A stretch of 64,000 nucleotides of DNA from an uncultured Spirochaetales bacterium (lineage in GTDB: Bacteria > Spirochaetota > Spirochaetia > Sphaerochaetales > Sphaerochaetaceae): NCBI GenBank assembly GCA_949295125.1, contig CASFJV010000046.1, positions 62,001-126,000 on the forward strand. Direction: 5' to 3'. This document shows positions 1 to 64,000 of the stretch, one piece after another; position 1 is the stretch's first letter, and each line of letters starts with the position of its first letter. The notes beneath the pieces are model-generated. The model saw only the letters and a list, made by a program, of their open reading frames with translations, did no database searches and was not told the origin of the DNA. The translations under genes and the position numbers were made by a program.

Positions 1-1027
1 AAAGCCCTTCATCCATTGCCTCTTTCCAGATCTTCTGGGTGGCAGGGATTATGATGCACCTCACACCAGGATGTACTTTCCTTCCCTTAAGGATCTCTGC
101 AGCAGCTCTCATATCGCTGATGCGTCCATTAGTGCAGGAGCCAATCACAACCTGGTCTATTTTTATTGAGGATGAATCCTTCACAAGGTGTGTGTTCTCA
201 GGCAGATGAGGATAGCTCACAGTAAGATCGATTGAGCCCAGGTCAATATCAATTACTTCTGAATATTCTGCATCATCATCTGCATTAAAGATCTTCGGTT
301 CCTTTGCCCCTGATTGCCTTAAATACTCCAGAGTCTTCCCATCAACTGGGAATATCCCTGCCTTTCCGCCTGCTTCTATGGCCATGTTGGAGATGGTGAA
401 CCTGTCATCCATTGAGAGCTCCTTAACACCCTCTCCAGAAAACTCCAGGCTCTTATAGAGTGCGCCATCAACTCCAATCATGCCGATCAGGTGGAGTATG
501 ACATCCTTTCCTGTAACATATTTTTTGAGTTTGCCGGTCAGGTTGACCTTAATTGTTTCAGGAACCTTGAACCAGGCCTTTCCCGTTGCCATTCCGCATG
601 CCATGTCCGTTGATCCAACTCCGGTTGAGAAGGCTCCAAGGGCTCCATAGGTGCATGTATGGCTGTCTGCTCCGATTACGACATCTCCAGCTGTAACAAG
701 CCCTTTTTCCGGCAAAAGTGCATGTTCTATGCCCATGCGCCCTACTTCAAAATAGTTTTTGATATCCTCTGATTTTGCAAAAGAACGCACACATGCGCAC
801 TGCTCTGCAGCCTTGATATCCTTGTTTGGAACAAAGTGATCCGGAACAAGTGCGATCTTTTCCTTATCAAAGACATGATCCTTCCCGAACTTCGGGAATT
901 CCCTGATGGCCACAGGGCTTGTAATGTCATTGCCAAGGACCATATCCAGGTTAGCCATTATAAGCTGGCCTGGATGCACTTCACTTAAGCCTGCCCCATG
1001 GGCAAGGATCTTTTCTGTCATGTTCAT
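1..1027 (-). CDS. leuC: 3-isopropylmalate dehydratase large subunit (partial, runs off the left edge)
   Basis: Isomerises 2- to 3-isopropylmalate in leucine synthesis with a small subunit (LeuD) and a 4Fe-4S cluster. About 342 codons are visible, beginning [11 protein letters not shown]; the remainder lies outside the window. Aconitase-family motifs [10 protein letters not shown] and GSCTNGR are readable, the latter carrying one cluster cysteine; the other two would lie in the missing C-terminal part. The N-terminus resembles the shorter (about 420-residue) LeuC/homoaconitase-like type. The start ATG overlaps the leuA stop by one base (TGATG) and has an AAGGAG ribosome site 8 bases upstream, so it is the last visible gene of the ilvN-ilvC-leuA-leuC operon. 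Confidence 0.93.
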
Positions 1028-2628
1028 CAGTTGAGCTCCTTCTGATCTGTATGATCCCTAAGCATATCGTTTTCAAAACTCATCTGGGCAGCAGTCTCCC
1101 TGCTTCCGATTGATTTTGACTCATCGTTAAGCATCTTGTTGATTGCATTGATGCAGGCAAGGATGCTTGCCTCAATGATGTCAGTTGATACACCGCGTCC
1201 CCTGTATACCCCGCTCTGGTCAGAGATCTTCACGAAAACCTCTCCCAGTGCGTCACGGTCCTCGGTAACAGCAGTGAGCTGGTACTCCTCAAGTGCGAAC
1301 GGATGCCTGATGATCTTCTCCACACATCTTAAAGAGGCATATACCGGTCCTGTTCCGCTTGCAACATCCTGATAGATCTTTTCATTGTTTTTCTTCAGCG
1401 AAATGCAGGCTGTGCTTGTCATCTTGTTTCCGCTGTTCACGACGAAGGAATCAAGAGCCCATGTCTGCGTTGCAGGATTCTCCTGAGCCTCAACAAGGGC
1501 AATCAGGTCCTTGTCCGTGATATTCTTCTTCCTGTCACATGTCCTCTTGAATTCTGCAAAAAGCGCATCTTCCCTCTCTTTTGTGAGGTTATACCCAAGC
1601 TCAGCCATTTTCTTTGAGAAGGCATGCTGGCCTGAGTGCTTGCCAAGGACAAGGTTTGTCTTGACAACCCCTACGCTTTCTGGAGTCATGATCTCATAAG
1701 TGAGGCTGTTTGCCATCATTCCATGCTGGTGGATTCCAGATTCATGTGCAAAGGCATTATCTCCTACAATTGCCTTTGAAGGATTGATCTTAACACCTGT
1801 TGTGCTTGAAAGGAGGCGTGCAGTCCTTGCAATTTCCTCAGTAACTATTCCTGTGTAGAAACCGAACTTGTCCTGCCTGGTCTTCAACGCCATCACGATC
1901 TCTTCAAGAGCTGCGTTTCCTGCCCTTTCACCGATTCCGCAGATCGTGCATTCAACCTGCCTTGCACCTGCTTCAATGCCGGCAATCGTGTTAGCCACAG
2001 CCAGGCCCAGGTCATTGTGGTTGTGCATGCTCAGCACTGCCTTGTCTATGTCCTTCACATGCTGCTTTACATATGAAATCATGTTGGCAATCTCAGATGG
2101 AGTTGAATATCCTACTGTATCCGGAAGATTAATTGTAGTTGCTCCACACTCGATTGCTATCTCAACAGCCTTGCATAGGTAGTCAAGGTCTGTCCTGCTT
2201 GCATCCTCGCAGGAAAACTCTATGTCATCACAGAGGCTTTTTGCATATGAGACATTCTCCCTGATCCTCTCAAGTGCCTCTTCCCTGCTCATCTTGAGCT
2301 TATACTCAAGGTGAAGGTCACTGGTTGCCAGGAAGACATGGATCCTTGGATGCTTTGCATTCTTCACTGCATTCCATGCAGCATCGATATCCTTTTTCAG
2401 TGCGCGTGCAAGGGATGCGACAACTGGGCGCTCTACGGCAGAGGCAATTGCCTCAACCGATTCGAAATCGCCGGGGGAAGAGATGGCAAATCCAGCTTCA
2501 ATAATATCTACGCCTAGAGCTTCGAGCTGGCGTGCCATCCTGATTTTCTCTTCCAGGTTCATACTGTAGCCCGGAGCCTGTTCTCCATCCCGGAGCGTGG
2601 TATCGAATATGTAAACTCTCTCTGCCAT
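1027..2628 (-). CDS. leuA: 2-isopropylmalate synthase
   Basis: Condenses 2-oxoisovalerate with acetyl-CoA, the first committed step to leucine. The 533 residues match the usual two-part layout: an N-terminal HMGL-like TIM barrel starting with [13 protein letters not shown], metal-binding HNHNDLG, and HESGIHQHG, then a C-terminal LeuA regulatory domain from about residue 390 that normally gives leucine feedback inhibition. It lies 21 bases downstream of ilvC and overlaps leuC by one base. The very similar citramalate synthases have the same fold, but the linkage to ilvC, ilvN and leuC favours LeuA. Confidence 0.93.
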
Positions 2629-2649
2629 CTTTTTCCTCCAATCCTGTTT

Positions 2650-3648
<999 letters not shown>

Positions 3649-3659
3649 TCACTCCTTAT

Positions 3660-4202
3660 CTAATTCTCTATTTCTCCATAGTCCTCTTCGTGTCCGATCT
3701 CTATCAGCGATCTGGAGCCGCGCTCGAGGGCTGTAATTCCTGTGCGGGACATCTCAACAATGCCATATGGCCTTATCAGGGCCATGAAAGAATCGAGCTT
3801 TTCCAGGCTGCCAGTCAGCATCATTGTGATTGTAGTCGGTGTCACATCGATTATCTTGCTCTTGAATATTTCTCCGATCTCAACGATCTCAGTCCTTGTC
3901 TTGTCACCTGCCTTGATCTTAACCAGCACAAGCTCCCTCTGCAGGGATCCATGCTCTGTCATCTCAAATACCCTGATGACATCCACAAGCTTCTCAACCT
4001 GCCTCTTTATCTGGTCAACGATCTGCCTGTCTGCTGTAACGACGATTGTAATGCGGCTTATCTTCTGGTTTTCAGTCTCCCCTACAGAAAGTGCATCAAT
4101 GTTGTATCCCCTGCGTGAAAAGAGGCCGACAACGCGCATGAGGACTCCTGAACGGTTATTTACCAGTATAGCCAGAGTATAACGTTTTTTATCATCTTCC
4201 AT
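3660..4202 (-). CDS. ilvN: Acetolactate synthase small (regulatory) subunit
   Basis: Regulatory subunit of acetohydroxyacid synthase; its ACT domain binds valine and tunes the catalytic IlvB subunit. The 180-residue protein starts MEDDKKRYTLAILVNN, followed by the typical SGVLMRVVGLFSRRGYNIDAL ACT core and a second ACT-like C-terminal domain. I chose the ATG at 4202 because a strong AAGGAGGTG ribosome site lies 7 bases upstream; a longer open frame runs back into the attenuator and is not coding. No catalytic ilvB is adjacent: the leader and terminator directly precede this gene, so ilvB must be encoded elsewhere. Confidence 0.93.
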   Translation of the reverse strand: MEDDKKRYTLAILVNNRSGVLMRVVGLFSRRGYNIDALSVGETENQKISRITIVVTADRQIVDQIKRQVEKLVDVIRVFEMTEHGSLQRELVLVKIKAGDKTRTEIVEIGEIFKSKIIDVTPTTITMMLTGSLEKLDSFMALIRPYGIVEMSRTGITALERGSRSLIEIGHEEDYGEIEN

Positions 4203-4221
4203 TTTCCCACACCTCCTTCGA

Positions 4222-4257
4222 TAAAAAAAATAGCCCATGGAATTCTCCTCCACGGGC
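4222..4257 (-). terminator. Attenuator terminator of the ilv-leu operon
   Basis: On the minus strand GCCCGTGG (4257-4250) pairs with CCATGGGC (4240-4233), 8 bp with one G-U pair and a 9-base loop, followed at once by TATTTTTTTTAT. It is a textbook intrinsic terminator placed between the leader peptide and ilvN, 20 bases before the ilvN start. Confidence 0.85.
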
Positions 4258-4285
4258 CTATACAAAACATATACTGCAACCGTGG
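4250..4285 (-). promoter_or_regulatory. Antiterminator pairing of the ilv-leu attenuator
   Basis: CCACGG (4285-4280), two bases after the leader peptide stop codon, is exactly complementary to CCGTGG (4255-4250), which is also the 5' arm of the terminator. The two structures exclude each other. A ribosome finishing the leader would mask CCACGG and allow termination; one stalled upstream on Leu/Val codons would leave it free. The pairing is seen in the sequence; the regulation is inferred from known ilv and leu attenuators. Confidence 0.75.
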
Positions 4286-4286
4286 T

Positions 4287-4358
4287 TCAGCATGTAATGA
4301 GTAGGACTAGAACTAGCAGGGAAGAGAGAGATAATGTAAGATTGCAAATGCTTGTCAT
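4287..4358 (-). CDS. Leader peptide of the ilv-leu operon
   Basis: A 23-residue open frame, MTSICNLTLSLSSLLVLVLLITC, too short for routine gene calling. Eight of 23 residues are Leu, with two Val and two Ile, and the block LLVLVLLI (from codon 14) contains CTA, GTT, CTA, GTC, CTA and CTC codons. A GGAGG-like ribosome site lies upstream, though at 12 bases its spacing is long. The peptide ends just before the antiterminator arm. Composition, position and the mutually exclusive hairpins together mark it as a translation-dependent attenuation leader that senses leucine, valine and isoleucine charging. Confidence 0.8.
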   Translation of the reverse strand: MTSICNLTLSLSSLLVLVLLITC

Positions 4359-4400
4359 ATTACTTATTTTCTCCTCCCTGTGATGATATCTGATGCTTCA

Positions 4401-4430
4401 CTTTTACTCCAAAGAAATATCACGTGTCAA
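4401..4430 (-). promoter_or_regulatory. Promoter candidate of the ilv-leu operon
   Basis: A perfect -35 TTGACA (4430-4425) is followed after 18 bases by TAAAAG (4406-4401), a four-of-six -10 match. It would start a transcript about 36 bases before the leader peptide. Confidence 0.5.
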
Positions 4431-4651
4431 CATCATTTTCTTAAATTTTTCATCCATTCTGAAACTTTTATGCTATAATTTGAATAATTATGCAGATTTC
4501 ATCCATTCTATTTTCTTCTGGCAGAAAAGCATATTCAATATGAAGTTTCACGGATGAAAAACAATTGTTATTGATAAAGATATTTATGAAGTATTTTAGT
4601 CACTTATTCTCTATTTTCAAGGGAAAAAGCAGAAATAAGATTAATTCTTGA

Positions 4652-5985
4652 TTGAAGTTTGGGAACCGTGGTGACCTACTCTCCAGCCTGTCTCACATTG
4701 CATGAACCTTGGTATGGTGCTTCTTCTCACTCAAGACACCTGATGGCGTCAGTATCAATGAGCTATCCCCGCTAGCCCAGCGGTTCAGGATGCTTTTACC
4801 CTCATCCAGCAGGTTTCTTGCTGCGTTTTTGTCCCTATTGTGATGCGTACCACAACTAATGCATGTCCACTCCCGGTCCGATAGCTTCAGCTCATGATTC
4901 ACCTCATGGCACACCGAACATCTCTTGCTTGATGGAAAGAACTTATCGATCTTCACAAGAACCTTTCCTCGGCCATTCAGCTTATAGGCAAGCATGTCCC
5001 TAAGCATCCCATAGCCGTTATCATATACGCTTTTACCGTAATTCAAAGCCTTGGACATATGCTGAAGGTTTATATCCTCCACGATAACGGCATCGAAGTC
5101 TCTGGCAACATCATGGGACAGCTTGTGCAGGAAGTCCTTTCTCCTGTTCCTCGCCTTCTCATGAAGCTTCCCGATCCTGTGCTTCTGCTTCCAGTAGTTT
5201 GCTGAGCCATACATCATTCGTGAAAGCTTTCTCTGTTCCTTTGCAATTCTTCCCTCAAGATTGCGGTACCAGTGGATGTCTTCTTTCCTTATGTCATTCT
5301 CGCCTGATGCAGATACTGCAAGGGAAGGCATGGAGTAGTCAAAGGCTTCTAGCCTATCATACTTTTGGGCTTTCTCCTTTTGTTCCACTTCTACATCGAA
5401 CACAAGTGATATGAAAAACTTACCGCTTGCCGTCTCCTTTATTGTCGCATGCTTCATCTTCCACTCATCCGGTATGCTACGGTGGAGTATGATGCGCACA
5501 AGTCCGAGCTTGGGCAGCTTGATGTAATTCTCAAAATCGCTTCTCGAAATTATCTTAAAACTTCTGTAATTGCAGTTTGTCGTATATGAACGCTTGTCCT
5601 TTCCCTTTTTCCTGAATTTAGGTGCCTTCCCTTTGGAAAACAGTATCCAGCACGACTTGTTCAGATCAAGCTGTGTGTTTGAAAGTGCCAATGAATCGAC
5701 TTCCTTGAGAAAGGGATTATCTTTCTTCAGATGGGCAGGTGTCGTATTGATGATCTTCCCTTTATTATTCTTTTCATAGTTTATTCTCTCTTCAAGAAGA
5801 CTGTTCCAGACAAAGCGGCAACAGCCGAAGGTTTTCCAGATCAGCACCTTCTGCTCCATTTCCGGTTTTATCCTGAACTCCATGCACTTGGAGATGATGT
5901 CATGTCCTTTTGGCATTATATGGCTCGCATTCATATTCATCTTAATAGTAATAAACCCCAGATTTGAGATTTCTAACGCACTTTT
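4652..5985 (-). mobile_element. IS605-family element carrying only tnpB
   Basis: The element holds a single orfB/tnpB gene and no tnpA transposase, so it would need a transposase in trans. On the minus strand the left flank reads TTGAT at 5990-5986, the kind of pentanucleotide these elements insert behind. The right side ends near TTCAA (about 4652), with a potential second TCAA a few bases on. The ends are inferred from these tetra/pentanucleotides only; there are no inverted repeats to check them, as expected for this family. It sits between the ilv-leu promoter and the purine operon, so it does not break a gene. Confidence 0.45.
4693..5940 (-). CDS. tnpB: TnpB (OrfB) RNA-guided nuclease of an IS605-family element
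   Basis: A 415-residue OrfB/TnpB protein. The N-terminal helix-turn-helix region begins near MEFRIKPEMEQKVLIW, and the RuvC-like C-terminal half has the three acidic residues in order: D in EAFDYSMPSLAV, E in AVIVEDINLQHM, and D in HNRDKNAARN. Between the last two a zinc ribbon is formed by CSVC and CISC. All key residues are intact, so it should be a working nuclease. Family members use an RNA from the 3' end of the gene plus right end, with the guide just outside the element; here that guide would lie just below position 4652 on the minus strand. The exact start is uncertain; no clear ribosome site precedes the first ATG. Confidence 0.88.
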   Translation of the reverse strand: MNMNASHIMPKGHDIISKCMEFRIKPEMEQKVLIWKTFGCCRFVWNSLLEERINYEKNNKGKIINTTPAHLKKDNPFLKEVDSLALSNTQLDLNKSCWILFSKGKAPKFRKKGKDKRSYTTNCNYRSFKIISRSDFENYIKLPKLGLVRIILHRSIPDEWKMKHATIKETASGKFFISLVFDVEVEQKEKAQKYDRLEAFDYSMPSLAVSASGENDIRKEDIHWYRNLEGRIAKEQRKLSRMMYGSANYWKQKHRIGKLHEKARNRRKDFLHKLSHDVARDFDAVIVEDINLQHMSKALNYGKSVYDNGYGMLRDMLAYKLNGRGKVLVKIDKFFPSSKRCSVCHEVNHELKLSDREWTCISCGTHHNRDKNAARNLLDEGKSILNRWASGDSSLILTPSGVLSEKKHHTKVHAM

Positions 5986-6308
5986 ATCAAAAATATGACA
6001 ATTTTTTATTCTGATTTTCCATTCATCTCCATATTTCTCTACTCTTAGAAAGTGGTGAATTCAGGAGTTTTATGCTTAATCTTTTATTTTGTGCTTTTTT
6101 ATGGCAATATTGCAAAAGTCAATAATCTCCTTAGTTGAATTGTTGCAAAAACTACATATTTTGTTGCATTTTCCATTAATGGGTTTTCATGTATTTTGAA
6201 ATATGTCTTTTTTCTTTCATTTTGCAACAGAAATACAACAGAAAATATCTATTCATGCAAAAGTTTTTCGTATATGTTTAGAACATACCATTACTTTGGA
6301 GAAGAAAG
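5986..6308. other. AT-rich region upstream of the purine operon with repeated TGTTGCA motifs
   Basis: No gene is visible. The stretch holds TGTTGCAAAA (6141-6150), TGTTGCA (6162-6168) and the inverted copy TTTTGCAACA (6220-6229), then a perfect 6-bp inverted repeat TATGTT-TAG-AACATA (6273-6287) about 20 bases before purE. These could be operators for the purine operon. No clean -35/-10 pair stands out. Confidence 0.4.
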
Positions 6309-6797
6309 TTGAAAAAGGTTGCAATCATTATGGGAAGCGCTTCAGATAAGGAAGTGGCTGCCGTTGCAGTAGAGACTTTGAAAGCTCTTGGCGTGCCTTA
6401 TACGGTACGGGTTCTCAGCGCACACCGAACTCCAGAAGAAGCCACAGAATTCGCAAAATCACTTGAAAAGGAAAACTACGGAGCAGCAATCACAATTGCT
6501 GGAAAAGCTGCACACCTTGGAGGTGTCGTAGCAGCCAATACACTTCTTCCTGTCATCGGAATACCTGTAAAAGGCTCAGATCTTGGAGGACTTGATGCCC
6601 TGCTCTCTACAGTGCAGATGCCGCCAGGAATTCCTGTTGCATCAATGGCAATCAACGGAGCCAGGAACGCAGCACTTTTTGCTGCTGAGATAATAGCTGT
6701 GGAAGACACAGAGCTTAGGGAGAAACTGGAAAAAGACCGCATAAGGATGAAAGAAAGCGTCCTTGAGGCAGATAAGGAAATTGAGGAGAGCTTATGA
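6309..6797 (+). CDS. purE: N5-carboxyaminoimidazole ribonucleotide mutase / AIR carboxylase
   Basis: Makes carboxyaminoimidazole ribonucleotide in purine synthesis. The 162-residue protein has the family motifs [14 protein letters not shown] and [18 protein letters not shown]. It starts with TTG; the upstream GGAG at 6298 and the conserved KKVAIIMGS beginning support this. No purK is found in the operon, so either purK lies elsewhere or the enzyme acts directly on CO2 (class II); the AHLGG segment looks closer to class I, so I leave this open. First gene of an eight-gene operon; it overlaps purC by four bases (ATGA). Confidence 0.92.
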
Positions 6798-7507
6798 AAC
6801 TGGAACAGATGTATGAGGGAAAAGCAAAGAAAGTGTTTGCAACCGATAATCCTGATGAATGCATTGTATCCTACAAGGATGATGCAACAGCATTCAATGG
6901 GCTAAAGAAGGGAACCATCAGGGGAAAGGGGGAGATCAACAACCGTCTTACAAACTACTTCATGAAGAAGCTTGAGGAGGAAGCGGGAGTTCCGACACAT
7001 TTCATTGAAGAACTCTCTCCAACTGATACCCTTGTGAAGAAAGTCAGGATAGTCCCTCTTGAAGTCATTGTCAGGAATGTGATTGCAGGAAGCCTTTCAA
7101 AGAGGCTTGGAGCACCTGAGGGAACAGAACTTAAATGCCCTGTCCTTGAGTTCTGCTATAAGGATGACGAGCTTGGGGATCCGATGGTCAATGATTACCA
7201 CATCCTTGCTATGGGATGGACAGATAAGGAGACACTTGAAAAGATCAAGGAATATGCATTCAAAGTTAATGACTATCTGAAGAATTTCTTCAGCAAAATA
7301 GGAATTGACCTGATCGATTTCAAGCTGGAATTTGGAATTACCAGCGGCGGAGAGCTAGTGCTTGCAGATGAAATCAGTCCGGACACATGCCGTTTCTGGG
7401 ACAGCAAGACAAAGGAAAAGCTTGATAAGGACCGTTTCCGCCGTGATCTTGGAGATGTGGAGGGCGCTTACCAGGAAATAATAAAGCGTGTATTTTCACA
7501 TGAATGA
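6794..7507 (+). CDS. purC: SAICAR synthase
   Basis: Ligates aspartate to carboxyaminoimidazole ribonucleotide using ATP. The 237 residues fit the family, starting [16 protein letters not shown], with [10 protein letters not shown], the conserved [12 protein letters not shown] and the [12 protein letters not shown] segment. It overlaps purE by four bases and purF by eight, which suggests translational coupling. Confidence 0.95.
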
Positions 7508-8945
7508 GATACATGAGGAATGCGGCCTTTTTGGAATTTCGCTGAGAAAGGAAAAGAAGATTGCGTACGATGCCTACTATGCCCTCTATGCACTTCAGCA
7601 CAGGGGGCAGGAGGGAGCTGGAATTGCAATAAGGCATGATGGCGTAATAACACTGCATAAGGATGCAGGGCTTGTAAATGAGGTATTTACCCCGCCCGTT
7701 CTTGCAGGACTGAGCGAAGGAGATAGTGCAATAGCACATGTGCGCTACAGCACAACAGGAGCAGACAGAAGACTTAATGCGCAGCCCCTGATGATAAACC
7801 ACCTCAAAGGGAGAATGGCAATAGCGCATAACGGGAACCTTACAAATGACAGTGAGCTCAGGGAGGAGCTTGAAAAAAAAGGTTCCATATTCCATACCAC
7901 AAGCGATACAGAAGTAATAGCATACACAATCACGAAGCACCGCCTGACATCAAAAACGCTTGAAGAAGCTGTATCCAAGACCATGGATGACATCAAAGGG
8001 GCATATTCCCTTCTTGTGATGAGTCCGACTAAGCTCATAGCAGCCAGGGATCCATGGGGATTCAGGCCGCTTTGCATGGGAAGATTTGAAGGCGGAATCG
8101 TCTTCTCTTCTGAAAGCTGTGCCTTTGATGCAATAGGAGCTGAATTCATAAGGGATGTGGAACCTGGTGAGATCATCTGCGTGCATGAGGATGGGACAAT
8201 AACGGAAGACAAATCCCATACGCATAAGGAGAAAAAGAGCTTCTGCGTATTTGAGTTCATTTACTTTGCACGCCCTGACAGCATTATTGACGGCTCATCA
8301 GTGCAGAGGGCAAGGCAGAGGGCAGGAGCATTCCTTGCTCTTGAAAGCCCTGTTCAGGCAGATATCGTTATAGGAGTGCCGGATTCAGGAATAGAGGCAG
8401 CTTTGGGCTATGCAAGGCAATCCGGAATTCCATATGGCATCGGCCTTATAAAGAACAAGTACATCGGACGCACGTTCATCAGTCCTGATCAGGATATCAG
8501 GGAAAACAGCGTGAGGATCAAGCTTAGCCCGGTCCGCTCTGCAGTTGAGGGAAAGCGCGTCGTATTAGTTGATGACTCGATTGTAAGGGGAACAACAAGC
8601 AAAAGGATTGTAAAGCTTTTAAGGGATGCCGGGGCAAAGGAAGTCCATTTCATGTCCTCAGCGCCGAAGTTCCTCTACCCATGCTATTTCGGGACGGACA
8701 TCGACTCAAGCGAGAACCTTTTTGCATATAAGTATTCAGATGAGGAGATGAAAGAGATCCTTGATGTGGATTCCCTGCATTTCCTTTCTGTCGAATCTGC
8801 AAGGAAGCTTACAGATAATGGGGAGCGCGGATTCTGCACTGCATGCTTTTCATCAGAATACCCTACCCCGCCACCTAAGAGCGGAAGCAAGGACCGCTAT
8901 AACCAGCCACTGAAGAAGGAGGGAAGAAGTGAGGAACAGCCATAG
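7500..8945 (+). CDS. purF: Amidophosphoribosyltransferase
   Basis: Transfers the glutamine amide to PRPP, the first committed step of purine synthesis. I chose the ATG at 7500 ([12 protein letters not shown]), which places the catalytic Cys at residue 8 behind a seven-residue propeptide that must be cleaved; a GTG at 7488 would make it longer. The N-terminal Ntn glutaminase continues with RYSTTG and HNGNL; the PRPP loop [14 protein letters not shown] follows near residue 360. The cysteines of PurF types that carry a 4Fe-4S cluster may include the CTACF motif near the C-terminus. It overlaps purC and purM. Confidence 0.94.
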
Positions 8946-9969
8946 TGAGAGCTATAAGGAAAGCGGCGTGGATATCGAGGCAGGATACAGGGCCGTTGAA
9001 CTTATGAAAGAGAGCGTACAGAAGACAAGGACCAGCCTCTCTTTTGATGAGATAGGAGGATTTGGCGGCGCTATAGACATCTCCGCAGTTGATGGCAATG
9101 TCCTTGTCAGCGGAACGGATGGAGTCGGCACAAAACTCAAAATTGCATTTCTTATGGACAGGCATGATACGGTTGGACGTGACTGCGTTGCAATGTGCGT
9201 AAATGATATCATATGCAGCGGAGCACGTCCCCTTCTCTTTTTAGACTACATCGCCTGCGGCAAGAACATACCGGAAAAGATAGCAACCATCGTAAAGGGT
9301 GTTGCAGATGGGTGCATAGATTCCATGTGTGCCCTTGTAGGGGGAGAGACTGCGGAGATGCCTGGCTTCTACAGCGAGGATGAATATGATCTTGCAGGGT
9401 TTTCAACCGGCATAGTAAGCAAGGAAAAGATGCTCAAGAAAGAGAACGTGAAGGAAAATGATGCAATCATTGCCCTATCCTCTTCCGGCGTCCACTCAAA
9501 CGGTTTTTCCCTTATAAGGAAAGTCTTTGGCATAGATGGGAATCCGGATGTGCTGAAAAACAGGTATCCTGAGCTCTGCGGAAAAACTCTTGGAGAAGTT
9601 CTTCTTGAGCCTACAAGGATATATGTGCGCCCAGTTCTCAGCCTCCTTGAGAAGGTTAATGTCAAGGCAATAAGCCACATAACAGGCGGAGGGTTCTACG
9701 AGAACATTCCCAGAAGCATTCCAGACGGATTTTCTGCGGTTATAAGGAAGAAGGATGTCAGAGTGCATCCGATCTTCATACTTATAGCAGAGACTGGATC
9801 AATTGATGAGCGCGACATGTTCAACACATTACATTTGGGTGTCGGCATGACCGTAATTGTTGATAGTAAGGTTGTGGAGAAGGCATTATCCATAATCAGG
9901 TCAATGGGCTTTGACGCTTACCATCTGGGCTTCATTGAAAAAAGGAAAGAGAGTGTTGTCCTATGGTAA
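8929..9969 (+). CDS. purM: Phosphoribosylformylglycinamidine cyclo-ligase (AIR synthase)
   Basis: Closes the imidazole ring of AIR using ATP. The 346-residue protein has the expected YKESGVDIEAG start, GFGG and LVSGTDGVGTK (the ATP-binding glycine-rich region), GGETAEMPG and ITGGGFYENIPR. The GTG start at 8929 follows AGGAGG by about 7 bases and overlaps the end of purF by 17 bases. It overlaps purN by seven bases. Confidence 0.95.
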   Translation: MRNSHSESYKESGVDIEAGYRAVELMKESVQKTRTSLSFDEIGGFGGAIDISAVDGNVLVSGTDGVGTKLKIAFLMDRHDTVGRDCVAMCVNDIICSGARPLLFLDYIACGKNIPEKIATIVKGVADGCIDSMCALVGGETAEMPGFYSEDEYDLAGFSTGIVSKEKMLKKENVKENDAIIALSSSGVHSNGFSLIRKVFGIDGNPDVLKNRYPELCGKTLGEVLLEPTRIYVRPVLSLLEKVNVKAISHITGGGFYENIPRSIPDGFSAVIRKKDVRVHPIFILIAETGSIDERDMFNTLHLGVGMTVIVDSKVVEKALSIIRSMGFDAYHLGFIEKRKESVVLW

Positions 9970-10568
9970 ATATAGCAGTGCTTACAAGCGGAGGTGGAAC
10001 AAACCTGGAAGCCATACTGAGATCTGAAGAATCAGGCAGGATAAAAAGCGGGAAGGTAGTCCTCGTAGTTGCAGACAGGGAGGGCTGCCAGTCTCTTAAG
10101 AGAGCTGAGAACCATAAGAGGAAGGCTGTTCTCCTTGATAAGAGAAAGCTCAGGAAAGCCTTTGAGGAAACACTGGTAAGGACACTTGAGGAAAACAGCA
10201 TTGACCTTATAGTCCTTGCAGGATTTCTATCCATACTTTCAGAGGATTTCACAAGGCTTTACAGCGGAAGGATCATAAACATCCACCCTTCCCTCATCCC
10301 ATCATTCTGCGGCAGGGGCTTTTATGGGCTTAAAGTGCATGAGGCAGCACTTGAAAGGGGTGTCAAGGTAACAGGGGCAACAGTCCATCTTGTGAATGAG
10401 ATACCGGATGGAGGAAAGATCCTCCTGCAGAAGGCAGTTGAGGTGAAAGAAGGAGACAGCCCGGAAATCCTTCAGCGCCGTGTAATGGAAGAGGCTGAAT
10501 GGATAATACTTCCAGAGGCAGTTGAATTGATGTCAAAAAAACTAAGTGAGGATAGAAATGACGATTAG
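9963..10568 (+). CDS. purN: Phosphoribosylglycinamide formyltransferase (folate-dependent)
   Basis: Adds a formyl group from 10-formyl-tetrahydrofolate to GAR. The 201 residues begin VNIAVLTSGGGTNLEAI. The catalytic triad region is complete: NIHPSLIPSF supplies Asn and His, and EIPDGGKIL supplies Asp. It overlaps purM and extends 11 bases into the following fusion gene. Confidence 0.95.
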   Translation: MVNIAVLTSGGGTNLEAILRSEESGRIKSGKVVLVVADREGCQSLKRAENHKRKAVLLDKRKLRKAFEETLVRTLEENSIDLIVLAGFLSILSEDFTRLYSGRIINIHPSLIPSFCGRGFYGLKVHEAALERGVKVTGATVHLVNEIPDGGKILLQKAVEVKEGDSPEILQRRVMEEAEWIILPEAVELMSKKLSEDRNDD

Positions 10569-12393
10569 AGAGTATTTGATGGGAAAGAAGTATCCGGGAA
10601 GATTCCTTCTTGCCGGACTTAGTTCAGAAGGCGAGGAAGTTCTTGCATATGCAATAATGGGAAGAAGTGAGAACAGCCGCAACCGCATCTTCGTAAAGGA
10701 AGATGGGATGCTGAAGACAAAAGCATATGATGAGTCACTCCTGGAAGACCCGAGCCTCATAATCTACAATGCAATGAGGGAAAATGAGAGCTTTACAGTC
10801 CTGACAAACGGGGACCAGACAGATACGGTTTTCGAAGCCATATCCAGCGGGAAAACACTTGAGGATGCACTTATAGAAAGGACATATGAGCCGGATGAGC
10901 CAAACTGCACTCCAAGAATTTCAGTACTCTTTGACAGGAAAGACTCTTCATACAGCCTCTCCATAATAAGGAAAGCGGAGAATTCAGATGCTCCTGAAAG
11001 GATAATCTACAGCTATAAGGGAGAGAGAGGCATGTGCCATGTGATCCATACATATATGGATGATGGGAATCCCCTTCCCCCATTCAACATAGATCCTCCC
11101 AAGTTCATCATTCCAGACAACATAACGCTTTTGAAGAATGCGATCTGGGAGAGCCTGGATGGCGATAACAGGATAAGCCTTTATGTGAGAGTCGGGGATA
11201 AGGAGGAGATCGTCAATAAGAATGAGAATTTCCTCAGGCTCAAGTATGGATGCAATCCAAACCAGGCAGAAAGCTCAATAAGCACGGACTTTCCTCTTCC
11301 TGTAAAGGCACTGAATGGAAAGCCTGGCTATATAAACCTGCTTGATGCCTTAAATGGCTACCAGCTTGTAAAGGAGCTGAAAGAAGCTACAGGGCTTTCT
11401 GCCGCCGCTTCATTCAAGCATGTCTCCCCTGCCGGGGCTGCTGTCTACAGCCCGCTCAGCAGCAAGGAGAAGAAGATGTACTTCGTAAATGATTCTGATG
11501 AGCTAAGCGAGCTTGCTGTTGCCTACATAAGGGCAAGGGGGGCTGACAGGATGAGTTCATTCGGGGATTTCATCGCGCTCTCAGATACCTGCGATAAGGC
11601 AACTGCAAAAGTGATTTCCAGGGAAGTCTCAGATGGTGTGATTGCCCCGGGCTATACAGAGGAGGCACTTTCAATACTCAAGAAGAAAAGGAAGGGATCC
11701 TACTGCGTCCTATCCATTGATCCGGACTATGTCCCAGCTAAGAAGGAGATCAAGACTGTATATGGAATCACATTCACACAGAATCATAATGACTATGTTC
11801 CAAGCAGTAAGGATTTTGAGAATATCGTGACAAGGAACAGGGAAATCACAGAAGAGGCAAAGAGGGATCTAACGGTTGCCCTCATTGCCCTGAAATACAC
11901 TCAGTCAAACTCCGTATGCTATGCAAAAAACGGCCAGACAATAGGAGTTGGAGCCGGGCAGCAGTCCAGGATCCACTGCACAAGGCTTGCTGGTGGAAAG
12001 GCCGACCTATGGAACCTGAGGCAGTCAGATAACGTACTTAATCTTCCATTCAAGGAGGGGCTTTCCAGGAATGAGAAAGACAATGTGATTGAGCAGTATC
12101 TCTCTGATGATCCTGAAATAGATATCTTTTCAAACTGGCAGGACTACTTCACTTCCTGCCCATCTCCATTTTCAAGGGAAGAGAAGAAGGAATACCTTAA
12201 GCTAATAAGCGGCGTTGCACTTGCAAGCGATGCATTCTTTCCATTCAGGGATAATATCGACAGGGCTGCAAGAAGCGGAGTCAGCTATATATCAGAGCCT
12301 GGCGGATCTGTCAGGGATGATCTTGTGATAGAGGCAGCTGATGAGCATGGCATGACCATGTTCTTCACAAATGTAAGGCTGTTCCACCATTAA
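10558..12393 (+). CDS. Fused IMP cyclohydrolase (PurO type) and AICAR transformylase (PurH N-terminal-lacking, PurV type)
   Basis: One 611-residue protein covers the last two steps to IMP. Residues 1-220 look like the archaeal-type IMP cyclohydrolase PurO, with KKYPGR at 11-15 and GRSENSRNR at 35-43. From about residue 228 an AICAR transformylase domain begins, LKYGCNPNQ, followed by LNGKPGYINLLDALNGYQLV and FKHVSPAGAAV (286-296), the latter with the catalytic Lys-His pair. The usual bacterial PurH has the same two activities but with an unrelated MGS-like cyclohydrolase domain, which is absent. The ATG at 10558 overlaps purN; GAGGA lies upstream. The domain assignment rests on motif recognition, not a search. 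Confidence 0.82.
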   Translation: MTIREYLMGKKYPGRFLLAGLSSEGEEVLAYAIMGRSENSRNRIFVKEDGMLKTKAYDESLLEDPSLIIYNAMRENESFTVLTNGDQTDTVFEAISSGKTLEDALIERTYEPDEPNCTPRISVLFDRKDSSYSLSIIRKAENSDAPERIIYSYKGERGMCHVIHTYMDDGNPLPPFNIDPPKFIIPDNITLLKNAIWESLDGDNRISLYVRVGDKEEIVNKNENFLRLKYGCNPNQAESSISTDFPLPVKALNGKPGYINLLDALNGYQLVKELKEATGLSAAASFKHVSPAGAAVYSPLSSKEKKMYFVNDSDELSELAVAYIRARGADRMSSFGDFIALSDTCDKATAKVISREVSDGVIAPGYTEEALSILKKKRKGSYCVLSIDPDYVPAKKEIKTVYGITFTQNHNDYVPSSKDFENIVTRNREITEEAKRDLTVALIALKYTQSNSVCYAKNGQTIGVGAGQQSRIHCTRLAGGKADLWNLRQSDNVLNLPFKEGLSRNEKDNVIEQYLSDDPEIDIFSNWQDYFTSCPSPFSREEKKEYLKLISGVALASDAFFPFRDNIDRAARSGVSYISEPGGSVRDDLVIEAADEHGMTMFFTNVRLFHH

Positions 12394-12404
12394 AGGAGAT
12401 GAAG

Positions 12405-13673
12405 ATGAATGTACTTGTACTGGGATCTGGAGGAAGGGAGGATGCAATATGCAGAAAGCTTGCTTCATCCCCTCTTCTTGATAAGCTTTATGCCCTTCCT
12501 GGAAACGGAGGGACAGATAAGGTTGCAATCCCCATAAGCGGATCTGTCATGGATAAGGAAAGGGTTCTCAGGGCATGCCATGACTTCCTGATAGACTACG
12601 TGGTCGTTACCCCTGATGATCCTCTTGCAATCGGCATGGTGGATTTCCTGAGCAGGAATGGGATCAAGTCATTCGGACCGGGAAAGGCAGCAGCAAGGAT
12701 TGAATCAAGCAAGGCCTTTGCAAAGGATTTGATGAAGAAATACTCAATCCCGACTGCAGGCTATAAAGTGTTCATAGATGCAGATAAAGCCATTGACTAT
12801 GTCAGGGGTGCAAGCTTTCCAGCCGTAATAAAGGCTGACGGGCTTGCCCTTGGAAAAGGAGTAACGATTGCAGGAAACTTCAATGAGGCTGAAAAGGCCA
12901 TAAGGGATTCAATGCTTGAGCATAAGTTCGGTCTTTCGGGAGAGAAGATAGTGATAGAAGAATTCCTTGAAGGCCCAGAAATATCCGTACTTGCATTTAC
13001 AGATGGGAAAGTGATCAGGCCAATGGTATCAAGCATGGACCATAAGAGGGCATTTGATGGCGATAGAGGTCCAAATACGGGTGGAATGGGAACAGTTGCC
13101 CCCAATCCGTACTATGATGAAGAGACAGAAAAAGAGGCAATGGAAAAGATCCTTATTCCAACCATAAGGGCAATGGCAAAAGAAGGATGTCCGTTCAAGG
13201 GCTGCCTGTACTTCGGACTGATGAAGACAGAAAATGGGCTGAAGGTCATTGAATACAACTCACGCTTTGGAGATCCGGAGACACAGGTTGTCCTTCCGCT
13301 TCTTGAGAGTGATCTTCTTGAGATAATGCTTGCAACCACTGATGGAAGCCTGGAAAGTGTGGATATAAGGTGGAAGAAGGGTTCTGCCTGCTGCATCACT
13401 ATCGCGTCCTCCGGCTACCCCGGCCCATATGAGAAAGGGAAGCAGATAAGCATTGATGATGGCTTTGATGCAACCCTTTACATTGCAGGAGCAAAAGAGG
13501 AGGACGGAATTCTGAAGACAAGCGGCGGAAGGGTTCTCAACGTTGTCTCTACCGCACCACTTTTAAGGGATGCGGTGGAAAATGCATACCGCAATGCGGA
13601 AAAAATACATTTTGATGGAGCATTCTTCAGGAAGGATATCGGAAGAAAGGCTCTGGAGGTTCTCAATGGTTAG
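12405..13673 (+). CDS. purD: Phosphoribosylamine-glycine ligase (GAR synthetase)
   Basis: Joins glycine to phosphoribosylamine with ATP. The 422-residue ATP-grasp protein opens MNVLVLGSGGREDAICRKL and has LPGNGGTD, KADGLALGKGV and NSRFGDPETQVVLPLL in the usual order. I chose the second ATG (12405), which sits 6 bases after AAAGGAG; the first ATG at 12399 abuts the ribosome site. It overlaps purL by eight bases. Confidence 0.95.
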   Translation: MNVLVLGSGGREDAICRKLASSPLLDKLYALPGNGGTDKVAIPISGSVMDKERVLRACHDFLIDYVVVTPDDPLAIGMVDFLSRNGIKSFGPGKAAARIESSKAFAKDLMKKYSIPTAGYKVFIDADKAIDYVRGASFPAVIKADGLALGKGVTIAGNFNEAEKAIRDSMLEHKFGLSGEKIVIEEFLEGPEISVLAFTDGKVIRPMVSSMDHKRAFDGDRGPNTGGMGTVAPNPYYDEETEKEAMEKILIPTIRAMAKEGCPFKGCLYFGLMKTENGLKVIEYNSRFGDPETQVVLPLLESDLLEIMLATTDGSLESVDIRWKKGSACCITIASSGYPGPYEKGKQISIDDGFDATLYIAGAKEEDGILKTSGGRVLNVVSTAPLLRDAVENAYRNAEKIHFDGAFFRKDIGRKALEVLNG

Positions 13674-16600
13674 AAAACTCTTTGTGGAAAAGAAAAATGG
13701 AGTTACCAGGGAAGCGGAAAACCTGATGAATGACATCAGGGAAAGCCTCAAGATAGATCTTGACTGCCTGAGGGTGCTTAACCGCTATGATGTCGAGAAT
13801 ATAAGTGATGAGCTGTTTGAAAGATCCGTTACGGAGGTTTTCTCTGAGCCTCCTGTAGACAATGTCTATTTTGAGCTTCCAGAATCGGAAACGGCATTCC
13901 AGGTAAGCTATCTTCCCGGGCAGTTCGACCAGAGGGCAAGAAGCGCAGAGGAGTGCATCTCATTCATAGACCAGTCAAGCAGGGCAAAAGTGAAGTCCAG
14001 CAAGGTCTATCTTATGAGCCAAGTAAAAGAAGAGGACCTTGAGAGAATTGAAAGCTTCCTCATAAACCCTGTTGAATCTTTCCTCGACAGCCTTGATGAT
14101 GTGGAGAGCCTGAGCGATGAGTATGAAGAAAGTGATGATGTTGCCATCCTCCATGGCTTCAGGGACAAAAGCGATGATGAGCTAAGAAAGGAGCTTGAAA
14201 ACCTTTCTCTTGCAATGGATGAGGATGACCTGAGGCTTGTAAGGGATTATTTCAAGACAGCAGGAAGGGATCCAAGCATCAGCGAGATAAGGGTGCTTGA
14301 CACTTACTGGTCTGATCACTGCAGGCATACCACATTCCTGACAGAGCTGAAGGATATTGAATTTGAATCAGATGAAGTGAAAGAAAGCTACGCCCGGTAT
14401 CTTGAGCTGAGGAAAGAGGCAGGAGATGAAAAGGATATCTCACTTATGGATATTGCCACAATCGGGGCTAAAGTGCTGAAAAAGAGGAATCTCCTTACAG
14501 AGCTTGATGAATCTGAAGAGATAAACGCATGCTCAATAAACATAAACGCAAGAATTGACGGGAAAGATGTGCCATACCTTTTGATGTTCAAGAACGAGAC
14601 GCACAACCACCCTACCGAAATTGAGCCGTTCGGAGGTGCTGCCACATGCATCGGCGGGGCAATCAGGGATCCCCTTTCAGGAAGGAGCTATGTATACCAG
14701 GCTGCAAGGATCACCGGAAGCGGAAACATACTCAAGCCTTTTGAAAAGACAAGGGAAGGGAAGCTCAGCCAGAAAAAGATCGGGACTGTCTCTGCCCAGG
14801 GCTACTCAAGCTATGGAAACCAGATCGGGCTTGCAACAGGCATTGTGGATGAAATCTACCACCCTGGATACGAAGCAAAGCACATGGAGCTTGGTGCTGT
14901 TGTGGCTGCAGTGAAAAAGGAAAACGTCGTAAGGCTTGAACCGGAAGAAGGAGACATTGTCATCCTTCTTGGCGGAAGGACAGGACGGGATGGAATCGGA
15001 GGCGCAACAGGAAGCAGCAAGAGCCATGGAATAAAGAGCGTTGAGAAATGCTCAAGTGAAGTGCAGAAAGGAAACGCACCTGAAGAGAGGAAGATACAGC
15101 GACTCTTTTTGAACAGCGAGGCATCAAGACTCATAAAGAGATGCAATGACTTTGGAGCTGGAGGGGTATCAGTTGCAATCGGAGAGCTTGCCAGGGGCCT
15201 TGAAATAGACCTGGATAAGGTCACAAAGAAATACCAGGGGCTTGATGGCACTGAACTTGCAATCTCTGAAAGCCAGGAGAGGATGGCAGCTGTAGTAAGG
15301 GCTGAGGATGCCGATAGGTTCATCAGATTGGCAGCAGAAGAGAACATAGAAGCTACTGCCGTTGCCTGCGTTACAGGAGATGAAAGGCTTGTAATGAAAT
15401 GGAGAGGAAAGAGCATTGTAGATATTGAGAGGTCATTCCTGGACAGAAACGGAGCAAAAAAAGAGACCAAAGTGCTCGTAGAAATGGAAAAGGAAATTCC
15501 TTCAGCTTCCCCTGCTCCTTTGAAGGAAAGGCTTAAAAGCCTGAAGCACTGCTCAAGAGAGGGGCTCTCTGAACGCTTTGATTCCACAATTGGAGCATCA
15601 AGCCTTTTAATGCCATTTGGAGGAAAATACCAGAAAACTCCAGCCCTTTCCATGGCTGCCCTCATCCCTTCTGATAATCAGGATGTGGATACTGCAAGCG
15701 TCTTTTCATATGCCTATGATCCGTATCTGAGCAATCTAAGCCCCTATCTTGGCGCAAAGACTGCGGTTTTTGAATCCATAGCAAAACTCATTGCATCAGG
15801 TGCAAGAAGGAAAGGGACATACCTTAGCCTGCAGGAATACTTTGGAAAGCCTGGGAAAAGCAGGGAGAAATGGGGACGGCCACTTGCCAGCCTGCTTGGC
15901 GCACTTGATGCCCAGATTGAAAGTGAGTGTGCGGCAATCGGCGGAAAGGACAGCATGAGCGGAACGTTTGAGGATATTGACGTACCGAATACACTTGTTT
16001 CTTTCGCAGTCAGCACAATCGACAAGAAAGACCTGAAAACCCCTGAGCTGAAAGAAAGCGGAAGCCATATCTACCTCATAGAAAGGAAGGATGGAGAGGA
16101 TATAAAAGAATACTTCAGCCGGGCTGAGGATATCATATCGAAAGAGTGCGTAATCTCCTCTTCAACAGTTCCGTATGGAGATATTGATGTGGCTCTTGCA
16201 AAGCTTGCTTTCGGCAATATGGTTGGCCTATCACTTTACAGCGGGCATAAGGAATTTACAGACAGCTATTCCATGATTGCTGAGTCCAGGGAAAAGCTCG
16301 ATAACGCAATCCTCCTTGGCTATACAGTCAAGGCCCCATATTTCGGGAAATACAGCCTTATGGAACTCCTTGAATCATATGAGAGCACGCTTGAAGGCAT
16401 TTATCCGATGAAGGATGGAAATAGAGCAAAGGCAGTCAAGACCCTCAGCTATGAAAGCATCAGGGAAAAGAGGTTCTCAATTACAAAGGCTTCCATGCCG
16501 AAGGTGCTTATTCCGGCATTCCCGGGAACCAACTGTGAGATAGACACGGCAAAGGCATTCAGGAAAGCCGGTGCAGAGGCTGAAGTCTTTGTAGTGAACA

Positions 16601-17292
16601 ATATGGATGAAGAACGCCTCAAAGAAAGCATTGCAGGCTTTGCTGAAAGGCTTAAGGAGGCAAACATCCTCTTCATTCCCGGTGGCTTTTCCGGAGCAGA
16701 TGAGCCTGACGGGTCTGGAAAATTTATCACAGCATTCCTGAAAAACGGGGCAGTAAGGGAGGAAATCGAGAATCTGCTTGGAAAAAGGGATGGACTTGCT
16801 GGCGGAATCTGCAACGGCTTCCAGGCCCTTATAAAGCTTGGGCTTATCACAAGCGGGAAATTTGAGAAGCTGAGTCAGGATAGCCCTACCCTCACCTATA
16901 ACACCATAGGCAGGCACCAGAGCAGGATCATAAGATCAAGGATTGTCACCGCCACATCCCCATGGCTCATGCACTACAGTGTTGGTGATATAGAGAGCAT
17001 TCCCGTAAGCCACGGGGAAGGAAGGCTCCTCTTATCTGAAAAGCAGGCTGAAGATCTCTTTAGGAACGGGCAGGTTGCATCTCAGTATGTTGACCTTGAT
17101 GGCTATGCCACTATGGATATAGAGTACAACGTAAACGGATCTGTATATGCCATCGAAGGCCTTACAAGCCCGGATGGGAAAGTCTTTGGAAGAATGGGCC
17201 ATATAGAGAGGGCAAAACCTGATCTCTACAGGAATGCCGTATCATACGACGGCATACGGTTCTTCCAGGGCGCTGTCGACTATTTCAAATGA
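13666..17292 (+). CDS. purL: Phosphoribosylformylglycinamidine synthase, long form with fused glutaminase
   Basis: Converts FGAR to FGAM with glutamine and ATP. At 1208 residues it is the long, single-chain type: an N-terminal PurS-like part, two AIRS-like halves (with HNHPTEIEPFGGAATCIGG near residue 315) and a C-terminal class I glutaminase. The glutaminase begins FPGTNCEIDTAKAF near residue 950 and has the nucleophile in GGICNGFQALI near 1048 and HGEGRLL further on. The start ATG overlaps the purD stop; the long open frame upstream is only the purD shadow. It is the last gene of the operon and is followed by a terminator. Confidence 0.95.
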   Translation: MVRKLFVEKKNGVTREAENLMNDIRESLKIDLDCLRVLNRYDVENISDELFERSVTEVFSEPPVDNVYFELPESETAFQVSYLPGQFDQRARSAEECISFIDQSSRAKVKSSKVYLMSQVKEEDLERIESFLINPVESFLDSLDDVESLSDEYEESDDVAILHGFRDKSDDELRKELENLSLAMDEDDLRLVRDYFKTAGRDPSISEIRVLDTYWSDHCRHTTFLTELKDIEFESDEVKESYARYLELRKEAGDEKDISLMDIATIGAKVLKKRNLLTELDESEEINACSININARIDGKDVPYLLMFKNETHNHPTEIEPFGGAATCIGGAIRDPLSGRSYVYQAARITGSGNILKPFEKTREGKLSQKKIGTVSAQGYSSYGNQIGLATGIVDEIYHPGYEAKHMELGAVVAAVKKENVVRLEPEEGDIVILLGGRTGRDGIGGATGSSKSHGIKSVEKCSSEVQKGNAPEERKIQRLFLNSEASRLIKRCNDFGAGGVSVAIGELARGLEIDLDKVTKKYQGLDGTELAISESQERMAAVVRAEDADRFIRLAAEENIEATAVACVTGDERLVMKWRGKSIVDIERSFLDRNGAKKETKVLVEMEKEIPSASPAPLKERLKSLKHCSREGLSERFDSTIGASSLLMPFGGKYQKTPALSMAALIPSDNQDVDTASVFSYAYDPYLSNLSPYLGAKTAVFESIAKLIASGARRKGTYLSLQEYFGKPGKSREKWGRPLASLLGALDAQIESECAAIGGKDSMSGTFEDIDVPNTLVSFAVSTIDKKDLKTPELKESGSHIYLIERKDGEDIKEYFSRAEDIISKECVISSSTVPYGDIDVALAKLAFGNMVGLSLYSGHKEFTDSYSMIAESREKLDNAILLGYTVKAPYFGKYSLMELLESYESTLEGIYPMKDGNRAKAVKTLSYESIREKRFSITKASMPKVLIPAFPGTNCEIDTAKAFRKAGAEAEVFVVNNMDEERLKESIAGFAERLKEANILFIPGGFSGADEPDGSGKFITAFLKNGAVREEIENLLGKRDGLAGGICNGFQALIKLGLITSGKFEKLSQDSPTLTYNTIGRHQSRIIRSRIVTATSPWLMHYSVGDIESIPVSHGEGRLLLSEKQAEDLFRNGQVASQYVDLDGYATMDIEYNVNGSVYAIEGLTSPDGKVFGRMGHIERAKPDLYRNAVSYDGIRFFQGAVDYFK

Positions 17293-17294
17293 CA

Positions 17295-17322
17295 TAAAGG
17301 GTGGCATCAGCTGCCCTTTTTT
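17295..17322 (+). terminator. Intrinsic terminator after purL
   Basis: AAAGGG pairs with CCCTTT, extended inward by G-U and G-C pairs around the loop ATCA, and runs into TTTTTT. It begins a few bases after the purL stop. Confidence 0.8.
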
Positions 17323-17546
17323 AAATGATCACCTTCAGTCTCCCCTATTCATTTTGCCCTTCTCCTCCATATTCCGTAAACATGGATTTCACACGGTATT
17401 AACTGGAGGCCGGTAATTAATTAATCTTTTATCGATAAGAAAATATTTTATGTGAAAATTGGTAAATTAATTCATTTCCATCTTTTCATTCCACTTCTTG
17501 AGTGGTAAATTATCTCTTGGAAAAACGCAAAGGAGATAAAAGAAAA

Positions 17547-18767
17547 ATGGTTCATGTTATTGAAGAGGCAAACCGCTGCCTGCAGTGCAAGAAACCGCTG
17601 TGCAGGACAGGATGCCCTATTTCCACAAACATCCCGGAAATGATCAGGCTTTTCAAGGAAGGAAAGGTAAAGGATGCCGGATCAATGCTTTTTGAGAACA
17701 ACCCGCTTTCTGTCGTCTGTTCCCTTGTCTGTGATCACAAGAAGCAGTGTGAAGGGCACTGCGTGCTTGCAAGAAGAGGTCAGGGAATACACATATCGAG
17801 CATTGAGAACTACATTTCAAATTCAGTGCTTGACAACATTGAGATTGAAACAGCACCAAGGAATGGAAAGATGGTGGCTGTAATCGGTGCCGGACCGGCA
17901 GGAATCACAATTGCAATTGAAATGACAAAGAAGGGCTATGATGTGACCATATTCGATTCAAGGGACAAGATCGGAGGAGTCCTCCAGTATGGCATTCCAG
18001 ATTTCAGGCTGCCAAAAACAATCCTTGACCGCTACAAGAAAAAGCTGCTTTCTCTTGGAATAAAGATCAGGCCCAATACAACAATTGGAGGAGCTCTTGT
18101 CATTGATGACCTCTTCAGGGATGGCTACAAGGCAATCTTCATCGGAACAGGAGTATGGAGGCCTAAGAAGCTCGGAGTCCCTGGTGAAAGCCTTGGAAAT
18201 GTGCATTTTGCAATAGACTTCCTGGTAAACCCTTCTGCATATGACCTTGGAGAGGATATTGCGATCATCGGAGCAGGAAACACAGCCATGGATGTGGCAA
18301 GGACAATCCTCAGGAGCGGAAAAAGGAATGTCACAATCTATGCAAGGCGCAACAGGATCGATGCATCCGAGGAAGAAAAGGATTACGCTGCCCTTGATGG
18401 AGCTAATTTCGAATACTGCATGAAAGTTGACCATATCACACCGGATGGACCTGTATTCAGGAAGAACATCGTAAATGAGGATGGAGAGATCATAGGAGAG
18501 AGCGATGAGCTGTATCCAGTGCATGCAGACAATACTTTCATAGCAATCTCCCAGGGACCGAAATCAAAGCTTGTGGATACTACAGAAGGCCTCAAGCCAT
18601 CTAAGAACGGACTTCTCCTGACAAATGAAAAGGGAGAGACGACACACCCCGGCATTTTCGCAGCAGGAGATGTGGTTCTTGGAGCCAAAACGGTAGTTGA
18701 GGCTGTAAGCTATGCAAAGATCGTAGCAAACAACATGGATGAATATATAAAAGGCCTTAAAGACTGA
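17547..18767 (+). CDS. GltD-like NAD(P)H-dependent flavoprotein (glutamate synthase small-subunit family)
   Basis: A 406-residue member of the family that includes glutamate synthase small subunit, NfnB/SudA and the N-terminal half of dihydropyrimidine dehydrogenase. Two cysteine clusters for 4Fe-4S centres lie at C11-C14-C19-C23 and C58-C62-C68-C72. The FAD motif GAGPAG is at 114-119 and the NADP Rossmann motif GAGNTAMD at 242-249. The start ATG follows AAAGGAG. It passes electrons from NADPH to a partner, but no gltB or nfnA-like partner is adjacent, so its true partner is unknown. It stands alone between two terminators. Confidence 0.85.
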   Translation: MVHVIEEANRCLQCKKPLCRTGCPISTNIPEMIRLFKEGKVKDAGSMLFENNPLSVVCSLVCDHKKQCEGHCVLARRGQGIHISSIENYISNSVLDNIEIETAPRNGKMVAVIGAGPAGITIAIEMTKKGYDVTIFDSRDKIGGVLQYGIPDFRLPKTILDRYKKKLLSLGIKIRPNTTIGGALVIDDLFRDGYKAIFIGTGVWRPKKLGVPGESLGNVHFAIDFLVNPSAYDLGEDIAIIGAGNTAMDVARTILRSGKRNVTIYARRNRIDASEEEKDYAALDGANFEYCMKVDHITPDGPVFRKNIVNEDGEIIGESDELYPVHADNTFIAISQGPKSKLVDTTEGLKPSKNGLLLTNEKGETTHPGIFAAGDVVLGAKTVVEAVSYAKIVANNMDEYIKGLKD

Positions 18768-18786
18768 GAAAAGGAAGTAAAACAAT

Positions 18787-18818
18787 AACGGGAACAGCAT
18801 CAAACTGTTCCCGTTTTC
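18787..18818. terminator. Bidirectional terminator between convergent genes
   Basis: AACGGGAACAG (18787-18797) pairs perfectly with CTGTTCCCGTT (18805-18815) across a 7-base loop, followed by T-rich sequence on the plus strand and moderately T-rich sequence on the minus strand. It separates the flavoprotein gene from the convergent cytidylate-kinase-like gene. Confidence 0.85.
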
Positions 18819-18820
18819 CA

Positions 18821-19402
18821 TCACTCACCCTTTGCAAATTCTGCAATGGATTTAACGACACTGTCTATTCCGAGATGTGTCGAATAGACGAGATCGTAAT
18901 TGTCACTTGTACCCCACTTCCTTCCAGTATAGTGGTTATAGTAATTGCCTCTCTGCTTATCGAGTTTCTTCAGGTATTTGGTATAGTCCTTTTCAATTTC
19001 GTGGTAAGTGTCGCGGACCCTTTCGATCCTCTCTTCAAGCGGTGCATGGATAAAGACATTCAGCACATCCTTCCTTTCCCTGAGGACATAGTCTGCGCAG
19101 CGCCCTACGATAACGCATGGACCCTTATCACTTAAATCCTTGATTACCTTTGACTGGGCAATATAGAGCTGGTCTTCAAGCGGAAGATTGCGGCTGTCGA
19201 TATACATGCCATAGAAGAAGGACTGTATCTTCCTCATGTCAGTATCTTTCACGTACTCTTCTGCAAAACCGCTTTCCTTTGCAATGAGCTGGATAAGCAG
19301 CTTGTCATATAATGGAATCCCAAGTTCCTTTGCAACCTTTTCAGCTACGGTCCTTCCTCCTGATCCATGCTGCCTTCCAATTGTTATGATAGGATATCTC
19401 AT
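18821..19402 (-). CDS. Cytidylate kinase-like family protein
   Basis: 193 residues of the cytidylate-kinase-like P-loop family. The N-terminus RYPIITIGRQHGSGG carries the glycine-rich phosphate loop, followed by LGIPLYDKLLIQLIA and the middle GPCVIVGRCADYVL segment typical of the family. The true substrate of these proteins is not established; the classical Cmk lid is only partly recognisable. ATG at 19402 is 7 bases after GGAGG; a TTG two codons earlier is less likely. Confidence 0.8.
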   Translation of the reverse strand: MRYPIITIGRQHGSGGRTVAEKVAKELGIPLYDKLLIQLIAKESGFAEEYVKDTDMRKIQSFFYGMYIDSRNLPLEDQLYIAQSKVIKDLSDKGPCVIVGRCADYVLRERKDVLNVFIHAPLEERIERVRDTYHEIEKDYTKYLKKLDKQRGNYYNHYTGRKWGTSDNYDLVYSTHLGIDSVVKSIAEFAKGE

Positions 19403-19426
19403 TTTCAAACCTCCTCTCCTGTTTTT

Positions 19427-19456
19427 ATTTTACCACCCCCGGTGCGCCTAACTCAA
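19427..19456 (-). promoter_or_regulatory. Promoter candidate of the cytidylate kinase-like gene
   Basis: On the minus strand TTGAGT (19456-19451), an 18-base spacer and TAAAAT (19432-19427, five of six) precede the gene, leaving a short leader with the GGAGG site. Confidence 0.5.
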
Positions 19457-19467
19457 CTTTTTTTGCA

Positions 19468-19968
19468 TCATAATTCGATAAACATTATATACCTTGAAAG
19501 GCCGTTATACATTTCCTTTTGCAGTGCAGGGGAAAATCCTGCCCTTTCAAGGTTATTCCTTGAGGCCCTGTTTTCCGGATGAACGGTTGCATAGAGATAC
19601 TTTATCCCCTCTTTCCTTGCATCCGCCATTGCCATTGCTGCAAGGCGCCCCATAAGCCCGTTTCCACGGTAGTCTTTACGGGTAACCGCGATCTTCAGCT
19701 GTCCAAGCTCACTCTCAGGGACATGGAGATCCTTTGCAGCAGGGTTATCAGGATGTGGAAAGGCAAGATATATGACTGCTGCAAGTGTCCCATCCCCTTT
19801 TACCCTGGCCTCATAGAGATATCCTTTCAGCTTCAAAAGGCCTGGACCGTCAGAGTCAGGATCAAAAGCGAAGAACTCTTTCCTTGCAAGCTCATCGTAT
19901 GATTTCCTTATAAGTACAATTACATCATCCGGCAGAGCCAGATCAAGACGTTCAAATTCAAATTCCAT
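19468..19968 (-). CDS. GNAT-family N-acetyltransferase
   Basis: 166 residues with the GNAT fold. The acetyl-CoA loop is RKDYRGNGLMGRLA, followed by AMADARKEGIKYLYATVHPENRAS and the terminal NNLERAGF motif. The substrate is unknown. No Shine-Dalgarno precedes the start; instead TAGAAT sits 7 bases upstream, suggesting a leaderless mRNA. It is divergent from the UvrD-type helicase gene. Confidence 0.82.
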   Translation of the reverse strand: MEFEFERLDLALPDDVIVLIRKSYDELARKEFFAFDPDSDGPGLLKLKGYLYEARVKGDGTLAAVIYLAFPHPDNPAAKDLHVPESELGQLKIAVTRKDYRGNGLMGRLAAMAMADARKEGIKYLYATVHPENRASRNNLERAGFSPALQKEMYNGLSRYIMFIEL

Positions 19969-19975
19969 GCCATGG

Positions 19976-19981
19976 ATTCTA
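19976..19981 (-). promoter_or_regulatory. -10 box 7 bases before the GNAT start
   Basis: TAGAAT (five of six to TATAAT) on the minus strand ends 7 bases before the ATG. No ribosome site lies between; transcription would begin at or next to the start codon. Confidence 0.5.
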
Positions 19982-20054
19982 AAACTATGGAAAACTTTTT
20001 GAAACAGGGAAATTGAGCAAAGTGGAGAATATGCACATCTTCCAGATTATATGC

Positions 20055-20060
20055 TATTTT
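20055..20060 (+). promoter_or_regulatory. Extended -10 box 7 bases before the helicase start
   Basis: TGC-TATTTT (20052-20060) is an extended -10 element; the ATG at 20068 follows after 7 bases. TGCACA (20032-20037) lies 17 bases upstream as a weak -35. Confidence 0.5.
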
Positions 20061-20067
20061 TATTTCT

Positions 20068-22068
20068 ATGGATTATTTCGAATCTCTCAATGAGGAGCAG
20101 AAGGCTGCAGTCACTGCAGAAGATAAGCATATTCTCGTCCTTGCAGGGGCAGGAAGCGGAAAAACAAGAGTTATCATTGCCCGTGCCCTTTACCTTATAG
20201 AAAACGGAGTGAGGCCGGACAGGATACTGATCCTTTCCTTCACACGCAAAAACGCAAGGGAAATTGCAGAACGGATAAAGAGTGAGACAGACATAAGGGA
20301 AAAAAGCGGACTGAGCGGGCAAACCTTCCACTCATGGTGCTTTGAGCTTATAAAGAGCAATCCGTCAATATTCAGTGAGGCCTCCTATTCCCTTTTGGAT
20401 GAGGATGATTCAGAAAGCATATTCCGCTACACTTTTGCCCATGATGAGAATAATCCCATTCCGGTAAAAGGTTCTGATATCCGTGACGTCTACTCATACA
20501 TGGTCAACACGAAAAGGAGCCTTACAGATGCGATACGGACCAAGATGAAACGCACATATGCTGAAGCGGAACTGGATGAATACATAAAGAAATACGCAGT
20601 GCATTACAGGAATGCGATAGAAAGATATGTCCTTTACAAGAGAAGCCACAGGTATCTTGACTATGATGACCTCCTTTATACCGTTTCAAAGACGCTTAAG
20701 ACAAATGGGAAAGCCAGGACATACATTACAAGAAGATATGAGCACATCCTCATTGATGAGATGCAGGATACAAATCCACTGCAATACGACCTGCTCTCAT
20801 CATTCTATGAAAACTCCCATATCTATGCAGTCGGGGATGATGCCCAGAGCATATACGGCTTCAGGGGAGCAGACTTCAAGTCAATACACTCATTCACATC
20901 CCTTGTGCCAATGTCAAAAGCATATAAGCTGAGGACCAATTACAGGAGCTATTCGGAAATCCTTGCCCTCTCCAACTGGCTTTTGAGGGAGAGCCCGCTC
21001 AAATACGGGAAAGAGCTCATAGCCGCTAAGGGAGAAAGCGGAGAGAAGCCGAAACTTGTACATACGGATAACGGGTATGAGGAAGCAAACTTCATAGCAG
21101 AGAACATAATAAGGAGCCTTGGGGAGAAGAACTGCAGCTATAATGACCATATGGCCCTTTCAAGGACTGTACATGGACTGAGGAAAACGGAAACAGCATT
21201 CCTTGAAATGAATATCCCCTACCGCCTCTATGGCGGATCGTCGCTTATGGAATCAAAGCACATAAGGGACGTGCTTGCCCCGATACGGGTCACATTGAAT
21301 GTAAGGGATGAGATTGCATGGATGCGCTTTCTCACCCTTTTCAGGGGAATCGGGGAAAAAAGCGCACAGAAATACATAGAAGCTGTAAGACAGGCAGTGT
21401 ATGCAGATGATGCAATAAAGGCCCTCAAGCTTATGAAGACACCCAGGATCATTACAGATACGCTCTCATCAGTTAATGATAACAGGGGAAGTGCCCTGAG
21501 CGCTGTAAAGGCATCTTACAAGGCTCTCGAAGAACGGCTCAAGATAATCTACAAGGACGAGTGGGCTCACAGGAAAGATGATTTTGAAGTGCTCTTCTCC
21601 CTTGCAGAGCGGTCAAAAGGACTCGATTCATTCCTTTCGGATTTCGTCCTCTCCCCGCGCCTTGAAGAGACATTAAGGCGGGATGAGAGTACAGATGACT
21701 ATGTTGTGCTCTCAACCATACATTCAGCAAAAGGGCTTGAAGCATCATGCGTATACTGCATTGATGTCTCCCCTTATTCCTTTCCAACAGAGCGTGCATA
21801 TGCTGATGGCCCCGACGAAGTTGAGGAGGAGAGAAGATGCCTTTATGTTGCACTTACAAGGGCTGAGGATGAACTCTTCATACTGAGGAACAGCAAAAGC
21901 ATAAGGGCCTATGAAATGGAGAGCAGGAGATGCCCATATTTCCTGAACAACCTTGATCTCAGCCTTGTGGATATAGTTAACGCAGAGCAGGAGGGCGCAA
22001 TAGAAGGAGATTTCTTCTCCGGCTCCAAAAGCAATGTTGACATCCTGGAAGATCTTGATTTTTCATAA
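20068..22068 (+). CDS. UvrD/Rep-family DNA helicase
   Basis: An SF1A 3'-5' DNA helicase of 666 residues. The Q motif LNEEQKAAV opens the protein, Walker A AGAGSGKT is at 26-33, Walker B/motif II reads LIDEMQDTN near 230, motif III is AVGDDAQSIYGFRGAD, motif V is VLSTIHSAKGLE and motif VI RRCLYVALTRAEDELFI. It is a little shorter than E. coli UvrD (720) or PcrA, mainly at the C-terminus. The likely role is repair or replication-fork clearance. It appears to be leaderless and is followed by tetR 12 bases on. Confidence 0.88.
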   Translation: MDYFESLNEEQKAAVTAEDKHILVLAGAGSGKTRVIIARALYLIENGVRPDRILILSFTRKNAREIAERIKSETDIREKSGLSGQTFHSWCFELIKSNPSIFSEASYSLLDEDDSESIFRYTFAHDENNPIPVKGSDIRDVYSYMVNTKRSLTDAIRTKMKRTYAEAELDEYIKKYAVHYRNAIERYVLYKRSHRYLDYDDLLYTVSKTLKTNGKARTYITRRYEHILIDEMQDTNPLQYDLLSSFYENSHIYAVGDDAQSIYGFRGADFKSIHSFTSLVPMSKAYKLRTNYRSYSEILALSNWLLRESPLKYGKELIAAKGESGEKPKLVHTDNGYEEANFIAENIIRSLGEKNCSYNDHMALSRTVHGLRKTETAFLEMNIPYRLYGGSSLMESKHIRDVLAPIRVTLNVRDEIAWMRFLTLFRGIGEKSAQKYIEAVRQAVYADDAIKALKLMKTPRIITDTLSSVNDNRGSALSAVKASYKALEERLKIIYKDEWAHRKDDFEVLFSLAERSKGLDSFLSDFVLSPRLEETLRRDESTDDYVVLSTIHSAKGLEASCVYCIDVSPYSFPTERAYADGPDEVEEERRCLYVALTRAEDELFILRNSKSIRAYEMESRRCPYFLNNLDLSLVDIVNAEQEGAIEGDFFSGSKSNVDILEDLDFS

Positions 22069-22079
22069 AGGAGTAATAA

Positions 22080-22613
22080 ATGAACAGATACGCTTTCGTA
22101 CTTGAATACAGGGATGAGAATACCAGCAGTGCTGAATACATGATGCAGGATGCCCTCTTTGACCTGATAAGGAAAGGGGAGAATCTCTCAGTAAGGACAG
22201 TTACAGAGCAGGCTGGCCTTGAAAGAAGTACGTTCTATGCATTCTATGAACGTGTTGATGACCTTATTGAACAGGCAGAGAACAGGATAATCTCAGAAAC
22301 ACTGGCATTTGATGAAGAGCAGGATCTTTCAGGATACCTTGATATGTTCCTCTCCTTTTTCAATGAGAACAGGAAGGAAATAGAGGCCCTCCTCTATATC
22401 AGGAACAGGTTCTCATTCATCAGGAAACTGAGGGACTCGGTAAAATACTACCTTGCCTCCCTCCTTCCAGAATTCAGCGTTGACAATGAAATCAGGCTGG
22501 ATGCAGCAGCAGGGGCAATAATAAACCCTTTCCTCTCCTATGCAGAAGAAGAAAGGGATGTAGATCTTGCTCTGGTAGGGAAAATCGTTTCAGATCTTCT
22601 TCATCTCCCTTAA
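22080..22613 (+). CDS. TetR/AcrR-family transcriptional regulator
   Basis: 177 residues with an N-terminal helix-turn-helix: LSVRTVTEQAGLERSTFYAFYERVDDLI matches the TetR DNA-binding region. The C-terminal ligand domain is not recognisable as a defined subfamily. AAAGGAG lies 7 bases before the ATG. It lies just after the helicase gene and its end overlaps the convergent xdhD gene by 24 bases. It may control the helicase operon or the molybdenum hydroxylase operon; nothing in the sequence decides this. Confidence 0.8.
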   Translation: MNRYAFVLEYRDENTSSAEYMMQDALFDLIRKGENLSVRTVTEQAGLERSTFYAFYERVDDLIEQAENRIISETLAFDEEQDLSGYLDMFLSFFNENRKEIEALLYIRNRFSFIRKLRDSVKYYLASLLPEFSVDNEIRLDAAAGAIINPFLSYAEEERDVDLALVGKIVSDLLHLP

Positions 22614-25469
22614 GATCTTTTCAGGCGTTATAGGCCAGCTTTTAACCCATACGCCTACAGCATCTGCTATTGCCATGCTGATTGCAGGTGCAGCTCCATT
22701 TGTAGCGATCTCAGAAATGGACTTTGCCCCGAATGGGCCATAGTCATCATTGACATCGATCAGCACAGACTTGAAGTCTTCCGGCGCTTCTTCAATCATC
22801 GGAGCCCCGTAGTCTGTAAAGTTAGCGCTTATGCAGCGTCCGCTCTTATCGAGAACCATATCCTCATAAAGGGTATGCCCAATGCTTTTCTGCACAGCCC
22901 CGTACATCTGGCAGAGTGCAAGCTCTGGATTTATAGGAGTTCCTGCATCCTGAAGGGCATAGAATTTGAGGACCTTGACCTTTCCTGTCTTCCTGTTAAC
23001 TGCAACCTCTGCAAAATGTGCACCGTATGGAATGGCGAAATTCGGGGTAACGAACACACCCTTTCCAACGATGGCTCCCCTTCCATCCCCAGAGAGGGCA
23101 GTGTGTATCAGCTCTGCATAGCCAATCTCTTTTCCGCTCTTTTTCGAAACGACTTTTCCAGGGAATTCAAGATAGAGATCCTCCACATCCTCCTGCATCT
23201 GCAGGGAAGCTTCCTTCAGGACATTCTTCCTCAGGTCCTTTGCTGCACTTAAGGAGGCATTTCCGCTGAAGTATGTTCCGCTTGATGCATATGCACCGGT
23301 GTCAAAAAGGCATGCATCGGTATCTCCGGATACGACAGAGACTTTATCCAGAGGGCATTTCATTATCTCTGCACAGCACTTTGCGCTGATTGTATCAAGC
23401 CCAGTTCCGATATCTGCTCCGCCAGAGAGTACGAGGAAAGTGCCGTCACTTACAAGCTTTATCTCGCAGTTTGAATGGTCAAGGCCGGGAAGGCCTGAGC
23501 CCTGCTGTATCATTGCAAAGCCTTTTCCAATTGCCCAGTCAGGATCCTCACTCTTTTCCCTGACTCCCCAGTTTATCATCCTGGCACCCCTATCCAGGGC
23601 CTCTTCAAGTCCGCATGATCCTACAGGAACGACAGCTCCTTCCCTTCCCTCCCCAAGGCCTTTGAGGATCTCAAGCATGTAGCCTTTGTGCACTATATTC
23701 TTTTTTGCCATCATCAGAGGATCAATGCCGAGCTTCATCGCAAGCTCTCCAAGGGCACTGACAATTGCAAAGTAACCCTTCGGTGCTCCGTATCCCTGAT
23801 AGGCGCCGGTAGGTGGAATGTTGGTGTAATACGTAAGGAGGTCGTAGTACATGTTATCCACCTTGAAGATTGGAAGGGTCTTGCTTGATGCGTTCATCGG
23901 CACTGTGAGGCAGTGGTTTCCGTATGGACCTGTGTTTGCCCTGACATCCATGTAGATGGCAGTAATGGTTCCATCCTTCCTGCCGCCCATCTTAACCCTC
24001 ACTCTCATCGGATGCCTTGTGGAATTTGCCCAGAATTCCTCTTCCCTGCTGTTGCGGTAATATATCGGCTTGCCGGTTATCCATGTGGCATATCCTGTAA
24101 GGTCTTCCACAAGAATGTCCTGCTTGGAGCCGTAGCCGCCGCCAACACGCTCCTTTATTACATGGATCTTGTGTTCAGGAATCTGGCACACCCATGAGAC
24201 AATGCGCCTTACATGGTATGGAACCTGCGTAGAGCAGTGCAGCACAAGACGCCCGTTCTCAAGGCGGCTGTAGCATACATGAGGCTCAAGGGGAGTGCAC
24301 TGCACCTGGCTTGTCTGGTAGGTGGAATCCACAACTGCATCAGCTTCCCTGAATCCTTTCTCCACATCACCTATTCCGCCATGGGCACCGGCTGCTATAT
24401 TGTGCCTTATATCCCCATGGAGAGGGAACTGGTATATCACTTTTCCATCAAGCTCATTGGCACTCTTATTGTATTCATCGAGATCATCAGGTGCTCCGGA
24501 CCTGTATTCAACAACTCCGTTATGGACTAAAGGAGCACCTTCAGCCATGGCCTCCTCTACAGTGAACACAGCATCAAGAGGCTCATACTCAACCTTGATA
24601 AGCGAAAGGGCCTTTTCAGCTATCTCATCACTGTCAGCCACGACAGCTGCAACCCTGTCCCCTACATGCCTTACCTTCCTGTTTATAAGCCTCCTGTCAT
24701 GCGGACTCGGCTCAGGATTGCCCTGGCCGGCCTGCATGTAATAGACATCAGGAACATTGAAGCACGTAAAGACAGCGCTTACTCCTTCAAGCTTTTCAGC
24801 TTCCTCTGTGTCTATGGATTTTATATATGCGTGTGCATATGGGCTTCTTAGTATTCTCAGAACAGAATAGCCTGGAAGGACCTTATCCTCAACAAACACT
24901 TTCTCTCCTGAGACAAGGGCCTCTCCATCTATCTTCCCCGTAGCCTTTCCCACATAGCTCAGGTTCTCCCTGAAAGATGGTGCGATCTTGCTTTTATACT
25001 CACCATACTTCCTCTTTTCCTGGCAAAGCTTCACAGCCAGGTAATAGTGCTCATATCCGGCATCACGGACAAACAGGCCGGAAAGCGCCTCTTTCACATC
25101 CTCTTTCCCAGCATCTGGCTTCTTCTCAAGAAGGTATGTGAGAATAAGTGCTGCAGATGGGCTGTTATATGCGCTCTGGACAATGCCAGAATCAATCATG
25201 GCACGCTGCACATCATTGATCTTGCGGCCAACAAGCAGCGATTCAGCTGTATATATCTCAGCCCCCTCTGCCCTGAACAGCGGTATGAGGTTTGAATACA
25301 TCAGCCTGCCATTGAAGATGACAGTATCGCTTCCTGTAAAGCCTTCGCGGTCATCGCTGTCGCGGACGCTGCTGCATCCTGCAGAATATAAGGCGGATCT
25401 CAGATCTTTCAGCGGATCATCAGAAAACAGGACTCTGTTCTTTCCGTTTATCCTTGCATTCACTCTCAT
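22590..25469 (-). CDS. xdhD: XdhD-type molybdenum hydroxylase with cysteine-less ferredoxin-like N-domain
   Basis: 959 residues, close in length and sequence pattern to E. coli XdhD (YgfN, 956). Residues 1-155 align by eye with the 2Fe-2S subunit of the operon, but the cluster cysteines are gone: VQSAYN (97-102) stands where VQCGFC should be and LFVRDAGYE where NICRCTGYD should be. From about residue 165 the molybdopterin domains follow, with RSPYAHA, ERVGGGYGSKQD, GAYQGYGAPKG and GPFGAKSISE, the last with the catalytic Glu. It is the last gene of the operon, next to its small FAD-like partner. E. coli XdhD belongs to a group linked to selenium-dependent hydroxylases; no selenium genes are visible here. 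Confidence 0.85.
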   Translation of the reverse strand: MRVNARINGKNRVLFSDDPLKDLRSALYSAGCSSVRDSDDREGFTGSDTVIFNGRLMYSNLIPLFRAEGAEIYTAESLLVGRKINDVQRAMIDSGIVQSAYNSPSAALILTYLLEKKPDAGKEDVKEALSGLFVRDAGYEHYYLAVKLCQEKRKYGEYKSKIAPSFRENLSYVGKATGKIDGEALVSGEKVFVEDKVLPGYSVLRILRSPYAHAYIKSIDTEEAEKLEGVSAVFTCFNVPDVYYMQAGQGNPEPSPHDRRLINRKVRHVGDRVAAVVADSDEIAEKALSLIKVEYEPLDAVFTVEEAMAEGAPLVHNGVVEYRSGAPDDLDEYNKSANELDGKVIYQFPLHGDIRHNIAAGAHGGIGDVEKGFREADAVVDSTYQTSQVQCTPLEPHVCYSRLENGRLVLHCSTQVPYHVRRIVSWVCQIPEHKIHVIKERVGGGYGSKQDILVEDLTGYATWITGKPIYYRNSREEEFWANSTRHPMRVRVKMGGRKDGTITAIYMDVRANTGPYGNHCLTVPMNASSKTLPIFKVDNMYYDLLTYYTNIPPTGAYQGYGAPKGYFAIVSALGELAMKLGIDPLMMAKKNIVHKGYMLEILKGLGEGREGAVVPVGSCGLEEALDRGARMINWGVREKSEDPDWAIGKGFAMIQQGSGLPGLDHSNCEIKLVSDGTFLVLSGGADIGTGLDTISAKCCAEIMKCPLDKVSVVSGDTDACLFDTGAYASSGTYFSGNASLSAAKDLRKNVLKEASLQMQEDVEDLYLEFPGKVVSKKSGKEIGYAELIHTALSGDGRGAIVGKGVFVTPNFAIPYGAHFAEVAVNRKTGKVKVLKFYALQDAGTPINPELALCQMYGAVQKSIGHTLYEDMVLDKSGRCISANFTDYGAPMIEEAPEDFKSVLIDVNDDYGPFGAKSISEIATNGAAPAISMAIADAVGVWVKSWPITPEKILREMKKI

Positions 25470-26125
25470 AATGAGCCTCCTATGAAAAGATCAACCAGGT
25501 ACTTTTTGTATTCTGCTGAGCCATACATGTCGCTTGCATAACTAATATTCCTGTCAAAAAAGATTCCTGATCCTTTTACGGCATAGCAGAGAGAATCCCC
25601 TTCAGCCAGTGTAACGATTGCATGGGCATGGCTTGTCCTGCTCTCCCTGAACTGCCGCACCTCAGCATTGCAGTCAATCACAATGGAAGTGATCAAAGCC
25701 TTTTGAAGCTCCATGAATTCCCTTATGGAGCATACAGCCTCCCCATCCGGTGTCATGACGCTAAGCTTTGCGCCTGATGCAGCTAAAGTTGGGATAAGGT
25801 ATGAGTCATCCCTTTTTGCCCCTATGTTTCCAGCTATTGTTGCAGCATTCCTGAGCTCAGGGGACTGCATATACCTTAATGCCCTTTTCAGGCACTCAGG
25901 AACCAGGGGACTTTCGATGAGATCTGCAAATGTGGCTCCTGCTCCGATTGAAACCTCTCTTCCATCCTTCCTTATGCCTGAATCAAGCAGGGGAAGGATA
26001 TCTATCAGGGGCTCCTTTTCAGCCACACCAGAATTAAGGCGGAGGCATTCAGTTCCCCCTGAAAGGAATACTCCATCCATCTTCAGCGCATCCTGAAGTG
26101 TTCCAGGTCTCTTCAGCTCCCTCAT
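25466..26125 (-). CDS. YgfM-like small FAD-binding subunit, partner of XdhD
   Basis: 219 residues resembling the FAD domain of molybdenum hydroxylases but shorter than the 287-residue sibling encoded just upstream. FLSGGTECLRL stands for the first flavin loop, and ELRNAATIAGNIGAKRDDSYLIPTLAAS for the second. E. coli ygfM also precedes xdhD directly, supporting the pairing. ATG 26125 follows AAAGGAGG. The stop overlaps the xdhD start by four bases. Whether it still binds FAD is not certain. Confidence 0.75.
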   Translation of the reverse strand: MRELKRPGTLQDALKMDGVFLSGGTECLRLNSGVAEKEPLIDILPLLDSGIRKDGREVSIGAGATFADLIESPLVPECLKRALRYMQSPELRNAATIAGNIGAKRDDSYLIPTLAASGAKLSVMTPDGEAVCSIREFMELQKALITSIVIDCNAEVRQFRESRTSHAHAIVTLAEGDSLCYAVKGSGIFFDRNISYASDMYGSAEYKKYLVDLFIGGSL

Positions 26126-26135
26126 AAATCCTCCT

Positions 26136-26999
26136 TTATTCAATTATTCCAGGTTCCCTGCCTCTGGCAATCTCTCCGATGAAATAGCTTAAGAGCCTCT
26201 TTGTTGTCGCCCTTCTGTACTTTGGCATTGCATGAGGACTTATGATCTTATCCCATGCTGATGTGAATTCATCAACAAGGGAAGGAAGCTCCCCTATCTG
26301 CTTTCCAATGAGCATGCTCTCCACTTCCCTCGATCTCTTGACCTTATCTCCGGCAGCTCCGCTTGATGCCCTGAAATCCTTTACAATTCCATCTTCAACT
26401 AATGCCATTGCAGAGAGCGAGAGCTTGCTTATGGCATTGGCCTTCCTTGTTCCGATCTTGTGGTATAAGAGATAGTTTGCCTCTACTGGCTTCACCCTTA
26501 TTTCCTTAATAATCTCATCATCACGGAGTGCAGTCTTCTTGGCGCCGGTTATAAACTCATCAACTTTCATCACCCTCTCGCCGTTGATGCTTATAAGCAC
26601 GATATCTGCATCCAGCATGATAAGAGGCTGCGGAAGATCACCTTTTGGAGATGCATTTGCTATGTTGCCTCCTATTGTGGCAGTGTTTCTCAGGGAGATA
26701 GCACCCATTTTGGAGGCAGCGGTCCTTATATGGTAAAACACCCTCTCATCGCCTGCAATCTCACTGCTTGTAGCAAGTGCTCCAAGAACCAGGGTTCCAT
26801 CCTCTTCCACCCTTATTCCCTTAAGCTCAGCAAGATTCGATATTATCATCACAGGCTTTGGGAAAACAGGAGTAATACCTATTCCCTTTTTAGCCTGCAC
26901 CATCAGGTCTGTGCCTCCTGCAAGTGGGATAGCTCCAGTCTTTGCCCTTATTTCTAGTGCTTCAGTAAGTGTTTCTGGAATATAACAAGATCTAGGCAT
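26136..26999 (-). CDS. Molybdenum hydroxylase FAD-binding subunit
   Basis: 287 residues of the CO dehydrogenase/xanthine dehydrogenase FAD-binding family, with PLAGGTDLMVQAKKG near residue 24, then SLRNTATIGGNIANASPKGDLPQPLI, both typical flavin-binding loops, and a C-terminal CO_deh_flav_C-type domain. It hands electrons from the Fe-S subunit to NAD or another acceptor. AAGGAGG lies just upstream and it overlaps the Fe-S subunit gene by 8 bases. Confidence 0.88.
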   Translation of the reverse strand: MPRSCYIPETLTEALEIRAKTGAIPLAGGTDLMVQAKKGIGITPVFPKPVMIISNLAELKGIRVEEDGTLVLGALATSSEIAGDERVFYHIRTAASKMGAISLRNTATIGGNIANASPKGDLPQPLIMLDADIVLISINGERVMKVDEFITGAKKTALRDDEIIKEIRVKPVEANYLLYHKIGTRKANAISKLSLSAMALVEDGIVKDFRASSGAAGDKVKRSREVESMLIGKQIGELPSLVDEFTSAWDKIISPHAMPKYRRATTKRLLSYFIGEIARGREPGIIE

Positions 27000-27468
27000 T
27001 ATTCCTCCTTCTGTCTGCTAACCTGATGCTCTCAACTATGAGGTCATAGCCAGTGCAGCGGCAGATATTCCCGCTGATGGCATTCCTTATCTCCTCTTCG
27101 CTCGGCTCTGACTTTGCACTGAGAAGGACATAGGAAGCAAGAACCATTCCGGGAATGCAGAATCCGCACTGCACAGCCCCTCCATCTGCAAACGCATCAA
27201 TTATTATCCTGCCAAGCTCTGTATCCCTTATTCCCTCAATGGTGAAGATTTCAGATCCGTTTACAGATCCGACCGGGATGATGCAGCTGGTAACGAGCTT
27301 TCCATCCTTTATGATGGAACATGCTCCGCACTCTCCTTCTCCGCATCCTTCCTTTGTTCCTGTATATCCGAAGTCCTCCCTTATGACGTCAATAAGCCTT
27401 CTCAGCGGATCTCCGATATACTCAACCTTATTTCCATTGAGTGTGAATTCAATCCTGTCATTAAGCAT
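26992..27468 (-). CDS. Molybdenum hydroxylase 2Fe-2S subunit
   Basis: 158 residues with both 2Fe-2S sites complete: C42, C47, C50 and C62 of the plant-ferredoxin-like domain (GCGEGECGAC), and C101, C104, C136, C138 of the helical domain (QCGFC and ICRC). It carries electrons from the molybdenum site to FAD. The ATG at 27468 follows GAGGAGG and overlaps the upstream gene by 8 bases. Confidence 0.92.
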   Translation of the reverse strand: MLNDRIEFTLNGNKVEYIGDPLRRLIDVIREDFGYTGTKEGCGEGECGACSIIKDGKLVTSCIIPVGSVNGSEIFTIEGIRDTELGRIIIDAFADGGAVQCGFCIPGMVLASYVLLSAKSEPSEEEIRNAISGNICRCTGYDLIVESIRLADRRRNNA

Positions 27469-29602
27469 TTTCAAGTGCCTCCTCAATATCTTCTACTGGC
27501 AGCGGTATCCTGAAAAGGTCCTTTCCAATAGCTCTTTCAAGTGCATCCACATATGCTGCATCTGCACCGTTGAATACCAGCTCTCCCATTCCTTTTGCAC
27601 CAAAAGGCCCGAACTCATAAGGGTTATCCTGGATATGGTAATACTGCTTTGGGAAATCCATGCTTGTCGGGATAACATAGTCAGACATGCTCTTCTGCCT
27701 AAAGTGGCCATTCCTGTTTTCCATCTTCTCCATTGAAGCATATCCGAGGCTCTGTATTACCCCGCCGTTTATCTGCCCATGCACAATCAGCTCATCAATA
27801 GCCTTTCCAATCTCATGGCTGGTCCAGATCCCTTTCACGTTCACTTCATCCGTCCTTCTGTCTATCTCGACTTCAACAATGGCAGCTCCCCAGCCGTATC
27901 CGAGGTAGGCATCTCCCCTGAAAGTATTCTGATCCCATGGGAATCCCTCAGGATGCTCGTACTCTTTCTCAACAGAGAAGTCCCCTTCACTCCAGCGTTC
28001 TTTCATCTCTGCTGCACAGCGCTCTATAAGCTTTCCAACTATCATTGTGGAACGTGAAGCGGCAGTAGGGCCTGAATCTGGGACCACTGAGGTATCAGGA
28101 TTCGGGTAATCTATGTTTTCAATTGGTATCTCAAGCACTGCGGCAGCAATCTTTCTCAATGCTGTCTGGAATCCCTGTCCCATCTCCGTAGATCCTACTT
28201 CAATCGTGACTTTCTCTCCCTCTTTCCTCAGCCTTGCATGTGCCTTTATGATTGCCTGCTCACCATTACCGGTGAAAGCGCCTCCGTGGTTATAGAAACT
28301 CACTCCTATTCCCTTTCCTGAGCCATAGCTATACTCCCTGCTCTTCCTGTAATAGTCAGATTCCCTTGCGATGTTATCAAACATCTCGTTCAGCATGACC
28401 TCTTCAACTATATGGCCATTCGTAACGGTCTCCCCTCCTTTCTTTATGAACATGCTCTTCTTGAAGTCAGCTGGATCCATCCCGAGAGCCCTTGCAATAT
28501 GCGTCATATGCATTTCGATTGCAAACAGAGTCTGAGGTGCGCCAAAACCGCGGAATGCATCGCTTGGGAATGTGTTTGTTGCCATTCCATAGCCCGTCAG
28601 GAGTGTGTTTGGAATATCATAGACGCCATTTGCATGGAAAACTCCGCGCTGAAGGACAACATATGAAGCAGAAAGGTATGCGCCGTTATTGTAGTAGATG
28701 TCACCTTTTGTCCCAACGAGCCTTCCATCCTTTATGGCTGACTTGTAAATCACCTTTGAAGGATGCCTCTTTACTGAGAATTCCATATCCTCGCTTCTGT
28801 CGAAAATGAGCTTTATCGGCTTATGTATCCTGCTCTCTGCAACAAGCAGAGGTCCGGCAAGGACATCCGGGAAATGCTCCTTTCCTCCGAAAGCCCCTCC
28901 TGTAGTAGTCTGCCTTACAATAACCTTCTCAACCGGAATGCCTAGAAGGCCTGCTACGGACTTCCTTACATAGAACGGGCACTGGCATGAGATATAGAAT
29001 ACGTATGCGCCGTCTTCTTCCGTGACAATCGCACTGTTTGTCTCAAGGTGCACATGCTCCTGGAATCCTGTTTCAAAGACTTCCTCAATCACTTCATCAG
29101 CATCTTCCAGGACTTTGTCAATGTCCTCTCCCTTCTGGCAGTAGAGAGTGCACATGACATTGTCATCCTTGCCTTCAATGACTGGAGAGTCAACGATGGC
29201 AATTGCATCATCGATTGTCACTGTCGGCTTCCTGACGCTGTATTCAACTTCAGTGTTCCTTACAAGGCTCTCAAGCACTGCCCTGCTCTTTCCCACAAAA
29301 AGGCCTATTGTCTCACCGACATACTTCACGTCTTTCTCAGCAAAGCATTTCCAGTCTGAAGCAATCATGTTCAGCGCATTCTTTCCATTTTCAGGAATAT
29401 CGGCTGCCGTGATGAAATAATAGCCTTCTGGAAGCTTAGGTGTCCTTATGCTCAGGATCTCTGCCCTGGCTTCCCGGCTCCTCAGCATTTTCGCATAGAG
29501 CATGCCATCAAAGAAGTAATCGGATGCGTATTTAGCTTCTCCCCTTGCTTTTGCAATGGCATCTGCACGCCTGATCTTGTCATCTATCTGAGTTACTGCC
29601 AT
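27461..29602 (-). CDS. Molybdenum hydroxylase molybdopterin-binding subunit (xanthine dehydrogenase type)
   Basis: 713 residues, first gene of the operon. It has the molybdopterin-cofactor segments TTGGAFGGKEHFPD, DAFRGFGAPQT and GSTEMGQGFQT, and GPFGAKGMGEL with the catalytic Glu near the C-terminus. With the Fe-S and FAD subunits it makes a three-subunit enzyme for purine or other N-heterocycle oxidation; the substrate cannot be read from the sequence. GGAG lies 8 bases before the ATG. Confidence 0.88.
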   Translation of the reverse strand: MAVTQIDDKIRRADAIAKARGEAKYASDYFFDGMLYAKMLRSREARAEILSIRTPKLPEGYYFITAADIPENGKNALNMIASDWKCFAEKDVKYVGETIGLFVGKSRAVLESLVRNTEVEYSVRKPTVTIDDAIAIVDSPVIEGKDDNVMCTLYCQKGEDIDKVLEDADEVIEEVFETGFQEHVHLETNSAIVTEEDGAYVFYISCQCPFYVRKSVAGLLGIPVEKVIVRQTTTGGAFGGKEHFPDVLAGPLLVAESRIHKPIKLIFDRSEDMEFSVKRHPSKVIYKSAIKDGRLVGTKGDIYYNNGAYLSASYVVLQRGVFHANGVYDIPNTLLTGYGMATNTFPSDAFRGFGAPQTLFAIEMHMTHIARALGMDPADFKKSMFIKKGGETVTNGHIVEEVMLNEMFDNIARESDYYRKSREYSYGSGKGIGVSFYNHGGAFTGNGEQAIIKAHARLRKEGEKVTIEVGSTEMGQGFQTALRKIAAAVLEIPIENIDYPNPDTSVVPDSGPTAASRSTMIVGKLIERCAAEMKERWSEGDFSVEKEYEHPEGFPWDQNTFRGDAYLGYGWGAAIVEVEIDRRTDEVNVKGIWTSHEIGKAIDELIVHGQINGGVIQSLGYASMEKMENRNGHFRQKSMSDYVIPTSMDFPKQYYHIQDNPYEFGPFGAKGMGELVFNGADAAYVDALERAIGKDLFRIPLPVEDIEEALENA

Positions 29603-29667
29603 ATATGCACTCCATTGTGTTTTTCTTTATATAATGAGAAGTTACATTCCCACAACTCTTTAACTAG

Positions 29668-29673
29668 ATTATA
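29668..29673 (-). promoter_or_regulatory. Candidate -10 box of the molybdenum hydroxylase operon
   Basis: TATAAT on the minus strand, 65 bases before the operon start; the -35 (TTTTCA 17 bases upstream) is weak. A second TTATAT lies closer to the gene. Confidence 0.35.
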
Positions 29674-29708
29674 CACCCGATAATTACCACTGAAAAGGCG
29701 GATAAATA

Positions 29709-29742
29709 GAAAAAAAGAGCTCCTTAAATTTAGCAGAAGCTC
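29709..29742 (-). terminator. Intrinsic terminator after aroB
   Basis: This is on the minus strand downstream of aroB. GAGCTTCT (29742-29735) pairs with AGGAGCTC (29724-29717), 8 bp with one G-U, and is followed by a run of seven Ts. Confidence 0.78.
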
Positions 29743-29807
29743 AAAAAAGCGGAGAAATCCAGCATGTTATACTGTTTACAAAATAATCAGTTAAAGATGG
29801 AAAAGCA

Positions 29808-30857
29808 CTAAGCTAAGACAATCTCTTTTACGCTATCATCATCCAGGGCCATCAGCAGAGGCTCCCCAATGCCTTTCAGGAGAACGAATTTTATGCTTCC
29901 ATTGCTTTTCTTCTTGTCCTTGGAGAGAGCAGACATGAATGATGGGATGCTTTCCCTGCTTATCCTGTAGCCGGTATCATAGCCATAATCATTGAGGAGC
30001 TTGATGCCAAGATTTTTCAGGCCGGATCCAATAAGGCCTTTCCTCCAGGATGCCTCAAGTGCCCTTCCAAGCCCCCAGGCCACAGCTTCCCCATGGCTTA
30101 TCCTGTAGCCTTCCATGCTCTCAAGGGCGTGTGCAAACGTGTGTCCAAGATTCAGGAAGCTCCTTATTCCCCTTGTCTCAAGAGGATCGGCTTCTATGAA
30201 TTCCTTCTTCACAAGAAGAGACCTGTAAACCATATCATGCAGGACTTGATCATCCTGCATAAGTATTTTCTCCCTGTTTTCTGATAGGAAGTTCATAAGA
30301 CCGTCATCACTGGAGAGGAATGCATGCTTTATCACCTCCCCCAGCCCGCACTTATATTCACGGATTGGCAGTGTCGAGAGCGTATCTGCAGAGATTATCA
30401 CCTCACCTGCCGGATAGAATGTGCCGACAAGGTTTTTCCCTCCCTTATAGTCTATTGCTGTCTTTCCTCCAAGCGTAGCATCGACCATGCATAAAAGCGT
30501 TGTCGGAATGAGGGTAAGACCGGCTCCCCTCATATAAAGGGATGATGCAAGTGCAGTCATATCACAGATTACTCCGCCGCCGAATGCTATGAACCTTGTA
30601 TCCCTTGCAGAGCCGCAAGAGAGGGCTTCTGAGATGATTTTCTCAAGGCTTTCAATATTCTTATGTACCTCTCCCGGCTCAAGCACAATACTCTTTTTGG
30701 GAATGCTCTCAAGCAGTCTGGCGCTGTTTGAGTCAAGCACCCAGAAAACATTCTCCCCATAAGAGGCAGTCCACAATGAAACGTCTTTCAGGCTATCAGC
30801 AAAATAGACATCTGTAATATTTCCAGATGCAAGAGTCACGCTCATCTTCTTTTCCAT
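29808..30857 (-). CDS. aroB: 3-dehydroquinate synthase
   Basis: Second step of the shikimate pathway, NAD- and metal-dependent. The protein has about 349 residues with GEVHKN, FGGGVICDMTALASSLYMRG, PTTLLCMVDATLGGKTAID and NLGHTFAHALE in order. The preferred start is the ATG at 30857, 6 bases after AAGGGG; the ATG two codons earlier abuts the ribosome site. A TGC-TATTTT extended -10 lies upstream. No other shikimate genes are adjacent. Confidence 0.9.
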   Translation of the reverse strand: MEKKMSVTLASGNITDVYFADSLKDVSLWTASYGENVFWVLDSNSARLLESIPKKSIVLEPGEVHKNIESLEKIISEALSCGSARDTRFIAFGGGVICDMTALASSLYMRGAGLTLIPTTLLCMVDATLGGKTAIDYKGGKNLVGTFYPAGEVIISADTLSTLPIREYKCGLGEVIKHAFLSSDDGLMNFLSENREKILMQDDQVLHDMVYRSLLVKKEFIEADPLETRGIRSFLNLGHTFAHALESMEGYRISHGEAVAWGLGRALEASWRKGLIGSGLKNLGIKLLNDYGYDTGYRISRESIPSFMSALSKDKKKSNGSIKFVLLKGIGEPLLMALDDDSVKEIVLA

Positions 30858-30915
30858 CTTCATCCCCTTAAGGAAGAAAATAGCATGATTGAGAGACTTT
30901 GGGAAACCGGCAGAG

Positions 30916-30945
30916 TTGCAATTCTTCTTTATTCTTCATTAACAT
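30916..30945 (+). promoter_or_regulatory. Promoter directly before the cysteine desulfurase start
   Basis: TTGCAA (30916-30921), 18-base spacer, TAACAT (30940-30945), then 6 bases to the ATG at 30952. No Shine-Dalgarno precedes the start, so the mRNA is probably leaderless. Confidence 0.5.
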
Positions 30946-30951
30946 AGACGC

Positions 30952-32079
30952 ATGCTTAATTATTTTGATAACGCAGCAACAAGGCCAATGAGCAGGAGAG
31001 CCTTGAGCAAATACATGGAAGCAGCTGAGAAGTTTGCTGCAAACCCGTCATCAATCTACAAAGCCGGTAAGGATGCAAAAAAGGCAATAGGGACTGCCCG
31101 CGAGGAGATTGCCAATCTTCTTGGCGTCAGGAGCAGCAGCCTTTTTTTCACAAGCGGGGCAACAGAATCCATCTCAATAGTCTTCCAGAGCCTCCTATGG
31201 TCAAAGGAACCTGGACGCGTAATACTCTCAAGGATCGAGCACGATGCCGTCAGGTCATTCATTCCGCTTCTTAAGGAGAAGGGATGGGATGTCGTAATAC
31301 TGAAGGCCAAACATGGCTTTGTCTCTCCGGAGGATCTTAAGAATGCCCTGGATGAAAGGACAAGGCTTGTTGCCATCATGGCAGTGAACAATGTCAATGG
31401 AGCAATCGAGGACATTCCAGAACTCTGCAGGATAGTCCGTGAATATGAGGAAACACAGAAGCACGGCATCATTTTCTTTTCAGACTCAGTCCAGGCACTT
31501 GGCAAGGCAGAGCTGGATCTTGCCGGATCGGATATAGACGCAGCGTCCTTTTCCGCGCATAAGATCGCAGGACCCAGGGGAATCGGCCTGCTCTACCTAA
31601 AGAACAGGAATCTCATAAGGCCCCTTTCAAGTGCAGGAGGACAGGAAGATGGCATGAGGGGCGGCACGGAAAACACTGCCGCAATACTCTCTTTTGCAGA
31701 AGCACTGAAGGAAACATATGAAAACCGGAAAGAAAAGGAAGAGAGGATAAGAAAGCTTTCAGAAAAGATCAGAAGCGGCCTGGCTGAGGCAGGATGCGAA
31801 ATCAACAGCATAGGAAACACAACTCCATACATCATAAATGCCTCTTCAAGGCTTCCTAGCGAAGTTATGGCCAGGATCCTTGATGATAAGGGGATTTCAG
31901 TCTCTTCTGGATCTGCATGTTCAAACAATGCAAAAAAAGGGGAGAATATCATTGATGCAATGGGTTTTGGATCAAAAAGGGCTATGGGTTCAATAAGGAT
32001 ATCCCTTTCTGATGACAACACTGAAGAAGAAACAGATTATCTTATAAGCACTGTAAGGGAGGCGTTAAGTGGCTTCTAA
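30952..32079 (+). CDS. Cysteine desulfurase (NifS/IscS family, probable ThiI partner)
   Basis: A PLP enzyme of 375 residues that takes sulfur from cysteine as a persulfide. The Schiff-base lysine lies in SFSAHKIAGPRG, the aspartate in FSDSVQALGK and the reactive cysteine in SSGSACSNN. It overlaps thiI by 11 bases. In Bacillus subtilis a dedicated desulfurase (NifZ) next to a short ThiI supplies sulfur for 4-thiouridine, and the same pairing is likely here. The scaffold-type isc genes are not adjacent. Confidence 0.88.
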   Translation: MLNYFDNAATRPMSRRALSKYMEAAEKFAANPSSIYKAGKDAKKAIGTAREEIANLLGVRSSSLFFTSGATESISIVFQSLLWSKEPGRVILSRIEHDAVRSFIPLLKEKGWDVVILKAKHGFVSPEDLKNALDERTRLVAIMAVNNVNGAIEDIPELCRIVREYEETQKHGIIFFSDSVQALGKAELDLAGSDIDAASFSAHKIAGPRGIGLLYLKNRNLIRPLSSAGGQEDGMRGGTENTAAILSFAEALKETYENRKEKEERIRKLSEKIRSGLAEAGCEINSIGNTTPYIINASSRLPSEVMARILDDKGISVSSGSACSNNAKKGENIIDAMGFGSKRAMGSIRISLSDDNTEEETDYLISTVREALSGF

Positions 32080-33256
32080 ACTTTATCTCATAAAAGAAGG
32101 TGAAATATCGCTTAAAGGCGGCAACAGGGCACTCTTTGAAAAGAGGCTGAGGCACAATATAAAGGACAAGCTTGGAAAAGATGCCAACATAGAAAAGCAG
32201 AAAGGAAGGCTTTATCTCAGGATAAGCGAAGAGGTAAGCGATGAGAGGGTGAGCAAAGCACTCTCCACCACTTTCGGCATCACCGGCTTTGCCCGCTCAT
32301 ACCAGGCAGGAAAGAGCGTGGAGGAAATCCTTGAAAAAGCAAGGCAAGTGCTTAAGGAACATTCATTTGGCAGCACGGGAACCTTCAAGATAGATGCAAG
32401 GAGGGAAGATAAGTCATTTGAGCTTTCAAGCTATGAGCTTTCCATAAAGCTTGCTGAAGTTGTACATGAGCTCTTTCCCTCCCTTTCTGTCGACCTGAAG
32501 GATCCGGACTATACCCTGCATATAGAAGTCAGGAAGGATGTATATATCTACCTTGACAGCGAGAAGGGACCGGGAGGGCTTCCCGTGCAGAGCGCAGGAA
32601 GGGGAATGCTCCTCCTTTCCGGAGGAATAGACAGCCCTGTTGCAGCCATAAGGGCTGCCAAGAGGGGAATGAAGCTCGACTGCATATACTTCCATGCCTA
32701 TCCATATACGAGTGATGAGGCACTAGAGAAAGTGAAGTCGCTTGCATCAATCATTGCTCCTTACCTTGGAGGAACAAGGCTCTATGTCGTTCCTTTCACA
32801 GATGGCCAGCTGAGGATAAAAAAGCTTGCTTACCAGGATGAGACTACGCTTATGTTCAGGGCAAGCATGGTTAAGACAGCAGAAAGGATTGCAAGAGAGA
32901 AGAGGGCATCTGCGATTGTCACAGGAGAAGCTCTTTCACAGGTTGCGTCCCAGACCCTTGAGGCAATGAGCTTTACAGACAGCATGACAGATCTCCTTGT
33001 CCTCCGCCCTCTTGTCGGAATGGATAAGGAAGAGATAATAAAGACTGCAAAGGAGATAGGGACATATGAGACATCCATTCTTCCATATGAGGACTGCTGC
33101 GTAATCTTTTCTCCAAAGCATCCGGTAACACATCCTGATAAGCAAGAGTCCAGGAAGCATTATATGGCCCTTGAGATGGATGAGGAGATAGATAAGGCCA
33201 TTAGGAATATGGAAGTATTCTATTTCAACCCTATGGGAGAAGAGGAAAGGCTATAA
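32069..33256 (+). CDS. thiI: tRNA 4-thiouridine synthase ThiI, form without rhodanese domain
   Basis: 395 residues: a ferredoxin-like and THUMP RNA-binding N-terminus (LIKEGEISLKGGNRALFEKRL), then a PP-loop ATPase LLLSGGIDSPVAAIRAAKRG, and ALSQVASQTLEAM. It adenylates U8 of tRNA and receives sulfur. Unlike E. coli ThiI (482 residues) it ends before a rhodanese domain, so the persulfide must come directly from the adjacent desulfurase. The GTG start follows GGAGG by six bases and overlaps the upstream stop. Confidence 0.92.
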   Translation: MASKLYLIKEGEISLKGGNRALFEKRLRHNIKDKLGKDANIEKQKGRLYLRISEEVSDERVSKALSTTFGITGFARSYQAGKSVEEILEKARQVLKEHSFGSTGTFKIDARREDKSFELSSYELSIKLAEVVHELFPSLSVDLKDPDYTLHIEVRKDVYIYLDSEKGPGGLPVQSAGRGMLLLSGGIDSPVAAIRAAKRGMKLDCIYFHAYPYTSDEALEKVKSLASIIAPYLGGTRLYVVPFTDGQLRIKKLAYQDETTLMFRASMVKTAERIAREKRASAIVTGEALSQVASQTLEAMSFTDSMTDLLVLRPLVGMDKEEIIKTAKEIGTYETSILPYEDCCVIFSPKHPVTHPDKQESRKHYMALEMDEEIDKAIRNMEVFYFNPMGEEERL

Positions 33257-33826
33257 GGCAAGGAACTCCTTCAGCCTGCTGTTATCCAGGTGGTACTCAA
33301 AGCATCTGATTCCCATGCTTTCTGCTGCCTGGATATTCTCACTCTTGTCATCTATGAAAAATGCATCCTTGGCATTTACCCCTTCCCTTTCAAGTATCAT
33401 TCTCCAGAATGCGGTATATGGCTTTGACATATGCATGATATGGGAAGCATAGAGCGCATCAAAATGCCCTGCAAGCTCACTGTAGCGGCCATTGAGCATA
33501 TCCCAGTGAGGCTTGAATGTGTTTGATCCGATCACGCACCTTTCCCCCCTGCTTCGAAGCTGGTCCACCATTTCAAGTACAGGATGGTTGTAAACCGGAT
33601 CAAAGAAAGCGGCAAATGGATCATCTGCTATCCTTATCATGAACCTGTCCTCCAGATGCCTGTAATAGTCATTGGGATCCATATAGCCCTCATCAAGGGG
33701 ACGGGCATAGTTTGCATAGTCCTTCCTGAATTCAGCATAGTCGAGGCCATATTCATCAGCTAGCCTTCCAAGTACATTCACACCTAGCAGAAGAACTTCT
33801 CCCATGTCAAAGATATATAGACTCAT
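33251..33826 (-). CDS. HAD-family hydrolase
   Basis: 191 residues of the haloacid-dehalogenase superfamily, likely a small-molecule phosphatase. Motif I is FDMGEVLL (with Gly in place of the second Asp, as in many YihX-like members), motif II lies around IGSNTFKPHW and motif III/IV in DAFFIDDKSENIQAAESMG. The substrate is unknown. It is the last gene of a four-gene operon and overlaps the regulator gene by four bases; its end overlaps thiI by 6 bases. Confidence 0.82.
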   Translation of the reverse strand: MSLYIFDMGEVLLLGVNVLGRLADEYGLDYAEFRKDYANYARPLDEGYMDPNDYYRHLEDRFMIRIADDPFAAFFDPVYNHPVLEMVDQLRSRGERCVIGSNTFKPHWDMLNGRYSELAGHFDALYASHIMHMSKPYTAFWRMILEREGVNAKDAFFIDDKSENIQAAESMGIRCFEYHLDNSRLKEFLAL

Positions 33827-34209
33827 TTTCCTTCCCTTTCCATATATTCCTTAAGTTTTTCAAGGCTTTCCCTTGAGATGTAGTGTTCAATCAGGCAGGC
33901 ATCCTTTTCAGCCTGGTCAATGCTTACTCCAAGAAACTCAGATAGGAATTTCTTGAGCATCGAATGCCTTGAGAACACATCCATGGCTTTCTTCCTTCCG
34001 CTTTCTGTCAGGTAGATATCGCCATAGTTCTCCTTTTCTATGTACCCCTCCTCCTGCAGGCTCTTCATAGCCTTGTTCGCACTGGGCTTCGTGACTTCAA
34101 GCTTATTTGCCAGGTCCGTGATCCTGACCCCCTTGCTCCGTGTCTCTCCCTCAAGCTGCAAAATCGCTTCCAGATAATCTTCCCCTGCCCTCAGCATTTT
34201 TTCTTTCAT
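33823..34209 (-). CDS. DtxR/MntR-family metal-dependent regulator (short form)
   Basis: 128 residues. A winged helix is seen in RAGEDYLEAILQLEG, VRITDLANKLEVTKPSANKAMKSLQEEGYIE, followed by a helical dimerisation part with HSMLKKFLSEFLGV and IEHYIS, which carry the metal-ligand Glu and His types. There is no C-terminal SH3-like domain, as in MntR. It is likely a manganese- or iron-sensing repressor. It sits between an amidohydrolase and a HAD gene, overlapping both by four bases, which is an unusual place for such a regulator. Confidence 0.85.
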   Translation of the reverse strand: MKEKMLRAGEDYLEAILQLEGETRSKGVRITDLANKLEVTKPSANKAMKSLQEEGYIEKENYGDIYLTESGRKKAMDVFSRHSMLKKFLSEFLGVSIDQAEKDACLIEHYISRESLEKLKEYMEREGK

Positions 34210-35738
34210 ATTATCTCTCCATTCAGATTGTCCAATACCATGCCATCCTGCATTGACAGCTTTCCATTGACCAGAACCGTGTCAACCTTTCCAAGCACAG
34301 GATCAAAGAGGACGAGATCTGCTTTCATCCCTTCCTTTATATAGCCTCTTGATGAGAGCCTGAGCCTGTCAGCATTCTCCCCGCTCATCTTCCTCACAGC
34401 CTCTTCAATGCTCAGTACGTGCTTTCTGCTCACATACTCCCTGAAAAGGTGCATTGCAGCATCCTTTGTCCTTGGATGGGCTGGCTCTGATGAGAAAAGT
34501 GAGTCTGTGCCAAACCCCATAAGAGGATGCCTTAGTATCTTCAAAAGGTTGTCTTCAGTCTCTGTTATATCCATCATTACTGCTTTTCCAGTCTCTTCTG
34601 AAAGGATGTCAAGAAGGACATCAAGAGGATCCTCTCCCCTCTCACCTGCAATTTCGGAAAGAGTCTTTCCCTCAAGTTCCTTATTGCTGTCAAGCAGAAG
34701 CATCCTGATGTTCTCTGGGCCTACTAGGGAATAGATGCTGTCCCAGCCGGAAGGATTGAGCATCTCCTCCTTTATCTCCTCCCTCTCATTTTCTAGTGAT
34801 ACTGCAAGCCGCTGCTCAAGCCTTGTAAGCTTCTGGATATCCGGAGGAAGAAGGGAAAAGAGCGATGTTGAGCCATACTCATATGGATACTGGTCAAACT
34901 TGACATCAACACCATTCTTCCTTGCATTCTCAATCATTGAAAGCACTTCATCAACTTTCCCCTGGTTCCTCTTTCCAATAGCCTTCAGATGGGATATCTC
35001 AAGGCGTACCCCGCTCTTTCTGGCAAGAGAAAGCACTTCATCAACAGAAGGGATTATGTCATCACCCTCACACCTGTGATGCACAGCAAAAAGCTTATCA
35101 TTGTCCTTTACCACTTCAAGCAGTGCAAGAAGCTCCTTCTCTTCTGCAAATAGGCATGGAGAATAGTACAGGCCTGTTGAGAATCCTATTGAACCATCTT
35201 TCAATTGACTGTCAAGGAGAGTGCACATCAGATCAATCTCCTTGTCAGTTGCCTTCCTCCTTACATCATTTTTCAAGGCGAATATCCTCAGTGCAGAATG
35301 CGATGTCAGGAAAGATACGTTAATGCCGACTCCAGTTCCAGAAAGCCTGCTGGCATATCCTTTGTAATCTTTCCAGTCCCAGGGGCCATCATATATCCCC
35401 AGTATGTCCTCAACAAGAGTTACAAGATCCTCCCTTGTCTCCTCAAGAAGGGGGAAAAGCCCTACCCCGCAGTTTCCGTTGATGTCAGTCGTTATGCCCT
35501 GTCCAATCTTATCTTCCATAGCCGGATGCATCAGGATTTCTGCATCATCATGGCTGTGGATATCTATGAATCCAGGGGAGAGCACGAGGTTTTCCTTCTC
35601 TATAACATGTTTTGCACCAAGGGTATTTGCTTTCCCTATAAGGCAGATGAGTCCTGCATAAACAGCTACATCGGCCCTGTATGGCTTATTGAGCGTTCCA
35701 TCTGCTACTAATGCGTTCCTAAAAACATAATCATACAT
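34206..35738 (-). CDS. N-acyl-D-amino-acid deacylase-like amidohydrolase
   Basis: A 510-residue amidohydrolase of the D-aminoacylase group. Metal-binding PGFIDIHSHDD near residue 55, GNCGVGL, AVHHRCEGD and SHLKAIG, plus the late GFGTDSLFSSEPAHPR, match this family. It probably removes acyl groups from N-acyl-D-amino acids or related peptides; the substrate is not certain. It overlaps the Fic-like regulator by eight bases and the DtxR gene by four. Confidence 0.85.
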   Translation of the reverse strand: MYDYVFRNALVADGTLNKPYRADVAVYAGLICLIGKANTLGAKHVIEKENLVLSPGFIDIHSHDDAEILMHPAMEDKIGQGITTDINGNCGVGLFPLLEETREDLVTLVEDILGIYDGPWDWKDYKGYASRLSGTGVGINVSFLTSHSALRIFALKNDVRRKATDKEIDLMCTLLDSQLKDGSIGFSTGLYYSPCLFAEEKELLALLEVVKDNDKLFAVHHRCEGDDIIPSVDEVLSLARKSGVRLEISHLKAIGKRNQGKVDEVLSMIENARKNGVDVKFDQYPYEYGSTSLFSLLPPDIQKLTRLEQRLAVSLENEREEIKEEMLNPSGWDSIYSLVGPENIRMLLLDSNKELEGKTLSEIAGERGEDPLDVLLDILSEETGKAVMMDITETEDNLLKILRHPLMGFGTDSLFSSEPAHPRTKDAAMHLFREYVSRKHVLSIEEAVRKMSGENADRLRLSSRGYIKEGMKADLVLFDPVLGKVDTVLVNGKLSMQDGMVLDNLNGEII

Positions 35739-36618
35739 TTAAGCGGTAACTCCTTATGACCCTGCTTTCAATAAACGAAGTGAAATCCTTATAGTTTCCA
35801 CGCTTGAGGGCAATGAAGTATGATCCATCAAACTCCCCTTTGTCGCCAATGGAGAACATTGGAGGCATGATGTTGTTCCTGATCATCTCACCAGAGAGCA
35901 CCAGGTATGAGAAGAAGGATGGAAAGCGCTCAAAGGGACAGATCCTCTCAAGTTCCCCATAAAGCATTACGGCAGAAACTATTCCATTAAGGTTCTTCCA
36001 GGACTCATACTGTGCTAAGAGCGTTTCCATCTGGACATCCACCCTTACCTTGTCCTTACCCCTGACTTCCCTCCTGCTGTAGCCATCACGGTATGTTTTC
36101 GATGAAATGTCATCAATGCCCTGCATGAGGCGGCTGTAGATATCGCGCATGTCCTTATCAGTCCAGGCATCCTTGCTGTCAAGAAGGGAGAGGAAACAGG
36201 ATCTGAAGTTAATAATGAGAAGATGGTTCTCAAGCGAAACAGATGGGACAAGGCGGCCGGAGAGAATCCTCTTGACATCCTTTTCATCCATGATGATCCC
36301 ATCCTTATCCATAAGATACATGATGTTTGACAGTATTATGGCACTGATCCTCTTATCTGTCTTGAGCAGGCCTGAAACCGGCATATTGATCTGATAGGCA
36401 ATAAGGCGGTCAACATCAACTCCGCCAGGCCTAATATCCATATTCTTGAATTGCCTCAGAACCCTTCCATCACGCGGTCGCGGAGTATCTTCAGGAATCG
36501 TCCAGGACCATCCCATCTTTATTGCTCCATCTATGCGCCCTTCGTTGCATAGGTATCTGACCCTCCTGTCGGAAAGCCCCCATTTTGCTGCTGCAGCAGT
36601 AACATCAATATATTTCAT
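35731..36618 (-). CDS. HTH protein with degenerate Fic domain
   Basis: 295 residues. The N-terminus (KYIDVTAAAAKWGLSDRRVRYLC) is an excisionase/MerR-like helix-turn-helix with GWSWTIPED, a DNA-recognition layout. The C-terminal half has the helical order of a Fic domain, and ICPFERFPSF (226-235) sits where the AMP-transferase motif HPFxxGNGR should be: the catalytic His is Cys and GNGR is gone. It therefore cannot be a normal AMPylator and may have been turned into a ligand sensor. It is the first gene of the operon with amidohydrolase, DtxR and HAD genes; a TATAAT lies 24 bases upstream and GGAG 12 bases upstream. The Fic link rests on motif comparison by eye. Confidence 0.6.
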   Translation of the reverse strand: MKYIDVTAAAAKWGLSDRRVRYLCNEGRIDGAIKMGWSWTIPEDTPRPRDGRVLRQFKNMDIRPGGVDVDRLIAYQINMPVSGLLKTDKRISAIILSNIMYLMDKDGIIMDEKDVKRILSGRLVPSVSLENHLLIINFRSCFLSLLDSKDAWTDKDMRDIYSRLMQGIDDISSKTYRDGYSRREVRGKDKVRVDVQMETLLAQYESWKNLNGIVSAVMLYGELERICPFERFPSFFSYLVLSGEMIRNNIMPPMFSIGDKGEFDGSYFIALKRGNYKDFTSFIESRVIRSYRLNV

Positions 36619-36754
36619 ACTTTAATATTACTCCGAATTAGGATTATAAGCAAATATAATATTTTCTATCCATAATTTTCTGGCAAAAACAGATTATTTC
36701 TTATCTTATATAAATCCTTTATATATTATAAACTCTTTTTCTGGCGAGGTTAAT

Positions 36755-38038
36755 ATGGATAAATTCGACTTTATTATTGTTGGCTCAGGACCGGCAGGAA
36801 TGGGAGCTGCATTTTCAATACTGAAAAGGAGGAAGGAGGCAAGCATACTCATGCTTGACAAGAGGCCATACAGCACAGGCGGCATGAGGAATGACTGCAA
36901 GATGAATTTCACATTCCCGATCGGATTCCCGCTTGAATACTGGAGCAAGGAAGAGGCTGAGAGGTATCTTGAAGAAGTCACAGCTTTCCTTAAGCCTGAT
37001 ATCCTTTCAAAAAGCAACATTGCAACTTACCAGGCAAGGGCAGAGCGTCTTGGATGCTCCCTTCTTGAGATACGGCAGACCCATCTTGGCACAGACGGAG
37101 GGCTTGAGCTGATAAAGAAACTCCTGAAGGAGCTTGATGAAGCTGGCGTCACACTTTCCCTTGGAGAGGAGATGCTCAGCATTGACAATAAGAATAAAGT
37201 CATCAGGACAGATAAGAGGGAAATTGGCTATAAGGCAATCCTGATAGCCCCCGGGCGCCAGGGTTTCCATTTCCTCCAGAGCGTCATGCAGGCTTTGGAT
37301 GTTCCGTATGTTGACAACATAATTGATGTCGGAATCAGGGTTGAAACCAGGCTTGAGCACTATCCGATCGTAAAGGATTACTACGATCCCAAATTCTATT
37401 TCAAGGAAAAAGTGAGGACTTTCTGCACAAACAGCGGAAATGCGCATGTAGTAAAGGAAAAATATGCAACAAACCGTGGGGACATATGGTACAGCGTCAA
37501 CGGACACGCATTCAAGGCTGACGAAAGCAGGAACAACGGGCTTGTGAACTTTGCCCTTTTAAAGACAGTCAGATTCACAGAGCCTCTTGCTTCCGGGCAG
37601 GACTTTGCTGAGCATCTAGGGCTTCTTGCCTCAATGATGGGAGGCGGAAAGCCTCTTATGCAGCGGGTTGGAGATTTCAGGCTGGGAAGAAGGAGCAAGG
37701 CAGCTACATTCAATGGGGATCTCTATGATTTCAGGCCTTCCCTTGATGCATGCCCTTCAGACATATCACTTGCAATGCCATCAAAGATACTCAGGTACAT
37801 CTGGTCGGCAATGAAGAACCTTGACACTATCGTTCCCGGCATACTTCATCCATCGACGATCATGTACTACCCTGAAATCAAGCTGTATGCAAACAAGCCT
37901 GAATACCGCGACGACCATTTCCAGGTGAAGGAAGGCGTATTCTTCGCAGGCGATGGAGCTGGAACAAGCCGTGGAATCACAGGAGCATGGGCTAGCGGCA
38001 TCAGGGCAAGCCTTGGAATGCTTGATTACCTCAAGTAA
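36755..38038 (+). CDS. FAD-dependent dehydrogenase (COG2509 family)
   Basis: A 427-residue flavoprotein with FDFIIVGSGPAGMGAA at residue 4-19 and the C-terminal flavin motif VFFAGDGAGTSRGITGAWASG. The middle has CKMNFTFPIG and the long FKEKVRTFCTNSGNAHVV segment, features of the COG2509 uncharacterised dehydrogenase family. The function is unknown. A GAGG ribosome site precedes the ATG. It ends 13 bases inside the convergent esterase gene. Confidence 0.8.
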   Translation: MDKFDFIIVGSGPAGMGAAFSILKRRKEASILMLDKRPYSTGGMRNDCKMNFTFPIGFPLEYWSKEEAERYLEEVTAFLKPDILSKSNIATYQARAERLGCSLLEIRQTHLGTDGGLELIKKLLKELDEAGVTLSLGEEMLSIDNKNKVIRTDKREIGYKAILIAPGRQGFHFLQSVMQALDVPYVDNIIDVGIRVETRLEHYPIVKDYYDPKFYFKEKVRTFCTNSGNAHVVKEKYATNRGDIWYSVNGHAFKADESRNNGLVNFALLKTVRFTEPLASGQDFAEHLGLLASMMGGGKPLMQRVGDFRLGRRSKAATFNGDLYDFRPSLDACPSDISLAMPSKILRYIWSAMKNLDTIVPGILHPSTIMYYPEIKLYANKPEYRDDHFQVKEGVFFAGDGAGTSRGITGAWASGIRASLGMLDYLK

Positions 38039-38799
38039 ACGGAATCAAGGAATTTCAGCGCTTCATCAAGCCATGAGGAGACATAAGGAAGGTCAACTCC
38101 CGTCTCCTTTGTGGCAAGGGCTGAGCCATGCCTTCCATCTGGATAGATATGGAGCTCAGAATATATGTCCCTGGCAATAATGGCCTCATACATCATAAGG
38201 GAGTTTTCTACATCCACTGACCTGTCATTCCTTGTGCTCCATATGAAAGAAGGAGGAAAATCCTTTTCAACATGAAGCTCTGCGCTGTACAGGTTGCGCT
38301 TCTTCTCATCATTCTGTGTTATCATATCCCTCGATCCGGCATGAGCATGCTCAAGCATTGTAATTACTGGATATGAAAGGATTAACGCATTTAGTTTGGC
38401 ATTATTACTAAAGTTCTTTCCATACTCTGCAAGCATAGCTGCAAGGTGTCCGCCTGCAGAAAAGCCGATAGCGCTCACCTTATCATCCTCAACAGATTCA
38501 AAAGACCTGAAAAGGCTGACTGCCTCAGCTGCTTCTGCTATTGGATCAGAATCCCTGATGCTCTCACCCACTGAGTAATCCAGCACGGCAGCCTCATAGC
38601 CTCTTGCATAGAAAGCAAGCGCAACAGGCTCTGCCTCCCTGTCTGACACGTGATTGTATCCACCACCCGGGATCACGAGGATTGCCCTGTGCTTTTTCGG
38701 TATCACTATCTCACTGTTTCCTTCATTGCCATAAGAAGGATGGATATAGTAACGCACTTTTGCATCTTTTTTCCCAACTTTCTTTTCTATTATGTTCAT
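38026..38799 (-). CDS. Alpha/beta hydrolase (esterase/lipase)
   Basis: 257 residues of the BD-FAE/acetyl-esterase type. The oxyanion region is VIPGGGYNHVSDREAEPVA, the nucleophile elbow GFSAGGHLAAMLAEY, and the histidine is in YPDGRHGSALA, completing the catalytic set. No signal peptide is visible, so it is cytoplasmic. The substrate is unknown, possibly acetylated sugars. It is divergent from the phosphodiesterase gene. Confidence 0.85.
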   Translation of the reverse strand: MNIIEKKVGKKDAKVRYYIHPSYGNEGNSEIVIPKKHRAILVIPGGGYNHVSDREAEPVALAFYARGYEAAVLDYSVGESIRDSDPIAEAAEAVSLFRSFESVEDDKVSAIGFSAGGHLAAMLAEYGKNFSNNAKLNALILSYPVITMLEHAHAGSRDMITQNDEKKRNLYSAELHVEKDFPPSFIWSTRNDRSVDVENSLMMYEAIIARDIYSELHIYPDGRHGSALATKETGVDLPYVSSWLDEALKFLDSVYLR

Positions 38800-38832
38800 A
38801 CTCCTATATTCTCATAAACGGAGAATATTTCA

Positions 38833-38838
38833 TATAAT
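38833..38838 (+). promoter_or_regulatory. -10 box 7 bases before the YfcE-like start
   Basis: A perfect TATAAT ends 7 bases before the ATG at 38846, with no Shine-Dalgarno between. The -35 is weak. Confidence 0.55.
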
Positions 38839-38845
38839 CAGGGCC

Positions 38846-39385
38846 ATGAAGTTCCTAATTTTTTCAGATATACACGGAGATGCATCGAGCGCAAGGTTCA
38901 TAGCACGGAAATATGATGAGGTAAAACCCGACAAGATCATAATCCTTGGAGACATACTCTACCATGGACCGCGCAATGACCTTCCAGAGAACTACTATCC
39001 AAAAGAAGTCATAAAGGAGCTCAATGCGCTTGGCGATCACATAATTGCAGTTAGGGGAAACTGCGAGGCTGAAGTGGACCAGATGGTCCTGTCCTTTCCA
39101 TGCCTGAGCGAAACAGGCACCATCTTTGCAGATGGCAATACCCTTTTTCTTACCCATGGACACATATACAGCAGGGAAAAAAGGCCAGGCTCAGGCTATA
39201 CCCATTTCCTTTCAGGGCACACGCACATAAATGTACTTGAGAAGGAAGGCGGCATAGTGTTCCTGAATCCAGGATCCATAAGCATTCCAAAGAACGGATG
39301 CCCGAGAAGCTACGCAGCATACGAGGATGGAAGGATAAGGATCCTCAGGATGGAAGATGATTCAGTCATAAAAGAGCTTTCATGA
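38846..39385 (+). CDS. YfcE-type metallophosphodiesterase
   Basis: A 179-residue calcineurin-like enzyme, close in length to E. coli YfcE (184). The metal ligands are all there: FSDIHGD at residues 6-12, LGDILYHGP, VRGNCE, THGH and SGHTH. It hydrolyses phosphodiesters of unknown physiological identity. The start chosen, MKFLIFSDIHGD, fits the conserved N-terminus; the longer open frame upstream overlaps the promoter. Confidence 0.88.
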   Translation: MKFLIFSDIHGDASSARFIARKYDEVKPDKIIILGDILYHGPRNDLPENYYPKEVIKELNALGDHIIAVRGNCEAEVDQMVLSFPCLSETGTIFADGNTLFLTHGHIYSREKRPGSGYTHFLSGHTHINVLEKEGGIVFLNPGSISIPKNGCPRSYAAYEDGRIRILRMEDDSVIKELS

Positions 39386-39403
39386 TGATGAAGTGCAGGA
39401 GGC

Positions 39404-40951
39404 TCAGTTTTTTTCTCCATGTGGGAAGAAAAGCCTGACTTCAACAAAACCGTCCAGTTCATCTATTTCGACAGAGCCATGATGGAGTTCCATTATCTGG
39501 TGCACTATAGGAAGCCCAAGGCCAGATCCTCCCTCATGCCTTGAAGCATCCCCCCTGGCCCATGGCTCAAAGAATGGCGGGCGTGGAGATGGGAGATGGC
39601 CACGGTTTGTGAAATAGACTGCTACCCCGTCTTTTTCCATCCTTACGGCTATTGATGTGGTGCCGCCTTTCTCTCCATATTCTTCTGAATTGTCAAGGAT
39701 TTCAGAAAACGCACGCTTTACAAGGTCATAGTCAACATCAAGAGGCGGGATGCCATCATCCTTCTCAAGCGTGCAGCAGCTTCTTCCATATATTGCGGAG
39801 GCAAGGATTTCCGTAATATCTGCACTGACAGTATTGAGCTCCCTCTGGCTTAAAAGGGTTGAGTAGTAATTGACGCTTGCAATGCGGCCTGCAAGAATAT
39901 CTGCTTCCTTCTTCAGTGCCTTGATCAGGTCACTGTTCAATGGGAAAAGGCCATCCTCTGCGCCAGAGAGAAGGATATTCATGCTTGTCAGCGGAGTATT
40001 GAGGTCATGGCTGATGTTCTTAAGCCACTCACGCCTGGATTTCCTGTGCCTGTCAAGATCATCTCCAAGCTGGTCAATGCTCTCTGCAATTACCTCAAAA
40101 TCCTCATATGCAACAAGCTTCTTATCTATCTTGGCATGGTAGTTTCCGTTTGCAAGATCCCTCAGGGCCCTCTTTATTTCCCTGATCATCCTGACATTCC
40201 TTTTTGAAATGAAGTAACCGGCAACGAGGGAGAAGATCACTGCTATCGGAAGGAATATGAAGAACTTGCCTGCAACATCACGTATGAGCATCTCGGTCGG
40301 CCCATATACGTCGATATCGAAAACAAGTATGTCTATATAGCCATATACATTGCCATTGTTATACAGCACAATCGTTCCGGCAATGTCATTGTTCTTTATC
40401 ACGGATGGTATCTTGATCTCATTTTTTCCGCTGAGTCCGGATTTCCTCACTTCAATCGAATCTATGATCAGGTTGCCGGCAATCGTCCGGCTGTGGATAT
40501 CTATCTTGTACTCCGGAGCGCTGATCTCTTCCATGACATAGTCATCTGATGTGTTTACTGAGACGGAAAAAGTTTTTGGAATAGCCATCGAGGATGAGCG
40601 GTATGAGTCAAAAAGCTGCCCTCCATCAAATGGCTGAGGAATATAGTCTCCCCTTGCGGAGGCTCCAATTGATATGCTCACATCCCCCATCTCATCGCGT
40701 ATCAGGAGACCAGATACCCTGTCAGGAGCACTGTCTGCCAGAGTGTAGAGCATATCGGCAAATGACATTCCGGGATTATCACTGAAGTTTGCGGAAAGAG
40801 TGGAGACATAGTCATCAAAGACCTTCTCCTTCCATGTCCTTTCTGCAATATTGGTAGTGATGAAAAGAAGCGCTGTCTGCATTGCAAGGACGAGCACTGT
40901 CGTCCCTACAATGGAGAGAAGAAGCCTCAGGTAGATATTCCTTTTAATCAT
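39404..40951 (-). CDS. Sensor histidine kinase
   Basis: 515 residues. An N-terminal transmembrane helix (about residues 8-32), an extracytoplasmic sensor region of about 195 residues, a second helix (about 228-250, KFFIFLPIAVIFSLVAGYF), HAMP, then HisKA with NISHDLNTPLTSM (His near 314), N box SEILDNSEEYG and G box GSGLGLPIV. The stimulus is unknown. It overlaps the response regulator gene by one base and forms a two-component pair with it. Confidence 0.9.
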   Translation of the reverse strand: MIKRNIYLRLLLSIVGTTVLVLAMQTALLFITTNIAERTWKEKVFDDYVSTLSANFSDNPGMSFADMLYTLADSAPDRVSGLLIRDEMGDVSISIGASARGDYIPQPFDGGQLFDSYRSSSMAIPKTFSVSVNTSDDYVMEEISAPEYKIDIHSRTIAGNLIIDSIEVRKSGLSGKNEIKIPSVIKNNDIAGTIVLYNNGNVYGYIDILVFDIDVYGPTEMLIRDVAGKFFIFLPIAVIFSLVAGYFISKRNVRMIREIKRALRDLANGNYHAKIDKKLVAYEDFEVIAESIDQLGDDLDRHRKSRREWLKNISHDLNTPLTSMNILLSGAEDGLFPLNSDLIKALKKEADILAGRIASVNYYSTLLSQRELNTVSADITEILASAIYGRSCCTLEKDDGIPPLDVDYDLVKRAFSEILDNSEEYGEKGGTTSIAVRMEKDGVAVYFTNRGHLPSPRPPFFEPWARGDASRHEGGSGLGLPIVHQIMELHHGSVEIDELDGFVEVRLFFPHGEKN

Positions 40952-41646
40952 CAGGCCTCGATCTTCTTACCTGCAAAACGGTAGCCATAGCCCCTGACTG
41001 TCTCAATCCAGGACTCCTTCTTCAGTTTTGCCCTTATATTCTTTATGTGGGTGTCAACTACCCTCTCATAGCTCTCAAAGCTGTAGTCAAAGCACTCCTC
41101 AAGGATCTGTGCCCTTGAAATGAGGTTTGGAGAATTGGATGCAAGGTATGCAACGATCCTCCACTCAGCAGCAGTGAGTGAAATGTCTTCATTATCTATT
41201 GTGAGCTTATGCTCATCCTCATCAATTGTAAGTATGCTTCCACCAAGAGAATAGGAAGCGGAGTTCGATGTGCCTGAATGGCTGTCAGCCCTCCTGAAAA
41301 GTGCCTCAACCCTCAGCACCAGCTCTTTCGGACTGAATGGCTTGGTGATGTAATCCTCACATCCAAGCTCAAAGCCCATGATCTTGTCAGATTCATCTAT
41401 CCTGGCTGTGAGGAATATGATCGGCAGCATCTGGTTCCTGTTCCTCACTTCCTTGACAAAAGAGAAACCATCCCCATCTGGAAGCATTACATCCTGAATG
41501 AGCATATCAGGAGTCTTTTCATTGAAAGCCGCCCTTGCCTCTTCAAGAGTTCCAAATCCCTTTGCTTCAAAACCAGAGAGTTCAAGGTACTGAACAACTC
41601 CGTTACGTATTACTTCATGATCCTCAACAATGTAAATTAGCTTCAT
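40951..41646 (-). CDS. OmpR/PhoB-family response regulator
   Basis: 231 residues: a receiver domain with the acidic pair E8-D9, phosphoacceptor D52 (LIQDVMLPDG) and K102 (YITKPF), then a winged helix with SLTAAEWRIVAYLASN and TVRGYGYRF. It precedes the kinase in the operon. Its promoter lies immediately upstream with an inverted repeat over the -35 box, and the mRNA appears leaderless. Confidence 0.92.
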   Translation of the reverse strand: MKLIYIVEDHEVIRNGVVQYLELSGFEAKGFGTLEEARAAFNEKTPDMLIQDVMLPDGDGFSFVKEVRNRNQMLPIIFLTARIDESDKIMGFELGCEDYITKPFSPKELVLRVEALFRRADSHSGTSNSASYSLGGSILTIDEDEHKLTIDNEDISLTAAEWRIVAYLASNSPNLISRAQILEECFDYSFESYERVVDTHIKNIRAKLKKESWIETVRGYGYRFAGKKIEA

Positions 41647-41653
41647 AACCTAA

Positions 41654-41683
41654 ATGATATAAATCTCTTTGCCGATTGGCAAA
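41654..41683 (-). promoter_or_regulatory. Promoter and palindrome of the two-component operon
   Basis: On the minus strand TTGCCA (41682-41677, five of six), a 17-base spacer and TATCAT (41659-41654, five of six), then 7 bases to the ATG. The perfect inverted repeat TTTGCC-AATC-GGCAAA (41668-41683) covers the -35 and could be an operator. Confidence 0.6.
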
Positions 41684-41746
41684 CAAATAGAGGCAAATTC
41701 ACAAAAAATACAAAGCAGGAAGCAAATGAGAAGAATTGTGTAGGCA

Positions 41747-41778
41747 CAAAAAAAATGGGTTGAAATGAATCAACCCAT
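41747..41778 (-). terminator. Intrinsic terminator after rpsD
   Basis: On the minus strand ATGGGTTGA and TCAACCCAT pair over 9 bp with a 6-base loop, followed by eight Ts. The 137 bases between it and the rpsD stop hold no recognisable gene. Confidence 0.82.
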
Positions 41779-41915
41779 GAAAATCCATAATTAAGAGATA
41801 TGACGCTTTCCCTTTTGAGGGCAGCCGTTGGGAAAACGCGGAAAGAGGAGGTAAATCTGGAATGGACCTTTCCCCTTTCTCTCGCCCTTCTGTGGCAAGG
41901 ACTGATCTCTCTACC

Positions 41916-42509
41916 TTACTTTGAGTAGAACTCAACTACGAGCTGGTCGTTAACTTCTACTGGAATCTCAGACCTTTCCGGCATCCTGATAAGCTTGCCA
42001 GAAAACTCTTCTTCATTCCTTTCGATGTAAGGAAGGTTGAATGATGGATGGCCAAGGAAGCATGTCTTGAACTGTTCGTTCTTTCTTGACTTTTCCTTCA
42101 GGCTGATTACGTCTCCAACCTGGATCTGGTATGAAGGGATATCAACCTTCTTTCCGTTTACCAGAATGTGACCGTGAGAAACGAGCTGGCGTGCAAGCCT
42201 GATAGAATTGCCGAAACCAATGCGGTATACAACGTTATCCAGCCTTCTCTCAAGAGAGATGACGAGAGCATCACCAGTCATCATTGAAGACTTGAGAGCC
42301 TTCTCATAATAGCGGTGAAGCTGCTTTTCCAGGATACCATAGTATGCCTTGAGCTTCTGCTTCTCAGTAAGCTGTCTGGAATAGTCTGTTGGCTTCTTCC
42401 TCTTTGCGAATGCAGGATTACCTGCTCTCTTCATTGCCTTAGGGTGACCACAATAATTAACCCCAAGCCTTCTGCACTGCTTGAATCTAGGACTCATGTT
42501 TCTTGCCAT
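41916..42509 (-). CDS. rpsD: 30S ribosomal protein S4
   Basis: 197 residues, primary 16S rRNA-binding protein of the small subunit. The N-terminus [21 protein letters not shown] is typical, with a Cys pair as in some zinc-binding S4 forms, and the S4 RNA-binding domain [41 protein letters not shown] follows. It stands alone, not in an rps/rpoA cluster. A GGAGG site precedes the ATG. Confidence 0.95.
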
Positions 42510-42562
42510 AGATTTTTACCCTCCAGTATTATTTAGTGCTTTGTTTTCACAACAGTTCGTAA

Positions 42563-42590
42563 TTTATATTCAATCCCCTCGTCTTGTCAA
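42563..42590 (-). promoter_or_regulatory. Promoter candidate of rpsD
   Basis: Perfect -35 TTGACA (42590-42585), 16-base spacer and TATAAA (42568-42563) on the minus strand, about 54 bases before rpsD. The -35 lies within a hairpin, CCCCTCG/CGAGGGG, that follows trxA. Confidence 0.6.
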
Positions 42591-42636
42591 TAGAAAACGA
42601 GGGGAGGAAATCGATAAAACTAACAGTGCCAACAGC

Positions 42637-42945
42637 TTAGACAAGCATCATCTCAAGTGATGACTTGCTTCTTGCACCCACTGCCTGGGATACAGCCTTG
42701 CCGCCTTTGAAGTAGATGAGTGTCGGAATGCTCATTACCCCGAACTCTGCAGCGAGATTCTGGTTTTCATCAACATCCACCTTCACTATCTTCACATCAC
42801 TTCTTTCACCTGCAATCTGATCCAGGATCGGAGACATCTGCCTGCACGGTCCGCACCATGTTGCGAAGAAATCAACAAGGACCGGTTTCTCTGAGTTAAG
42901 GACTTTCTCTGCAAAATCTTTTTCTGATATATGTTCAACTGCCAT
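42637..42945 (-). CDS. trxA: Thioredoxin
   Basis: 102 residues with the redox-active motif ATWCGPCRQMSP near residue 30 and the conserved cis-proline region SIPTLIYFKGGKAV. It reduces protein disulfides in the cytoplasm. AAGGAG lies just before the ATG. It lies between rpsD and a Crp/Fnr-type regulator on the same strand, possibly cotranscribed with the latter. Confidence 0.94.
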   Translation of the reverse strand: MAVEHISEKDFAEKVLNSEKPVLVDFFATWCGPCRQMSPILDQIAGERSDVKIVKVDVDENQNLAAEFGVMSIPTLIYFKGGKAVSQAVGARSKSSLEMMLV

Positions 42946-43004
42946 TTTCTTTTCTCCTTCTAGCTAAAAGATAACATCTGGGGGAAAAAAGGAAAGTGAT
43001 AAAG

Positions 43005-43673
43005 TCACCTAATGCTGTCACCTGCCCTTTCTTCGAGCTTTTCCATGTCAGCAATAGTGATCTTTCCCCTCTTTACTTCGACTATTCCCTCTTTCTCAAG
43101 GTATGACAGGGTTCTTGTGATGACTTCCCTGCTTGAGCCTAAGGAGAAGGCTATCTCATCATGCTTCATCTCAAGCTCCGTGGACTTCCTGATTCCTGCC
43201 TGCTCAAGAAGAAATGCTGAAAGCCTTTTATCCAGGCGCTTGTTAAGTATCTGGTCAATAAGCCAGACAAGATCGCTCAGCGACTGTGAGAGGACCGAGC
43301 AAAGGTAATTTGACACTCCTATATTGTTTCTTCTCATCTCATCTATGAGGACTGTTGGAATAAGGATGGCATCCACATCCTCCTCAGCACGGATATGCAC
43401 GGAAAAATCCAGATCGCGGAAGATGCAAGTGGCGGTAAAGAGTATCAGGTCCCGCTTAAAAAGCGTAAAGAGTGTTATATCACGCCCGCTTTCCATGGCA
43501 GAATAGACCTTGACATGACCGCTGGCAATTGCCAATATGCCAGAACACTCACTGCTCTTATTTATGATATCCCCCTTTTTGTAATGCACCCTTTTAGCCA
43601 TGCGCTTAAGCTTTGCTTCCTCATCATGGCTGAGAGTGCTGCTAAATGGGATTATTTCAATCATTTCATCCAT
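43005..43673 (-). CDS. Crp/Fnr-family transcriptional regulator
   Basis: 222 residues: an N-terminal cyclic-nucleotide-binding-like barrel (VHYKKGDIINKSSECSGILAIASGHVKVY), a long dimer helix and a C-terminal winged helix HDEIAFSLGSSREVITRTLSYLEKEGIVEVKRGKITI. The N-terminal Fnr cysteine set is absent, and the effector is unknown. It is divergent from the GH2 gene with only 45 bases between the starts, both start codons being 6 bases after a -10 box, so it may control both. Confidence 0.85.
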   Translation of the reverse strand: MDEMIEIIPFSSTLSHDEEAKLKRMAKRVHYKKGDIINKSSECSGILAIASGHVKVYSAMESGRDITLFTLFKRDLILFTATCIFRDLDFSVHIRAEEDVDAILIPTVLIDEMRRNNIGVSNYLCSVLSQSLSDLVWLIDQILNKRLDKRLSAFLLEQAGIRKSTELEMKHDEIAFSLGSSREVITRTLSYLEKEGIVEVKRGKITIADMEKLEERAGDSIR

Positions 43674-43679
43674 AGCAAA

Positions 43680-43685
43680 AGTTTA
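43680..43685 (-). promoter_or_regulatory. Extended -10 box 6 bases before the Crp/Fnr start
   Basis: TGC-TAAACT on the minus strand is an extended -10 form; 6 bases separate it from the ATG at 43673 and there is no Shine-Dalgarno. Confidence 0.5.
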
Positions 43686-43706
43686 GCAGAAGCAATCCAT
43701 TCCTGC

Positions 43707-43712
43707 TATAAT
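43707..43712 (+). promoter_or_regulatory. Extended -10 box 6 bases before the GH2 start
   Basis: TGC-TATAAT (43704-43712) is a perfect extended -10; only TAATTC lies between it and the ATG at 43719. It is the clearest leaderless-type layout in the window. Confidence 0.65.
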
Positions 43713-43718
43713 TAATTC

Positions 43719-45374
43719 ATGAAAAAAGTAAGGCCTGATCTAGAGCGTGAGAACACTGTCATTCTCAATGGCATATGGGAATACGGATTTAATGATGGAA
43801 GATGTGAGATCTTTGACAGGAAGATACTTGTCCCCTTTTCTCCGGAGACAGAAAAGAATGGGAAAATGCATACCCTCCTTCCTGGGGAGACTGCCTATTA
43901 CCGTCTCATGGTTCCGCTGAAAAAGAAAGAGAATAAGCGCTATATCCTCACATTCCTTGCAGTGGACTACCAGGCAAGGCTTTTCATCAACTCAAGGGAA
44001 TGCCTCAGGCATGAAGGAGGATACCTCCCTTCTTCACTTGACATCACTCCCTATATAGAGGACGGAGGCTTTGAGATAAAGCTTTATGTCAAGGATCCGA
44101 CAGACTCTTCTTTCATTGAAAGGGGCAAACAGACTCTGAAGCCCCATAGGATCTGGTATCCTGCACAAAGCGGGATATGGAGCGATGTATACCTTGAAGA
44201 AGTCGAAGAAGACTACATAGAAAAACTTATCGTTACCCCCGATTACGATAACTCATCATTCTCGATACTGCCTGTGACAGACAAGAGGAAGGGAGGGAAA
44301 GTAACGGTGGAAATTGATGGCAGGGTGATAGAAGCAGAGGCTGACAGGATGAATACCATAAAGATTGAGAATCCCCATCCATGGTCACCCTCTGATCCCT
44401 ACATCTACCACTTCAAGGTGAAATACGGAAGTGATGAGGTAAAGAGCTATACAGCACTCAGGAAGTTCTCAACCATCATTGATGGAAATGGAAGAAAGCG
44501 CCTTGCGCTGAACAACAGCGTCTTATTCCACCATGGCATACTTGACCAGGGCTATCTGAAGGAAAGCCTCATGACATACGCAAGTGAAGAGGAGATCATT
44601 GCGGATCTGCAGATGGTGAAGGATATGGGCTTTAATATGGTCAGGAAGCATATCAAGATAGAATCCCCCATATGGTATTACCATGCAACACGCATCGGCC
44701 TTCTGGTCTGGCAGGACATGGTCAGCGGAGGCTCAGGCTACAATGAACTGCTGGTCACACTTCCCCTTTTCCTTGGCTCATTCATGAAAGATACCAGGTC
44801 AAAGGCACTCTCAAGAAGGAATGAAGAGGAAAAAGCCAGGTACGTCAGTTTCATCAAGGAAAGCATAACATACCTTTATTCAGTGCCATGCATTGCCATG
44901 TGGTGCATATTCAATGAGGGATGGGGGCAGTTTGACTCAAAAAAGATACTGGATATTGTCCTTTCCTTAGACAGCACCAGGACAGTGGACATCACATCGG
45001 GCTGGCATGACCAGGGAGGAGGAGAGTTCCTGTCAAAGCATGTCTATTTCAGGCCATACAGGTTCCATAGCGATAAGTCAGGTCGCTCTGTCATCCTCTC
45101 AGAATTCGGAGGAATCGGAGTAAAGGAGGAAAAGGGAGGGAAAAGGAAATTCACCTACAGGAATGCAAGGAAAGAAGAGCTTGCAGATGAGATAGAGAAA
45201 TACTATATGAGGGATGTAATTCCAAATATAGGAAAAGGCCTCTCTGCATCTGTCTACACCCAGCTCAGTGATGTGGAACAGGAAACAAACGGCCTTGTCA
45301 CATATGACAGGAAAACTGTGAAAGTTCCCATCTCAAGAATGAAAAAGATAGCAGATGAGATCTTCAGACGTTGA
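43719..45374 (+). CDS. Glycoside hydrolase family 2 enzyme
   Basis: 551 residues: an N-terminal jelly-roll sugar-binding domain (LNGIWEYGF, YYRLMVPL), an immunoglobulin-like domain (near PHPWSPSDPYIYH) and a TIM barrel with VRKHIKIESPIWYYHATRIGLLVWQDM. The acid/base Glu is in IFNEGWGQ and the nucleophile Glu in VILSEFGGIG. It could be a beta-galactosidase, beta-glucuronidase or mannosidase; the substrate is not clear. No signal peptide, so it acts on imported sugars. Its end overlaps ychF by 11 bases. Confidence 0.85.
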   Translation: MKKVRPDLERENTVILNGIWEYGFNDGRCEIFDRKILVPFSPETEKNGKMHTLLPGETAYYRLMVPLKKKENKRYILTFLAVDYQARLFINSRECLRHEGGYLPSSLDITPYIEDGGFEIKLYVKDPTDSSFIERGKQTLKPHRIWYPAQSGIWSDVYLEEVEEDYIEKLIVTPDYDNSSFSILPVTDKRKGGKVTVEIDGRVIEAEADRMNTIKIENPHPWSPSDPYIYHFKVKYGSDEVKSYTALRKFSTIIDGNGRKRLALNNSVLFHHGILDQGYLKESLMTYASEEEIIADLQMVKDMGFNMVRKHIKIESPIWYYHATRIGLLVWQDMVSGGSGYNELLVTLPLFLGSFMKDTRSKALSRRNEEEKARYVSFIKESITYLYSVPCIAMWCIFNEGWGQFDSKKILDIVLSLDSTRTVDITSGWHDQGGGEFLSKHVYFRPYRFHSDKSGRSVILSEFGGIGVKEEKGGKRKFTYRNARKEELADEIEKYYMRDVIPNIGKGLSASVYTQLSDVEQETNGLVTYDRKTVKVPISRMKKIADEIFRR

Positions 45375-46470
45375 ACTTGAAGAACATTATATCTCCGTCC
45401 TGAACGACGTAGTCCCTGCCTTCAAGGCGGAGCTTGCCTGCTTCTTTGACTTTCTGCTCTGATCCGTATTCAAAGAGGTCCTCTGCATTATACACTTCGG
45501 CCTTGATGAACCCCTTCTCAAAATCCGAGTGGATGATTCCAGCACACTCCGGAGCTTTTGCCCCTTCCCTGAATGTCCATGCCCTGTCCTCATCCTTTCC
45601 TGCCGTAAAGAAAGTCCTGAGCCCGAGAGTCCTGTATGCAGCCCTTATCAGAGGATTGAGTCCGCTCTCCTTCAAACCGACAGATTCAAGGAACTCCATC
45701 CTCTCCTCAGCACTTTCAAGGGCAGCTATCTCACTTTCGATCTTTCCGCAGATCACAATGCACTCGCTCCCTTCCTTCCTGGCAATCTCCCTGACAGCGC
45801 TGACATAACCATTATCCTCACCTATTGAGTTTTCATCCACATTGCAGACATAGATTACAGGCTTCATTGTCAGCAGATGAAGATCATATACGCTCTCAAT
45901 CTCATCCTCTGTCTCAAGAATTGACCTGGCACTCCTGCCATCTTCAAGGCCTTTCATGAGCTTTTCATAGATTGGAAGAAGGTGTTCAGTCTCTTTCTGC
46001 GCCTCCTTGCTAACCCTGCTCATCTTCCCCTGCTTCTGGTATCTCTTTTCCACCGTATCGTAATCTGCAAGGGCAAGCTCTATGTTGATTGTCTCAATGT
46101 CCCCTGCCGGATCGATCCTGTTATTCACGTGCACGATATCAGGATCATCAAAACATCTGACAACATGTGCAATCACGCCAACTTCCCTGATGGAAGCAAG
46201 GAACCTGTTTCCAAGCCCTTCACCTTTGCTTGCTCCTTTCACAAGACCTGCAATATCCACGAACTCAACTGTTGCGGGAATCTTCCTCTCTGGCGGAATA
46301 AGGCTTGCGATCCTATCAAGGCGTTCATCAGGAACGGCTACGATTCCGACATTAGGATCGATTGTGCAGAATGGATAGTTAGCAGCCTCTGCAGGAGCTG
46401 AAGTGACAGCTGAAAATATTGTCGATTTACCAACATTTGGCAATCCTACGATTCCACAATTTAAACTCAT
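45364..46470 (-). CDS. ychF: YchF/OLA1-family ATPase
   Basis: A 368-residue P-loop protein of the Obg family. It has VGLPNVGKSTIFSAVT at residues 9-24, the long coiled-coil insertion, VCNVDENS as the G4-like motif and a C-terminal TGS-like domain ending VVQDGDIMFFKFNV, which is the usual terminus. YchF binds ribosomes and prefers ATP. GAGGAAG lies before the ATG and a TATGAT box further upstream. Confidence 0.94.
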   Translation of the reverse strand: MSLNCGIVGLPNVGKSTIFSAVTSAPAEAANYPFCTIDPNVGIVAVPDERLDRIASLIPPERKIPATVEFVDIAGLVKGASKGEGLGNRFLASIREVGVIAHVVRCFDDPDIVHVNNRIDPAGDIETINIELALADYDTVEKRYQKQGKMSRVSKEAQKETEHLLPIYEKLMKGLEDGRSARSILETEDEIESVYDLHLLTMKPVIYVCNVDENSIGEDNGYVSAVREIARKEGSECIVICGKIESEIAALESAEERMEFLESVGLKESGLNPLIRAAYRTLGLRTFFTAGKDEDRAWTFREGAKAPECAGIIHSDFEKGFIKAEVYNAEDLFEYGSEQKVKEAGKLRLEGRDYVVQDGDIMFFKFNV

Positions 46471-46524
46471 TTTTCTTCCTCAAGGCACTACTCTATCATA
46501 AAAAGGGGATTATGGCTAATATTA

Positions 46525-47784
46525 ATGGCTATGAATGATGAGAGTGCACTCTTAATTACGCTTATAAAGCCTGGAGAGAATACGAGGAATGCCTATAACA
46601 GGGAAATGGAGATAAGATCCCTCCTTTCAACGCTGAAAGTCCGCGTAGTCTTCCATATTCCATTCACACTCAGGCAGGAAAATCCCAATACCCTCATAGG
46701 CCCGGGGCAGGCTGAGGAGGCTGCGCGCATTGCAGATGAGACGGGAGCTGAATGCGTGGTAATAAACGCATTTATAACTGCAAGGATGGAGAAAAACCTC
46801 TCTCTAGCCTTTTCCCTTCCTGTTCTGGACAGGGAGGCTGTAATACTCTCAATATTCAGCAATAACGCACATTCAAAGGAAGCGATGCTGCAGATAGAGA
46901 AGGCAAAAGCTGAGTACCTTAAGCCGAGGCTGAGGGGAAAGACACTGAACCTTGAGCAGCAGAGAGGAGGAGTGAAAGGCTCAAGAGGAGCTGGAGAGCG
47001 CATGATTGAGCTTGACAGGAGAAGGCTTGACCAGAGGATCACATACATCGATAGGGAACTTGAGAAGATAGCAAGAGTAAGGGAGACGCAGAAGAAGGAA
47101 AGGCTTTCAGGACGGATATTCTCCTTTGCACTAGTCGGCTATACGAATGCAGGAAAGAGTTCCATACTCAATGCCCTCACGGGTTCTGATGTGCTTGCTG
47201 AAGACAAGCTTTTCGCAACACTTGACACCACCACAAGGAAACTCAGGCTTAGAAATGGGGAAACTGTACTCATTTCAGACACAGTTGGCTTTATCGAGGA
47301 TCTTCCCCACCGCCTGATATCTGCATTTTCCTCAACACTGAATGAGGCACTTGACGCAAATGCCCTTATAATAGTGCAGGATCTTGAGAGCCCCAACAGT
47401 TACAGCAATTTCATGACGACAGTCAATACAATCGAGGAACTCGGAGCAAAAGACAAGATAAAGCTCCTCGTGCTGAACAAGATGGACGCAGAATACGATG
47501 ACTTCAATACAATGCGCCTGAAAAAATCCGGGCTTCCATATGTGCTGACAAGCGTAAAGGAGAATAGAGGCCTTGATGAGCTGCTCTCAAAGCTTGAGGA
47601 AATCGCAACAGACGGAGAGGTTTCAATCACGGTAAAAGCAAGCCCTGATGGCTCCATATTTTCCAGGATCCGCAAGGAAGACCGCATCATTAACGTAACT
47701 TATGAGGATGATGCTGTCATAATCGAGCTGAAAACAAAAAAGGCCTTCGCACCATATTACGAAAGCCTTTCTCAGCATTGCTGA
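46525..47784 (+). CDS. hflX: GTPase HflX
   Basis: 419 residues of the ribosome-associated HflX family: the N-terminal HflX domain with NPNTLIGPGQAEEAA, a GxGE-like linker RGAGERMIELDRRR, then the G domain ALVGYTNAGKSSILNAL, LFATLDTTTRKL, ISDTVGFIEDLPHRLISAF and LNKMDAEY. It splits stalled ribosomes in other bacteria. The start is uncertain: ATG 46525 or ATG 46531; the latter lies 8 bases after a TAATAT. Its 3' end overlaps a terminator of the convergent gene. Confidence 0.92.
   Translation: MAMNDESALLITLIKPGENTRNAYNREMEIRSLLSTLKVRVVFHIPFTLRQENPNTLIGPGQAEEAARIADETGAECVVINAFITARMEKNLSLAFSLPVLDREAVILSIFSNNAHSKEAMLQIEKAKAEYLKPRLRGKTLNLEQQRGGVKGSRGAGERMIELDRRRLDQRITYIDRELEKIARVRETQKKERLSGRIFSFALVGYTNAGKSSILNALTGSDVLAEDKLFATLDTTTRKLRLRNGETVLISDTVGFIEDLPHRLISAFSSTLNEALDANALIIVQDLESPNSYSNFMTTVNTIEELGAKDKIKLLVLNKMDAEYDDFNTMRLKKSGLPYVLTSVKENRGLDELLSKLEEIATDGEVSITVKASPDGSIFSRIRKEDRIINVTYEDDAVIIELKTKKAFAPYYESLSQHC
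47735..47772 (-). terminator. Terminator of the barrel-protein gene, inside the hflX coding end
   Basis: On the minus strand AAAGGCTTTCG and CGAAGGCCTTT pair around ATATGGT-type loop sequence, followed by TTTTTTG. It lies inside the last codons of convergent hflX, so the same bases code the HflX C-terminus. Confidence 0.65.
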
Positions 47785-47794
47785 TGTCCTGAAA

Positions 47795-48304
47795 TCAGAA
47801 CATCCAGAGTGCTCCCACTCCGCCAGAGAAACCAAATCCAGCCTCAACGCCGTTATTTGTAATTCCAAGATCCACACCGAATCCCAAGCGGAGATACAGG
47901 TTGATTGGAACATCAGGAATTGTGTACTCAATGCCAGCAGCGGCAAGAACACCGACATTCATTGCAAACTGTTCACCAAAGAAAAATCCCATAGGAGCCA
48001 TAAGGCCAACTGTTACCGGCAAATGGTTTCTCCTGTCGATTTCGATATCGTAGACTTCATAGAAAGCTCCAATATCTCCACCAAGGCCAACACCATTGGA
48101 ACCAATATGCATGGCATCAACGCCAATGTTAGCGATAACGTCAAATTTACCCATTCCAAACTTAAGGCCAAGACCTGTATTTGTACCAAGGTTAAGACCT
48201 ACGCCAACGCTTCCGTCGCTTGCAGTGCCCCTAGTGCTGGCAGCAGTGAGAGGAGCAAGGAGAAGAAGGGCAAGAACAGCAACTAGTAATACTTTCTTTT
48301 TCAC
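47795..48304 (-). CDS. Small outer-membrane beta-barrel-like protein
   Basis: 169 residues. A signal peptide MKKKVLLVAVLALLLLAPLTAAS is followed by a Gly-rich chain with alternating hydrophobic segments (VGVGLNLGTNTGLGLKFGMG, VTVGLMAPMGFFFG, LYLRLGFGVDLG) and a terminal Phe after WM, the usual signal for barrel insertion in the outer membrane. The start codon is GTG. The function is unknown. The sequence supports an exported barrel rather than a particular family. Confidence 0.65.
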   Translation of the reverse strand: MKKKVLLVAVLALLLLAPLTAASTRGTASDGSVGVGLNLGTNTGLGLKFGMGKFDVIANIGVDAMHIGSNGVGLGGDIGAFYEVYDIEIDRRNHLPVTVGLMAPMGFFFGEQFAMNVGVLAAAGIEYTIPDVPINLYLRLGFGVDLGITNNGVEAGFGFSGGVGALWMF

Positions 48305-48476
48305 TTTTTCTTTTCAACCAAATAAATTGGCTTCTCCAATATTAAGATTTGCGGCAATACCGCATGGTTTTAGCTTATATCGATTAAGCTTGAAAAGTAA
48401 AGAAGAAAAGGCAATAATATACTGGCCAGTTTTGTGGATTGTTTATGTTAGTTTTTTTCAGAAAAGGAATTAGAAA

Positions 48477-49481
48477 GTGAAAAAATGTTTATACACACTG
48501 AAGCTTGAAGAGCTGATGGAAACGCTGTCGCTTGAAAAGAAATTCCAGGCAAGGATAGTGCGTGACAACCTTGTGAAAGGTGTGACAGACTTCCAGGATA
48601 TGACAAGCCTGAGCAAGGAAATGAGGAAAAGGCTTGGGGATAATGCCCTGACAACAGAAGTGACTGCAACCGAAAAAAGTGATTCTGCAGTGAAGCTCGC
48701 AATAAGGCTTTCAGATGGCCTTGCTGTCGAATGCGTAAGGCTCTCAGATGGAAAGGACAGGCATACGGCCTGCCTTTCAAGCCAGGTGGGATGTGCGATG
48801 GGATGCGCATTCTGCAAGACTGGCACAATGGGGCTCAAAAGGAACCTGGATGCTGGAGAAATCATTGAGCAGTATGTCCACCTTTTAAAGCTTGGGGAGG
48901 ATATCAGCCACATAGTCTTCATGGGAATGGGAGAGCCCTTAAATAATTTCGGCCCCCTTATGGAGGCAATACAGATACTCCACAATCCCGAGATGTTCAA
49001 TATCTCATACAGGAAGATCACCATAAGCACATCAGGTTTCGTGCCTGGAATCCATAAGCTTACGGAACTTGGCTTTCCAATCAAGCTTGCAGTAAGCCTT
49101 GTCACAGCAAATGATGAGAAGCGCTCAAGGATAATGAGGATAAACAGGACCTACCCTCTCAGCCAGCTCAGGCGGGCAATACTGTCATTCCAGCATCATG
49201 AGAACAAGAGGGTCACTTTGGAATACTGCATGCTGAAAGACTATAATATGGGAGCAGAGGATGCTGAAGAGCTGAAGAAATTCCTGCAGGGCATGGATGC
49301 CCTCGTGAATCTCATCCCATGGAATCCTATTGAGGGCATGAGTTTCAAAAGCCCTGATGACAATGATATCAGGCTCTTCACAAATGAGCTTAAGAAGCTT
49401 GGAATATCATATTCCATCCGAAGGAGCAAGGGAAGGGATATCTCGGGAGCCTGCGGACAGCTTGCATCAGAAGTTGACTGA
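48477..49481 (+). CDS. rlmN: 23S rRNA/tRNA adenine C2-methyltransferase
   Basis: A radical SAM enzyme of 334 residues that methylates A2503 of 23S rRNA and A37 of some tRNAs. The cluster motif is GCAMGCAFCKTG, followed by MGMGEPLNNF, and the catalytic cysteine lies in ISGACGQLA near the C-terminus. The GTG start at 48477 follows AAGGAA. It is closed by a strong terminator. Confidence 0.93.
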   Translation: MKKCLYTLKLEELMETLSLEKKFQARIVRDNLVKGVTDFQDMTSLSKEMRKRLGDNALTTEVTATEKSDSAVKLAIRLSDGLAVECVRLSDGKDRHTACLSSQVGCAMGCAFCKTGTMGLKRNLDAGEIIEQYVHLLKLGEDISHIVFMGMGEPLNNFGPLMEAIQILHNPEMFNISYRKITISTSGFVPGIHKLTELGFPIKLAVSLVTANDEKRSRIMRINRTYPLSQLRRAILSFQHHENKRVTLEYCMLKDYNMGAEDAEELKKFLQGMDALVNLIPWNPIEGMSFKSPDDNDIRLFTNELKKLGISYSIRRSKGRDISGACGQLASEVD

Positions 49482-49483
49482 GA

Positions 49484-49518
49484 AAAAATGGGAAAGATTT
49501 AGGCTCTTTCCCATTTTT
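49484..49518. terminator. Bidirectional terminator between rlmN and alaS
   Basis: AAAAATGGGAAAGA (49484-49497) and TCTTTCCCATTTTT (49505-49518) form a perfect 14-bp stem with T runs on both strands. Confidence 0.9.
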
Positions 49519-49528
49519 ATGCCATTGC

Positions 49529-51322
49529 TTATTTTTCAAGGACTGCCTTGATCCTTCTTACGCCTGCGGATGAGGACTGCTCCTTAAGTATCCTGAAGTG
49601 CCCCATATCCCCTGTGTGTGTCACATGGGGGCCGCCGCAGACTTCCTTTGAGAAATCTCCGATTGTATATACAGTGACTTTCTCCCCATACTTTGAATCA
49701 AAGAATGCAATTGCACCCTCTGATCTTGCTTCATCAAGTGTCTCTGTCTTCACAGTTACAGGCAGATCCCTCTTTATAGCATCATTAACAAGATCTTCGA
49801 CTTCCTTCAGCTGCTCTTTTGTCATTGGCTCTGGATGTGTGAAGTCAAAGCGCAGGCGCTCAGCAGTGATATTGCTTCCCTTCTGCCCTACATGCGTTCC
49901 AAGAACTTTTCTCAGTGCAGCATGGAGAAGGTGTGTTGCAGTGTGCAGTGCTGTTGTCTGTTCGCTGTGATCAGCAAGCCCTCCCTTGAACTGCTGCTCA
50001 GCTCCGGCACGGGAAAGTTCCTGATGCTTTTCGAATGCTTCATTGAATCCTGCAACATCAACAGTGAATCCATTTTCCTTTGCAAGCTCCTGAGTGAGCT
50101 CAATTGGGAATCCATAGGTATCATAGAGCTTGAATGCCAGGCGGCCGGAGATCACCCTGCTGTTTCCCTTCATGAGGTTAGGAAGCATTTTAGCAAACTC
50201 CCTCTCACCCTTGACCAGTGTGTCAGAGAACTTCTCTTCTTCCTTTGCAAGCTCGTTATCTATGAAATCCCTATGCTCGATAAGCTCTGGATACGGCTTT
50301 CCATACTGGTCAATAACGATCTTTGCAAGCTCAGAGAGGAATGGCTTGTTGATTCCAAGTTTCTTGGCATGCCTTACAGCCCTTCTTATAAGACGGCGGA
50401 GTATATAGCCCTGACCGACATTGGATGGCGCAATCCCCTTCTGGTCTCCGAGAATGAATACGCTGGTCCTTGTATGGTCAGCAATGATTCTCATTGACTT
50501 GTCATCCTCTTCATCATCGCCATACTTCTTGCCGCAGAGGCTCTCAATTCCGCTTAATAGCCCGGAAAAGATCTCAGTCTCGTAGACGCTCTTCTTTCCA
50601 TTGAGGACGGCAACAGTCCTTTCAATGCCCATTCCGGTATCTATGCACTTCCTTTCCATCTCATGGTATGTTCCATCAGCCTCTTTCCTGTAGCCCATGA
50701 AAACGTCATTCCAGATTTCAAAATATTTTCCGCAAGAACATCCTGGCTGGCAGTCCGGTCCGCATTTTGGCCTTCCGGTATCATAGAACATCTCACTGTC
50801 CGGTCCGCATGGCCCAGTCTCGCCTGCAGGTCCCCACCAGTTGTCTTCCCTGCCTTTGTAGTAGATCCTTTCCTTTGGAATTCCAAGGCTTTCCCACTTC
50901 TTTGCAGCAATCTCATCGCGTGGCACTTCATCATCGCCCTTGAAGACTGTGACGCTGATCTTCTCTGGATCTATTTCCAGCACCTTTGTCAGGAACTCAT
51001 ATGAGAACTCGATAGCTTCTTCCTTGAAATAATCGCCAAGGGACCAGTTTCCAAGCATCTCAAAGAATGTCAGGTGGTGCGGGTCTCCTACACTGTCAAT
51101 ATCTCCAGTCCTGATGCACTTCTGGTAATCTGTAAGCCTTTTTCCCTGAGGATGCTCAGCTCCAAGGATATATGGAACAAGAGGATGCATTCCAGCTGTT
51201 GTAAAGAGGACTGTCGGATCGTTTTCAGGGATCAAGGATGCGCCGCTGATCTGGCTGTGTCCCTTACTTACGAAGAAATCGATATACATTTTCCTTAAAT
51301 CATCTGCACTAATCTTTTTCAT
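49529..51322 (-). CDS. alaS: Alanyl-tRNA synthetase, short form
   Basis: 597 residues instead of about 870. The catalytic class II core is complete (FFVSKGHSQISGASLIPENDPTVLFTTAGM, FEMLGNWSLGDYFK, GYILRRLIRRAVRHAK) and so is the editing domain, with HTATHLLHAAL and CGGPHVTHTGDMG. A CGPDC and CSCG zinc-like insert follows PAGETGPCGPDSE. The protein stops at SSSAGVRRIKAVLEK, so the C-Ala/DHHA1 domain and its coiled coil are absent. Borrelia and Treponema have the same short form, which supports the spirochaete assignment. Confidence 0.94.
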   Translation of the reverse strand: MKKISADDLRKMYIDFFVSKGHSQISGASLIPENDPTVLFTTAGMHPLVPYILGAEHPQGKRLTDYQKCIRTGDIDSVGDPHHLTFFEMLGNWSLGDYFKEEAIEFSYEFLTKVLEIDPEKISVTVFKGDDEVPRDEIAAKKWESLGIPKERIYYKGREDNWWGPAGETGPCGPDSEMFYDTGRPKCGPDCQPGCSCGKYFEIWNDVFMGYRKEADGTYHEMERKCIDTGMGIERTVAVLNGKKSVYETEIFSGLLSGIESLCGKKYGDDEEDDKSMRIIADHTRTSVFILGDQKGIAPSNVGQGYILRRLIRRAVRHAKKLGINKPFLSELAKIVIDQYGKPYPELIEHRDFIDNELAKEEEKFSDTLVKGEREFAKMLPNLMKGNSRVISGRLAFKLYDTYGFPIELTQELAKENGFTVDVAGFNEAFEKHQELSRAGAEQQFKGGLADHSEQTTALHTATHLLHAALRKVLGTHVGQKGSNITAERLRFDFTHPEPMTKEQLKEVEDLVNDAIKRDLPVTVKTETLDEARSEGAIAFFDSKYGEKVTVYTIGDFSKEVCGGPHVTHTGDMGHFRILKEQSSSAGVRRIKAVLEK

Positions 51323-51361
51323 AGCTTTGATATCCTAATTCTTTTATCTTTTATTGGTCAA

Positions 51362-52285
51362 TCAGAAAAGATCCGGGGTAAGACTCAGATCCGTCCTGAT
51401 TTTCCCCCTTCTTTCCTTTTTTCCCAGGAGTTTTTTCAGGTCGCTCTGCCTGGAATATGGCATGGCTCCGCATTTAAGGCGTTCTCTTGTGAAGCTGTAT
51501 CCGTCAAGGTCAAGGACATGGGTGCTCAGCATCTTGGGAACATCATCCTTTGCCTCGTCGAAGATCTTCCATGAAGGCCCTCCATCCTTTTCCTCCACAA
51601 GCATTATGGATTTTGACAATGTCGATACTGCCCTGTTCCTTACAGCCTGATGCCATTTGCTGTCCACAAGCGAAGGTCCTGTCACACTTATGATAAGCCC
51701 CCCACGCTTATATATGTCTGCCATCTGGTTCATAAGGCGTTCATTTGGTGCCTTTGTCACAAATGATGAAGAGAATGCGATCACATTGGCACTCTCCTTT
51801 ATTGTTTCGGCTATCGCTATGCTCGAAACCCCAAGCTTCAAGGGGGTTAGAAGTGAAATCCTGCTATTTATGATGAAACGGGCGGCTTCTGCTGTTATCC
51901 TGGAAGCTTCCTTTCCAGGGCTCAGCGTCCCAAGCACGGTAATCCTGTCTTTTTCAAGGTTGCCTATATTGCCAAGAGCATATATGAAAGGAACTGGATA
52001 TTCACTCTCAGCAAGCCTTCTGGGAAAAAGGGGGCTCCTTTCATCTATTATCTCGAACTCAGCCCTTATATGCTGGTATTTCTCCCTGACAGCTCTCCAT
52101 GCATCCTCAAGTTCATCCGCACTTCTTTCCATCATCATGCCAAGCTTCCTTGAAAAAGACGGAAGGGGCTCTGATATATCCACAGAATTCCTTAGGCGTG
52201 TAAAGAGTGAATATGCCTTCCTGAAATCCTCACAAAGGAGAGTGAGGATCGTCTCATAGCTCATGCTCTCATTGATCTTACGCAA
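51362..52285 (-). CDS. Divergent DprA/Smf-like protein
   Basis: 307 residues resembling DprA only in outline: DERSPLFPRRLAESEYPVPFIYALGNI matches the pre-Rossmann segment YPxxLxxixdxPxxLYxxG, and ITVLGTLSPGKEAS stands for the start of the Rossmann fold. The conserved SGxAxGID and H signature of true DprA is absent, so RecA-loading function is doubtful. I chose the TTG at 52285, which lies 7 bases after GGAGG and overlaps the panE stop by 8 bases; the ATG at 52264 is the alternative. It is in an operon with panE. Confidence 0.6.
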   Translation of the reverse strand: MRKINESMSYETILTLLCEDFRKAYSLFTRLRNSVDISEPLPSFSRKLGMMMERSADELEDAWRAVREKYQHIRAEFEIIDERSPLFPRRLAESEYPVPFIYALGNIGNLEKDRITVLGTLSPGKEASRITAEAARFIINSRISLLTPLKLGVSSIAIAETIKESANVIAFSSSFVTKAPNERLMNQMADIYKRGGLIISVTGPSLVDSKWHQAVRNRAVSTLSKSIMLVEEKDGGPSWKIFDEAKDDVPKMLSTHVLDLDGYSFTRERLKCGAMPYSRQSDLKKLLGKKERRGKIRTDLSLTPDLF

Positions 52286-53174
52286 GGACAATCCTCCTGG
52301 CTTCCAAGAGGATTTGAGCCATATCAGTATTGGGGGAAGGGATTGAATGCTGATGAGCCAGGCGCGAGACAGTTCCTGCAAAGAACTGGTTTTCCGTCTC
52401 CCTTCCAGCCTGGACATCCTGCAGCATACTGGTCTTTCCATGATCACGCAGGCTTGTGACTGTCCTTATCATCTTCTCGATATCATCCTGTGTGATATTC
52501 ACCCCTTCTGCCTTTGCAACTTTCTGGCACTCGGAGGCAATCAGGCGCACAGCACGGATAAAAAAAGGATTTTCACATATTGCACTGTAATCCGCATCAA
52601 GTATCGCAGAGAGTGTGTTGAAACATGTGTTGAGCATGAACTTCCACCATTTTTCATGGATTATGTCATCTGGAATCTCATAGCGCTGAGAGGAAATGTC
52701 GAAAAGCTCCTTTATCCTGAGAATCCTTTCAGTAATTTTCCCGTCCTTCTCACCGAATATTATCTTGCCGCCATCTGTAAAGCAGACAGTCTCCAATCCG
52801 TTATGGTTGCTTGAGAGGTTTGTAATGAAAGAATAAATCACACGCTCATTTCCAAAGCGCTCTGAGAGAATGCGCTCTGCATCAATTCCGTTGAGAAGGC
52901 TCATTATGGCAGTGTTCTCACCCACAAATGGTGCAATCTCATCAAGTATGCCATAAAGATGGAAGTTCTTTACGGCAACAATCAGGAGATCAGCTTTCTC
53001 AGCCTCATTAGGTGTTTCCAGCCTAAAAAAGTACCTCTTGCCGTTTATCAGAACGCCTTCCCTGTACCTTTGCTTCCTTCTTTCATCGGTTATCAGGGCA
53101 AAATCCGAGTGTCCATGTATCTTTTCTGCGACTACAGAACCAACTGCCCCGCAGCCTATCAATCTCACTATCAT
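52278..53174 (-). CDS. panE: 2-dehydropantoate 2-reductase-like oxidoreductase
   Basis: 298 residues of the ApbA/PanE ketopantoate reductase family, NADPH-dependent. The cofactor motif LIGCGAVGS opens the protein, followed by VAVKNFHL, LLNGIDAE and the C-terminal catalytic region with EKWWKFMLNTCFNTLSAI. No pantothenate genes are adjacent, and several family members act on other 2-oxo acids, so the name is a family call. The start is ATG 53174, 7 bases after a perfect TATAAT. Confidence 0.8.
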   Translation of the reverse strand: MIVRLIGCGAVGSVVAEKIHGHSDFALITDERRKQRYREGVLINGKRYFFRLETPNEAEKADLLIVAVKNFHLYGILDEIAPFVGENTAIMSLLNGIDAERILSERFGNERVIYSFITNLSSNHNGLETVCFTDGGKIIFGEKDGKITERILRIKELFDISSQRYEIPDDIIHEKWWKFMLNTCFNTLSAILDADYSAICENPFFIRAVRLIASECQKVAKAEGVNITQDDIEKMIRTVTSLRDHGKTSMLQDVQAGRETENQFFAGTVSRLAHQHSIPSPNTDMAQILLEARRIVLA

Positions 53175-53181
53175 GGAGGCT

Positions 53182-53187
53182 ATTATA
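53182..53187 (-). promoter_or_regulatory. -10 box 7 bases before the panE start
   Basis: TATAAT on the minus strand followed by AGCCTCC and the ATG at 53174; there is no Shine-Dalgarno and no clear -35. Confidence 0.5.
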
Positions 53188-53285
53188 GCCAATAGCCAAA
53201 ATTTAGGAAAGTTTTACATTTCTCCCTTTAAAGAGATTTCCATTTTTAGCATAATAACTATCGTTTTTGAGGAGATGGGAGAGAA

Positions 53286-54170
53286 ATGAAAGAAAGCAGA
53301 GCATTATTACTTTTACTTCTTACGTCATTCATTTGGGGACTCAGTTTTGTAGCCCAGAGTGTCTCAACAGAGAGCATCGGGGCATTCACGTTCAACGGAA
53401 TCAGGATGATCCTCGGTGCGCTGGTGCTCATTCCTTTTGCAGTACCAGATTTAAAGGCGCACCGCGGCAATAAGGAATATTTCAAGGCTTCTGTCCTTGG
53501 TGGGCTGGCAATGGGAGTGGCGCTGGCATTTGCTTCAATGGCACAGCAGATCGGCATAGAGACAACGGATGCAGGAAAGGCAGCTTTCATAACCAGCCTT
53601 TACATGATAATCGTTCCTTTCATCTCCCGCATTTTCGGCAGGAAAATAGAGAAGAAGATATGGCTTTGTGCCGTAGTCGCACTTATTGGAATGTACCTTC
53701 TCTGCCTTTCTGGTGGATCGAGCATCTCAAAAGGCGATATCTACCTCTTCTTGTGCGCAGTCTTCTTCTCAATCCATATCCTTGTAATTGAGAAAGCTGC
53801 AAAAAACCTTAATGGCGTGGTACTGTCAATGTTCCAGTTCTTCTTTGTAGGTATCATCTGCATTGCAGGAATGCTGGTTTTTGAGACGCCAGATCTAGGC
53901 AGCATCATGGATGCAGCCCTCCCTCTTGCCTACTCCGGTTTCCTTTCCTGCGGCGTTGCCTATACCCTTCAGACGGTAGCCCAGCGCTATACGGAAGCAA
54001 CAAAAGCAACCCTTGCCCTCTCACTTGAGAGCGTATGGGCTGCAATTGGAGGGGCTGTGCTTCTTTCCGAAAGGCTGAGTGCTCCTGAGCTTATAGGATG
54101 CCTGCTTGTTTTCGCAGCAGTGCTCCTTTCCCAGCTTGACCTGAGGAAAATCAGTAGCGCTTCTCGATAA
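53286..54170 (+). CDS. EamA-family (DMT) exporter
   Basis: 294 residues with about ten hydrophobic segments in two homologous halves, each with the EamA pattern: LLLTSFIWGLSFVAQSVS at the start and VLSMFQFFFVGIICIAGM, SLESVWAAIGGAVLLSERLSAPELIGCLLVFAAV in the second half. It is a drug/metabolite exporter of unknown substrate in the inner membrane. GGAGAGAA precedes the ATG. Its end overlaps the convergent ECF gene by 20 bases. Confidence 0.86.
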   Translation: MKESRALLLLLLTSFIWGLSFVAQSVSTESIGAFTFNGIRMILGALVLIPFAVPDLKAHRGNKEYFKASVLGGLAMGVALAFASMAQQIGIETTDAGKAAFITSLYMIIVPFISRIFGRKIEKKIWLCAVVALIGMYLLCLSGGSSISKGDIYLFLCAVFFSIHILVIEKAAKNLNGVVLSMFQFFFVGIICIAGMLVFETPDLGSIMDAALPLAYSGFLSCGVAYTLQTVAQRYTEATKATLALSLESVWAAIGGAVLLSERLSAPELIGCLLVFAAVLLSQLDLRKISSASR

Positions 54171-54678
54171 GGCGGGCCTTCTCAAGGGCAAAGACAATAG
54201 CTGGAATGACTGCAAGCTGTATTATGATTGCAGGCCATGTGGAGGCAAAGTAGGAAGCAAGCCATGCATTGAATGAGTATGAGCCTGATGAGAATACCAG
54301 GGCCCTGCAGATTCCGGCAACGGCTCTTCCTGCTATCATCGAAAGGACCAGGGATATATAGAGGTCTGCCATATAGTTATATGTGTGGATCACCTTCATG
54401 AAAATACCGGCAAAGAATGCATACGCTGCCAGCTCGATCATCATCTGCGGCATGTAAGAGAAAGCTGGCATTCCTGTAAGTATTGATGAGAGGAACGGGC
54501 CAAGGATACCTACAATAAGGCCATAGAACGGTCCAATGGTAAGGCCTGCTATGAAGGCAGGAATATGCATAGGGCTGATCAAGATTCCGGCATTCGGAAT
54601 AGCATGGAATGCCATCGGAAGAATTACGCATAGTGCAGCAAGAGCTGCTGCGATAATGATTTTCCTGATGTTTGTCAT
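54151..54678 (-). CDS. ECF transporter substrate-binding (S) component
   Basis: 175 residues, about six membrane segments, of the ECF S-component family: HAIPNAGILISPMHIPAFIAGLTIGPFYGLIVGILGP is characteristic. It should bind a vitamin or metal ion; the ligand cannot be named. AGGAG lies before the ATG. It is the last gene of the minus-strand operon A-A'-T-S, overlapping EcfT by four bases. Confidence 0.8.
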   Translation of the reverse strand: MTNIRKIIIAAALAALCVILPMAFHAIPNAGILISPMHIPAFIAGLTIGPFYGLIVGILGPFLSSILTGMPAFSYMPQMMIELAAYAFFAGIFMKVIHTYNYMADLYISLVLSMIAGRAVAGICRALVFSSGSYSFNAWLASYFASTWPAIIIQLAVIPAIVFALEKARLIEKRY

Positions 54679-55406
54679 ATAATTTCTCCTATAATCAGTA
54701 ATATTGCCAATAGAAGTGCAGTGACTTCCTTGATACCACATTTCAATAATTCCACATCAGCTTTCATGCCTGCGCTGTAGCCACGGGAAACAAGAGCAAA
54801 AGAAAGTTCATCAGAACGCCTGAAAGCCATTATGAAGATTGGAATAACTATCGCTTTATAGCCCACTATCTTCTCCCTGAGGCTTTCCTCATTTCCCAGG
54901 CTCCTGAGCTTCCTGATCCTTTTCAGCTTCTCACTTTGCCCGCTGAATTCATCAATAAGGTAGAGAGCAAGGCTCATGGCAGATGCGATCTTCTCAACAG
55001 GAATGAAGAAAAGCTTCAATGGAAAGAGGAGAAGATAGGTGCAGCTGCTTATCTCACTGATTCCCGTTGAAAGGGTATATGCCTCAGCAAGCAAAGTGAT
55101 GATGGAAACCCTGTAGACAATGATGAAAGCCCTGATTATCCCCTCAAGGGAGCATCTGAAGAAAAGGAAGCTGAAAATGGATCCCTCATCAGAGAACAGT
55201 GAGTTAAGGAGGAAAATGAGCAGAAGGAAATGCCTGAGCTTATAAAGTGGCCTGAAAAGCTCTCTTTTGTCTATGCCTGTGACACCTATTAGGAGCGCTA
55301 TCAGGATGAAGAGAGCCACATTCCAGGCGAAAGAGGAAGCAAGCAGCAGGGCAGAGATAAGCAGTATGAGCAGCAGCAAGCGGTAAAAAGGCCTTATCCT
55401 ATCCAT
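54675..55406 (-). CDS. ECF transporter transmembrane (T) component
   Basis: 243 residues of the CbiQ/EcfT family. Membrane helices occupy the first 120 residues; the cytosolic part has RKLRSLGNE and SRGYSAG, the latter matching the Ala-Arg-Gly type coupling motif that docks into the ATPases. It overlaps both neighbours by 4-8 bases. Confidence 0.82.
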   Translation of the reverse strand: MDRIRPFYRLLLLILLISALLLASSFAWNVALFILIALLIGVTGIDKRELFRPLYKLRHFLLLIFLLNSLFSDEGSIFSFLFFRCSLEGIIRAFIIVYRVSIITLLAEAYTLSTGISEISSCTYLLLFPLKLFFIPVEKIASAMSLALYLIDEFSGQSEKLKRIRKLRSLGNEESLREKIVGYKAIVIPIFIMAFRRSDELSFALVSRGYSAGMKADVELLKCGIKEVTALLLAILLIIGEII

Positions 55407-56124
55407 TCTTCACCATCCCAATCAGCTCATCAAGGCTCAGCACCGCCTTTCCAAAGAGCTCCATGCTCTTTCTGTAAGCAAAGCTTTTTTCAACAAGCCC
55501 CTTTTCCATGGCAGACTGAGGCTCACCGTCAAAAACAATTTTTCCGCCATCCATGACTAAAAGCCTGTCGGCAAGATCAAGATCGGTGCTGTCATGCGTT
55601 ATGAGGATATATCCAGTATTGCTTTCAGAAAGATGGCTGAAAAGCTTGCGAAGGGCCTTTACCCCTTTGCCGTCCAGGCCGGAAAAGCTTTCATCAAAGA
55701 GGATGAATGATGGCCTTAAAGCCATGGCAGCTGCAATTGAGATAAGCCTCTTTTCCCCTCCCGAAAGGGAAAAAGGCGATCTATCAAGGAATGAGCTGTC
55801 CAAGCTTACAAGAGAGAGAACCTCCATCACTCTCTTCTCTGCCTCAGCCCTTTCAAGCCCTTTGAGGGAATAAAGGATCTCCTGATGCACAGTCGGAAGG
55901 AAGAAGGAGTCTTCAGCATACTCAGGAACATATGCTATCCTTTCACTGATTTCAGCCTTTCCTGATGTCAAAGGATCCATAAGGGAGATGGCATCAAAGA
56001 GGCTTGTCTTTCCTGAGCCGTTTTTTCCCATGATGGCAACCCTTTCACCGCTTCTGATTTCAAGCTCCAGAGGTCCCAGTGTAAAGGATCCTCTCTTTAA
56101 TTCAGCGCCCTTTAATGCAATCAT
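55399..56124 (-). CDS. ECF transporter ATP-binding protein (second)
   Basis: 241 residues. Walker A is MGKNGSGKTSLFD near residue 32, signature PFSLSGGEKRLISIAAAMAL, Walker B FILFDESFSGLDGKG and the switch histidine in ILITHDSTDL. ATG 56124 follows GGAGG and overlaps the upstream ATPase by four bases. It powers the S and T components. Confidence 0.88.
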   Translation of the reverse strand: MIALKGAELKRGSFTLGPLELEIRSGERVAIMGKNGSGKTSLFDAISLMDPLTSGKAEISERIAYVPEYAEDSFFLPTVHQEILYSLKGLERAEAEKRVMEVLSLVSLDSSFLDRSPFSLSGGEKRLISIAAAMALRPSFILFDESFSGLDGKGVKALRKLFSHLSESNTGYILITHDSTDLDLADRLLVMDGGKIVFDGEPQSAMEKGLVEKSFAYRKSMELFGKAVLSLDELIGMVKNG

Positions 56125-56864
56125 CTTACTGCCTCCATGAAGATATCTTCTTCCCTGGCTCTTATGCTGCATTTTTCAAGCAGCCTGATATCTTTCAGCA
56201 CATCAGGGCTCTTCCCATCTTTTATTATCCTTCCGCCGCTTAAGAGGAGGATCCTGTCAGATAATGATGCAATCTCTGCACTATGCGTGACACTTATTAT
56301 TCCTTTTCCCCTATTCTTCTCTTCATTGATTGCACTCTCCAGGAGAATCCTGGCTTTTCTATCCAGGTAAGAGAATGCCTCATCTAGTATTATGATCTCA
56401 GGATCAGAAGAAAAGAGCGCAGAGAGTGCAAGCCTCTGCTTTTCCCCGCCAGAGAGGTCTTTTACAGCTCTCTTTCCATAGCCACTTAAGCCGAATCTCT
56501 CCAGGCTTCTTAATGCCTTAGCCTTTGCCTCTTCATAAGGAATGCCGAAATTGAGGGATGAAAACATTACCTCTTCCAGTACGTTCCTGCTTATCATGGA
56601 GGACTCCGGATTCTGGAAAAGCAGGGCTATCCTGGATCTTATTGCCTTAGCATTCTTCCTCTCTTTCACATCCAGGCCGAAGATGGAAAGATAGCCGCTT
56701 TGAGGGGGAAGAAGCAGGTCAAGTACCTTCAAGAGTGTGCTCTTGCCAGAACCATTTGCTCCAAGTATAGTGATGTACTCTCCCTTTTCCAGGGTGAATG
56801 TGATATCCTTCAGCACCGCTTCACCGTAGTATGAGAAGCTGATTTCTTCTGAGTTGATTAACAG
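56121..56864 (-). CDS. ECF transporter ATP-binding protein (first), probable CTG start
   Basis: Walker A ILGANGSGKSTLLK, Q loop LLFQNPESSMI, signature VKDLSGGEKQRLALSALFS, Walker B IIILDEAFSYLDRK and VTHSAEIA are all present. With the GTG at 56816 the protein would begin VLKDITFTL and lose the first strand and the A-loop. The frame is open upstream and encodes ISFSYYGEA, the normal ABC start with its aromatic residue. No ATG, GTG or TTG is in frame there, but a CTG at 56864 lies 6 bases after AGGGG. I take this as the likely start. Confidence 0.75.
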   Translation of the reverse strand: MLINSEEISFSYYGEAVLKDITFTLEKGEYITILGANGSGKSTLLKVLDLLLPPQSGYLSIFGLDVKERKNAKAIRSRIALLFQNPESSMISRNVLEEVMFSSLNFGIPYEEAKAKALRSLERFGLSGYGKRAVKDLSGGEKQRLALSALFSSDPEIIILDEAFSYLDRKARILLESAINEEKNRGKGIISVTHSAEIASLSDRILLLSGGRIIKDGKSPDVLKDIRLLEKCSIRAREEDIFMEAVR

Positions 56865-56923
56865 ATGGTTCCCCTGCTCTTTCTTCTGAAAAAGGCATCC
56901 TGCTCCATACAGGACATAATGAG

Positions 56924-56960
56924 GATAAAAAAAGTAAAATGCCTGGCTTCTGCCAAGCGC
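56924..56960 (-). terminator. Intrinsic terminator after the DUF3842 gene
   Basis: On the minus strand GCTTGGC pairs with GCCAGGC (7 bp, one G-U) around AGAA, followed by ATTTTACTTTTTTT. Confidence 0.7.
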
Positions 56961-56986
56961 TGAAAAGAAAAATAGCAGAAAAAAGG

Positions 56987-57388
56987 CTAATTAGACAATA
57001 CGTATTCCACTACATCATCAATTATGTCTTTCAAGCTCTCTTTTTTTGATCCGGCAACGTAGTTATTGCATCCTTTAGATGGGATTAGGACCTTCTTTGC
57101 CCTGCTTCTGGCAATTGCAAGAGCCATGCCTTCTGTCACCTCTCCAAGCATGCTGTCTGCGATCACAAGGCCAATGGGACAGATGATCACATCTGCCTCC
57201 TTCGAGCAGACTCTGACAGGATTTTCTCCGGTTGCTCCCTCATCAGCCCCTGCCTTTAGCATTGCGCTTGTTGCATTTGAATTAGTGCCAACGGCCCTGA
57301 TCCTTACATCCCTGGCCCTTGCTTTCAGTGCCTGGATCACTTCACGCCCTATTCCGCCCCCCTGGGCATCAATAACTAAAACATCCAT
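56987..57388 (-). CDS. DUF3842-family protein
   Basis: A 133-residue protein with a Rossmann-like opening VLVIDAQGGGIGREVIQALKA, GTNSNATSAMLKAGADEGATGENPV, and LIPSKGCNNYVAGSKKE, matching the uncharacterised DUF3842 family. The function is unknown. It lies 36 bases below the MATE exporter gene on the same strand and may be cotranscribed with it. Confidence 0.78.
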   Translation of the reverse strand: MDVLVIDAQGGGIGREVIQALKARARDVRIRAVGTNSNATSAMLKAGADEGATGENPVRVCSKEADVIICPIGLVIADSMLGEVTEGMALAIARSRAKKVLIPSKGCNNYVAGSKKESLKDIIDDVVEYVLSN

Positions 57389-57424
57389 ACGTTTCTTTTA
57401 CTATATGAATGGCAAACATTCAAC

Positions 57425-58759
57425 CTAGAGGAATGTTTTCTTCCAATGCCCAGTCAGGTAGAAATAGAGTGCAATCACAGTTGCAAGGCTCCATCCGATC
57501 GGCCAGCTCAGCCATATTCCAAGCGGTCCCAACAATGGAGCAAGGACAAATGAAATTCCAACCCTTAAAAACAGGTCAAGGAACGTGTCTGCCATGAACG
57601 GTTTCATGTCTCCGGCTCCCCTGAGCACTGCATCAGAGATAATCTTAAGGGCAACTACAAAATAGAATGGAGAGACAATCCTTAAAAGATCAGTTCCGGT
57701 ATTCATTGCCTCTCCTCCCCTGTTTTCAAGGAACAGGCTGAGTGGAAGGCGGGGCAGGAAGCAGAAGAGAAGAACAACTGGCAGGATGAAGCAGAAGGCA
57801 ATCCTGAGCCCTACTTTCCATCCGCTCTTTACCCTCTCATATTTCATGGCTCCAATATTCTGGGAAGAAAAGGAAGAGACTGCATTAGCAAGCGTTGAGA
57901 TTGATGTAATTATGAGGTTGTTAAGCTTTATTGCAGCGCTGTATCCTGCAATTACCGCACTTCCAAAGCCATTGATCAATGTCTGTATCATAATGTTTCC
58001 GACACTTACAAAGCTCTGCTGGAGAATTGATGGCACAGCAACTATAAGGAACTTTTTAAGGAGGCGGAAATCAAAGAGCCTAAGATCACCGTCTCCCTTC
58101 TCCATTCCCCTGATCCTCCTGAAAAGCACGGCATTAGCAAGTATTGAGCTTATTCCCTGGCAGATGAATGTTGCCCATGCAACTCCGCTTACCCCCATTT
58201 CAAATACAGTCACAAAGAGTATATCCATGAATATGTTAGCCGTTGATGATACTGCAAGGAAGACAAAAGGTGTCCTGCTGTCGCCCAATGCGGAGAAAAC
58301 ACCGGTTGCCAGGTTGTAGAAGAAGAGGAAGATAAGCCCATATATATAGATGTCAAGGTAAAGGGCACTGTCCCTGAATATTTCAGATGGCGTGTTGATA
58401 ATCCAAAGAAGCCAGTCTGTGCCAATCAGCCCAAAGAGCATCAGCATCACCGCCAGTACAGCTGTTGCAATAAAGCACGTGGAAATAGATCTCCTGACTT
58501 CGCTGTAATTCCTTGCACCAAAGCTCTGCGAAACCAGTACTGAAGTTCCCATATTTGCACCGAAAGCAAAAGCAATGAAAATCAGTGTGATTTCATAGCT
58601 GTTGCCAACTGCAGCCAGCGCTTCCTCACTTATGAACTTTCCTGCAACCAGGCTGTCAGCAATGTTATACAGCTGCTGGAAAACCATGGAAAGAAGAAGC
58701 GGAAGTGCAAATGATGTAAGCACACCTGCAACCTTTCCCTCTGTCAAATCCCTGTTCAT
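57425..58759 (-). CDS. MATE-family efflux transporter
   Basis: 444 residues with about 12 hydrophobic segments. The N-terminus FALPLLLSMVFQQLYNIADSLVAGKF and the matching segment of the second half, LIVAVPSILQQSFVSVGNIMIQTLIN, give the two-fold MATE repeat. It exports cationic compounds, usually with Na+ or H+; the substrate is unknown. It is divergent from tatD with 63 bases between the starts. Confidence 0.9.
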   Translation of the reverse strand: MNRDLTEGKVAGVLTSFALPLLLSMVFQQLYNIADSLVAGKFISEEALAAVGNSYEITLIFIAFAFGANMGTSVLVSQSFGARNYSEVRRSISTCFIATAVLAVMLMLFGLIGTDWLLWIINTPSEIFRDSALYLDIYIYGLIFLFFYNLATGVFSALGDSRTPFVFLAVSSTANIFMDILFVTVFEMGVSGVAWATFICQGISSILANAVLFRRIRGMEKGDGDLRLFDFRLLKKFLIVAVPSILQQSFVSVGNIMIQTLINGFGSAVIAGYSAAIKLNNLIITSISTLANAVSSFSSQNIGAMKYERVKSGWKVGLRIAFCFILPVVLLFCFLPRLPLSLFLENRGGEAMNTGTDLLRIVSPFYFVVALKIISDAVLRGAGDMKPFMADTFLDLFLRVGISFVLAPLLGPLGIWLSWPIGWSLATVIALYFYLTGHWKKTFL

Positions 58760-58786
58760 GGGCTTATTCTTCTACTTTTCCATCTC

Positions 58787-58815
58787 TTGGTAAAGTCCGG
58801 TTTTTGTGCTATCAA
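58787..58815 (+). promoter_or_regulatory. Promoter directly before the tatD-like start
   Basis: TTGGTA (58787-58792), a 17-base spacer and TATCAA (58810-58815), then 7 bases to the ATG at 58823. No Shine-Dalgarno. Confidence 0.45.
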
Positions 58816-58822
58816 GAAAACT

Positions 58823-59611
58823 ATGGAACATTTGGATTCTCATTTTCACCTTTATTCAATGAAAAAGAAGAATATCGGGATAATCCTGCCTGAAAACCTC
58901 ATAGGCATTGAAGTCGGAACAGAGCCATACGATTACAAAGAGAGAAAGGATCTTATTCCGGGAAATGTTGACTATTCCCATGCAGCCGGCCCATGGTGCA
59001 TTGAGCGTGAAGGCTATAGTGGATATGAAAAAGAGGCTTTACTGGTCAGGGACTGTTTTAAAAGGTATGGAGGGACATTTCTTGGAGAAATCGGGCTTGA
59101 CTACCACTGGATGTACGGGACAAAAGAAGAGCAGATAAAGCTTTTTGAAACTCAGCTTGACCTTTCAGAGGAGCTCAGGGTACCTGTCATAATCCACTCA
59201 CGCGATGCAGATGAGGATCTGGTCTCAATCATAAAAAAAAGGAGTTTCCCCTATTCAGGCATCATGCACTGCTTCTCATCATCATTTGAGATTGCAAAAG
59301 CCGCTCTTGATAAGGGCCTTTATATCTCTTTTGCAGGAAATGTCACATATAAAAGCAATACCTTGATACAGCAGGCAGCAAAGTATGTCCCGTCTGACAG
59401 GATCCTCTATGAGACTGACAGCCCCTACCTCGCCCCTGTCCCAATGCGCTATAAGCCATGCAATCCATGCTACAGCGATTACACTTCATCTTTTCTTGCA
59501 GATCTGAGAAATAAGGAGGCAGATGAATTCAGAAGTGAGGCTATATCCAATTTCAAAAGGCTGAGAAGCATTTCGGAAGGTACTCTAAAAGCAGCTAGAG
59601 ATTATTCCTGA
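58823..59611 (+). CDS. TatD-family metal-dependent hydrolase
   Basis: A 262-residue enzyme with all TatD metal ligands: DSHFH near residue 5, GEIGLDYHW, VPVIIHSRDADED, GIMHCFSS and ETDSPYLAPVP. Family members are 3'-5' nucleases or unidentified phosphodiesterases. The start is taken as MEHLDSHFH; the longer frame back to 58787 would cover the promoter. It overlaps the downstream convergent gene by 17 bases. Confidence 0.88.
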   Translation: MEHLDSHFHLYSMKKKNIGIILPENLIGIEVGTEPYDYKERKDLIPGNVDYSHAAGPWCIEREGYSGYEKEALLVRDCFKRYGGTFLGEIGLDYHWMYGTKEEQIKLFETQLDLSEELRVPVIIHSRDADEDLVSIIKKRSFPYSGIMHCFSSSFEIAKAALDKGLYISFAGNVTYKSNTLIQQAAKYVPSDRILYETDSPYLAPVPMRYKPCNPCYSDYTSSFLADLRNKEADEFRSEAISNFKRLRSISEGTLKAARDYS

Positions 59612-60233
59612 TGATGCTGTCCCAGTCCGGCTCGAATACGATGCAGCCGATGTCACCTTCAAGGGCAGCTGCATCAAGGTAGGAAACTGCAATTTCCGGA
59701 TTGTCCAGGGTTCTTATAAAACCTATAGTATCCGCTAAATCCATAGTGATGATTGTCCCGCTTGCTACCTCATTGCCATAAATTCCATATTCCGATGTCT
59801 CTATCTCCATATTGTACGGCACTTCAATAAGATTGCTGATTTCCCCCCTTAAAATGTCCCTTACCTCAGCTGAAATGGGATCCACTTCATCATAGAGCAG
59901 CGTAACAGGCTGCTCAAGGCTGAAAATGTAAGGTTCCATCAGTGACACTGGATCATATTCCATATTATATTGGTTATCAAAATCCAATCCAATTACGGAA
60001 TGATTTATAATCAGATCAGCTGATTTTAAATAACTATCAGAAGGATCATACACTATTTTTGATCTATAGGATGCTGTCAGTGCATCAGGATGGGAAAGCC
60101 TTTTTACATAACTTGAGTCGATATCACCGACAAAGAAAGCTACCTTTGGCCGTGTGAAATAGAAAACAGAAAAGCCTGCAACCACTACAAACAATAAAGA
60201 TACAAGAATTAAAACGGCTTTTTTCATTTTCAT
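59595..60233 (-). CDS. Membrane-anchored hypothetical protein
   Basis: I do not recognise this protein. About 212 residues. An N-terminal hydrophobic helix, KKAVLILVSLLFVVVAGFSVFYFT, acts as a signal anchor; the rest is soluble, rich in Asp and Ile and should lie outside the inner membrane. There is no lipobox. It may start at 60233 or two codons later; neither has a Shine-Dalgarno. Confidence 0.55.
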   Translation of the reverse strand: MKMKKAVLILVSLLFVVVAGFSVFYFTRPKVAFFVGDIDSSYVKRLSHPDALTASYRSKIVYDPSDSYLKSADLIINHSVIGLDFDNQYNMEYDPVSLMEPYIFSLEQPVTLLYDEVDPISAEVRDILRGEISNLIEVPYNMEIETSEYGIYGNEVASGTIITMDLADTIGFIRTLDNPEIAVSYLDAAALEGDIGCIVFEPDWDSIIRNNL

Positions 60234-60277
60234 GCCAAAAATTGTCGCATTATGGGCTATAAAATTCAACTCTAGTG

Positions 60278-60306
60278 TTGCCTTAAGTATCTTTAGTAAG
60301 TATAAT
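60278..60306 (+). promoter_or_regulatory. Promoter of fba
   Basis: TTGCCT (60278-60283), 17-base spacer and a perfect TATAAT (60301-60306), about 32 bases before the fba start; AAGGAGG follows at 60323-60330. Confidence 0.7.
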
Positions 60307-60338
60307 TTTATCGATTTAAAGCTAAGGAGGCTTTTATA

Positions 60339-61337
60339 ATGATCAGCTATAAGGAATTAGGTCTTGTAAACACAAGGGATATGTTTGCAAAGGCTATTAA
60401 GGGTGGCTATGCAATTCCAGCATACAATTTCAATAATATGGAGCAGATGCAGGCAATCGTGCAGGCATGTGTCGCTACAAAGAGCCCAGTAATCCTTCAG
60501 GTATCAAAGGGTGCAAGGGACTATGCAAACATCAACATCCTGCGCAACATGGCACGCGGCGTTGTAGAGTATGCACATGAGCTTGGCTGTGACATTCCAA
60601 TCGTACTTCACCTTGACCATGGTGACAGCTTTGAGACATGCAAGAGCTGCATCGACAATGGTTTTTCTTCAGTAATGATTGACGGATCTCACCTTCCTTA
60701 TGAAGAGAACGTTGCTCTTACAAAGAAAGTTGTTGATTATGCCCATCAGTTCGATGTTACAGTTGAAGGAGAGCTTGGTGTTCTTGCTGGAATCGAGGAT
60801 GAGGTTTCAAGTGCAGTAAGCCACTATACAAAGCCAGAGGAAGTTGAGGATTTCGTATCCAAGACAGGAGTTGACTCACTTGCAATCAGCGTAGGAACAA
60901 GCCATGGAGCTTACAAGTTCACACCGGAGCAGTGCACAAGGAATGCAGATGGCGTACTCGTTCCACCAGAGCTGAGATTCGATATTCTCGCAGAAGTTGA
61001 GAAGAGGCTTCCAGGATTCCCAATCGTCCTTCATGGATCATCTTCAGTTCCACAGGAATATGTAAAGATGATCAATGAGCACGGCGGAAAGCTTGCAGAC
61101 AGCGTTGGAATTCCTGAAGAGCAGCTTAGAAAAGCAGCCAAGAGCGCCGTATGCAAGATCAACATCGACAGCGATGGAAGGCTTGCAATGACAGGAACAA
61201 TCAGAAGGATCTTTGACGAGAAGCCAAGTGAATTCGACCCAAGAAAGTCTCTTGGACCTGCAAGGGATGCACTAAAGGAAATGTACATGCATAAGAACAT
61301 TGATGTTCTTGGTTCTGCAGGACATGCCCTGGACTGA
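60339..61337 (+). CDS. fba: Class II fructose-bisphosphate aldolase
   Basis: A zinc-dependent glycolytic and gluconeogenic aldolase of 332 residues. IPAYNFNNMEQMQAI opens the barrel, HLDHGDSFETC has the zinc histidine pair, VEGELG the catalytic region, LAISVGTSHGAYKF and VLHGSSSVP further ligands. It has an AAGGAGG site and its own terminator. The family also contains tagatose-bisphosphate aldolase; the isolated gene and length favour Fba. Confidence 0.93.
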   Translation: MISYKELGLVNTRDMFAKAIKGGYAIPAYNFNNMEQMQAIVQACVATKSPVILQVSKGARDYANINILRNMARGVVEYAHELGCDIPIVLHLDHGDSFETCKSCIDNGFSSVMIDGSHLPYEENVALTKKVVDYAHQFDVTVEGELGVLAGIEDEVSSAVSHYTKPEEVEDFVSKTGVDSLAISVGTSHGAYKFTPEQCTRNADGVLVPPELRFDILAEVEKRLPGFPIVLHGSSSVPQEYVKMINEHGGKLADSVGIPEEQLRKAAKSAVCKINIDSDGRLAMTGTIRRIFDEKPSEFDPRKSLGPARDALKEMYMHKNIDVLGSAGHALD

Positions 61338-61358
61338 ACTAATCCAGTAATTTAGAAG

Positions 61359-61392
61359 AAAGGCTGAATGGATCATCCACTCAGCCTTTTTT
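61359..61392 (+). terminator. Intrinsic terminator after fba
   Basis: GGCTGA pairs with TCAGCC and TGGA with TCCA inside, flanked by AAA and TTTTTT; a strong stem of about 13 bp with small interruptions. Confidence 0.85.
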
Positions 61393-61706
61393 ACAACAAA
61401 CCAAAATTTTCTAACTTATTGTTTTTTTAATCAGTACACTATTCCTGATGGTACTGCAGATTATATCACTCCAAGTTAGATATTCTTTTTAATTCTGTGT
61501 TCTCCACGCTCAATAAAACAATTTTGGAAGCCTCATACTGTTACAGTCGGGATCAATTAGCCAAAAGGAGGTTTTTTTGCGGCAACTTTTATAAAATAAG
61601 GTACAGTTACAACAGCCCCCTTACATTATGAAAAACTATGTTTAATTTCATATTCAGCAATTTCGATCTTTTTTAACCAATTCGAAAACCAATGATCTCA
61701 TCGCCC
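61393..61706. other. Intergenic region between fba and hicB without visible gene
   Basis: AT-rich. One Shine-Dalgarno-like AAAAGGAGG (about 61562-61570) is not followed by an open frame. A short CTGTTACAG and a later TACAGTTACAACAG resemble each other. No RNA gene or ORF can be supported. Confidence 0.4.
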
Positions 61707-62099
61707 TCATGCATGCATAGCACTGTTGCTGTTGTTAACGGCTGCATAAGCTTCCCCTTGGCTGAGAAGCATCACACAGTACTGGTTCATGCTGACGCCT
61801 TCCTCTTTTGAGCGTTCCATGAGGCGCCTATGAAGGGACTTCGGCATACGGAGTTTGAATTCTCCACTGTAATTCTTTAAGGTACTCGGCTCTGGAATCG
61901 GATCTCCATTCTCAAGCGCTGATGAAAACCATGCCTCTTTTGCATCATCAAGGCTTAAGAGCGCATCGGATGCGGATATCCCTGTGGTGATACATCCTTT
62001 AAGTTCAGGAATAAAAGCCACATATCCTTCTTCATCAGAGTCCTTCACAATCTCAACCCTGTAGGGGAGATTCATGTAATAGTTAATATCCTTAGTCAT
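61707..62099 (-). CDS. hicB: HicB-family antitoxin
   Basis: 130 residues: the N-terminal HicB fold YRVEIVKDSDEEGYVAFIPELKGCITTG with DALLSLDDAKEAW, and a C-terminal ribbon-helix-helix with FKLRMPKSLHRRLMERSKEEGVSMNQYCVMLLS. It neutralises HicA and represses the operon. Its ATG would overlap the original hicA stop as ATGA, with GAGGAG upstream. Confidence 0.88.
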   Translation of the reverse strand: MTKDINYYMNLPYRVEIVKDSDEEGYVAFIPELKGCITTGISASDALLSLDDAKEAWFSSALENGDPIPEPSTLKNYSGEFKLRMPKSLHRRLMERSKEEGVSMNQYCVMLLSQGEAYAAVNNSNSAMHA

Positions 62100-62331
62100 A
62101 TCTCCTCTTCTTCAACCGCATCCCTGACAAGCTCGATATACACTTTAGTATTGGCTTATGCCGTGGAATGACGATCTTCTTACTTCCTTTTCTAAATACA
62201 TAATGGCTACTTCCGCCTTTCGGTTGCTTCTCCTCAAATCCATAGCTCAGCAGGATCTTCTCCAACTCTTCAAACCTCAGATCCGGAGAAAGGGTCTTGA
62301 GATTGGCCATCAGCTTATCCCATTTAGACAC
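62096..62331 (-). pseudogene. hicA: HicA-family mRNA interferase, frameshifted
   Basis: The frame from GTG 62331 encodes a normal HicA start (GSSHYVFRKGSKKIVIPRHKPILK, with the expected GSSH histidine) for 63 residues, then drifts into CISSLSGMRLKKRRYD. Reading one frame over from the AAAG at about 62143-62146 gives VYIELVRDAVEEEEI and a TGA that overlaps the hicB ATG. One A is missing from a run of As, so the gene is broken, or rescued by a -1 shift. The TTGACA-type promoter and operator lie just upstream. Confidence 0.75.
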
Positions 62332-62347
62332 TTATTTGCCCAATTTA

Positions 62348-62377
62348 AATATAAAATGACATCACATACGATGTCAA
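62348..62377 (-). promoter_or_regulatory. Promoter and operator of hicAB
   Basis: On the minus strand a perfect TTGACA (62377-62372), an 18-base spacer and TATATT (62353-62348). The inverted repeat GACATC-N6-GATGTC (62358-62375) overlaps the -35 and fills most of the spacer, a good site for HicB ribbon-helix-helix autorepression. Confidence 0.7.
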
Positions 62378-62444
62378 GCTATCGGATTTATCTTCATATT
62401 CCGTGAGCGAAGCCTTAATACAAACTGAATACAGATACCAAGCT

Positions 62445-63734
62445 TTAAAAATTATGTCTGGCTTTCCATCGCTCTACATAATCATCAATATATCCTGGAT
62501 CAGCACCTGCTTTTTCCAGATGGGCTCTTACAAGATCCTCAGCTCTGAAGTTTTCTCCTGAAAAGAATAAAGGATAGAATCTATCAAATCCCATTTGCTC
62601 AAGTTCTTCCTTTGTAGTGTCTGGGGTAATTATTCCCATTCCCTCTTCCATATACTTTCCATTGCGGAGCGTTGCATAGTCCGTTGTCCTGAAATTGAAG
62701 ATAACGAAATCCTCTGCACCAAATCCTGGCTGCTTTTCATCTTCATACTTAATATATCTTATTGAATCTGAGCGGTAGTCCTCATAGCTGGAATAATCAT
62801 CTGCCCTTCCCTGGTAATTCCTTGGGTCCCTGTGCTCAAGGCTTCCTCCGTTTTCATAATACTCATGGATAAGTATCCTGAAATCCCTATGTCCAAATTT
62901 TTCTACTTCACCCACATTAATGAGAAGGTCATCCCCTATGCCGTCTTTTTCATCTTTAAGCTGCTTTAAAGCCTTAGCACTTAAACGCACAGCATATTCT
63001 TCGTTTTCATCAGGATCAATGAAAATTGCAATCTCATCCCCTTCTGACTTAGCGATGGGGAAATACCTCTGAAGATTGCCTGTGCCGTCCTGATTCAGCG
63101 TAAACAGGTCAACAATGACATTATCCTGTGCGTGCCCATCAAATGTGGAGAAAGAACCATCCCACTCAATTGGGATATCATCATACTGTATGCTCAGCAC
63201 GGCTGGTATCCTTGGGTATCCGTTTGCATCAGCACCATCAGCTGGCTGGAGAGAGAGGAATATGAATTCCCTGTATGAAAACCTCCTGTTCCGTATGTCA
63301 TAGCAATAGTCAATGATTCCTGCCGTCCTTCCTTCTGCGACATAAAACCTTATATAGAGATACTCTCCCCACTCAAAGTTAAACACATCGTCAATTCCAT
63401 ATTCATCATATATATTGCAGTCAAATCCATAGACATCGAAATCCCTGTAGTTTCCTCTTAGGTAATTTGGAATATTTGACGGCTTAATGTATTCTCTCCG
63501 GACAGCCTGCATCATAGGAGTGTAAGTGAGTACAGCAGTCCCGCCTCCCTTATCATTATTAAAAATTCCAAGATCTGTCAGACCTCTTGAAGAGATGCTT
63601 GGAGCAGAAGCAAAAACAGGGAAATAAAGTTCAAGTTCACTGCCATTTTCGCCAGAGCATGACACAAGGGAAAAAGCAGAAAAAACGGCAAGAACAGCAA
63701 AAATTAACAAACGGGAAATATAAGACCTTTTCAT
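62445..63734 (-). CDS. Predicted lipoprotein of unknown function
   Basis: About 429 residues. The N-terminal KRSYISRLLIFAVLAVFSAFSLVSC is a lipoprotein signal with lipobox LVSC at about residue 25. The mature part is rich in Tyr, Asp and Gly and shows no family I can name. It is likely attached to the outer or inner membrane. The ATG at 63734 is preferred over 63746, which abuts AAGG. Its promoter carries a nine-G tract. Confidence 0.65.
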   Translation of the reverse strand: MKRSYISRLLIFAVLAVFSAFSLVSCSGENGSELELYFPVFASAPSISSRGLTDLGIFNNDKGGGTAVLTYTPMMQAVRREYIKPSNIPNYLRGNYRDFDVYGFDCNIYDEYGIDDVFNFEWGEYLYIRFYVAEGRTAGIIDYCYDIRNRRFSYREFIFLSLQPADGADANGYPRIPAVLSIQYDDIPIEWDGSFSTFDGHAQDNVIVDLFTLNQDGTGNLQRYFPIAKSEGDEIAIFIDPDENEEYAVRLSAKALKQLKDEKDGIGDDLLINVGEVEKFGHRDFRILIHEYYENGGSLEHRDPRNYQGRADDYSSYEDYRSDSIRYIKYEDEKQPGFGAEDFVIFNFRTTDYATLRNGKYMEEGMGIITPDTTKEELEQMGFDRFYPLFFSGENFRAEDLVRAHLEKAGADPGYIDDYVERWKARHNF

Positions 63735-63782
63735 ATACAGCAACATCCTTATTTAAAACTGAATTCTTTTACCCGGAGAAGA

Positions 63783-63797
63783 ATTATACCCCCCCCC
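63783..63797 (-). promoter_or_regulatory. Lipoprotein promoter with poly-G spacer
   Basis: On the minus strand nine Gs (63797-63789) are followed directly by a perfect TATAAT (63788-63783). With the current length, 17 bases separate the -10 from TTTTCA, a four-of-six -35. The start codon lies about 48 bases below. An AATTCTT/AAGAATT hairpin follows in the leader. Confidence 0.6.
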
Positions 63798-63872
63798 ACG
63801 CGATTTGAAAAGGCTTTTTTGCATTTTTGATAATTTTGAATCATTAATCTCAATTTTCAGTACCTAAATATT

Positions 63873-63901
63873 TTGACACTAATACATTGTTATGATAATA
63901 T
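63873..63901 (+). promoter_or_regulatory. Strong promoter near the right edge
   Basis: Perfect TTGACA (63873-63878), 17-base spacer, TGA-TAATAT (-10 at 63896-63901). It drives the gene starting at 63973 through a leader with two small hairpins, GTGT..ACAC and AAGGC-TTTT-GCCTT. Confidence 0.65.
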
Positions 63902-63972
63902 TCTCTCTCGTGTGTGAAAAACACATAGACTTTTAGTTTGAAGTAAGGCTTTTGCCTTTATAAGGAGTATTC

Positions 63973-64000
63973 TTGGCTACAAAAGATTTGAGAGTTGATC
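63973..64000 (+). CDS. Start of a gene cut by the right edge
   Basis: TTG at 63973 follows AAGGAG (63962-63967) by 5 bases and opens a frame reading MATKDLRVD. Only nine codons are visible, so the product cannot be named. The strong promoter upstream supports a real gene. Confidence 0.45.

Follow-up and report, generated by a model that had tools for sequence, protein, structure and literature searches.

The nine-G tract upstream of the lipoprotein gene is very probably a simple-sequence contingency switch on that gene, with slippage altering the -35/-10 spacing around 17 bases. In the window (the whole 64-kb stretch of DNA that was analysed), the minus-strand order is TTTTCA-AATCGCGT-GGGGGGGGG-TATAAT; TATAAT lies directly 3' of the tract, and the spacer of 17 bases consists of 8 non-G bases and 9 Gs (Table 1). 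Re-reading the coordinates on the minus strand showed that the preliminary description, which had placed a nine-G tract between TTTTCA and TATAAT with a 17-base spacer, was exact. The arrangement at 63783 to 63811 shares two features with promoters of the porA and TP0126 type, namely, a G tract between the -35 and the -10 and a spacing at or near 17, here 17 with nine Gs. The weak -35 (4/6) counts against a switch.

Table 1. Positions of the promoter elements and the predicted target gene in the window
Feature	Position	Strand	Remark
Lipoprotein gene, 429 aa	62445..63734	-	Predicted switch target; signal peptide with lipobox LVSC
Candidate Shine-Dalgarno AAGGA	63746..63750	-	Read from sequence
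-10 TATAAT	63783..63788	-	First two bases are the TA also found 3' of 77% of genus tracts
G9 tract GGGGGGGGG	63789..63797	-	Fills the promoter-proximal half of the -35/-10 spacer
Candidate -35 TTTTCA	63806..63811	-	4/6 matches to TTGACA

Slipped-strand mispairing in the nine-G run would lead to the gain or loss of Gs, the distance between TTTTCA and TATAAT would shift around its optimum, and transcription of the lipoprotein gene would go up or down in individual cells, either as an on/off switch or as a volume control. We infer slippage, use of this promoter, and a change of expression for the window's species. The assembled nine-G allele, with its spacing of 17, is predicted to be ON or strongest and alleles with 8 or 10 Gs to be weaker; the optimum of 17 is the TP0126 and porA value and may not hold here, as promoter spacers in the genus span 16 to 23 bases and most have 18 to 19 at nine Gs, rather than 17. 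That range of spacers would also suit a tract that affects expression without a change of spacing, through melting, DNA shape, or regulator binding, as proposed for tprL and opc, which are reported to act at unchanged spacing (PMC7864442). We consider such an effect unlikely for the present tract: as in porA and TP0126, it overlaps neither hexamer, and the spacing adds up to 17.

The lipoprotein gene and its relatives

The ATG of the lipoprotein gene is at 63734 to 63732 on the minus strand, and its signal peptide, MKRSYISRLLIFAVLAVFSAFSLVSC, and lipobox were read from the sequence; the product is thus a putative surface lipoprotein. The protein gave no Pfam, NCBIfam, or significant PDB match, and a back-translation search of genome contigs returned no relatives in named organisms. 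The gene is flanked by a divergent infC-like gene, named by eye from its translation, and by a HicB-type antitoxin gene (61707 to 62099); a HicA-like frame upstream of the latter (62099 to 62310, minus strand) seems to be frameshifted near its end.

The best two relatives of the lipoprotein, from genomes G016 and G017, share 41% identity with it. Both carry a G9 tract, but at or within the coding sequence. In the G016 relative, the tract sits past the signal peptide and the initial part of the mature protein and forms a frame switch, with a stop directly 3' of the tract at G9 and an open frame at G10. Related genes have thus held the switch at different places, which argues for selection on switching itself. 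The G017 relative (L004, G017:C1, about 24556) lacks a signal peptide, and its body starts at G9TA, immediately after livF ends. This junction may mark a gene copy that is silent, or it may stem from a deletion or a misjoin.

Recurrence and length differences of the tracts

A promoter scan of the tract region picked the same pair of hexamers, with 10/12 consensus matches. However, the region holds 10 promoter-like sites versus 6.9 ± 2.8 in shuffled sequences, so this match by itself lacks significance. Similarly, the window contains 2 overlapping G8 words versus 1.63 expected, a count reached by 46% of the dinucleotide shuffles, and under this model the nine-G run, taken by itself, would be no surprise in 64 kb. 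As both are within chance, local statistics decide nothing, and the run is significant at the level of the genome and the genus, beyond chance only in that context.

The window comes from a draft genome of 1.96 Mb, in which a search for a 16S gene found none. G runs of length 5, 6, 7, 8, and 9 occur 30, 6, 0, 0, and 1 times in the window; this steep fall-off, with no run of 7 or 8, sets the runs of nine apart as a population of their own. In the genome as a whole, there are a single exact G7, a single G8, and ten runs of at least nine Gs (nine of exactly 9, one of 15), several of which lie in promoter spacers or in the early coding sequence of exported proteins. One of them occupies the spacer of a TTGACA-16-TATTAT promoter ahead of a lipoprotein (L031), and two G9 tracts stand just 3' of TTGACA or TTGAC ahead of exported proteins, with no clear -10 (L026, L020). 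Others are found within a signal-peptide region (L028) and just 3' of a lipobox Cys (L008), while the sole C8 tract is apparently at the start of a lipoprotein gene (L030). The remaining ones (L018, L022, L033, L010) are away from exported-protein genes or too near a contig end to judge; the longest run of this genome, the 15-G run of L010 (G000:C15:13833-13847), is apparently non-coding.

Tracts were present in 48/48 genus genomes examined, 491 in total with a median of 11 per genome. A sample of 122 tracts covers a limited set of genomes and contains paralogues, so not all of its members are independent. Of these tracts, 55 (45%) had a -35 with at least 5/6 matches at a distance of 15 to 23 bases, compared with 5.3% at control positions within the same loci (binomial, about 4e-37). 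The layout of these promoters is TTGACA, 9 to 10 bases, G8 to G12, and TANNNT, usually followed by a Shine-Dalgarno sequence; in most cases, the coding sequence downstream begins as that of a lipoprotein. When the promoter pattern was searched over all genomes, about 46 chance matches were expected by our estimate, and non-spirochaete hits among the matches listed were set aside. The remaining tracts are in signal peptides, type I restriction-modification (R-M) genes, glycosyltransferases, and a phage tail gene, as assigned by eye from translations. Lipoproteins, R-M systems, glycosyltransferases, and phage tails are the usual classes for contingency loci, and the window's tract would be one member of a genus-wide poly-G set on such genes. 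At one locus (L130, G064:C59), two adjacent phage tail-like genes each carry G9TA just before a conserved YPxGS motif and are possibly phase-variable phage tails. An exported protein that carries the motif AYQLSPLNVTYDPTGA, or one close to it, recurs downstream of G tracts in several genomes (L020, L052, L074, L085, L120, L136), mostly with no clear -35.

The tract lengths in related genomes, which the preliminary description had proposed to count, differ between near-identical promoters (G8/G9/G10; G9/G10; G9/G11; G9/G12). Within one genome, two promoters with G10 (L048) and G9 (L327) show 0/80 flank mismatches, and a near-identical promoter in another genome has G8 (L287). Likewise, a G9 promoter (L119) and two G10 promoters (L123 and L124) show 0/80 mismatches. 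Two more pairs, G9 and G11 (L131 and L135) and G12 and G9 (L138 and L141), have 13 to 14 mismatches in 80. Across the genus, G8 tracts with TA sum to 103, many of them in the same promoters. These lengths were taken from short-read assemblies, in which copies of a repeat may have been merged at the ends of contigs, and with one genome per species, the differences are those between near-identical promoters in related genomes. The phase-variable reading of the preliminary description is supported by the recurrence of spacer poly-G in the same genome and genus, far above the control, and is also backed by the differing G numbers of promoter copies and the frame-switch tract in the relative.

The TA rule and other explanations

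TA directly follows 376/491 genus tracts (77%) on the 3' side, versus 4.7% of short G runs in the window. Since paralogous promoters are not independent, the tracts inside genes, as judged by eye, are better evidence for this rule, and about 21/31 of them carry TA (binomial, about 4e-21). Type I restriction subunit genes of two species (L107 in G017, L040 in G061) have the tract in the same position and on opposite strands, as Gs in the coding strand of one and as Cs in that of the other; in each, TA is on the 3' side of the Gs. In family f24, probably Treponemataceae, TA follows 156/291 tracts, while it is almost absent in other tract-rich spirochaete genomes (2/103 in G043, 1/128 in G115, and 0/59 in G167). 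A function of TA as a stop codon for OFF frames was rejected, as the non-promoter tracts are mostly followed by TAT and 20/45 have TA; a role of G9TA as a recombination crossover was not supported, as an all-against-all flank comparison gave mostly right-side matches, which derive from shared signal-peptide sequence.

Repeated insertion-sequence ends (...GGGGGTTAGTTCA) were found 2 to 4 bases from G9, in the same orientation, at L310, L311, and L081 (G061), L331 (G065), and L337 (G013). Other ends of the element have different flanks; these include cut-off promoter halves, such as TTGACAGTTCAAAA and CTTGACAAAACGGAACC in the direction of the element. On weak Pfam matches below the curated cut-off, its product is a helix-turn-helix protein of the transposase type. 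It seems that this insertion sequence targets poly-G switches and lands in one orientation; its ends occur in only 5/48 genomes, so it is not the maker of the tracts.

One conceivable explanation of the TA rule is that the poly-G switches of this genus, and in part those of the family to which Treponema probably belongs, are made as a defined word, G9TA, independent of strand, frame, and promoter context, which we regard as a doubtful proposition. If it were true, such sites would be made, spread, or recognised by a process of their own, and G runs would not simply have grown neutrally. A confirmed TA rule would place a new constraint on the origin of tracts. For the window's tract itself, it is rather improbable that G9TA is a fixed word in the DNA, subject to insertion, exchange, or recognition by an enzyme, with slippage only part of its role. 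The frequency of TA, also in genes and on either strand, the body without a signal peptide joined to livF in G017, and the insertion sequence beside tracts all favor such a word. However, the flank comparison gave no sign that the sequences on the two sides of the tract are generally exchanged, the insertion sequence is restricted to those few genomes, and TA would follow promoter tracts in any case because it starts the -10.

An ordinary constant promoter with a G run in its spacer by chance is improbable as well: although neither the run nor the promoter match goes beyond chance in the window, and no length variation was seen in the one genome of this species, this account conflicts with the genome- and genus-wide excess of runs of at least nine Gs, both between the promoter hexamers of lipoprotein genes and early in coding sequences, and with near-identical copies that differ in length. 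A sequencing or assembly artefact, such as poly-G from two-colour chemistry, would suit draft genomes in which several tracts are close to contig ends, but it is extremely improbable given a length fixed near nine, a fixed promoter position, the same design in 48 genomes, and the place of the window's tract inside a 176-kb contig.

Implications and comparison with known systems

If the slippage-driven spacing switch is real, an uncultured animal-associated spirochaete genus varies its surface lipoproteins, R-M systems, and glycosyltransferases, as pathogens do, through a repertoire of poly-G contingency tracts that number about ten or more in each genome. The recurring layout (TTGACA, 9 to 10 bases, G8 to G12, TANNNT) would then serve as a search pattern for such genes and would allow ON/OFF scoring straight from metagenome reads. 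In our literature search, we found no paper on phase variation in Sphaerochaeta or on promoter-spacer tracts in metagenomes.

In contingency genes of the Campylobacter type, which include surface and R-M genes, tracts of about nine Gs switch the reading frame; the frame-switch G tracts at other loci of the genus resemble them, whereas the window's tract is in a promoter and not in a reading frame. In Neisseria meningitidis porA, poly-G lies in the -35/-10 spacer and transcription depends on a spacing near 17 (PMC7864442). This part of the comparison drawn in the preliminary description stands; the difference is that porA is one porin gene of an unrelated phylum, whereas a repertoire of tracts is seen here. 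The tpr promoters of Treponema pallidum, also named there, are a less apt parallel. The tprL and other tpr promoters have poly-G of about 8 to 10 with length-dependent activity, but the tprL tract overlaps the -10, so that the spacing is unchanged (PMC7864442), unlike the window's tract between the hexamers. The better match is T. pallidum TP0126, a putative OmpW-like outer-membrane protein with measured effects, in whose promoter poly-G lies between the -35 and -10 with an optimum of 17 bases (PMC7864442). Both cases involve a spirochaete, poly-G in the spacer, and a total spacing of 17; TP0126 is a surface protein, and the lipoprotein here is a predicted one whose promoter is one of many such promoters.
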